Source: Frankia nepalensis | GTDB lineage: Bacteria > Actinomycetota > Actinomycetes > Frankiales > Frankiaceae | Length of the DNA stretch: 32,551 nt | Reading direction: 5' to 3' | Assembly (NCBI RefSeq): GCF_016786325.1 | Contig: NZ_JADWYU010000195.1 | Location: 1,267-33,817, forward strand | Part shown: piece after piece, positions 1 through 32,551 of the stretch | Layout of the letters: each line of letters opens with the position of its first letter | Numbering within the stretch: position 1 is the first letter of the stretch | Notes under the pieces: model-generated | What the model was told of the DNA's origin: nothing | Seen by the model: the letters and a program-made list of their open reading frames with translations, nothing else | Databases searched by the model: none | Translations under genes and position numbers: made by a program

Positions 1-209
1 GGGGGGGGCGGCTTGTTTATAAACCCCCCCCCCCCCCCCCGCCCCCGCGGGCGCCCACGCCCGCGATGGCCGCCCATGCCGGTCCCCCCGACGGCACCAG
101 CACCAGCGGCGGTGGCGAAGCGACCGGCCCGCCCGGCAGCCGCTTCGTCCCAAGGCCCACCATGGCTCTCCCCAAGATCAGACAACGAGTTCTACTCAGT
201 CCGAGTAAA

Positions 210-262
210 TCTCAACCAGAGTAGCTCTCAACCAGAGAAATTCTTAAGTTGAGAACAACTTA
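210..262. promoter_or_regulatory. Direct repeats plus AAGTTG-N4-CAACTT inverted repeat (operator-like)
   Basis: The 12-mer TCTCAACCAGAG occurs at 210-221 and again at 226-237 (16-bp period). It is followed at 245-262 by a perfect inverted repeat TAAGTTG-AGAA-CAACTTA. All copies share a CAAC core. The shape fits an operator for a dimeric TetR/MarR-type regulator, but no regulator gene lies next to it in the window and the controlled gene is unknown. Confidence 0.4.
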
Positions 263-335
263 GGTCGCGATCGTCCACCTGGCAAGACCTGTCGGCTACG
301 CGACACCGGCCACCGTGGGGACGCCCCAGGACGGG

Positions 336-356
336 ACGCCTCCCATGGGGAGGCGT
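336..356 (-). terminator. Stem-loop downstream of the amidase gene
   Basis: A perfect 9-bp stem, ACGCCTCCC (336-344) against GGGAGGCGT (348-356), with a 3-nt loop, starts 38 bases past the amidase stop codon. There is no U-run after it on the minus strand. A terminator or 3' stabilising hairpin is the likeliest role. Confidence 0.5.
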
Positions 357-393
357 GCGCCGGGCCCGCTCGACGACGGCCAGGCGGCGCCCG

Positions 394-1818
394 TCAGGCG
401 GCCGACGACGCGGCGTCGGCGCGCCAGCCGGGGCGGCGCTCGTACCAGCGCTGCGCGCGTTCCAGCTGCCCCGCCAACGAGATCAGCAGGCTCTCGCTGT
501 TCGCCGGCCCCATCAGCTGCGCGCCCATCGGCAGGCCCGCGGGCGTCAGGCCGGCCGGCACGTTGACCGCCGGCCAGCCGAGCACGTTCCACGGCCAGGT
601 GAATGGGCAGGCGGCGACGATCGCCTGGTCGGTCTCCCAGCTCGTCGCCCGGTTGAGCTCGCCGACCCGCGGCGGCGGCACCGCCGTCGTTGGAGCCAGC
701 AGCACATCCACGGAACGGAAGATCCGCCCGATCCGCCACCGGGAGGCCGGCTCGGCGGCCCTCGAGGCGAGCAGCAGCGGGCGCAGCATCCGGCCGGTGC
801 GGGCGTTCGCCTGCGTGCGGACGTCGAGCAGCTCCGGGTCGGGCACCCGGTGAGCCCAGTCGTCGATCGCCTCGAGCGACCGGGGCAGGAAGATGACGCC
901 GAGCAGGCCGTAGGCGGGCTCGGCCGGGACGACCTCGTGCCCGAGCTCCGCGAGCGCCGCGCCGGTGCGCTCCACCGCGGCGCGCATCATCGGGTCGAGC
1001 CGCGCGGGCATCCCGCTGTAGGGCACCTTCACCGACAGCCCGATCCGCAGCCGGCGCGGCTCGCGGGCGGCGGCGGCCAGGAACGGCTCCTCGGGCAGCG
1101 GGGGGCGGTCCCGGTCGACCGGCGCGCTGCCCGACAGGACGTCGAGCAGCAGGGCCGCGTCGGCGACCGTCAGCGCCAGCGGGCCGAACGTCGTGAGCCC
1201 GTTGAACTGCTCGGCGACCGGCGCGCTGGAGATCCGCCCGCGCTGCGGCTTGATCCCGACGAGGTTGGTCCAGGCGGCCGGGATCCGTACCGAGCCCGCG
1301 CCGTCCGAGCCGACCGCGGCGGCGACCAGGCCAGCGGCGACCGCGGCCGCCGCGCCGCCGGAGGAGCCGCCCGGGGTGTGGTCCAGGTTCCAGGGGTTGC
1401 GGGTGACCCCGAACGCCGGGCCCTCGGTGAACGGCCACTGGCCGAACTCCGGGGTGTTGGTCTTCCCGACGATCACCGCCCCGGCGGACTTGAGCTTGCG
1501 GACCATCTCGCTGTCGGTCGCCTGGGGCGGGAAGTCGCCACGCGCGCCGAACGCCGTCGGCTCGCCCGCGAGGTCCGTGTCGTCCTTGATCGCTATGGGG
1601 ACTCCGAGCAGCGGCAGCCGCTCACCCGCCCCCAGCCGCCGGTCCGCCTCGTCCGCCTCGGCGAGCGCCGCCTCCGGGCGCAGCCGCCGGAACGCGTTGA
1701 GGGTGGACTGCGTCGCCTGAATCCGATCGAGCGCGGCGCCGACCAGCTCACGAGAGGACACATGCCCGGCGGCGAGCACCGCGGCCTGGCCACGCAGGCC
1801 CAGCAGGTCGTCCGGCAC
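394..1818 (-). CDS. Amidase signature family amidohydrolase
   Basis: This 474-residue protein hydrolyses an amide bond of unknown substrate, probably in the cytoplasm, since no signal peptide is visible. The Ser-cisSer-Lys catalytic set is present: Lys78 in VPIAIKDDTD, the GGSSGG loop at about 150-155, and Ser176 in GAGSVRIPA. The length and the order of these blocks match the family (amidases, and GatA-like proteins that are slightly longer). It lacks neighbours gatB and gatC, so a GatA role in tRNA amidation is unlikely. The start is a GTG at 1818, behind a purine-rich GGAGGGGAGG stretch. The gene stands alone and is divergent from the repeat-rich protein at 2256, with about 440 bp between them. 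The family call is firm; the substrate cannot be read from the sequence. Confidence 0.88.
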   Translation of the reverse strand: MPDDLLGLRGQAAVLAAGHVSSRELVGAALDRIQATQSTLNAFRRLRPEAALAEADEADRRLGAGERLPLLGVPIAIKDDTDLAGEPTAFGARGDFPPQATDSEMVRKLKSAGAVIVGKTNTPEFGQWPFTEGPAFGVTRNPWNLDHTPGGSSGGAAAAVAAGLVAAAVGSDGAGSVRIPAAWTNLVGIKPQRGRISSAPVAEQFNGLTTFGPLALTVADAALLLDVLSGSAPVDRDRPPLPEEPFLAAAAREPRRLRIGLSVKVPYSGMPARLDPMMRAAVERTGAALAELGHEVVPAEPAYGLLGVIFLPRSLEAIDDWAHRVPDPELLDVRTQANARTGRMLRPLLLASRAAEPASRWRIGRIFRSVDVLLAPTTAVPPPRVGELNRATSWETDQAIVAACPFTWPWNVLGWPAVNVPAGLTPAGLPMGAQLMGPANSESLLISLAGQLERAQRWYERRPGWRADAASSAA

Positions 1819-2255
1819 CCCGACCTCCCCTCCGGCATGACGGTGGCGTCGCGGCCCGCCGACGAGCGGCGGGACCGCGGCTCATCCGTCCGGCCGGCCC
1901 CGGCGACGGAAGCCCGAAGCGGCCGACCAGGAAACCGTAACCGACCCCGGCCGCCCGCCCCCCGCCTTCGCCCGAAACGCGCTGGTCAGCGGAGCTGATG
2001 GGGGGACACGGCCGCCCACGGGCACCGCGCGCGGCGGCGCCCCCGCCGGGCGCGCGGGCGCCGGGCGGCCCACCGTCGGTCCGGGCCCGGCGGTCTTCCA
2101 GTCGTCTCCTGGCCACAGGGGTGTCCATCGCGGGAACATCAGCGGACTATCTCGTTAGCACCACGGGTACCCACTGAATGCCGCATTTTTCCGGCCACGG
2201 CCAACCTGCCCCGTTCGCGTGGACGTGACCGCATCGAGCACCAGGGAGGAACGAG
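1819..2255. other. Intergenic region, no gene seen
   Basis: This 437-bp divergent spacer lies between the amidase and the repeat-rich protein. It is GC-rich up to about 2100, then more balanced (2140-2210), where promoters for the rightward gene are likely to lie. I could not pick a convincing -35/-10 pair. The reading frames crossing it show no recognisable protein family. Confidence 0.4.
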
Positions 2256-2960
2256 GTGACCGACCGAGACCACACGTCTGACGTCGCCGGTAGCCCGTCA
2301 ACCAGCGACGCCGACTACGCATACCCTTCGTCGCCAGCCGCCGACGCGGGACCCGGCTCCGCCGACACGCCGGACGCCAGCCCCAACGGTCAGGCGAACG
2401 GGCACCACGATGACACGGCCGGCGTCCTCGCCGGCGCGCGCCAGCGGGTCGCCCCCACAGTCGCGACCGTGCGCGAGAAGGTCGCGCCCACCGTGGAAAG
2501 CGCCCGCGAGAAGGTCGCCCCCGCGGTCGCGACGGCGCGGGAGAAGGTCGCCCCCGCCGTGGAGACCGCCCGAGAGAAGGTCGCCCCCGCGGTCACGACC
2601 GCGCGGGAGAAGGTCACCCCGCAGGTCCACGCCGCCACGGAGCGCACCAAGGCTGTCGCGGGAAAGACCGCGGAGACCGTCCGCGAGAAGGCAGCCGCCA
2701 ACCCGCGGCTGGCCGCGGCGACGGAGCGCACGGTCGCGGCCCGCGACCGTGCCGTCGAGCGGATGCGCCACCAGGCCGGCGAGCACCCGTGGGTGGCCGC
2801 CGCCGCGGAGCGCACGGCCGCGACCAGTACGAAGACCGCCCGCGAGGTGACCCAGCAGGCTCACCATCACCCGACCGCGGCCCGCGGCGCGGGCGCGGCC
2901 CTCGGCGCCGTGGCCACCGCCCTCTGGCTGCGTCGCCGTCGCCGCGCCAAGCGGGGATGA
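2256..2960 (+). CDS. Repeat-rich LEA/apolipoprotein-like protein with C-terminal membrane anchor
   Basis: The 234-residue protein has no enzymatic motif. After an acidic, disordered N-terminus (about 1-65), it carries five to six near-identical 11-residue repeats of the form REKVAPAVxTA (about 67-130), then less regular copies with the pattern ATERT-VA. Eleven-residue amphipathic repeats are typical of LEA-type, apolipoprotein-like and phasin-like proteins that coat membranes or hydrophobic surfaces or protect against desiccation. The C-terminus has one hydrophobic helix (GAGAALGAVATALWL) followed by a run of arginines, which suggests a membrane anchor with the repeats in the cytoplasm. The GTG start at 2256 is preceded by GGGAGGAACGAG, a good ribosome site. 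The 33-bp DNA repeat unit could expand or contract by slippage. Function is inferred only from architecture. Confidence 0.7.
   Translation: MTDRDHTSDVAGSPSTSDADYAYPSSPAADAGPGSADTPDASPNGQANGHHDDTAGVLAGARQRVAPTVATVREKVAPTVESAREKVAPAVATAREKVAPAVETAREKVAPAVTTAREKVTPQVHAATERTKAVAGKTAETVREKAAANPRLAAATERTVAARDRAVERMRHQAGEHPWVAAAAERTAATSTKTAREVTQQAHHHPTAARGAGAALGAVATALWLRRRRRAKRG
2449..2625 (+). repeat. 33-bp in-frame tandem repeats (about five units)
   Basis: The DNA encoding the 11-residue REKVAPAVxTA units is itself repeated with a 33-bp period, each unit containing GAGAAGGTCGCCCCCGC or a close variant. Because the period is a multiple of three, copy-number change would alter repeat length without breaking the frame. 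Confidence 0.7.
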
Positions 2961-2965
2961 CCGGC

Positions 2966-3026
2966 CGCGCCGCTGATCCGTCTGATCCGCCGTGGGCGAC
3001 GTCCCGGCCGGCGGATCAGCGGCGCG
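2966..3026 (+). terminator. 15-bp inverted repeat after the repeat-rich gene
   Basis: Bases 2966-2980 pair perfectly with 3012-3026 (15 bp), six bases past the stop codon at 2960. The loop contains a second copy of CTGATCCGCCG (2982-2992) that can pair with the same right arm (3009-3019, 11 bp), so two mutually exclusive hairpins are possible. There is no U-run. It is most likely a GC-rich terminator of the upstream gene. Confidence 0.55.
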
Positions 3027-3139
3027 CGGGGGGTTGAGTTCCGGCTCGCGTTGGAGGTTCGCCGCCGCGAGGCCGAGATCGGCGGAAGGAATCCGGTAGT
3101 ACCCGCCCGAGGCGGGCAGGCGGACGGCGAGAATGCCTC

Positions 3140-4576
3140 ATGCCCTGGAAGCCGGACCGGGCGCTGATGCTCGGTCTTGCCGTACTCGTCTGCGCCGTTG
3201 GCGTCGGTCTGCTGGCCGACGTCGCCCTCGCCGGATACTTCGGACTGTCCGCGCTGCTCGTCTCGGGCGCCCGCGGGCCTCGCCGGACGGGAGCGATGGG
3301 CGCGGTCGCCCTGCTCGCCGCGGTGCTCTCCGGACTCTGGGACGACAGGTTCGGCGAGCCCCCGCACCTGGCCGCGATCGGGCTGGTCGCCGCCCAGTCC
3401 GCGGTGGCGGTCTGGATCGCCGTGCACCGCTCCCGGCGGGAGCTCGAGCTGCGCAGCCGGGAGTCCGAACTGCGCAGCCGGGAGTCCGAGCTGCGCCAGG
3501 TGCGGGCGATCGCCGACGTCGCCCAGCGGGCGCTGCTGCCCGCCGTGCCCGCGACCATCGACGGCGCCCGCTTCGCCGCCCGCTACCTCTCGGCCGCGGA
3601 GGAGGCCACGGTCGGCGGGGACCTGTACGAGGTGGTCGCCACGACGCACACCACCCGAGTGATCATCGGCGACGTCCGCGGCAAGGGCCTGCCCGCGGTG
3701 CGGCTGGCCTCGGTCGTCCTCGGCGCGTTCCGGGAGGCGGCGGTGACCTGGCTGGAACCGGAGCAGGTCGCCGCGGCCTGCGCGCGGGCCGTCAACCGGG
3801 AGGCGGACGTCGAGGACTTCGTCACCGCGCTGCTGGTCGACATCCACCCGGACGGCCGGCTCAGCCTCTGCTCGGCCGGGCACCACCCGCCGGTGCTCCT
3901 GCCGGGGCGGGCCGGCGACCACCCGGACCACCCGGGTCTCGCGGACCTCCCGGACCCGCTGGACCACCCGGACCCGCTGGGCCGCCCAGCGGGCCTGGGA
4001 GGCGGTCCGCGAGACCCGGACGGAGACGACCCGACCGCCGGCGGGCCGGTACGGCTGAAGTCACCGAGCCCGCCGTTCGGCCTCGCCGAACGGTTCACGC
4101 CGTCCGCGGCCCGCTGGGACGTCGGCGACCGGCTGCTGCTGTTCACCGACGGGCTGATCGAGGCCCGCTCGCCCGGCGGGGAGTTCTTCCCGCTGGAGCA
4201 GCACCTCGACGTTCTGCTGGGCGGCTCTCCCGAGCAGGCGCTCGACCGGCTGACCGAACGGGTCACCGCCCACGCCGGCGGCCACCTGCGCGACGACCTC
4301 GCGATGCTGCTCATCGAGCGTCTGCCGCTGGCTGTCGAGCCGACGGTGCCGCGTCAGCTCTCGCCCGGCGTGCTCGCCGACGAACGGCGAGCGACGGGCG
4401 GCTCCGGCGAATCACCGGTAGTCCGTCTCGGGCCGGGCGACGAGCCGGGCACGACCGACGGCGGCGACGAGCCGGGCACGACGGACGGCAACGGCGGGGT
4501 CGACGAGGACGCCCGCGGGCCGGCTCCCTCCGGATGGCGCCGCCTGCGCGCCGGACGCGCCCACCGAGCCCCCTGA
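3140..4576 (+). CDS. Membrane-anchored SpoIIE-type PP2C serine phosphatase (RsbU-like)
   Basis: This 478-residue protein is a Mn/Mg-dependent Ser/Thr phosphatase of the SpoIIE/RsbU class, which usually dephosphorylates an anti-anti-sigma factor in partner-switching control. Residues about 8-95 hold two or three hydrophobic helices, so it sits in the membrane. A short coiled coil with the repeated heptad ELRSRES (about 100-120) links to the catalytic domain. Family motifs are present: VGGDLYEVV, GDVRGKGLPA, FVTALLVDI, SAGHHPPVLL, LLLFTDGLIEAR and the terminal DDLAMLLI with its metal Asp. A low-complexity insert rich in DHPD/GP (about 255-300) interrupts the domain, and the last 100 residues are disordered, with a repeated DEPGTTDG. 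No sigma factor, anti-sigma or STAS gene lies beside it. The ATG start at 3140 lacks a strong ribosome site, so it is less sure. Confidence 0.85.
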   Translation: MPWKPDRALMLGLAVLVCAVGVGLLADVALAGYFGLSALLVSGARGPRRTGAMGAVALLAAVLSGLWDDRFGEPPHLAAIGLVAAQSAVAVWIAVHRSRRELELRSRESELRSRESELRQVRAIADVAQRALLPAVPATIDGARFAARYLSAAEEATVGGDLYEVVATTHTTRVIIGDVRGKGLPAVRLASVVLGAFREAAVTWLEPEQVAAACARAVNREADVEDFVTALLVDIHPDGRLSLCSAGHHPPVLLPGRAGDHPDHPGLADLPDPLDHPDPLGRPAGLGGGPRDPDGDDPTAGGPVRLKSPSPPFGLAERFTPSAARWDVGDRLLLFTDGLIEARSPGGEFFPLEQHLDVLLGGSPEQALDRLTERVTAHAGGHLRDDLAMLLIERLPLAVEPTVPRQLSPGVLADERRATGGSGESPVVRLGPGDEPGTTDGGDEPGTTDGNGGVDEDARGPAPSGWRRLRAGRAHRAP

Positions 4577-4804
4577 GCCCCCTGAGCCCGCTGGAGGGGA
4601 ACCTCGTGACCGGTGAGCGGGGCGGCCCCGACGAGCGGCTGGTCATGACCTGTGGGGCGTTCGACCATGATCCCAGACGCCGTGGTGCCGAAAACCTTCC
4701 CCTCTGGCACCACAGCCCATGGACCGATCCCAGGACCGGCCCCGTCCGGCACGAAAGCCGACAAAGTTCTCCTAGGACGCTTCCCGTGCGCAGATCATGG
4801 CCCC

Positions 4805-4881
4805 GATCCCCGATCCCCGACCGCCGACCGCCGATCCCCGACCGCCGACCGCCGACCGCCGACCGCCGACCGGCGACCCGC
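4805..4881. repeat. Tandem array of 11 heptamers (GAYCSCC type)
   Basis: Eleven consecutive 7-bp units run without a break: three are GATCCCC (units 1, 2 and 5), six are GACCGCC, and the last two are GACCGGC and GACCCGC. The 7-bp period and intergenic site resemble short tandemly repeated repeats in other large bacterial genomes. No coding role is seen. Confidence 0.85.
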
Positions 4882-4929
4882 GTACGCAACCGGCGATCTT
4901 CGCCCCGTCCCGGCCCGGTCTCCTCGGTA

Positions 4930-4947
4930 GATCACCAGATCTGTGCG
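4930..4947. repeat. 18-nt interspersed repeat, copy 1
   Basis: GATCACCAGATCTGTGCG occurs here and again at 32278-32295 on the same strand. The short blocks GGCGATCTTCG and CCGCCGAAGGGC also occur near both copies but in a different order. Both copies are intergenic, which suggests a dispersed non-coding family. Confidence 0.65.
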
Positions 4948-5398
4948 AAGTCCGGCGGCAAAACGGACAGAAACCGCCGAAGGGCGCACACATGTGACGA
5001 TCAAGGGAACTGGCCGGCTCCCCACCGGCCAGTGATCCTCGGATGTGTACGTTGTTCGGCGGTCGAGCCGCGCCAGCAAGATCCATGAGAAGGGATCCTG
5101 GCCCGCCGAGCCACTGAGCCCGTTTCATCGGCCAGGGCGGCGCTGACGGCCACTCACGCTCGTCATCGTCCGAAGGCGGTGCCTGGACCTCGTTGACGAG
5201 CACTAATGGGGCTCCGACTAGGGTCGATGCACAAAGTTCCGATGTCGCGCCGTATGGCGTCCTTGGTTCGGTACGTCCTCTGACGCTGCCTTCGGCCACC
5301 TGGGCGCCCGACGGACTGCTTTGGCCAAAGAAGGGGCCGACGATGAGCGCAATCCTGGCCCCGACGCCATCGCCGGTCCCCTGAGGCCGACCGCCACG

Positions 5399-7198
5399 AT
5401 GCCCGTCCGTCAGCCCGGAGCCGCGTCGCGCCCCCATCTCGTGCCGGCGATCCTGACCCACGTGCCCAGCCAACTCGGCCAGCCCGGCCGGTCCGGCCGG
5501 TCCGGCCGGCGCGCGCGGCCGCGGCGGCCTCGCGACGGGCGGCTGGCCCGCATCGTCGCGGCGCTGGTGGCGCTGGTCGTCGTCGCGGGCGGTACGGCCG
5601 CCTGCTCGTTCGCCGACGGCTCGGGCTCCTCGTCCCAGCCAGCGGCGTCCGCCACTCCGGTCCCTGCGGGGGTGACGTTCAGCGCGGACCCGAACGCCCA
5701 GCCGCCCGTGGTCACCACCACCGGCGGCGAGATCAGCGGCGTCCGCGAGGGCAGGGTCGATCACTACCGCGGCATTCCGTTCGCGGCGCCGCCGGTAGGG
5801 GCGCTGCGCTGGGCCGCGCCCCAGCCACCGGCGCCGTGGTCGGGAACCCGCGACGGCGGCGAGGCCGGCGCGGCCTGTACCCAGATCGGCACGCTAGGCA
5901 CGCAGACCGGCGAGGACTGTCTGTACCTCTCGGTGACCCGGCCGGCGGGCGCGCCAGCGACGGCCCGGCTGCCGGTGGTCTTCTGGATCCATGGGGGCGC
6001 GTTCGTCGGCGGCTCCGGCGACGCGGTCGATCCGGACGCGATGGCCACGGACGGGCCCGCCATCGTCGTCACGACGAACTATCGCCTCGGAGCACTCGGA
6101 TACCTCGTGCTCCCGTCGTTGATCCAGGGAGGCGGCGGCGACGCCGGCAACTACGCCACCCAGGACCTGATTGCCGCGTTGCGGTGGGTACAGGGCAACG
6201 CGGCCGCGTTCGGTGGCGACCCCACGAAGGTCACGATCATGGGCGAATCGGCCGGCTCGATCAATGTGTGCGCGCTACTCGCCGCGCCGGCCGCCAAAGG
6301 CCTGTACCAGCGGGCGATCATGCAGAGCGGCCCGTGCACCTGGAAGCTGCCAACTCTGGTGAGCGCCGCCCAGACCGGCCTGAACCTGGCCAACCGGCTT
6401 GGCTGCGTCGACCCGGCGACCGCCGAGTTCTGTCTGCGGTTCAAGCCCGCGGAAGAAATCATGGCCGCGGCCACGGTCGACGGTGAGATCTTCAACGCGT
6501 TCCCGTTCTCGCCCGCCGTCGGCGGCAAGACGTTGCCGCTCACCCCCACGCAGGCCCTGTGGAACGGGCAACTGGCCGACGTGCCGCTGCTGATGGGCAC
6601 CATCCAGGACGAGGGACGGCCGTTCACGGCCTACTGGCGCGCCTTCGGCCCGATCACCGATCTCGGGGTCGACGGCATGATCCGCGACCGCTTCCCCGAC
6701 CGCGCGGACCGGGTGCTCGCCGCCTACCCGGCCAGCCAGATACCCGCCCGCGAACGACTGTCAATGATCATCACAGACTCGATGTTCACCTGCCAGGCGA
6801 CCACGTTCGCGCAGCTGACCGCCGCGATCGCCCAGAGGCCGACCTATCTGTACGAGTTCGACATCCCGGACTATCCGTCCGTGTCGCCCGAGTTCGGGGC
6901 AGGCGCGACACATGGCTGGGATATCAACTACCTGTTCCCCCCTGCGACGGGGTCCACGCTGTCCACCCCCGCCCGGCAGGCCCTCTCGAAGACGATGATC
7001 GACTATTGGGTCCGGTTCGCGGCCACCGGCGATCCCAACGGGTCAGGTGAGAACGGCGGTACCAACTCGCCCGCGAACTGGCCGAGGTTCGACGCCAAGG
7101 CGGTCCATTCGGGCAACGACCGGCTGCTGCTCACCCCGCAGCGGGTAGCGCCCGTCTCCGGCACCTGGTCAAGGCACCACTGCGACGTCTGGAGCTGA
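5399..7198 (+). CDS. Secreted or lipoprotein type-B carboxylesterase
   Basis: This is an alpha/beta-hydrolase of the carboxylesterase type B (COesterase) family, 599 residues from the chosen ATG. It hydrolyses carboxylic esters of unknown identity outside the membrane. The N-terminus is long and Arg/Gly-rich, followed by a hydrophobic segment (ARIVAALVALVVVAGGTAAC) that is a signal peptide; the terminal Cys could be a lipidation site, although the lipobox is not ideal. Catalytic residues are visible: nucleophile Ser284 in GESAGS, the acid in TIQDEGRPF, and His in GATHGWDINYLF. The oxyanion-hole HGGAF motif and the family block EDCLYLSV are also present. A TTG 78 bp upstream keeps the frame open, so the start is uncertain. 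The gene is monocistronic. Sequence resembles carboxylesterase/PnbA-like proteins, not lipases with GxSxG alone. Confidence 0.88.
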   Translation: MPVRQPGAASRPHLVPAILTHVPSQLGQPGRSGRSGRRARPRRPRDGRLARIVAALVALVVVAGGTAACSFADGSGSSSQPAASATPVPAGVTFSADPNAQPPVVTTTGGEISGVREGRVDHYRGIPFAAPPVGALRWAAPQPPAPWSGTRDGGEAGAACTQIGTLGTQTGEDCLYLSVTRPAGAPATARLPVVFWIHGGAFVGGSGDAVDPDAMATDGPAIVVTTNYRLGALGYLVLPSLIQGGGGDAGNYATQDLIAALRWVQGNAAAFGGDPTKVTIMGESAGSINVCALLAAPAAKGLYQRAIMQSGPCTWKLPTLVSAAQTGLNLANRLGCVDPATAEFCLRFKPAEEIMAAATVDGEIFNAFPFSPAVGGKTLPLTPTQALWNGQLADVPLLMGTIQDEGRPFTAYWRAFGPITDLGVDGMIRDRFPDRADRVLAAYPASQIPARERLSMIITDSMFTCQATTFAQLTAAIAQRPTYLYEFDIPDYPSVSPEFGAGATHGWDINYLFPPATGSTLSTPARQALSKTMIDYWVRFAATGDPNGSGENGGTNSPANWPRFDAKAVHSGNDRLLLTPQRVAPVSGTWSRHHCDVWS

Positions 7199-7320
7199 CC
7201 GAACACCCGACGCCGGGCCCGTGGCCCTCGTCGTTTCGCGCGGATGGCACGTTCGCCCGAGTCGCTTGCGCCCACCCGGGTGATCGGTACCGTAAGCCCG
7301 AGGCACCGAGTGGGGGTGGG

Positions 7321-8049
7321 ATGGGCGAGGCCACGGTGACAGGAGCGGCCGCGATGGGCTTTCGGCCCAGCGAATGCGCCTTCCGGTTCACGAACAGTTT
7401 CCCGCGCCAGCCGGTCCTCCGGGCCCGGGTGATGGGCCTGGGCAGCGGCATCCCGATCGGTGACGCGAGCCGCGGCCTGTGCGGTGGAATGGTCTTCGCG
7501 GTGCGCGACCTGTTCGAAGCCGGCCGCAAGCCGCCGTCCGACGCCACGCATCCGCCGCCCGGCTCGCCGCTTTATCGATACCTCGTCCGCCGGCTGTTCC
7601 AGAGCTGGGACCTCCCGCGCGGCGTGCTGCGCTACTACGAGCTGCAGCGCGCCCCGGACACCGACGTCGTCCGGAAGCTGCGCCGGCGCGACGGTCTCGG
7701 TCGGATCACGCTCGTCGACGAATGGCCCCGGGTCCGGCTGGAGCTGGACTCGGGCCGCCTCGCTCCGCTCGGCATCATCGCGGCCCGCTCCAGGGACCCG
7801 AGGAAGCTCGGCCTGAACCACCAGGTTCTCGCCTACGCCTACGAGCTGCGCGGAAGCACGATCACCGTGCGTGTCTACGACCCGAACACGCCACTGCACC
7901 GAGCCGACGACGTAGAGATCACTTTTGATACCGCCGACCCGGCCGGTCCTGTCTCCTTCACCCACAACATCGCCATCGGCGGCCGGCCGGTCCGCGGCTT
8001 CTTCCACTCCGCCTACCGCTGGTCCGACCCCAGCCCCATCCCCGCCTAG
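7321..8049 (+). CDS. Putative papain-fold cysteine peptidase-like protein
   Basis: I do not recognise a named family for this 242-residue protein. It shows the three blocks expected of a papain-like fold in order: a Cys in SRGLCGGMVFAVRDLF (residues about 50-65), a His in LGLNHQVLAYAYEL (about 163-176) and an Asp in VRVYDPNTP (about 182-192). These would make a Cys-His-Asp/Asn triad. The N-terminal part reads FRFTNSFPRQPVLR. There is no signal peptide or transmembrane helix. The ATG at 7321 follows a GGGGGTGGG ribosome site. It converges with the HxlR gene, with 77 bp between the stops. The peptidase role is an inference from motif order; an acyltransferase or inactive relative is possible. 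Confidence 0.55.
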   Translation: MGEATVTGAAAMGFRPSECAFRFTNSFPRQPVLRARVMGLGSGIPIGDASRGLCGGMVFAVRDLFEAGRKPPSDATHPPPGSPLYRYLVRRLFQSWDLPRGVLRYYELQRAPDTDVVRKLRRRDGLGRITLVDEWPRVRLELDSGRLAPLGIIAARSRDPRKLGLNHQVLAYAYELRGSTITVRVYDPNTPLHRADDVEITFDTADPAGPVSFTHNIAIGGRPVRGFFHSAYRWSDPSPIPA

Positions 8050-8126
8050 GGGACGACCCGGTCGAGCCGGCAAAAGGATCTCGGGGCCTGTCATCCGCCG
8101 GAGCCGATCCGCGGGCGACGCCGAGG

Positions 8127-8519
8127 TCAGGCGTGATTCCGGTCGTAGGCGGCTCGCGCGGCGTCGACCTCGGGCATGTGGACCTCCGCCCACTCCTTGA
8201 GGCGGCAGATCGTTTCCAGGAGGGACTGGCCCAGCGGCGTGAGCTCGTAGTCGACGCGGACCGGCACCGAGGGGGTCACCGCGCGGGTCAGCAGGCCGTC
8301 TCGCTCGAGGCCCCGCAGGGTCTGAGTCAGCATCTTCTGGCTCACTCCGGCGATCCGCGCGGACAGCTCGGAATAGCGCATCCGGCCCCCCAGGCCGAGC
8401 GCCACGATCACGAGGCTCGCCCACTTGTCGCCGATCGTGTCGAGCAGCCGGCGGCTGGGGCAGGAGGCGGCGAACGCGTCGAACCGGGCCGCCGGCCCGT
8501 CGGCGGTGGTCACATCCAT
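8127..8519 (-). CDS. HxlR-family winged-helix transcriptional regulator
   Basis: The 130-residue protein is a MarR-like winged helix of the HxlR class, with the typical CPSRRLLDTIGDKWASLVIVAL start, the recognition helix region MRYSELSARIAGVSQKMLTQTLRGLERDGLL, and the wing VRVDYELTPLGQSLLE. Members are dimeric repressors or activators that often respond to quinones, aldehydes or oxidants. It has a single conserved Cys near residue 20, which in relatives acts as the redox sensor. The ATG at 8519 follows GGAGGTAAGTC, a strong ribosome site. It is divergent from a quinone-oxidoreductase-type gene, a common pairing in which HxlR controls both genes from the shared spacer. Confidence 0.92.
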   Translation of the reverse strand: MDVTTADGPAARFDAFAASCPSRRLLDTIGDKWASLVIVALGLGGRMRYSELSARIAGVSQKMLTQTLRGLERDGLLTRAVTPSVPVRVDYELTPLGQSLLETICRLKEWAEVHMPEVDAARAAYDRNHA

Positions 8520-8531
8520 GACTTACCTCCG

Positions 8532-8569
8532 GGTGCCTACACCACTTCAAAGTGCCTACTTCCCAGTAG
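8532..8569. promoter_or_regulatory. Candidate HxlR operator
   Basis: The spacer has GTGCCTAC twice (8533-8540 and 8552-8559). The first lies in the palindrome GGTGCCTACACC (8532-8543), the second in the inverted repeat CTACT-TCCC-AGTAG (8556-8569). They sit just upstream of the HxlR start. Inverted repeats with a CTACT/AGTAG core fit operators of HxlR proteins. Confidence 0.5.
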
Positions 8570-8592
8570 AGAGTAAGCCACCGATGGTTGTG

Positions 8593-8677
8593 CATTGCGG
8601 CCAGTCACACATTGCCGCCAATCACGGATCGCGGCCAGCCACGCATCGCGGCCGGTCGCGCATCGCGGCCATCGGAA
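8593..8677. repeat. Five 17-bp tandem repeats in the regulator/oxidoreductase spacer
   Basis: Units begin at 8593, 8610, 8627, 8644 and 8661, with the consensus CATCGCGGCCAGTCACG. The first two vary most. The array ends within the ribosome site of the oxidoreductase gene (GGAAGGAG). The 17-bp period is not a multiple of three, so it is non-coding in design. It may be an iterated binding site or slipped DNA. Confidence 0.85.
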
Positions 8678-8688
8678 GGAGATTCGTC

Positions 8689-9585
8689 ATGACACTCGCG
8701 CTCGTGTCCAAGCCCGGCACCTCCGCGCCCACCCTCGAGGAGGTGCCACCGCCTCCGTTGGGACCCGGCGACCTGCGGGTCCGCGTCACGGCGGCATCGG
8801 TCGATCTCATCGACGTCCTCATCGCCGCCGGACCGGTCCGGACGATCTTCGGACTCACCGGCACGGTCGGCGTGGGCTGCTCACTCACCGGCGTCGTCAC
8901 CGAGACCGGTCCCGACGTCACGGGATTCTCGGTTGGCGACCCGGTCGCCGCCATACACCGCGACTTCGCCGCCGCGGCTCGCGGGCACGCCGAGGAGACC
9001 GTGGTGCCGGCGGCGGCCGCCGCGCCGCTGCCGAACGGCCTCGATCCGGTCGACGCGGCCTCCGTCCCGCTCAACGCCTTGACCGCGGCGCAGCTGCTGG
9101 ACCGGCTCGGCCCCGCCGAGGAGCGGACCCTGCTGGTCACCGGCGCCGCCGGCTCCGTGGGCGGGTACGCCGTCGCGCTGGCGGCCCACGCCGGCTGGGC
9201 CGTGACCGGGCTGGCGCGCGAGTCCGACCGCGACTTCGTCCTGCGAGCCGGCGCCCGCGACCTCGTCACCGAGCTGCCGGGGCCGTCGTTCGACGCCGTT
9301 CTCGACGGCGCCGTCCTGCACACGGCGGCCCTCGCCGCCCTCCGCGACGGCGGGGCGTTCGTCGGCGTGCCGCAGCCGTCTCCGCCGACCCCCGAGCGCG
9401 ACATCAAGATTGACATCGTGAGCGTCGAACCCGACGGCGCGCGGCTCGCTGCGCTGCTCACCCTCGCGGCCACCGGCGTCCTGGAGCTACGGGTCGCCGG
9501 CCGGGTGCCGCTGGCCGAGGCGGCGACCGCGTACGACAAGGTCGCCGGCGGCGGCCAGCGCGGCCGGTGGCTGCTGGTGCCCTGA
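8689..9585 (+). CDS. Zinc-independent MDR-type quinone oxidoreductase
   Basis: This 298-residue protein belongs to the medium-chain dehydrogenase/reductase superfamily, quinone-oxidoreductase branch, which uses NADPH to reduce quinones or enones. The N-terminal GroES-like domain (about 1-125) has VGVGCSLTGVVTETG and lacks the Cys ligands of the zinc enzymes. The Rossmann domain (about 125-250) has LLVTGAAGSVGGYAVALA, the AxGxxG nucleotide motif. The C-terminus has LAEAATAYDKVAGGGQRGRWLLV, as in Qor-like proteins. The ATG at 8689 follows GGAAGGAG. An upstream frame stays open to 8425 but crosses the tandem repeats and the HxlR gene, so it is not used. It is probably controlled by the divergent HxlR protein. 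Confidence 0.88.
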   Translation: MTLALVSKPGTSAPTLEEVPPPPLGPGDLRVRVTAASVDLIDVLIAAGPVRTIFGLTGTVGVGCSLTGVVTETGPDVTGFSVGDPVAAIHRDFAAAARGHAEETVVPAAAAAPLPNGLDPVDAASVPLNALTAAQLLDRLGPAEERTLLVTGAAGSVGGYAVALAAHAGWAVTGLARESDRDFVLRAGARDLVTELPGPSFDAVLDGAVLHTAALAALRDGGAFVGVPQPSPPTPERDIKIDIVSVEPDGARLAALLTLAATGVLELRVAGRVPLAEAATAYDKVAGGGQRGRWLLVP

Positions 9586-10052
9586 CCCACGGCGCTTCCC
9601 TTGGATCGTGTTTCGCGGTCCCGGTCCGCGTCGACCGGCCCGGAAAGATCCGTGGGAAGGGCCTCAATACCGCCGACCACCCCGGTGCCGCCGAGCGGCC
9701 GGAAGTCGCGGCGGCCGACGACGCGCGCACCGCGCCCGGAAGTCCCGAGCGCGTTCGATCACTCAAGGTGACGACAGGGAGTGTCGCTACGGCCGTCGGG
9801 GAGATCGCTGGGTCACCATCAGGCCGAAGTCCGGCCCGGAAACGACGCGATGAGCGAAATCCCGACCCACGGCGGCTCAGGCCCACGCCTGCCCTGATCC
9901 TCGGCTACCCCCTCGTCCTCGTCCCGGCGGTGGCGGTGACCGGCGTCGGCGAGCGCGATCGCGGCCGACGCGGCGGGCACCTGAACAAGCGGCGGGACGC
10001 GGGACACGCGGCCGGGCACCGAGACAGGAGACCGGATGGGCGCGTTCAGACC
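9586..10052. other. Intergenic region, no gene seen
   Basis: The frame of the downstream FG-GAP gene is open through this 467-bp stretch, but the encoded sequence is Arg/Pro-rich and unlike a protein domain, and the signal peptide lies later. It most likely carries the promoter of that gene. I see no RNA gene or strong hairpin. Confidence 0.4.
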
Positions 10053-11297
10053 ATGGGGCCGGGCCTCGACGCGGCGGCGCGCATGAGCCCGCGGACCGGT
10101 GGCAGGCGTGGCGCCGCCGGGCTGCTCGCGGCGGTCTCGCTGGCGCTGCCCGCGCTGGTCGTCGTGCCCGGAACCGCGCGGGCGGCCGCGCTCTTTGCCC
10201 CTCCGATCACCTACATCACCGGATCGGGCCCGGCCGACGTGGCGGTGGGCGATCTGACGGGCGACGGCAACGACAGCCTGGCGGTCGCCAATCTCGGCCA
10301 CGGAACGGTCTCGGTGCTGCTCGGTAACGGTGATGGCACGTTCGCGCCCGCGGTGCCCTACCCCGCCGGGCCTGGCCCGGCCGCGGTGCGCATCGGTGAC
10401 CTGCGCGGAAACGGCGTCTCCGATCTGGTCGTGGCGAACCAGTTCGGCGCCACGGTGTCCGTGCTGCTGGGCAACGGCGACGGCACCTTCCAACCCCCAC
10501 GGCCCTATCCCGCCGGATGGGGTCCGTCCGCGTTGGCGGTGGCCGACCTCACCGAGGACGGCGCCGCCGACGTGGCCGTCGCCAACCAGTACGACGGCAC
10601 GGTCACGGTGCTGCCGAGCAACGGCGACGGCACCCTTCAACCCCCACGGCCCTACCTCACCGGGCCGAGCCCGTCGGCGAAGGACATCGGCGACTTCAAC
10701 GGCAACGGCGCCCTCGACCTGGTCGTCGCCAACACCGGGGACGGCACGGTGTCGGTGCTGCCGGGCAACGGCGACGGCACCTTCCAGCCCGCGCGCCCCT
10801 ATCTCGCCGGACCGGGCCCGTCCGACGTGGCGGCGAAGGACCTCAACGGTGACGACCTCGCCGACGTGGCCGTCGCCGATGCCGGGGACGACACGGTCGC
10901 GGTCCTGCTGGGCAACGGCGACGGCACGCTCCAGCCCCCGCGGCCCTACCTCACCGGAGCCGGCCCCTCGGCCGTGACCGCGGGAGACTTCAACGGCGAC
11001 GACGCCCCCGACCTGGCCGCCGGCAACACCGGGAGCGCCACGGTCGCGGTCCTGCTGGGCAACGGTGATGGCACCTTCCAACCCGGGGTTCCCTACCTCA
11101 CCGGCCCTGGTCCCGCCGCCGTGACCGCGAGCGACCTCGACGGCGACAACCTCGACGACCTGGTGGTCGCCAACCAGTTCGACGGCACGGTCACGGTGCT
11201 GCTGAACACGGGAGACAGCGCCGCCCAGGCCGCCGGTCCCGCCCAGGCCGCCGGGGCGGCCGCCGCCGGGAACCCGGGCGGGTGCTCTGGTTCATGA
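10053..11297 (+). CDS. Secreted seven-repeat FG-GAP/VCBS beta-propeller protein
   Basis: After a Sec-type signal peptide (about residues 11-48, GLLAAVSLALPALVVV, ending near ARA-A), the protein is built of seven consecutive 49-residue FG-GAP/VCBS repeats. Each contains a GDLxGDG-type calcium loop, a DLVVAN strand and GTVSVLLGNGDGTFQP. Seven copies are enough for one closed seven-bladed propeller. The tail is Ala/Gly-rich. Such proteins act outside the cell in adhesion or polysaccharide binding, often with other domains; here no enzymatic domain is fused. The start may be ATG 10053 or ATG 10083; neither has a strong ribosome site, although GGAG at 10027-10030 lies upstream. The repeats are highly alike at DNA level, which suggests recent internal duplication. 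Confidence 0.82.
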   Translation: MGPGLDAAARMSPRTGGRRGAAGLLAAVSLALPALVVVPGTARAAALFAPPITYITGSGPADVAVGDLTGDGNDSLAVANLGHGTVSVLLGNGDGTFAPAVPYPAGPGPAAVRIGDLRGNGVSDLVVANQFGATVSVLLGNGDGTFQPPRPYPAGWGPSALAVADLTEDGAADVAVANQYDGTVTVLPSNGDGTLQPPRPYLTGPSPSAKDIGDFNGNGALDLVVANTGDGTVSVLPGNGDGTFQPARPYLAGPGPSDVAAKDLNGDDLADVAVADAGDDTVAVLLGNGDGTLQPPRPYLTGAGPSAVTAGDFNGDDAPDLAAGNTGSATVAVLLGNGDGTFQPGVPYLTGPGPAAVTASDLDGDNLDDLVVANQFDGTVTVLLNTGDSAAQAAGPAQAAGAAAAGNPGGCSGS

Positions 11298-11595
11298 TCC
11301 AAGACCGGCCGCGCCGTCCACACGCCACCATCGCCGGGTTTGCCCGGCCGTACGGTCACCTACTCGGTCTCCGGTCTGAACGCCGTTCGCTGTCGCGGGC
11401 CTCAATCTGGCTACCTGCTGGCATTCCGGACCTCGGGTGGAAGCGGCATCCCGGTCGAACCGGCAAAGCAACCAACACTGCTGTCGGTACCCCCACGGAA
11501 AACATCGCAGAACCGTGCAGGAACGACCAGCAGTTCCACATCCGGCCGGCTCGTCATCGAGAGCGGTTTTGAGCTTCCCGCGCGGGAGGCGCTCG
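11298..11595. other. Intergenic region, no gene seen
   Basis: This stretch separates the FG-GAP gene from the transfer-protein remnant. It has lower GC and no recognisable coding signal in six frames. It is the probable left border of the island, but no direct repeat or attachment site was found in it. Confidence 0.35.
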
Positions 11596-12002
11596 ATGAC
11601 CACACCCGGCAACCGACCCGCCAGGAGCGCCGACGACAGGAAGGGGAACTCGGCCGCGCAGGACGCGACCGTGATCATGGTGCTGGTCATAGGACTCAGC
11701 TTCCTGTTCCGCTTCGGCAACCCCTGGGCCCTGGGAGTCCAACTCTGCGTCCCCGCCTACGTCACCCCGCTTAATAGTCGCCCCCGCGGGCTACCTGTCC
11801 GTCATCGGCCTCCCGCTCGGCATCCGCCACCTGGCACTCGGCGGCGCGACCACGCAGCGAATGCGGCCAGCATGGCAACTCCTGGTGTTCACCGGCTTCG
11901 TCATGTTGGCGCTGAACATTGCGGAGCCTCTCAACGAACGGAACTACAGCAAAGCCGCCTTCGACGCCGCCGGGTCCCTCCTACTAGGAGTCTCCGGCGG
12001 CG
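11596..12002 (+). pseudogene. Frameshifted remnant of an SpdB/DUF2637-like transfer protein
   Basis: From an ATG at 11596, with GGGAGG upstream, the frame reads MTTPGNRPARSADD, then a membrane segment with FGNPWALGVQLCVPAYVTPL. At about 11770 one extra base shifts the frame; the next frame continues with YLSVIGLPLGIRHLALGG, MRPAWQLLVFTGFVML, ALNIAEPL and KAAFDAAGSLLLG. Joined, they resemble the multi-helix membrane proteins (SpdB2/DUF2637 style) that are encoded on actinomycete plasmids and integrative elements. A second shift near 11995 would extend it with SPAAVWTHARVLRRH, after which it runs into the 3' end of the opposite-strand gene. It is therefore a decayed relic of a mobile element. 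The family call is from memory of such proteins. Confidence 0.5.
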
Positions 12003-12023
12003 GTCTGGACGCACGCCCGGGTG

Positions 12024-13004
12024 CTACGCCGCCACTTCACGGGGCCCCAGGTCTGCGAGCAGACGCTTCGCGAGACGCCGAACGGCAAGATCATCGTCGC
12101 GCAGCGACGCCCAGGCGGCAGGGACCGGCTCGCCGTCCAGCCACGCGTCGACCGCCGCGCGCAGGGCATCAGCCAGGCCGAGGCCCGCCTTCAGCTCCCG
12201 CAGCATGCCCACGAGGATCATGTGGGCGCCGTCGGTCAGGTCCAGCTCGTCGTCCCACCCGTCACGGGCCACCGCAGGGACGTCGTGCTCCGGCAGCGGA
12301 CAGCAGGTCTGCGTGGTCAGCGGACCGAGCAGGCACTCGTAGAGCCATTGCGCCCCCGCGAACGCCCGCACACCGGCGAGACAGGATTCGATGTCGCGCC
12401 GTAGCTCCCGCTGTGCCCGCCGCGACCCAACGACGCGGCCCGCGCCGTCCCACGCGTTCTTGCGGTCCGTGAGCGCGTCGACGGGCCACTGGCCGCCGCT
12501 CACGCCCGGCGTTCCGACGTACCCCAGCAGGAACCGGAAGACGGCCGTCAGCCACGGATCCTCGAAGTAAGCGGCAATCCGCCCTACAGTTCCGTCCTTG
12601 CGGGTCGGCTTGGCCACCGCGCCGCGGTCCTTGCGCCCGGAGCGCCTGAGATCTGCCAGGGTGGACCGGGCGACCGTGGTCAGGTAGGCGGCGTAGTTCG
12701 AGAAGTTGTCGCCGACCTCGGGGAACCGGACGTGCATCGCCGCATGGGCCCGGATCCACACATCCATGCACAGGTCGACACACCCGGTGCTCTCACAGGT
12801 CGCCCAGGCCCCACCTGGCGGCTGGGCCGCCGCGAGCGGCCCGCGGCCGGCGCACACCCCGGCGCCCTGCGCGGCGTGCAGCGCGTCGCGCGCCTGGCGG
12901 ATCACGCGCCAGACCAGCATGGTGCTCTCCGTCAGGCAGGCCGACGACTGGCAGAAGGATGATGTAGCCGGCGGCACCACGCAGAGATGTTGAGCAGCAG
13001 ACAC
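12024..13004 (-). CDS. Protein with sigma-70 region-2-like segment, function unknown
   Basis: No full family match is recognised for this 326-residue protein. Residues about 75-135 (DLCMDVWIRAHAAM, NFSNYAAYLTTVARSTLADLRRSGR, then a basic stretch) look like region 2 of a sigma-70/ECF factor, where an acidic helix is followed by YLxxVARxxxxDxxR. A clear region 4 helix-turn-helix is not seen; the rest is helical and includes a Cys-containing stretch (TTQTCCPLPEHD). The GTG start at 13004 is behind GGAGAG with 4 bp spacing. It is divergent from the Cys-rich ORF and cyclase-like gene, so it may control the island. It may equally be an RNA polymerase-binding regulator that is not a true sigma factor, or simply a helical protein with chance similarity. 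Confidence 0.55.
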   Translation of the reverse strand: MSAAQHLCVVPPATSSFCQSSACLTESTMLVWRVIRQARDALHAAQGAGVCAGRGPLAAAQPPGGAWATCESTGCVDLCMDVWIRAHAAMHVRFPEVGDNFSNYAAYLTTVARSTLADLRRSGRKDRGAVAKPTRKDGTVGRIAAYFEDPWLTAVFRFLLGYVGTPGVSGGQWPVDALTDRKNAWDGAGRVVGSRRAQRELRRDIESCLAGVRAFAGAQWLYECLLGPLTTQTCCPLPEHDVPAVARDGWDDELDLTDGAHMILVGMLRELKAGLGLADALRAAVDAWLDGEPVPAAWASLRDDDLAVRRLAKRLLADLGPREVAA

Positions 13005-13173
13005 GACGCTCTCCGTTCACGGAAACCCATCGATGTATGGGGCTAGGCCCAAGACGGGCCTGCGCGTCCTGCGCTTCGCGCAGCAATGAGCACATAGGGC
13101 TCGGTGTCGCTACCTGCTGCCGCACGTGCCGATCAAATCCGCATCGGCGGCCACCCACGTGGAGGACCAAACC
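13005..13173. promoter_or_regulatory. Divergent promoter region at the start of the island operon
   Basis: This 169-bp spacer between the sigma-like gene (-) and the Cys-rich ORF (+) must hold the promoters for both. I cannot select a convincing -35/-10 pair for either strand. It ends with GGAGGA at 13161-13166, the ribosome site of the small ORF. Confidence 0.4.
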
Positions 13174-13290
13174 ATGTGCGGCACGTGCAACTGTTCCGCA
13201 TCGTGTCGGACGCCGCGCTGTGCTGTCAAGAGAGTGCGACCTGCGGACGGGGCAGCCCCTGGACGGCGGCGGCTGTCCGTTAGTGGGTGA
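13174..13290 (+). CDS. 38-residue Cys-rich small protein (candidate)
   Basis: An ATG at 13174 lies exactly 7 nt behind GGAGGA (13161-13166), one of the best ribosome sites in the window, and opens a 38-codon frame. The peptide begins MCGTCNCSASCRTPRC, with Cys at 2, 5, 7, 11 and 16 in CxxCxCxxxCxxxxC spacing, and ends in a basic Arg/Lys/Gly/Pro-rich tail. It is followed 71 bp later by the cyclase-like gene, so the two may be co-transcribed. It could be a metal- or redox-binding small protein, a RiPP-like precursor, or a translated leader that controls the next gene. Short Cys-rich frames also arise by chance in GC-rich DNA, so the ribosome site is the main support. Confidence 0.45.
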   Translation: MCGTCNCSASCRTPRCAVKRVRPADGAAPGRRRLSVSG

Positions 13291-13361
13291 CGAGGGCGCC
13301 CCGCCCCACCATCACCAGCAGCTGGCCGCCGGCACGGGCGGTCTTGGGGAAAGGACAAGCC

Positions 13362-14573
13362 ATGGTCACCCAGCTTCGCGAAGCCTTCGCTGACCCGCAG
13401 TCCCGAGAGGCTCGAACCCTGCTGTACATCTCTCAGGTCGAGTCGACGTCGGCGAAGGAGCGGCAGCCCGAGGCTGGGTGGCTGCCCGCCCTGGGCTGGT
13501 GCTACGACACGGTGACCGCGATCGCGATGGCCGCCGACGAGAGCGCGGAGATCAAATACCTGGGCGACGCCATCATGATCTCGTTCGACAGCGACCACGC
13601 CACCGACGCAGTGAACGTGGCGATCCAGGTCCAGGAGGCGATCAATGACGCCCACCAGGGCCGCACTGGAGCGAAGGGCACGATCGACTTCAGCTGCAGC
13701 ACCGGGATCAGCACTGGCTCCGTGGTCTCGTTCGTCACGCCGACCGGCAGCCGGGACTTCGTCGGCACCGTCGTCGACAAGGCCAGAGGGCTGTGCGAGG
13801 CGGCCTCGCCCAAGGCGGTCTTCGTCGATCGGGCGACGGCCTCGGCCGCGAACGTGATGCGGATCCGCAGCAGGATCGGTGATGCGCTGGGTCGTGCGCC
13901 GGAGCAGTACCAGGGCGACGTTCAGCGCGCGCCGCTGAAGGGTTTCGACCAGCCCGTCGAGTACTACGAGATCCTCTGGGACCAGCAGCTGTATGGGTTC
14001 AAGTCGGAGGCGGTGACCCGCAGCACCGACCGGATGCGCACCGCCGCCGCGCCGGTCGCGGCCGGTCCGACCGGTGGCCGGGTCTTCGGCGCCCAACCGG
14101 GTGACCGGGGCCACAGTGCGCCCGAAGAGCGGCACGTCGGCGAGGTGACCTGCTGGCGGCGGGAGTCGAACTTCGGATTCGTGCGGGACAAGCGCACCGG
14201 CGAGGACTTCTACTTCCGTTCGAATCATCTTGTCTACCCGGAGGACGCGGGATCGAGCCTCAACGTCGGCGCCACCGTCGCGTTCGTGGCTTCCGGCACT
14301 GGCGATACCGCCCGTAAGCGCCAGGCCGTGGCGATGCTGGTGGTGGGTGACTACGCGGAGGGCACGCTGAAGCTTCCGGACGCCAAGGCACACGGCTGGC
14401 TGCGCGTCCAGGACGGCCTCGGCAACGGCCACCACGTGTTCACCCCGCGCCGTGCGGTCGAACGCTATGCGCCGGGCACGCTGCTGAGCTTCAAGGTGGG
14501 GACCAACGACCGCGGTGGCCTCGCCGAGGAGATCGAGTTGCCGGACGAGGAGGACACGGCGAAGGCGGCGTAA
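13362..14573 (+). CDS. Degenerate class III nucleotide-cyclase domain fused to two cold-shock-type OB folds
   Basis: The protein has 403 residues. The N-terminal half (about 15-207) is a class III adenylate/guanylate cyclase homology domain: IKYLGDAIMISF, GISTGSVVS, DFVGTVVDKARGLCEAA and the C-terminal PLKGFDQPVEYYEIL are all in order. The first metal-binding Asp position (LLYISQVEST) is Ser24, not Asp; the second, Asp69, and Lys65 are kept. The usual VNxAARL transition-state motif reads VDKARGL, so the Asn is Asp139 and the Arg is Gly143. It is therefore probably not a normal cyclase and may bind nucleotides instead. After a disordered linker comes a cold-shock domain (about 258-325) with RNP1-like NFGFVRD and RNP2-like DFYFRS, then a second OB-like repeat (about 329-395, HGWLRVQD, HVFTP). 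These suggest single-stranded RNA/DNA binding. The ATG at 13362 is behind GGGGAAAGGA. A 15-bp hairpin follows the stop. Confidence 0.75.
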   Translation: MVTQLREAFADPQSREARTLLYISQVESTSAKERQPEAGWLPALGWCYDTVTAIAMAADESAEIKYLGDAIMISFDSDHATDAVNVAIQVQEAINDAHQGRTGAKGTIDFSCSTGISTGSVVSFVTPTGSRDFVGTVVDKARGLCEAASPKAVFVDRATASAANVMRIRSRIGDALGRAPEQYQGDVQRAPLKGFDQPVEYYEILWDQQLYGFKSEAVTRSTDRMRTAAAPVAAGPTGGRVFGAQPGDRGHSAPEERHVGEVTCWRRESNFGFVRDKRTGEDFYFRSNHLVYPEDAGSSLNVGATVAFVASGTGDTARKRQAVAMLVVGDYAEGTLKLPDAKAHGWLRVQDGLGNGHHVFTPRRAVERYAPGTLLSFKVGTNDRGGLAEEIELPDEEDTAKAA

Positions 14574-14583
14574 GCCCGACCCG

Positions 14584-14618
14584 GCCGGCCGGCGCCCGCT
14601 GCACGGGCGTCGGCCGGC
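14584..14618 (+). terminator. 15-bp GC-rich hairpin after the cyclase-like gene
   Basis: Bases 14584-14598 pair with 14604-14618, with a single G-U pair and a 5-nt loop CTGCA, 10 bases past the stop codon. There is no U-run. In high-GC actinobacteria such hairpins can act as terminators or 3' protectors. It would separate the cyclase transcript from the small RNA that starts 70 bp later. Confidence 0.65.
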
Positions 14619-14655
14619 GCTCCGCCCGGAGATCGAGGAAATCGGGACACCGCTG

Positions 14656-14684
14656 TTGAGTCCGAAGGTTCGATCGTCTATACT
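14656..14684 (+). promoter_or_regulatory. Sigma-70-type promoter for the small RNA/NYN gene
   Basis: The -35 element TTGAGT (14656-14661) and -10 element TATACT (14679-14684) are separated by exactly 17 nt, close to the HrdB-type consensus TTGACN/TANNNT. It lies in a locally A/T-richer stretch. The expected start site is about 14691, the first base of the structured RNA. Confidence 0.75.
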
Positions 14685-14690
14685 GTGGTT

Positions 14691-14751
14691 GCCCCCGCCG
14701 CTAGCGCCAGACCTGGGAAATCCAGACCTTATGGCCACCGGCGGGGTTTTT
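14691..14751 (+). ncRNA. Small structured RNA or attenuated leader upstream of the NYN gene
   Basis: From the predicted start, the transcript can fold at once. Stem 1 pairs CCCCGCCG (14693-14700) with CGGCGGGG (14739-14746), 8 bp. Stem 2 pairs GCCA (14706-14709) with TGGC (14732-14735). Stem 3 pairs CTGG (14713-14716) with CCAG (14722-14725) around the GAAAT loop. Stem 1 is directly followed by TTTTT (14747-14751), making an intrinsic terminator with a long, structured loop. A discrete RNA of about 61 nt would result, or the NYN gene would be controlled by attenuation, since its start codon is only 20-35 bp further. No known RNA family is recognised. Confidence 0.6.
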
Positions 14752-14771
14752 AATGTCATCACTGTCGGAAG

Positions 14772-15455
14772 GTGTACGGGGACGTGCCGACGGGATCTTT
14801 GGTGCTGGTAGATGGGTGGAATCACTATCTAGCCGCGATGCGGTGTTTCGGTTACAAGATGGCTGTCCAGTTTCCCATCGATCGGCTGGCCGCCAGCCTG
14901 ACCACGCAGACCAAGGCCGAGGCCGTCATCGACGTTGCCGTGGTCATGGCCTTGCCTAACCGGCACGACCCAGCCGAGCAGCCGGAGTTCTGGACCTGGC
15001 GCAGCAGGCTCAACCGCCTCCACAACTATGGCGTCCGACACGAGAAGGCACGCTTCCGCTACGAGTCCCTGAAATGTTCGGCCTGCGAACATGAACTGGC
15101 CCGCGTGGTGGAGTGCGAGCGCTGTGCAACGCCCCATCCACTGGCTGGTCGTCGCAAGGAGAAGGGCGCCGATATCAAAATCGCCGCGCTCGCGCTGGAC
15201 GGTGCCTGGCTGGCGAGCTACTCCACGTTGATCCTGCTTTCGCAGGACTCGGACTTCGGCCCGCTGGTCCAGCAGCTCAAGGAGGTCCACCGGCGGCAGG
15301 ATCGTTGGTACGACCTGTACTCGGCCTACCCGGTCTGCTCCCAGGCTGGCCACGAACACCGGTCGGTACCAGGAACGAAGCCTCTCGAGATCACGGAAGA
15401 GGACTACGCCATGCTGGCCAGCCGCCCGCTGCGGGACCCCCGAGCGGCCGGGTAG
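14772..15455 (+). CDS. NYN-domain (PIN-like) RNase with inserted zinc ribbon
   Basis: The 227-residue protein has the NYN fold of PIN-like, metal-dependent endoribonucleases. Acidic active-site residues are all present: Asp14 with Asn17 in LVDGWNHY, Asp134 in KEKGADIKIA, and Asp159/Asp161 in LLSQDSDFGPL. A CxxC-x9-CxxC zinc ribbon (Cys102, 105, 115, 118) lies between the second and third motif, an RNA- or protein-binding insert that many NYN proteins lack. GTG 14772 touches the purine-rich GGAAGG, so GTG 14784, 11 nt behind it, may be the true start; it leaves the motifs intact. The gene is downstream of the terminator-like small RNA, so read-through or attenuation could set its expression. 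Its stop codon is one base from the stop of the convergent HEPN gene. RNase activity is inferred from the motifs. Confidence 0.8.
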   Translation: MYGDVPTGSLVLVDGWNHYLAAMRCFGYKMAVQFPIDRLAASLTTQTKAEAVIDVAVVMALPNRHDPAEQPEFWTWRSRLNRLHNYGVRHEKARFRYESLKCSACEHELARVVECERCATPHPLAGRRKEKGADIKIAALALDGAWLASYSTLILLSQDSDFGPLVQQLKEVHRRQDRWYDLYSAYPVCSQAGHEHRSVPGTKPLEITEEDYAMLASRPLRDPRAAG

Positions 15456-15456
15456 G

Positions 15457-17010
15457 TCACCGCAACGCTGGACGTGGGCGGCCCGCCGCCGGGATGGAAA
15501 GCCATTCCAGGATCTCTCGGCACGCCGTCCGGAAATCCTCCATCTCCCGTGGGGTCTTCGCCGCTCGGCGGTTGTGCGCCATCGGCGTGCGGACGCTGGC
15601 CACCAACTCGATGCGCTCGGCCCACTCCGGGAGCTCGCGGCCGAAGAACGGCTCCACGTAAACCCAATGCAGCGTCATGATCTCCAACAGTTCTTTCGGG
15701 AAGGCCCACTCCAGGAACGTGTCGCCGGCCGCCGGCTCGCCGAGCCCGACGCGGGCCTGCTTCCGCCGCTTCTCACATTCGGCGCCGATGCGTGGCTGAG
15801 CCTCGCTCACCCTGATTTCCCAGTCGTCGCCGTAGGCCGCACGTAACGCGTCGGCCAGCGCGTCGCGCAGGCCGGTCTCGGTTTTCTGCCACAGCGGCCA
15901 GTCATCCACCTTCCGCTCCAGCAGGGTCAGGTACCGTTGAAACGTCTCCGAGAAAGCAGCCCAGCCCGACGAAGTTCTACGGATGAGCCCTTCCTTTTCC
16001 AGCCGGTCCGCGTCCGCCGGCCCGACGGTCACGCGGGGCCCGAAGAGCACCTCCAACAGCGTGTTCAGCCGGCCCTCGTCCCGCAGCAACTCCAGCATCT
16101 GCTCGTGGTGGTGCACGGTCACCGACGCGCAGGCGCGCTCGGCCGCGCTGAAAAGGGCATCCAGCTCAGCGGGCTCCGGTGAGTGGTCCGCGAGAGTGTC
16201 GTGCAGCTGGGACAACCAGGCGGACGCAAGGAATGGCTGGCCGCCCGTCTCCCGCGACAGCCACGCGAACGCCGCCGCGCGAAATTCTTCGCTCTCGTGC
16301 GGAGACCGCGCGATCAGCGCCGTGAGCTCTGTCGGCCGGAAACAGCCTGGCTGGACCGGTACCCCGAAGATCTGGTGCAGGTTGGAGACCTCCGGCGTCG
16401 AACGCACGATGATGTCCCCGATCTCGCGCCGCGACGTCACGATCAGAGCGACACGGGTCTTGTCGTCGTAGGCGATCGTGCGCAGCAGCTCGAACGGCGC
16501 TGCGCGGCGGAAGAGCTTGCCCGCGGCGTCAAACTCGTCGAGCACCGCGACCACCTGGTAGCCGCAGTAGCGGACCTCGCGAAGGTATTCGCCCAGGTAG
16601 ATGGCCAGGTCGTCCCATTCCACGACGCCGTCAAGCCGATCGAAGCTCGGCTTGACACGGTCGGCATCCGCCTCGGCGTTTCGCTCCAGCCAGCGCTGGA
16701 CGCTGCGCGCGAGCTCGCGGAACAGGGACTGTTCGGTTTCCCGCCCCATGACCGTGATCCACAGCGGCAGGAAGGTCAACCCGCGCGGGTTGCGCCCCAC
16801 GGCATACCGGTCCAGCAGCTCGCGCGCCAAGCTCGACTTGCCAACCCGCGGCGGTCCGACGATCGAGCTGGACGCCGAGCCGTAGGACTGGAAGACCCGG
16901 CTGCGGATCGACCGGATCTGGTCCGTCCGACCGACGAAGTCCGGGCCCGTCACCTGGTTTCCGTACGAGGCATACGGGTTCGTCATGACGATGCTGTCGT
17001 CCCCGGTCAT
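15457..17010 (-). CDS. AAA-family ATPase with C-terminal Swt1-like HEPN domain
   Basis: The protein is 517 residues from ATG 17010. The N-terminus has NPYASYGNQVTGPDFVGR, the entry signature of AAA/STAND-like NTPases, then Walker A GPPRVGKSS (52-60) and Walker B VVAVLDEF (153-160), with a sensor-like VALIVTSRRE. A helical and winged-helix-like region follows. The last 85 residues (FPKELLEIMTLHWVYVEPFFG, then VRTPMAHNRR) match the Swt1-type HEPN domain, with the catalytic R-x4-H motif at Arg474 and His479. HEPN domains cut RNA in many toxin and anti-phage systems, so the likely design is an NTPase switch that unleashes an RNase. ATG 17010 lies 5 bp behind the upstream stop with GGAG about 10 nt away; ATG 17040, overlapping that stop, has no ribosome site. 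It forms an operon with the Sm-like/AAA gene. Confidence 0.8.
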   Translation of the reverse strand: MTGDDSIVMTNPYASYGNQVTGPDFVGRTDQIRSIRSRVFQSYGSASSSIVGPPRVGKSSLARELLDRYAVGRNPRGLTFLPLWITVMGRETEQSLFRELARSVQRWLERNAEADADRVKPSFDRLDGVVEWDDLAIYLGEYLREVRYCGYQVVAVLDEFDAAGKLFRRAAPFELLRTIAYDDKTRVALIVTSRREIGDIIVRSTPEVSNLHQIFGVPVQPGCFRPTELTALIARSPHESEEFRAAAFAWLSRETGGQPFLASAWLSQLHDTLADHSPEPAELDALFSAAERACASVTVHHHEQMLELLRDEGRLNTLLEVLFGPRVTVGPADADRLEKEGLIRRTSSGWAAFSETFQRYLTLLERKVDDWPLWQKTETGLRDALADALRAAYGDDWEIRVSEAQPRIGAECEKRRKQARVGLGEPAAGDTFLEWAFPKELLEIMTLHWVYVEPFFGRELPEWAERIELVASVRTPMAHNRRAAKTPREMEDFRTACREILEWLSIPAAGRPRPALR

Positions 17011-17015
17011 GTCGG

Positions 17016-20000
17016 TCAGCTCCACTGGTGCTGCAGCCATTCGCTGAACAGGCCGACCTGGAGGCGGAATCGGTTGCTGGACAGCCGGGTCACCACCTCC
17101 CGGTTCGCCAGGTCGGCGAGCACCCGGTCAGCCTGGGGATGTGAGGTCTGGTCAGCCTCGTGGTACATCTTGGAGCCGGAGTCCTTCCGGGTGGCCCGCA
17201 GCACCTCCATCACCAGCTCGTCGCTGATGTCGGTCACCTCGGCGTCGCCGGGCGTCAGCAGGTTGTCGAACTCTTTGATCGGCAGGTTACGGACGAGGCC
17301 GTCCGCGACGGCGTCGACGTCGGCCGGACCGATCGCCGGCGCCCGCACGTCCTCGGAGTTCATGTGGTTGACGAGCGCATGGCAGAACAGCTGGATGTAG
17401 TAGGCGCTGTGGCCGGTCAACTGGAGAACGCGAGTGTCCGCGTCACCGCGGTAGCGCGAGCCGCCGTCGGGCTGCAGGATCGGGTCCCGGATCAGTTCCA
17501 GGGCTGACGTCGGGTCCAGATAGGAGACCCGCTCCCGCTTGATGACCTGGAACTCGTTCGGGAACTCCTCGATGAACCGCGGCATGAGGTCGTTACCGAC
17601 CAGCGCGCAGCGGAAGTGGCCCCGATCGAGGATCGCCTTCCAGCCTTTCATGAAGTCAGGCGGCACGTTGCCGGTGCGGATCCACTTGTGCAGCAGGCTA
17701 AACTCGTCTAGCAGCAGCACGAGGCGGCTGTGGGCGAACGGCGCCGTACGCCGCATCCAGACCTCGACCAGCTCGCGCATGTACTCATTGAACCGCTGCT
17801 GCGGCGCGATGCGGATCTGGTCCAGATCTGGCCGTGGCGGCGCGCTGACACCATGTTCTTCGGCCAGTATCCGCAACCGGAACTGGAAGGCGTCGGCGAT
17901 GCCGTGCAGGAAGTCAGCCAGCGAGCGGTTGGCGGTCATGTTGCCGACGCTGTCGGTAAGCCACCCGCAGTCGTAGCTGGCTGCCACATGGGGCAGCTCG
18001 ATCGCGTTCTGCAGGTGGTAGAGCACAGACGACTTCCCAGCCCGCTTCTGGCCGTACATGACCACGCTGCCGTGCCCGCTGCCGGTGACCGTGGCCAGCA
18101 CGTCGGCGATCAGCCGGCCCCGGCCCTTGAACATCTCCGGGTCCTCGACCTTGACGCCGGCGATGTACGGGTTGGGAATCTCACGCCACTCCTCGTCCGC
18201 GTGCAGGCGGATCGACTTCGCGTCCACGGCGGCGGTCTTCTGCTCACCCGAGCGCAGGGTAAAGCTGACCTCACAGGCAAGCGTCATCAGCTCCTGCTCG
18301 ACCGCCCGCCGGCTCGCGACCAGCTTGATCTGACAGGTCTTCGACTCGTCAGCGGCGATGGACGCGGCGACGGGAACAGGCTGGGGCTCGGACTCGTAGT
18401 CATCACTCGGCAGGACGGTGAGCGCGACGTTGCTGACCGGGCTCGCGTCGGGCGAGTGGTTCGACACCCGTAGCTGCACGTTGACCTTCGCGCCGTCCGG
18501 CAGGTAGCGGTCGACGACCAGCTCTACCTTGAGGTTCTCCGGCGCGGCGGCGGTGTCGTAGGCGTCGAAGTGCTCAGTGAGGTTCTTCTCCAGCGCGGTC
18601 AGATACGGGTGGAGATATTGCAGCGAGAAGACGGTCGGCGCCTTCTCGATCTCGTATCGATGCTCCTGGATCGTATGAGTGACGCTGCCGGCGAGCCGCT
18701 CCCGCTCGACATACTTGATCGGGGCCGCGTACTGACGCAACTGGTCGACCACCTTGGCGCAGTTCTTGAGCCGGTTGACGTCCGTCAGCGGGGCGTAGCC
18801 GTCCATCTGTTTGGCGATCACGTCGAGCGCCCGGGTGTGCCGGTCGATCGCGGTCAGCACCGGGACGCCGGCCAGCACACTCAGATCGCGGTAGGACTCC
18901 TGCCTGGCGCGGTCCTGTTGGGCGGCGGCGCCCCAGGCCCGGGTGAAGGTCTCCTGGTTCTCGACGGGCATCGGCGTGAGCAGGTATTTCTGCAACGCGG
19001 TCTGAAACAGCTCACGGGTGTCCCGGTCCGCCCAGATCCGCCCGATCAGCCGAGTCTTGATCTTCCCGACCGTCGGAAGGAGCGTGCTGAGGACCGGGAT
19101 GGCTAGCTGCTTGGTGGCCATCACGCTCTGCAGGAGCGGTTCCAGGTGCAGCAGCTTCCCGCTTTCCAGCAGCTGGTCGTCGCCTCGGACGAACGACCGG
19201 ACCAGCTGGCGCAGCTTGACGTCGACTAGTTCGCCCCACTCCGGCCTGACGTTAATCGCTTCCAGGTAGTAGGTACGGATAACATCTGCGTGCTGCGCCT
19301 CCACCACGCAGTGGTCACCCATCGCGGCGGCGAAGTTCTGCAGCCGTGACCGGAACCGGCCGTCGGTGATACCGAGGTCCTGCAGAATTCGCGCGGCCGA
19401 CAGGTTGTAGTCGGCCCGCTCTCGCGGGATCTTCGTGCCCGACCGGCCACCGGGCCCCTGCAGCATGTTGTCCAGGTGCCTGATGTCGTTCAGCGTGACA
19501 TTGTTGGAGCGGACCTTGTCCGGCGGGACGCCGCGGTACTCGCAGCGCTCCAGATGAAACAGCAGCAGCGGGCTGAGGCCGCCGCTCTCCGCGGCCTCCT
19601 CCTGCGCGGTTGCCTCGACCTTCGAGAACATGCCGGTCGCGATGACGTGATCCAGCTGGTAGATGAGCTCGGTGACGGCCGGCTGGTCGGGGTTGCGCCG
19701 CAGCTCGGCGGCGAGAAACTCCTTCGCCTCGTCGTGCCGGTAGGTCTTGGTGAGCGCTCTGTTGATGCGCCGCACCAGCACCAGCCGCTCGTCCGGCGGC
19801 GAGGCCTCGGACAGCATCTCGTGCAGCACGTCCAGCGCCTCGCTCCACCGCCCGGCGTGCTCCAGGATGGTGCTGCGGGTCTGTAGCCAGTCCCGCAGTT
19901 CCTGGCGTGTCGTGAACCGCGAGCGGTAGCGCTCCAGGACGGTGAGCGCGGTTGCGCGGCTCTGCTGCTTGTTGCCGAGCACCAGGGCGATCTTCCGGAC

Positions 20001-21536
20001 GTCCATGGCGGACAGCGCGTCGTCCTCGGCCATCGCGGCGAGGGTGCGCAGCACACCGTCGGTGTCGCCCCGCCGCGCCGCGGCCTCCGCCCGGGACATC
20101 AACAAGCTGGGGTGCATGGTCAGGTCGCGCTTGTGCGGCGAGATGCTGACAGGCGCGATCGTCGCCGGGCTCGGGGACGGCACCGTGTGCGCGGTCCGGG
20201 CACCCGTGACCCGGCGCTGCAGGTCCCATGTGATCGGATACCCGGGTGCCAGCGCCTGCAGCCGTTTGAGGGCCGACTCGGCCGAGGCGAGGTCTCTGCG
20301 GGCCAGGAAGCCACGAATCTCGTCGGCGATCACGGCGACGTCCGGATCCTCGACGCCCGACCGGGCCTCCGGCGGCCTGGACGGCATAGCAAGCGGCGTG
20401 GCGGGAGCCGCCGCAGGTACGCCATCCGCCGCCATCATTGCTGTATCCGGCCTTGGCGGCAGGTTAGGAGTGGCCGCACCGGTGCCGTCGGAAGCCCCGT
20501 GAACGATCACGGCACCGCCAGCGACGGCGTCAGCGGCGATCATGAATGCCGCCGCGTCCAGGCTCGGCAGATTCCATTGATCGGCCGGGAAGCCCGCCAG
20601 CTTCGAGCGATCCGCGCATAGCAGCCCGCTGACCAGGACCGCGAGCCTCGCCTCGGTGGCTGGCCACCGGGCTGCCGTACGCACGAGGCCCGCGAGCTCG
20701 GCGGCTCCCTCGCCCTGGACGGCGACCAGCGCCGTCAGCGCCCGCAGCGCGACGTCGTCGGGAGCGGTGCCCTCGTGAACGCAGCCAGCCAGGGTCGCGG
20801 GCGCGAGCTCGCGCTCACCCGCCAGCCGCTGGGCCATGGCGAGGTCGCGGCAGGACGGGCCGTCCTCGAGCACGTCGGCGGCATCGGCGAACAGGTCCAG
20901 CGCGCGTTCACGCTCGCCGAGCGGCCAGGCCAGCTGGGCGGCTGTCCGGAGCAGCTCCGGCGCGTCATACTGGTCGGCGATCGCCTCCAGGCGCGTGATG
21001 CAGTCGAGAACGCGGTCGGCATCGCGCATCTTGAGCGCGTACTGATAGCGGTTACGCACGACGTCCAGCTCGCTGATGAGCCGGAGGTGTATGGCCTCGT
21101 CACGGCCGGCGGGGGTCTCGAAGGCCGGGATGGAGACGTCCAGGGAGGTTCTGGCGGCCGCCGCCCGAAGCTCTGCGAGCGCGGTTTCGAGCGCCACCGG
21201 CAGATCGGGCGGTGTGATCGAGGCCGGGGGTGGTGCGGCTGGGGCTGGAGGCAGCGATGGCCAAGCGACCGGGGCTGTGTCGGCCGTGACCGGGGCTGCC
21301 GTCAAGGGCACCGGGCTTTCGCGACTCGGAGCCAGTTCCGCGGCCGGCCGCAGGTCGCGGCGTTGGACCATCTCGATGGCCTCCGCGACGAGAATGATCT
21401 CGCCGTCCACGGCGTCAATCACCAGGCATTCGTCGTCGATCTCGCGCAGGACGCCTTCTATAGATGACCCCGCGTCGAGCCGGACGACGATCGTGCTGCC
21501 TATCGGCACTCGCGCCTTGATGGGCCCTAGTCGCAT
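17016..21536 (-). CDS. Giant Sm-like / TPR / beta-sandwich / AAA protein with C-terminal winged helix
   Basis: This 1506-residue protein is the first gene of a two-gene operon. Residues about 10-60 (STIVVRLDAGSSIEGVLREIDDECLVIDA) look like a small Sm/Hfq-like beta barrel. A Pro/Ala linker leads to long helical TPR-like repeats (about 120-280 and 470-950). A beta-sandwich (about 990-1090, VELVVDRYLPDGAKVNVQLRV) precedes NPYIAGVKVEDPEMFKGR and the AAA domain with Walker A GQKRAGKSS (1162-1170) and Walker B LVLLLDEF (about 1272-1279). A winged helix ends it (about 1435-1506). The same NPYxxG/FxGR entry motif is found in the downstream HEPN ATPase, so the two AAA cores are related and may form a mixed ring or a sensor-effector pair. 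Function is unknown; the Sm-like domain suggests RNA sensing, which is inference. The start has CGGGG right against ATG 21536; an internal start is possible but would remove the Sm-like domain. Confidence 0.75.
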   Translation of the reverse strand: MRLGPIKARVPIGSTIVVRLDAGSSIEGVLREIDDECLVIDAVDGEIILVAEAIEMVQRRDLRPAAELAPSRESPVPLTAAPVTADTAPVAWPSLPPAPAAPPPASITPPDLPVALETALAELRAAAARTSLDVSIPAFETPAGRDEAIHLRLISELDVVRNRYQYALKMRDADRVLDCITRLEAIADQYDAPELLRTAAQLAWPLGERERALDLFADAADVLEDGPSCRDLAMAQRLAGERELAPATLAGCVHEGTAPDDVALRALTALVAVQGEGAAELAGLVRTAARWPATEARLAVLVSGLLCADRSKLAGFPADQWNLPSLDAAAFMIAADAVAGGAVIVHGASDGTGAATPNLPPRPDTAMMAADGVPAAAPATPLAMPSRPPEARSGVEDPDVAVIADEIRGFLARRDLASAESALKRLQALAPGYPITWDLQRRVTGARTAHTVPSPSPATIAPVSISPHKRDLTMHPSLLMSRAEAAARRGDTDGVLRTLAAMAEDDALSAMDVRKIALVLGNKQQSRATALTVLERYRSRFTTRQELRDWLQTRSTILEHAGRWSEALDVLHEMLSEASPPDERLVLVRRINRALTKTYRHDEAKEFLAAELRRNPDQPAVTELIYQLDHVIATGMFSKVEATAQEEAAESGGLSPLLLFHLERCEYRGVPPDKVRSNNVTLNDIRHLDNMLQGPGGRSGTKIPRERADYNLSAARILQDLGITDGRFRSRLQNFAAAMGDHCVVEAQHADVIRTYYLEAINVRPEWGELVDVKLRQLVRSFVRGDDQLLESGKLLHLEPLLQSVMATKQLAIPVLSTLLPTVGKIKTRLIGRIWADRDTRELFQTALQKYLLTPMPVENQETFTRAWGAAAQQDRARQESYRDLSVLAGVPVLTAIDRHTRALDVIAKQMDGYAPLTDVNRLKNCAKVVDQLRQYAAPIKYVERERLAGSVTHTIQEHRYEIEKAPTVFSLQYLHPYLTALEKNLTEHFDAYDTAAAPENLKVELVVDRYLPDGAKVNVQLRVSNHSPDASPVSNVALTVLPSDDYESEPQPVPVAASIAADESKTCQIKLVASRRAVEQELMTLACEVSFTLRSGEQKTAAVDAKSIRLHADEEWREIPNPYIAGVKVEDPEMFKGRGRLIADVLATVTGSGHGSVVMYGQKRAGKSSVLYHLQNAIELPHVAASYDCGWLTDSVGNMTANRSLADFLHGIADAFQFRLRILAEEHGVSAPPRPDLDQIRIAPQQRFNEYMRELVEVWMRRTAPFAHSRLVLLLDEFSLLHKWIRTGNVPPDFMKGWKAILDRGHFRCALVGNDLMPRFIEEFPNEFQVIKRERVSYLDPTSALELIRDPILQPDGGSRYRGDADTRVLQLTGHSAYYIQLFCHALVNHMNSEDVRAPAIGPADVDAVADGLVRNLPIKEFDNLLTPGDAEVTDISDELVMEVLRATRKDSGSKMYHEADQTSHPQADRVLADLANREVVTRLSSNRFRLQVGLFSEWLQHQWS

Positions 21537-21813
21537 CCCCGTTGCACCCCGGTCTACCTCAGCCGGGTCGTCGGGGGCTCCGACCCGTGTTCTCGTTCCT
21601 ACGCCCGTGCCACGGCGTCAGCCCGCGCCCCGTCGCGGACTCGTCCAGGCCCGTCAAGAGTCCAGCCGAAAGGCGGGTCCCGTTGGTCCCGGGCCGGCTA
21701 GAAAGAGTATGACCCACTAGACCGGGCGCGACCGCACAGCCCGCCGACACGGCGGGGCGAGGCCGAGCCAGGGGAACTGAGGGAGTCACGGATCGCCCTG
21801 CGAAGATGCCCTC
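21537..21813. promoter_or_regulatory. Divergent promoter region of the AAA operon and the TIR-WD40 gene
   Basis: This 277-bp spacer contains a 7-bp inverted repeat CGGGTCG/CGACCCG (21564-21570 with 21581-21587) close to the start of the AAA operon. A/T-richer DNA at 21700-21725 is a likely promoter core. I could not assign -35/-10 elements with confidence. Confidence 0.4.
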
Positions 21814-23343
21814 ATGGCTGCGGAGACGGGCCCTCCCGCGGGCGAGAGCTGGGATTTCTTCCTCTCTTATGCGCACGCCGACCGCGGCTGGGCTGAATGG
21901 GTAGCCTGGCAGCTGGAGAGCGGCGGGTACCGGGTGCTGGTCCCGGCCTGGGACGCCGTCGCCGGCTCCAACTGGTTCTTCCAGATGGACCGAGGCCTCG
22001 AGGTGGCCGGCAGGACCGTCGCGCTGCTGTCGCACGCATACCTCCAGTCGGTCTACGGAAAGCAGGAATGGCAGTCCGCGCGGGCCGCGGACCCGATGGG
22101 CCTCGCCCGGCGGCTGCTTCCCGTTCGGGTCGAGGACTGCCCCAGGCCCGGCCTGCTCAGCACCGTCGTGAGCATCGACCTGTTCGGCCTGGCCGCGCAG
22201 GACGCTCACCAGGCCCTGATGAACGGGGTCCGCGGCGCGCTAGAGGGCCGCGGCAAACCGGCCACGGAACCCGGTTTCCCGGGGCATGCCGCGACGGCGC
22301 CAGTTGCGTCGCCTCGACCGGCCAACTCGGGCGCCCTGGCCGCGGCGGCAGGCGGCGCAGCTCGGGCGCGACACCCGCTGGGCGTGACCAACGCGCGCGG
22401 CGGGGAGGTGCGGGCCGCCGCGTGGCGCGCCGACGGCCAGCTACTCACGACCGGCGGCCTCGACGGTGCCACACGCCTGTGGGACGTGACCGACCCGGCG
22501 ACGCCACTGGAAGTTGGCGAGAGGCTCCGCGGCCACACCGCCGCCGTCTGCCTGGCCGCCTTCTCGCCGGACGGACAGACATTGATCACGGGAGCGGTCG
22601 ACCACACTCTTGCGACGTGGGCCGTCGCCGCACCGTCCGCGCCTCGGCTCATCAGCCGGACGGCACTGGGCAGTGGGAGGCTCGAGGCCCGCTCAATGGC
22701 TCTGTCGCCCGACGGAGTCATTCTGGCCGCCGCGGGGTCGGACCAGGTCGCGCGGCTGTGGGACCTGACCGTGCCCAAGAAGCCTCGCCAGCTGGCGGCA
22801 CTCACCGGACACACCGCAGCGGTCTGGTCGGTGGCATTCTCGGCCGACGGCCGGACGCTCGCCACGGTCAGCGGGCCACGACTTCGACTCTGGGCCGTCG
22901 AGGATCCGAGTCGCGTCGTCGGCGAGGCGGGCGCGCCCGGTGGCGCGGACCTCTGCTCGGTCACGTTCGCGTCCAACGGGCTGGTAGCGGCCGGAAGTTT
23001 CGACCGTTCCGTCTACGTGTGGGACACGGCCGACCCGACTCGGCCTCGACCGGTCGAGCCTGGGCTCCCTTCCCATCTGGCCGTCGTCTGGTCACTCGCG
23101 TTCTCACCCGACGGCCGGACGCTCGTGGCCACCGATAGCAAGTTGGCCCGGTTCTGGGACATCTCCGAGCCGTCCCGGCCTGAGGAGATCGGCGAGCTTC
23201 TCAGCGAACACGGGAGGCGCGTCACCTGCCTGGCATTCGCCGCTCGTGGAAATCTTCTCGCCACCGGCGCGGAGGACGGAATCGCTCGCTTGTGGCAGCC
23301 GCCGGACGATTCCGTGACCTTCACGTCGCCGGGCCAGAGATGA
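21814..23343 (+). CDS. TIR domain-WD40 seven-bladed propeller protein
   Basis: The 509-residue protein starts with a bacterial TIR domain (about 12-150): SWDFFLSYAHADRGWAEWVAWQLE, and Glu85 in SVYGKQEWQ, the position of the catalytic Glu of NAD-cleaving TIRs. After a Pro/Ala linker there are seven WD40 repeats (about 200-500), each with an F/LSPDG or similar turn and a RLWD-type end. That is enough for one closed propeller, which usually binds a protein partner. TIR-WD40 proteins are common in Frankia and Streptomyces and are thought to act in signalling or immunity, with NAD+ depletion as the end effect. It is divergent from the AAA operon. There is no cyclic-nucleotide-binding domain, so it is not a plain Pycsar-type effector. 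The ribosome site is weak. Confidence 0.85.
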   Translation: MAAETGPPAGESWDFFLSYAHADRGWAEWVAWQLESGGYRVLVPAWDAVAGSNWFFQMDRGLEVAGRTVALLSHAYLQSVYGKQEWQSARAADPMGLARRLLPVRVEDCPRPGLLSTVVSIDLFGLAAQDAHQALMNGVRGALEGRGKPATEPGFPGHAATAPVASPRPANSGALAAAAGGAARARHPLGVTNARGGEVRAAAWRADGQLLTTGGLDGATRLWDVTDPATPLEVGERLRGHTAAVCLAAFSPDGQTLITGAVDHTLATWAVAAPSAPRLISRTALGSGRLEARSMALSPDGVILAAAGSDQVARLWDLTVPKKPRQLAALTGHTAAVWSVAFSADGRTLATVSGPRLRLWAVEDPSRVVGEAGAPGGADLCSVTFASNGLVAAGSFDRSVYVWDTADPTRPRPVEPGLPSHLAVVWSLAFSPDGRTLVATDSKLARFWDISEPSRPEEIGELLSEHGRRVTCLAFAARGNLLATGAEDGIARLWQPPDDSVTFTSPGQR

Positions 23344-23794
23344 TCTCCTTACCGCTGCTCGTCGTCGCACCGCTCGTCAGGGGCCAGCCCCGGAAGATGC
23401 AGAACACCGCCGGCTGGCGATCCGCGCTACGCCGCACGTGGCACGGTAGTCGTGAACCGCCTCATGGCACGCCGACAGGCGAAAAGTCACGCAATGGCCA
23501 CTCGCGGCAGCAGGCGACTGTCCTGATGCCTGGATCGGGGCCGCGGCCCCGAGAGGTTCATCCGCGATGCCAGATTCGGCGCCGGCATGAGGCAACGCCG
23601 CCGACGGCGGACATACGGCGCTACGACCCCGAGAGCACCAAAATTGCACGGACAGTGCGACTACACTGGGTAGCCGCCGGCCACAGCCGACCAGCCTGTG
23701 CACGTTAAGTGACCAAAGCTGTCACCAGGTGAGGACTCATCTCACCTCACCCACCCAAGGGCAACAACTAGTTGCCAGGCATCAACCTTACGTG
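23344..23794. other. Intergenic region between the TIR-WD40 gene and tRNA-Glu, no gene seen
   Basis: No reading frame here resembles a protein. A 6-bp palindrome GGCAAC-N5-GTTGCC at 23760-23776 lies in the 3' trailer of the tRNA. No copy of the tRNA 3' end was found elsewhere in the window, so an integrase attachment duplication is not shown. Confidence 0.45.
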
Positions 23795-23867
23795 TGCCCC
23801 CAACGGGATTCGAACCCGTGCTACCGCCTTGAAAGGGCGACGTCCTGGGCCGCTAGACGATGGGGGC
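23795..23867 (-). tRNA. tRNA-Glu (anticodon UUC)
   Basis: This 73-nt gene folds as a standard cloverleaf. The acceptor is GCCCCCA/TGGGGGC, the D-arm region is TCGTCTAGCGG, the anticodon stem CGCC/GGCG encloses the loop CTTTCAA with anticodon TTC, and the T-arm contains GGTTCGAATCC. The discriminator base is A, and no CCA is encoded. It decodes GAA/GAG. It lies between the island and the xylose cluster. Confidence 0.96.
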
Positions 23868-23920
23868 GGAAGATCCAGAGTGATCGCCGACTCGGTCGGG
23901 ACCACCTGGAACTCCGGGCA

Positions 23921-23950
23921 AGCATAGGGGACGACCAGTTCAACCGCCAA
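23921..23950 (-). promoter_or_regulatory. Probable promoter of tRNA-Glu
   Basis: On the minus strand, TTGGCG (23945-23950) and TATGCT (23921-23926) are separated by 18 nt, about 54 bp upstream of the mature 5' end. This is a plausible -35/-10 pair for a tRNA transcript with a short leader. Confidence 0.5.
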
Positions 23951-24044
23951 ACGCCTTTCGCTGACTCATGGCCCTGGGGTGGGGAGGCCGGCCCCCGACG
24001 CCAGAGACGCCGGGAGCCGGAGGCCGGAGGTCAGACGCCGGGGA

Positions 24045-25346
24045 TCAGATGCGGCCGGTGGAGGCGGCGCGCTTGCGGCTGAGGGCGTCGACGCTAGCGG
24101 CCAGGGCGAGGACGCAACCGGTGACGATGAACTTGACGCCGGCGCTGTAGCCCATCAGGCCCATGCCGTTGTCGATGACGGCGACCACCGCGCCACCGAG
24201 AACGGCGTCGATGATCCGGCCCTTGCCACCGAAGAGGCTGGTCCCGCCGATGACGGCCGCGCCGACCGCGTACAGCAGGGTGTTGCTGCCGCCAGCGTTC
24301 GGGTCGACCGACGTCGCTCGGGACGCGGCGATGATTCCGCCGACCGCCGCCATCGACGAACAGATCACGAAGCAGGAGATCCGGATACTGACGACGTTGA
24401 TGCCGGCCCGCCGAGCCGCCTCCGCGTTGCCGCCGACCGCGTAGATGTGCCGACCGTACGAGGTGCGGTTGAGCACGTACGTCCCGATCACCACCAGCAC
24501 GAGGATGACGGGGACAACGATCGGCACCCCCTTCAGCGAGACGATCGCGGTGCGCGAGCGCTCCAGGTTGAGCACGTAGACCGCGAAGCCCGCGAGCACC
24601 GCCAGGGCACCGGTGCGCAGGGCGACGACCGAGATCGGGTCGGCCGTCAGGCCGCTGCGGCGGCGGTTGACGCTGCGCATCAACTGGCTCGCGCCGAACC
24701 CGAGCACCAGTACCGCGAACAGGATCCAGCCGCCGTAGACCGGCAGGTTCTTGTTCGCGATCGCGACGATCGTCTCGTCCCTGATCGAGACGTTCCCACC
24801 CTGGCCGATGATCAGCAGCACGGCACCCTGGAACGCAAGGAACGCGGCCAAGGTCACCACGAATGACGGTATCCCGACCCGGGCGACCAGGAAGCCGAGT
24901 ACCAAACCGATGACAATGCCCGTACCCACCGCGGCGAGCATGGCCACCCACCAGGGCTGGCCATGCTCGGCGATCAGCGTCGCCATGACCGCGGCGCACA
25001 CGCCGGAGGCGAAGCCGGCGGACAGGTCGATCTCGCCCAGCAGCAGGACGAAGACCAGGCCCATCGCGATCGCGGTGACGGCCGCGCCCTGCGTGAACAG
25101 GTTGGCGAAGTTGATGGCCGACAGGAACCGCTCACGCATGATCGCGAAAGCGACACACAGGACCAGGAGGCCGAGGATGGCGGGCAACGCTCCCATGTCG
25201 CCGCCGCGGATCCGGGCGACGAAGTCGCGGCCGTAGTCCAACAGGCCCGGCGGGGCACCCGCCGGCGCGACGGCCGGGCCGGCGGCCGTCTTGACGGGCG
25301 TGACGGGCTCCGGCTGAGCGGGTGTCGCGACCTCGGTGGCGCTCAT
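24045..25346 (-). CDS. xylH: D-xylose ABC transporter permease, XylH-like
   Basis: This 433-residue membrane protein is the permease of a sugar ABC importer (BPD_transp_2 / RbsC-XylH family). After a Pro/Ala-rich cytoplasmic tail (about 1-50), ten or so hydrophobic helices follow, with the family block EIDLSAGFASGVCAAVMA near residue 110 and GGTSLFGGKGRIIDAVLGGAVVAVIDNGMGLMG near 365-400. Family length (about 390-430) fits. The ATG start overlaps the stop of the ATPase gene by 4 bp (ATGA), so translation is coupled. Together with XylF and the XylG-type ATPase it would import D-xylose. Sugar identity rests on the neighbouring xylF-like, xylA and xylB genes. Confidence 0.88.
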   Translation of the reverse strand: MSATEVATPAQPEPVTPVKTAAGPAVAPAGAPPGLLDYGRDFVARIRGGDMGALPAILGLLVLCVAFAIMRERFLSAINFANLFTQGAAVTAIAMGLVFVLLLGEIDLSAGFASGVCAAVMATLIAEHGQPWWVAMLAAVGTGIVIGLVLGFLVARVGIPSFVVTLAAFLAFQGAVLLIIGQGGNVSIRDETIVAIANKNLPVYGGWILFAVLVLGFGASQLMRSVNRRRSGLTADPISVVALRTGALAVLAGFAVYVLNLERSRTAIVSLKGVPIVVPVILVLVVIGTYVLNRTSYGRHIYAVGGNAEAARRAGINVVSIRISCFVICSSMAAVGGIIAASRATSVDPNAGGSNTLLYAVGAAVIGGTSLFGGKGRIIDAVLGGAVVAVIDNGMGLMGYSAGVKFIVTGCVLALAASVDALSRKRAASTGRI

Positions 25347-26317
25347 GCCGCTCCTCCCTTCGTCGTGGCGGCCGCCGCCTCGGACCCCGCCGCCTCGGAC
25401 CCCGCCGCCTCGGACCCCTGGGCCGCGCCCGGGGCCCCCTCACCCGGGGCACCCGCGTCCGTGACGTTCTTCGTGATGTTCACCGTCGCCCCGGCCGCCC
25501 CGGCCGCCCCGGCCGCTACGGCCGCTACGGCCGCTACGGCCGTCCCGTTGCCCTGGGCATCCCGCGCGGCGCCTCCACTGGTGATCATCTGGATCACGTC
25601 GGGGATGGTGACGTCGGCCGCGCGCACGTCGGCCGCGACCTGGCCGAGGTAGAGCGCGCAGATCCGGTCGGAGACCTGCATCACGTCGCGCATGTTGTGC
25701 GAGATCAGGACCACGGCGAGGCCCGAGTCGGCGAGCCGGCGGACCAGGTCGAGCACCTGCGCGGTCTGCGCGACGCCCAGCGCGGCGGTCGGCTCGTCGA
25801 GGATGACGACGGCGCTGTTCCAGAGCACGGCCTTGGCGATCGCCACCGTCTGCCGTTGCCCGCCGGACAGGCTGGAGACCCGCTGGCGCAGCGAGGTGAC
25901 CGTCCGGACCGAGAGCCCGGCCAGCGTCTTCGCGGCCGCCTTCTCCATCGACGCCTCGTCGAGGGCGAAGCGGCCGCGCCGCTCCCGCCCCAGGAACATG
26001 TTCTGGACGATGTCCAGGTTGTCGCACAGCGCCAGGTCCTGGTAGACGATCTCGATGCCGAGCGCGCCGGCGTCCTTCGGGTTCCGGACGGAGACCGGCT
26101 TGCCGTGGAAGTAGTAGTCGCCGGTATCTAGCGGATGGATCCCACCGATGCATTTGATCAGCGTCGACTTGCCCGCGCCGTTGTCACCGACCAGCGCGGT
26201 GACCTCTCCGGCGTTGGCGGCGAAGTCAACGTCGTGCAGCACGTGCACCGCGCCGAAGCTCTTGTTGACTCCGCGCAGCTCGAGGACGGGCGTCCCCAGC
26301 GGTGGATCGTCGGTCAT
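25343..26317 (-). CDS. xylG: Sugar ABC transporter ATPase, single-domain XylG-type
   Basis: The 324-residue protein powers the xylose importer. It has one ABC domain: Walker A GDNGAGKST, signature LSGGQRQTVAIAKA and Walker B VVILDEPTAAL. Enterobacterial XylG is about 510 residues with two ABC domains; here only one is present, as in many actinobacterial sugar importers, so it must work as a homodimer. The C-terminal 70 residues are Ala/Gly-rich and low-complexity (repeated GSEAA), unlike the family core. ATG 26317 follows GAGGAG with 5-6 bp spacing; an open frame to 26545 upstream is not used because it is Arg/Pro-rich. It is translationally coupled to the permease, and separated from xylF by 340 bp with a strong hairpin. 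Confidence 0.88.
   Translation of the reverse strand: MTDDPPLGTPVLELRGVNKSFGAVHVLHDVDFAANAGEVTALVGDNGAGKSTLIKCIGGIHPLDTGDYYFHGKPVSVRNPKDAGALGIEIVYQDLALCDNLDIVQNMFLGRERRGRFALDEASMEKAAAKTLAGLSVRTVTSLRQRVSSLSGGQRQTVAIAKAVLWNSAVVILDEPTAALGVAQTAQVLDLVRRLADSGLAVVLISHNMRDVMQVSDRICALYLGQVAADVRAADVTIPDVIQMITSGGAARDAQGNGTAVAAVAAVAAGAAGAAGATVNITKNVTDAGAPGEGAPGAAQGSEAAGSEAAGSEAAAATTKGGAA
25376..25415 (-). repeat. GSEAA codon repeats at the end of the ATPase gene
   Basis: The DNA reads CCTCGGACCCCGCCG in three tandem 15-bp units on the plus strand, encoding the repeated GSEAA near the C-terminus. The period of 15 keeps the frame. It lies in a low-complexity tail of unknown function. Confidence 0.6.
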
Positions 26318-26657
26318 GTCACTCCTCGACAGGCGCGGTGAGGCTTTTCCGTCGTCCTCGCGGAAAGGGCCCGGAGCTTCAGCTCTCGTGTGAGACGGAA
26401 AAGGCGCGTGGAGCGGCCGGTGACGGCACGCGTCCGAGGGAACGGGTTCAGATCGGAAGGTGAGCCGGATTACCGGCTGAGGGAGCGGGCGGCCCGGCGA
26501 CGGGACAGCGCGGCGGGCGGCCCGGCTGACGGGCCGGGCCATCAAGGGCGCCGACGGCTACCAACGGCGCTGGCGGGCTACCAACGGCATCGCCCGTGGG
26601 CGGTGACGAGTCACCGCCCACGGGCGTCCGCCGGTTGTCAGCCGGTCAGCGGCCGGG
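26318..26657. other. xylF-xylG intergenic spacer
   Basis: A 340-bp gap interrupts the transporter genes. It holds a perfect 16-bp hairpin (separate entry) and a direct repeat GGCTACCAACGGC about 18-20 bp apart near 26556-26588. No gene or clear second promoter was seen, though one would be needed if the hairpin terminates fully. Confidence 0.5.
26591..26626 (-). terminator. 16-bp perfect hairpin between xylF and xylG
   Basis: Bases 26591-26606 pair without mismatch with 26611-26626 around the 4-nt loop CGAG, about 30 bases past the xylF stop. There is no U-run. It probably acts as a partial terminator or 3' RNA-protecting stem, giving more xylF than xylGH mRNA, as in many binding-protein-dependent transport operons. 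Confidence 0.8.
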
Positions 26658-27767
26658 CTAGATGCCGGCGCTGGCGCAGAGCGCCTCGTACTTGCCGGTG
26701 CAGACCTCGGCCCTGGTCACGTAGCCGTCGTCGATGACGTCCTTGACGTTGTCCTTGGTGATCGCCACCGGCTCGAGCAGCACGGACGGGACGTCCCGCT
26801 TGCCCTCGGGGTCGTTGACCTTGTCGGGCGCCTCGGCCGGCTCGCCCTTCGCCAGGGCGATCGCGAGCTTGGCGGCCGCCTCGGCCTCCTTCTGGACCGC
26901 CTTGTAGACGGTCATGCACTGGTCGCCGGCCAGGATGTTCTGCAACGCCGAGGTGGTGGCGTCCTGCCCGGTGACCGGGACCTTCCCGTTCAGGCCGTTC
27001 TTCGCCAGGATCGCGATCGCGGCGCCGCCGAGACCGTCATTGGCGGCCAGCACGCCGCCGATGTTCGGCTCCTGGGTGAGCATCTGCTCGAAGATGGTGC
27101 CGGCTTCCTGGTTGTCCCACTTGGGCACCGACTGGTCCGGACCCTTGACGAAGGTGCCGTCCGCGTACTTCGGATCGAGGACCGAGTCGTAGCCCTCCTT
27201 GAACAGGGAGGCGTTGTTGTCGGTCGGCGCGCCGTTCAGCTCGGCGACGATCGGCTTCTGCGCGCCGGAGGCCTCGAGGCACTTGACCAGGCCCTCGCCC
27301 TGCAGCCGGCCGACCGCGACGTTGTCGAAGCTGACGTAGTACTGCGCGGAGCCGCCGAGCGTGAGCCGGTCGTAGTCGATGGTCGCGACGCCCTGCGCCT
27401 TGGCCTTGTCCTGGATCGCCTTGCCGGAGCCCGAGTCGAGGTTGGTGATCAGCAGTACCGTCACGCCGCTGGTGATCATCTGGTCGGCGATGGTCTGCAT
27501 CTGCGTCGCGTCACCCTGGGCGTTCTGGATGTCGTACTCGACGCCGGCGGCCTTGAAGGCCGCCTCGAGTAACGGCTGGTCCGCCGTCGCCCAGCGGTCG
27601 GACGACTTGGTGTCCGGCAGGATGACGCCGATCTTGCCCGTCCCGCCGCCGGAACCGCCGGCCGCGCCGTTCCCGCCGTCATCGTCATCGCCACACGCGG
27701 CGAGGCCGAACGCGGCGGTCGCCGCGATCGCGGTGACCGCCGCCAGGCGAGTGAACTTCCTTCCCAT
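26658..27767 (-). CDS. xylF: D-xylose-binding lipoprotein XylF
   Basis: This 369-residue extracellular binding protein captures the sugar for the XylGH importer. Its N-terminus is a lipoprotein signal, MGRKFTRLAAVTAIAATAA followed by the lipobox GLAAC, with a DDDD linker. The mature protein is a periplasmic-binding-protein fold (type I) with XylF-specific segments: YDRLTLGGSAQYYVSFDN, LNGAPTDNNASLFKEG and GQDATTSALQNILAGDQCMTVYK. These blocks are close to those of the E. coli protein. ATG 27767 is behind GGAAGGGG; an ATG 14 codons upstream gives a longer leader without a better ribosome site. A promoter (TTGCGT-17-TATGTT) and a candidate operator lie 85-125 bp upstream. Confidence 0.92.
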   Translation of the reverse strand: MGRKFTRLAAVTAIAATAAFGLAACGDDDDGGNGAAGGSGGGTGKIGVILPDTKSSDRWATADQPLLEAAFKAAGVEYDIQNAQGDATQMQTIADQMITSGVTVLLITNLDSGSGKAIQDKAKAQGVATIDYDRLTLGGSAQYYVSFDNVAVGRLQGEGLVKCLEASGAQKPIVAELNGAPTDNNASLFKEGYDSVLDPKYADGTFVKGPDQSVPKWDNQEAGTIFEQMLTQEPNIGGVLAANDGLGGAAIAILAKNGLNGKVPVTGQDATTSALQNILAGDQCMTVYKAVQKEAEAAAKLAIALAKGEPAEAPDKVNDPEGKRDVPSVLLEPVAITKDNVKDVIDDGYVTRAEVCTGKYEALCASAGI

Positions 27768-27850
27768 CTGCGTGGGCCCCTTCCTTGGGCATCGCTGTTC
27801 CGTGGGCATGGCCGTTCCGTGGGCATGGCCGCCCAGGACTCGGATGCTAA

Positions 27851-27891
27851 GTTGTGCCGCAAAACATATTTATGTGATCACCGTCACGCAA
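27851..27891 (-). promoter_or_regulatory. xylF promoter with overlapping operator
   Basis: On the minus strand, TTGCGT (27886-27891) and TATGTT (27863-27868) have 17-nt spacing, so transcription would start near 27856. The sequence GTTGTGCCGCAAAAC (27851-27865, plus strand) covers the -10 and start site, the place for a repressor. It shares GTTGT with the site at the xylA start. A near-perfect CRP-type motif, TGTGA-N6-TCACG, at 27873-27888 lies inside the spacer. Confidence 0.6.
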
Positions 27892-27902
27892 GAGGTTCGC
27901 GG

Positions 27903-27931
27903 TTACCAATCGGAAACTATGACTCTATGCA
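27903..27931 (+). promoter_or_regulatory. Possible promoter of the ROK regulator gene
   Basis: TTACCA (27903-27908) and TATGCA (27926-27931) have 17-nt spacing and lie 50-80 bp upstream of the regulator. The match is moderate. The operator and CRP-like motif of the divergent xylF promoter lie just upstream, so both directions could be controlled together. Confidence 0.35.
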
Positions 27932-27982
27932 CATGTATCGCTACGTATCGCCACGAGCGCGCTACGCCAGACTGGGTGAGTG

Positions 27983-29239
27983 ATGCGCCTCCACAGACCC
28001 CACCTCTCCCCGGCAGGGATCAAGCAGGAGGAGCTACGGCGGCACAACCTCAGCCTGCTGCTGCGCTACGTCCACCTGGCCGGCCCGACCCAGCGCGCCA
28101 CCCTGACCGCCAGGACCGGGCTGAACCGCAGCACCATCGGGGCGCTGGCCGCCGACCTCGCGAACATCGCCGAACTGGTCCGCGAGGAGGCACCCGGCGT
28201 GCGCTCCGGGGCCGGCCGGCCGTCGCTCGTCGTGGTGCCGGAGACCGAGCACTACCAGGCACTCGCGTTCGACCTCGGCGTGGACCGGATCGTCGGCGCG
28301 CGGGTCGGCCTCGGCGGGACGATGCTGTCCCGCAAGGTCGTCCCGCTGCCGCCCGGCGACCGGAACTTCGAGTCGGTCGTCGCGCTCACCGTGACCGCCG
28401 CGCGCCAGCTCGCGGACGAGTTCGGGCCGCGGGCGCGCTGCGTCGGCGTCGGCGTCGCCGTTCCGGCCGTCGTGCGCGGCACCGACGGGTTCGTGCGGTT
28501 CGCGCCGAACCTCGGCTGGGAGCAGCAGCCCCTCGGCGAGACACTCGGCGCCGCGCTGGTCGAGGCACTGCCCGGCTGCTCGTTCGACCGCGCGGCCGTC
28601 CTCGTCGCCAACGACGCCGACCTCGGCGCGCTCGCCGAACACACCAGGGGCGTGGCGCGCGGCCACGACGACGTCGTCTACCTGTCCGGCAACGTCGGCG
28701 TGGGCGCGGGGGTCATCTGCGGCGGCCGGCCGCTGCGCGGCCACGGCGGCTACGCCGGCGAGGCCGGCCACATGATCGTCAACCCGGCCGGGCAGCGGTG
28801 CCGCTGCGGCGCCCGCGGCTGCTGGGAGACCGAGGTCGGCATCGACGCCGTCCTGCGGGCCGCCGGCCACGAGCCAGGAGACGGGACGACGCCGCGGATG
28901 GTCGTCGCCGACGCCCAGGCGGGCGACCAGCGCGCCCGCCACGCGCTCTACGAGATCAGCCGCTGGCTCGCGGTCGGCGTCGGCAACCTCGTCAACCTGT
29001 TCAACCCGGAGCTCGTGATCTTCGGCGGCGAGCTGCGTGAGCTGCTCGAGGCGGTCGAGTGCGACGTCGTCAACATGATGGGCGCCGGCGGGCTCACCAT
29101 GTCGCGCGAGCACGTGGAGCTGGTGCCATCCGCGCTCGGCGGCGACTCCCCGCTGTTCGGCGCCGCCGAGCTGGCCTTCGCGCCGCTGCTCGACGACCCG
29201 CTCGGCGTCGCGGCGACCCTCCCCGCCACCGGCGGCTGA
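27983..29239 (+). CDS. ROK-family transcriptional regulator (XylR-like)
   Basis: The 418-residue protein joins an N-terminal winged helix-turn-helix (about 15-75: LSLLLRYVHLAGPTQRATLTARTGLNRSTIGALAADL) to a ROK sugar-kinase-like domain. The ROK zinc motif is present in GHMIVNPAGQRCRCGARGCWETEVG (CxCGxxGCxE with a preceding His). Regulators of this type bind operator DNA until a sugar is bound. Lying between xylF and xylB, it most likely represses xylose genes in the absence of xylose, the role of XylR in Gram-positive bacteria. The start is the second of two overlapping start codons (GTG 27980, ATG 27983). It converges with xylB, 18 bp apart. An active sugar kinase role is less likely because of the DNA-binding domain. 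Confidence 0.9.
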   Translation: MRLHRPHLSPAGIKQEELRRHNLSLLLRYVHLAGPTQRATLTARTGLNRSTIGALAADLANIAELVREEAPGVRSGAGRPSLVVVPETEHYQALAFDLGVDRIVGARVGLGGTMLSRKVVPLPPGDRNFESVVALTVTAARQLADEFGPRARCVGVGVAVPAVVRGTDGFVRFAPNLGWEQQPLGETLGAALVEALPGCSFDRAAVLVANDADLGALAEHTRGVARGHDDVVYLSGNVGVGAGVICGGRPLRGHGGYAGEAGHMIVNPAGQRCRCGARGCWETEVGIDAVLRAAGHEPGDGTTPRMVVADAQAGDQRARHALYEISRWLAVGVGNLVNLFNPELVIFGGELRELLEAVECDVVNMMGAGGLTMSREHVELVPSALGGDSPLFGAAELAFAPLLDDPLGVAATLPATGG

Positions 29240-29257
29240 CCCGCCCGATACGCCTGG

Positions 29258-30706
29258 TCAGCGGCGCAGCAGCGGCAGGGCGCCGTCGAGGACCTCCAGG
29301 AACGCGGCCCGGGCGAGCGGGTCCGGCTCGGCGGCGACCAGGTCCGCCGAAACCGGCCAGTCCGGGGGCTCGGCGGCGCCGGACAGCGCCCACGCCGCCT
29401 GCCGGGCCGCGCCGCGGGCGACCCATTCGGTACCCGGGTCCGGCAGCGCGACCGGCAGGCCCAGCACGGCGGGCGCGACGGCGCGGATGGCCCGCGACCG
29501 CGCGCCGCCGCCGACCAGCAGGGCGCGCCGGACCTCGACGCCATGGCGGCGCAGCGCGTCGACCCCGACCGCCAGCCCGCACAGCACCCCCTCGACCGCG
29601 GCCCGGGCCAGGTTCTCCCGGGAGAGGTTCCCGCGCGTGAGCCCCGCCAGCAGGCCGCGGGCGCGCGGCAGGTTGGGGGTGCGTTCGCCGTCGAGGAACG
29701 GCAGCAGTGTCAACCCGCCCGCCCCGGGCGAAGCGGCCAGCGCGAGCGCGTCGAACCCGGCGGGGCTCACGCCAAGCAGGTCGGCGACGGTGGTGAGCAC
29801 CCGGGCGGCGTTGAGCGTGCACACCAGCGGCAGGAAGCGCCCGGTGGCGTCCGCGAAGCCGGCGACCAGCCCGTCCGGGTCGTGCGTCGGGTGCTCCGTG
29901 GTCGCGAAGATCGTGCCGCTCGTCCCGACGGAGACGACCACGTCCCCGGGGCTCGGGCAGATGCCGAGGGCGGCGGCCATGTTGTCGCCGGTGCCGGGGG
30001 CCAGCAACGTGCCTGGCGGGGCCAGCCGGGCCGCCTCCCCCACGACCTCGCGCGGGCCGGCGACCCGGGGAAGCTCCACCGGGTGGCCCAGGGCCGTCTC
30101 GACGAGGTCGGGGAGATAGCCGCCCGTGGCGGGCGACCAGTAGCCGGTACCGGAGGCGTCGCCCCGGTCGGTCGTCCGCGAGACGTCGGGCCGGCCGCCG
30201 TCGGGATCACCCGGTCCGCCGCCCGCGGGCCCGCCGCCCGCGAGCCGCCAGGTCAGCCAGTCGTGCGGGAGCAGGACGCTTCGGGCGCGGGCGGCGTTCG
30301 CCGGTTCCTGGCGGGCGAGCCAGCGCAGCTTGGTGACGGTGAAGCTCGCCGTCGGCACGCTGCCGGTGGCCGTCGCCCACCGCTCGGCGCCGAGCTCGGC
30401 GACCAGGTCGTCGGCGTCGTCCGCGGAGCGGACGTCGTTCCACAGCAGGGCCGGGCGCACGGTCCGGCCGGCGTCGTCGAGCACGACCATGCCGTGCTGC
30501 TGGCCGGCGACCGCCAGCGCTGCCACGCCGTCGAGCAGCCCGCCGGAGGCGGCCGATCGCAGCGCCGCCCACCAGGCGGCCGGGTCGACCTCGGTGCCCT
30601 CCGGGTGCGGGGCGGCGGCGGACCGGACGATCCGCCCGTCCGCCGCGTCACAGATGACGATCTTCGTCGACTGGGTCGAGGAGTCGACACCCGCGACCAG
30701 GGTCAT
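29258..30706 (-). CDS. xylB: Xylulokinase
   Basis: The 482-residue enzyme phosphorylates D-xylulose to xylulose-5-phosphate with ATP, the second step of the isomerase pathway. It is an FGGY-family kinase with the N-terminal VAGVDSSTQSTKIVI, the xylulokinase block GQQHGMVVLD, LLWNDVRS, the ATP-site VSVGTSGTIFA and the C-terminal GGGARSRAIRAVAPAVLGLPV. ATG 30706 is preferred over 30724 because the conserved domain begins at once. A short Pro/Gly-rich insert (GGGPAGGGPGDPDGG, near residue 165) is not typical. The gene is divergent from xylA (about 300 bp spacer). Confidence 0.92.
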   Translation of the reverse strand: MTLVAGVDSSTQSTKIVICDAADGRIVRSAAAPHPEGTEVDPAAWWAALRSAASGGLLDGVAALAVAGQQHGMVVLDDAGRTVRPALLWNDVRSADDADDLVAELGAERWATATGSVPTASFTVTKLRWLARQEPANAARARSVLLPHDWLTWRLAGGGPAGGGPGDPDGGRPDVSRTTDRGDASGTGYWSPATGGYLPDLVETALGHPVELPRVAGPREVVGEAARLAPPGTLLAPGTGDNMAAALGICPSPGDVVVSVGTSGTIFATTEHPTHDPDGLVAGFADATGRFLPLVCTLNAARVLTTVADLLGVSPAGFDALALAASPGAGGLTLLPFLDGERTPNLPRARGLLAGLTRGNLSRENLARAAVEGVLCGLAVGVDALRRHGVEVRRALLVGGGARSRAIRAVAPAVLGLPVALPDPGTEWVARGAARQAAWALSGAAEPPDWPVSADLVAAEPDPLARAAFLEVLDGALPLLRR

Positions 30707-30724
30707 GCCCGTCCGCCCGTCCAC

Positions 30725-30760
30725 GCCGGGTGGGCGAAGCGTGCCGGGTGGGCGAAGCGT
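30725..30760. repeat. Two 18-bp tandem repeats in the xylB-xylA spacer
   Basis: GCCGGGTGGGCGAAGCGT is repeated exactly at 30725-30742 and 30743-30760, followed by a partial third start, GCCGGA. It lies upstream of the xylB start and may be a slippage product or a regulatory repeat. Confidence 0.75.
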
Positions 30761-30936
30761 GCCGGATGTCGTGGAAGAACTCGGCGTCGCGGAAGAGACG
30801 GGCGTTGTGAAAGAGGTGGGCGGCGTCGGCGGCGAAACCGCGCCGATAGGGGCGAAGCGCCTGCGAGGGAAGGGATTTTACCTGGTGATCTGAGGTGTGC
30901 CGCTGGCCGAGCGCTTCCACCAGGACGGACAGGGGG

Positions 30937-30977
30937 TTGCATGGCGGCTCCCACCTGGCTATTTGTTGTAGGCAACA
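30937..30977 (+). promoter_or_regulatory. xylA promoter with operator at the start site
   Basis: TTGCAT (30937-30942) and TATTTG (30960-30965) are spaced by 17 nt, so transcription should start near 30972. The perfect inverted repeat TGTTG-TAGG-CAACA (30964-30977) overlaps the -10 and start. The placement repeats that of the GTTGT site at xylF, which suggests control by the same ROK repressor. The leader is about 30 nt, with GAGGGG as ribosome site. Confidence 0.6.
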
Positions 30978-31001
30978 CCAAACTAGTCGTGAGGGGACGC
31001 C

Positions 31002-32177
31002 ATGGCCAGCGATCTGACACCCACCAAGGCCGATCGCTTCAGCTTTGGCCTGTGGACCGTCGGCTGGCAGGGCAGGGACCCCTTCGGCGAGGTGACCCGG
31101 CCGGCGCTCGACCCAGTGGAGACCGTGCACCGGCTCGCCGAACTCGGTGCGTACGGCGTCACCTTCCACGACGACGACCTGATCCCGTTCGGGGCCGACA
31201 ACACGGAACGGGAGCGGTGCGTCAAGCGGTTCCGGGCCGCGCTGGACGACACCGGGCTGGTCGTCCCGATGGCGACCACCAACCTGTTCTTCCACCCGGT
31301 CTTCAAGGAGGGCGCCTTCACCGCCAACGACCGGAGCGTGCGACGGTTCGCGCTGCGCAAGACGATGCGCAACATCGACCTCGCGGCCGAACTCGGCGCC
31401 AGGACCTACGTGGCCTGGGGCGGGCGGGAGGGCGCGGAGAGCGACGCGGCCAAGGACCCGCGGGCGGCGCTCGACCGGCTCAAGGAGGCCGTCGACCTGC
31501 TCTGCCAGTACGTGCGGGAGCGCGGCTACGACCTCCGGTTCGCGCTGGAACCGAAGCCGAACGAGCCACGCGGCGACATCCTGCTGCCCACCATCGGCCA
31601 CGCGCTGGCCTTCATCAACCAGCTCGAGTATCCGGACATGGTCGGGCTGAACCCGGAGGTCGGCCACGAGACGATGGCCGGCCTGAACGTCGTCCACGGC
31701 TACGCCCAGGCGCTGTGGGCCGGCAAGCTGTTCCACATCGACCTCAATGGCCAGCACGGCCTCAAGTACGACCAGGACCTACGCTTCGGCGCCGCCGATG
31801 TGAAGAGCGCGTTCTTCCTCGTCGACCTGCTGGAAGGCGCCGGCTACGACGGACCCCGGCACTTCGACTTCAAGCCACCGCGGGCCGAGAACGTCGACGG
31901 CGCCTGGGTCTCGGCCGCCGCCTGCATGCGGACCTACCTGATCCTCCGGGAGAAGGCCAGGGCGTTCCGCCAGGACCCGCGGGTGATCGACGCGCTGGAG
32001 GCCGCCGGCGTCGGCGCCCTGTCCACCCCGACCCTCGCCCCCGGCGAGACCCTGGCCGACCTCGTCGCCGACCCCACCGCCTACGAGACCTTCGACGCCG
32101 ACGCCGCCGGCGCGCGGGCCGTCAACATCGAGCACCTCGACCAGCTCGCCCTGGAACATCTCCTCGGCGTCGCCTGA
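31002..32177 (+). CDS. xylA: Xylose isomerase
   Basis: The 391-residue enzyme interconverts D-xylose and D-xylulose (and glucose/fructose), the first step of the pathway, with two divalent metals in a TIM barrel. It is of the shorter actinobacterial class, as in Streptomyces and Actinoplanes. Metal- and substrate-binding residues are in place: His of TFHDDDL (about residue 54), [12 protein letters not shown] (about 180-192), PEVGHE (about 216-221), [15 protein letters not shown] (about 245-260) and HFDFKPPR (about 286-293). The start ATG is behind GAGGGG with 6-bp spacing. Sequence is uninterrupted and of normal length. It is the most certain call in the window. Confidence 0.97.
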
Positions 32178-32551
32178 CCGTCCGGCGGGCCTTTTATGAT
32201 CTTGTTCTGGCCGCTGGACCGCCGATTCCGCACACTCCCGTCGATCAGGAGCCGCCGAAGGGCCGCTCGGTGACGCTGATCACCAGATCTGTGCGCTGTT
32301 CGGCGACCCCCGTCCGTATTGCCCCCGAACTTCGTGCCGAGTTGGCGATCTTCGTCGCCGATCGGGTCGGGGCCGACCAAAAGATCACTGATTGTGTACA
32401 TGGATCGGCGGTCCGGGACCGCGGAAAATGATCTATGGGAAGTGCCGTAGCGCCGTACCCGGCACCGTTCCCCCTGCCGCTCCCGACTGTCCGGCGAGCG
32501 GCACGCCCGAAGTGTACCCCGCACACCCCGCCCCGGGACCCCCGGGAGCCG
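32178..32551. other. Right-edge intergenic region, no gene seen
   Basis: No recognisable protein is encoded in this 374-bp stretch. A GC-rich segment followed by CTTTTATG (about 32185-32205) may help end the xylA transcript, although the hairpin is weak. The second copy of the 18-nt interspersed repeat lies at 32278-32295. Confidence 0.4.
32278..32295. repeat. 18-nt interspersed repeat, copy 2
   Basis: GATCACCAGATCTGTGCG is identical to 4930-4947. Here CCGCCGAAGGGC lies upstream and GGCGATCTTCG downstream, the reverse order of the first copy. This suggests a mosaic family of intergenic elements. Confidence 0.65.

Follow-up and report, generated by a model that had tools for sequence, protein, structure and literature searches.

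The window, the whole stretch of 32,551 nt analysed here (Frankia nepalensis, assembly GCF_016786325.1, contig NZ_JADWYU010000195.1, positions 1,267-33,817, forward strand; host genome of 10.7 Mb), carries a cassette that is rare and looks like phage defence. It consists, in order, of a gene for an unknown protein, a Pycsar-like cyclase with cold-shock domains, a predicted small RNA, an NYN-domain RNase, an AAA-HEPN protein and a TPR-AAA protein. This order is identical in all three species compared, F. nepalensis, Dactylosporangium roseum and Actinoplanes utahensis, and all five genes are syntenic.

The gene for the unknown protein (326 aa; 12024-13004, minus strand) is divergent to the cyclase gene. 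It has counterparts at the same position in both relatives with 46-47% identity, and no Pfam, PADLOC or NCBIfam match. At the other end of the cassette, the gene of an AAA ATPase with a HEPN_Swt1-like domain (15457-17040, minus strand) lies tail to tail with the NYN gene, beside that of a large TPR-AAA protein (17016-21536, minus strand). Both were assigned by Pfam and are syntenic in both relatives, and the D. roseum copy of the AAA-HEPN protein exceeds the HEPN_Swt1 Pfam cut-off. PADLOC gave no match to the AAA-HEPN protein and only HamB (E 0.0015) for the TPR-AAA protein. A TIR-WD40 gene (21814-23343, plus strand) adjoins the cassette, and its counterpart is absent from the 19-20 kb around the cassettes of both relatives.

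The cyclase gene (13362-14573, plus strand; the ORF runs from 13287 and is conserved from near 13362) encodes a class III cyclase domain of Pycsar-like type, followed C-terminally by two cold-shock domains. Its profile matches solved cyclases and, at two places, cold-shock proteins, with Pfam matches below cut-off, and PADLOC matches it to PycC with E 3.1e-5 in the window and 6.1e-7 in D. roseum. Both relatives read FIDQVGST where the window copy reads YISQVEST. The D of this motif, which we take to be the first metal-binding Asp of the cyclase, is lost in the window copy, and this loss may leave the window cyclase catalytically dead; the copies of the relatives look intact. Cold-shock domains are included by PMC7159879 among the effector domains of other conflict systems.

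The NYN RNase (14784-15455, plus strand; Pfam NYN E 4.2e-8) contains a four-Cys zinc-ribbon-like insert, for which zinc-ribbon Pfam matches stayed below cut-off. Alignment with the relatives places its start at GTG 14784, a start at 14772 being probably wrong, and a putative ribosome-binding site, GGAAGG, lies at 14767-14772. Three Asp residues, D14, D134 and D159 (numbered from the 14772 start), are invariant in the three species; matched by eye to the three catalytic Asp that PMC11346440 describes for NYN RNases, they appear to be an intact catalytic set. PADLOC matches the RNase best to the candidate defence family HEC-09 (E 8.4e-8), and no ToxN-type match was found with Pfam, PADLOC or NCBIfam. 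By sequence, the NYN profile matched no solved structure. The AlphaFold model is poor (mean pLDDT 60.9), and Foldseek with this model returned nothing at E <= 0.001; its hit of rank nine, at E 0.03, is VPA0982 (2qip), which PMC11346440 names beside NYN proteins.

The predicted small RNA with its promoter and terminator

Between the cyclase and NYN genes, the original prediction had placed a TTGAGT-17 nt-TATACT promoter and, directly behind it, an RNA of about 61 nt with three stacked stems that ends in an 8-bp G/C stem plus five T. Both elements are borne out, the RNA by sequence, fold and comparison. The promoter (14656-14684, plus strand), with -35 TTGAGT at 14656-14661, a 17-nt spacer and -10 TATACT at 14679-14684, is the sole sigma-70-like site on either strand of 13200-15600, where shuffles lead to an expectation of 0.1. 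The same scan listed no such promoter at the loci of D. roseum and A. utahensis. At all three loci, a TANNNT -10 hexamer (TATACT, TAAACT and TAGGCT) ends exactly 5 nt 5' of the conserved sequence TGCCCCCG, and in the relatives this hexamer is the only TANNNT within the 311 and 341 nt examined. The window has two further TANNNT, TACTGT at 14681 and TAATGT at 14751. The latter is a candidate -10 of a separate NYN promoter, and the relatives have no TANNNT at that place.

The RNA (14690-14751, plus strand; about 61 nt, with a predicted start at about 14690-14691) takes the same predicted fold at the three loci. P1, an 8-bp G/C stem (14693-14700 with 14739-14746; pair probabilities 0.9-1.0), is also the stem of the intrinsic terminator and is followed by a U-tract of five T (14747-14751), which is T-rich in both relatives too. 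P2 comprises 4 bp (14706-14709 with 14732-14735) plus a lone pair, 14704/14736, and the apical hairpin P3 likewise has 4 bp (14713-14716 with 14722-14725; CUGG/CCAG, loop GAAAU). The terminator scan of the window, with its loop limit of 8, does not list this terminator.

Folding energy of single sequences gives marginal support to the RNA. The z-score is -1.14 for 14685-14756 (27 of 200 shuffles as stable) and -2.39 for 14688-14751 (3 of 200), and the RNAs of the relatives reach -1.82 (7 of 200) and -1.75 (12 of 200). When each apical piece was shuffled 2000 times by mononucleotides, 6.1, 6.7 and 7.5% of the shuffles folded equally well. In a search of the window with Rfam 15, the gathering score was reached by one tRNA only; over the RNA no family came to threshold, and the window and D. 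roseum each gave a single match below it, to other families. A leader peptide inside the RNA was rejected, because neither relative has the single ATG found in the window RNA. A program-called ORF (14515-14811, plus strand) overlaps the RNA.

Directly 3' of the cyclase stop codon lies a hairpin without U-tract (14574-14655, plus strand; -51.4 kcal/mol, z -2.75), which probably forms the end of the cyclase transcript. Each relative also has a hairpin there, unrelated in sequence (z -1.27 and -3.06). As the cyclase gene is followed by a hairpin of its own at all three loci, the RNA appears to be a unit apart. The order of promoter, RNA, terminator and RNase gene is also common to the three loci, with a gap from U-tract to NYN start of 32 nt in the window and of about 21-24 nt in D. 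roseum and A. utahensis, and no sigma-70-like promoter is listed in the interval from RNA to NYN in any of the three. Given the -10 hexamer at each locus, the hairpin at the cyclase end and the lack of any TANNNT 3' of the U-tract in the relatives, NYN would most simply be read from the promoter of the RNA through its terminator.

Conservation and linkage of the RNA

A search of genome contigs from 84,980 species, with one genome per species, gave 49 pattern matches and among them two NYN relatives, those of D. roseum and A. utahensis, both 59% identical to the window protein. Both relatives have the same RNA between cyclase gene and NYN, and the conserved stems that the original prediction had expected in orthologous loci are present in the two. 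The alignment of the three RNAs has 45 invariant columns of 73, and 18 of 19 letters are invariant in the 5' core UGCCCCCGYCGCUAGCGCC. Invariant letters fall within stems P1 and P2 and the short internal loop, CUAG, whereas the 5' tail, the bulge between P2 and P3 and the apical loop differ among the species. Three-way identity is 0.64 in the RNA compared with 0.21 at 14574-14640, 0.37 at 14641-14683 (promoter included) and 0.25 at 14752-14783; the cyclase and NYN genes have 0.70 and 0.57, and some 40-nt coding stretches 0.85-0.93. The RNA is conserved like coding sequence, and not above it.

Pair lists of the three species, lined up by hand, indicate how the stems changed. P1 is altered at a single pair, from C-G to U-G, in A. 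utahensis. One pair of P2 is A-U, G-U or G-C across the species, another alternates between G-C and G-U, and a fifth P2 pair exists in the relatives but not in the window. Two pairs of P3 changed on both sides (G-C to C-G and G-C to U-A), which gives CUCU/AGAG in the relatives, closed by GNRA-type loops, GCGA or GCAA. Covariation thus consists of three pairs changed on both sides, from three loci of which two are close to each other, that is, of few independent events. A covariance model built from the two relatives only detects the copy in the window with a score of 45.9 bits (E 6.4e-9), in a register that makes two window pairs non-standard, and a sequence-only model also finds it, at 34.5 bits (E 5.5e-10); the E-values are rough, as calibrations were short. 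Hence, sequence alone already identifies the window copy, and structure adds about 11 bits. The RNA is beyond chance by comparison, and by energy only marginally.

Searches in further genomes scored only the best first-look candidates of each genome (8 for NYN and 14 for the RNA in Micromonosporaceae, 4 for the cyclase family in 396 genomes, 7 for NYN in 397 genomes), so that weak copies may be missed in these counts. Among 354 Micromonosporaceae genomes, the covariance model found the RNA in two, the same two that have a full-length NYN relative; 99 genomes had matched in the NYN search, and the 97 with partial-profile matches (E 4.4e-8 or weaker) were dropped before counting. The window's own genome contains one copy of the RNA. 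Further NYN searches gave matches in 1 of 396, 1 of 58 and 1 of 397 genomes, every one an already known locus. The cyclase family was found in 1 of 35 genomes of the window's order (E 1e-25) and in 3 of 396 genomes, own genome included. It also occurs in four plasmid records at about 33% identity, two of which carry the same mycobacterial protein, and in one more genome of the phylum (L051). That the search did not find it in the other 34 genomes of the order would fit a mobile, rare cassette.

Four other cyclase-family loci (L045/L050, probably the same plasmid, L046, L048 and L051) have no significant RNA match, with best E-values of 0.2, 0.38 and 0.27; L050 and L051 cover about 1.5 kb on each side, and L047, a second copy of the L046 locus, was left out. 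Co-occurrence of RNA and NYN, together with cyclase loci that do without the RNA, indicates that the RNA is associated with NYN, and not with the cyclase/cold-shock gene, within the genomes searched. No NYN relatives were found in viral contigs, plasmids or phages, and plasmids gave no RNA match. Five matches in viral contigs to a 17-base core were rejected as RNA copies, their flanks showing by eye no such RNA.

Proposed function of the RNA and its alternatives

We propose that RNA and RNase form one unit with the logic of type III toxin-antitoxin systems: the RNA would hold NYN back in trans, and its terminator would limit the NYN mRNA in cis. We give this reading a probability of just under one half (0.48). 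According to this model, one promoter would produce the structured RNA of about 61 nt in excess. The terminator stem, P1 with its U-tract, would stop most polymerases and leak a little, and the read-through transcript would be the NYN mRNA. The RNase would be bound by the RNA through the invariant stem sequence and the CUAG internal loop and so kept inactive, and infection or cassette signalling would upset the balance and release it. The layout shared with type III and AbiF/RCd22 loci, the apparently intact Asp residues and the HEC-09 match favour an RNA that restrains NYN. Read-through together with direct inhibition of a protein by RNA is described for AbiF/RCd22 and type III systems (PMC12373285, PMC5086642). 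Moreover, an invariant core with variable apical loop, bulge and 5' tail is as expected of a protein-bound RNA, and its retention in two distantly related bacteria suggests that the RNA may hold the enzyme in check. From the list of functions in the original prediction, an antitoxin or attenuator of NYN fits best, since RNA, terminator and NYN belong to a single unit, with the RNA tied to the presence of NYN and not to that of the cold-shock gene. The evidence disfavours a guide.

Several observations weigh against this RNA-RNase unit. The window copy is already found by the sequence-only model and covariation amounts to three pairs; the tandem repeats that define type III antitoxins are lacking; neither relative has a hit in the sigma-70 scan, and TAATGT at 14751 could be a -10 of NYN itself. 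The invariant stems could also serve the terminator alone. In addition, the CRISPR-associated NYN enzyme treated in PMC11346440 is a non-specific RNase and a proposed crRNA trimmer. A wider version of the proposal, which we put forward tentatively and rate as possible rather than probable, is that the non-repeated RNA would act as both terminator and antitoxin of NYN, that the pair would be the effector arm of this rare actinobacterial cassette, and that cyclase, AAA-HEPN and TPR-AAA proteins would sense infection and release NYN.

The RNA might instead act only in cis, as the 5' leader of NYN, with no role in trans. A protein would then open the terminator, for instance NYN itself or the cold-shock cyclase, the upstream protein that the original prediction had suggested as antiterminator. 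The leader probably does contain the terminator, no sigma-70-like promoter being listed between RNA and NYN, and the upstream protein does have cold-shock domains; we nevertheless consider a purely cis-acting role unlikely. Only a few nt precede P1, which leaves no 5' strand to pair as antiterminator, and no competing antiterminator fold was found in the three species among the nested folds computed. The best folds without P1 have -12.5, -15.6 and -18.1 kcal/mol compared with -27.5, -27.0 and -24.8, so that loss of P1 costs 15.0, 11.4 and 6.7 kcal/mol. A classical two-conformer attenuator is therefore disfavoured. The 3' part of the relatives' RNA can still form a shorter hairpin, and this would terminate rather than antiterminate. 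Furthermore, the stem sequence is invariant beyond the needs of a terminator, and four other cold-shock cyclase loci do without the RNA.

Linkage to NYN would also fit an RNA cofactor or guide, which would form an active complex with NYN (or the cold-shock cyclase) and direct or activate cleavage, and so would the conservation of the internal loop CUAG and the GNRA-like shape of the apical loops. We regard this role as improbable: CUAG is the only invariant unpaired stretch and is too short for a usual seed, and the remaining invariant letters are in P1 and P2, with apical loop, bulge and 5' tail differing between species. Slightly less probable again is an ordinary promoter with an intrinsic terminator, whose RNA has no function itself. 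It would agree with the marginal folding energy (z -1.14) and with the terminator stem holding most of the invariant letters, but the conservation is well above that of the neighbouring spacers, P2 and P3 have two-sided changes, and structure adds to the model score. A tRNA-Glu mimic that would bait a tRNA-cutting NYN RNase is very improbable, as the likeness of the 5' core to the 5' end of the window's tRNA-Glu, seen by eye, is at chance level (in a comparison with 111 distinct tRNAs, 212, 294 and 181 of 300 shuffles reach at least the same score). A relic of integration at tRNA-Glu was rejected likewise: none of the tRNA's 13-mers recurs in the window, and ARAGORN detects no tRNA in the loci L002, L003, L036 and L037.

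Relation to known systems

Type III loci (ToxIN, CptIN, TenpIN and AbiQ) are described in PMC5086642 as one promoter, a non-coding RNA, a Rho-independent terminator and a downstream RNase gene. The cassette shares this layout, and a single promoter with a Rho-independent terminator between RNA and putative toxin gene is found here at the level of sequence. However, the window RNA is single and non-repeated, with a body that includes the terminator stem, and the RNase is of the NYN (PIN-like) kind, whereas that of type III loci belongs to the ToxN family. Tandem repeats are absent from the three RNAs, in which the longest internal direct repeats are 8, 7 and 5 nt, and no ToxN/AbiQ, CptN or TenpN toxin was found. 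The RNA-NYN unit, which has neither tandem repeats nor a ToxN toxin, is thus not a type III member.

In the AbiF/RCd22 system, as PMC12373285 presents it, a toxic protein in a defence setting is likewise preceded by a structured RNA that has a promoter of its own and a read-through terminator. RCd22, in contrast, contains the abiF motif twice and goes with a protein of the Abi_2 family; the abiF RNA motif (RF03085) was not found in our RNA, and the downstream protein is NYN and not of the Abi_2 family. AvcID resembles the present unit as a case of type III logic with an unrelated toxin, which there is a deoxycytidylate deaminase paired with AvcI RNA. The CRISPR-associated NYN RNase described in PMC11346440 has the NYN domain with three catalytic Asp in common with ours. 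It differs from the present case, where a Pfam scan of six window proteins found no CRISPR family above cut-off and the RNase has its own RNA upstream.

Among the best matches listed from open-licence papers, we found no description of such an RNA-NYN pair. Type III pairs as described consist of tandem-repeat RNAs and ToxN-like RNases. If our proposal is true, an NYN (PIN-like) RNase under one small, non-repeated RNA widens the range of RNA-controlled toxins, and offers a minimal testable unit of 0.8 kb that is tied to a Pycsar-like cyclase.

The upstream gene, which is PycC-like, may relate the cassette to Pycsar. The window departs from Pycsar in its cold-shock domains, in the loss of one metal-binding Asp and in its effectors, with no PycTM or PycTIR match among the six window proteins scanned, TIR-WD40 neighbour included. 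A Streptomyces plasmid (L048:5998-7714) encodes a relative of the window cyclase that is of Pycsar type and likewise has cold-shock domains at its C terminus, and there PycTM (Pfam E 1.4e-9) comes immediately after it.
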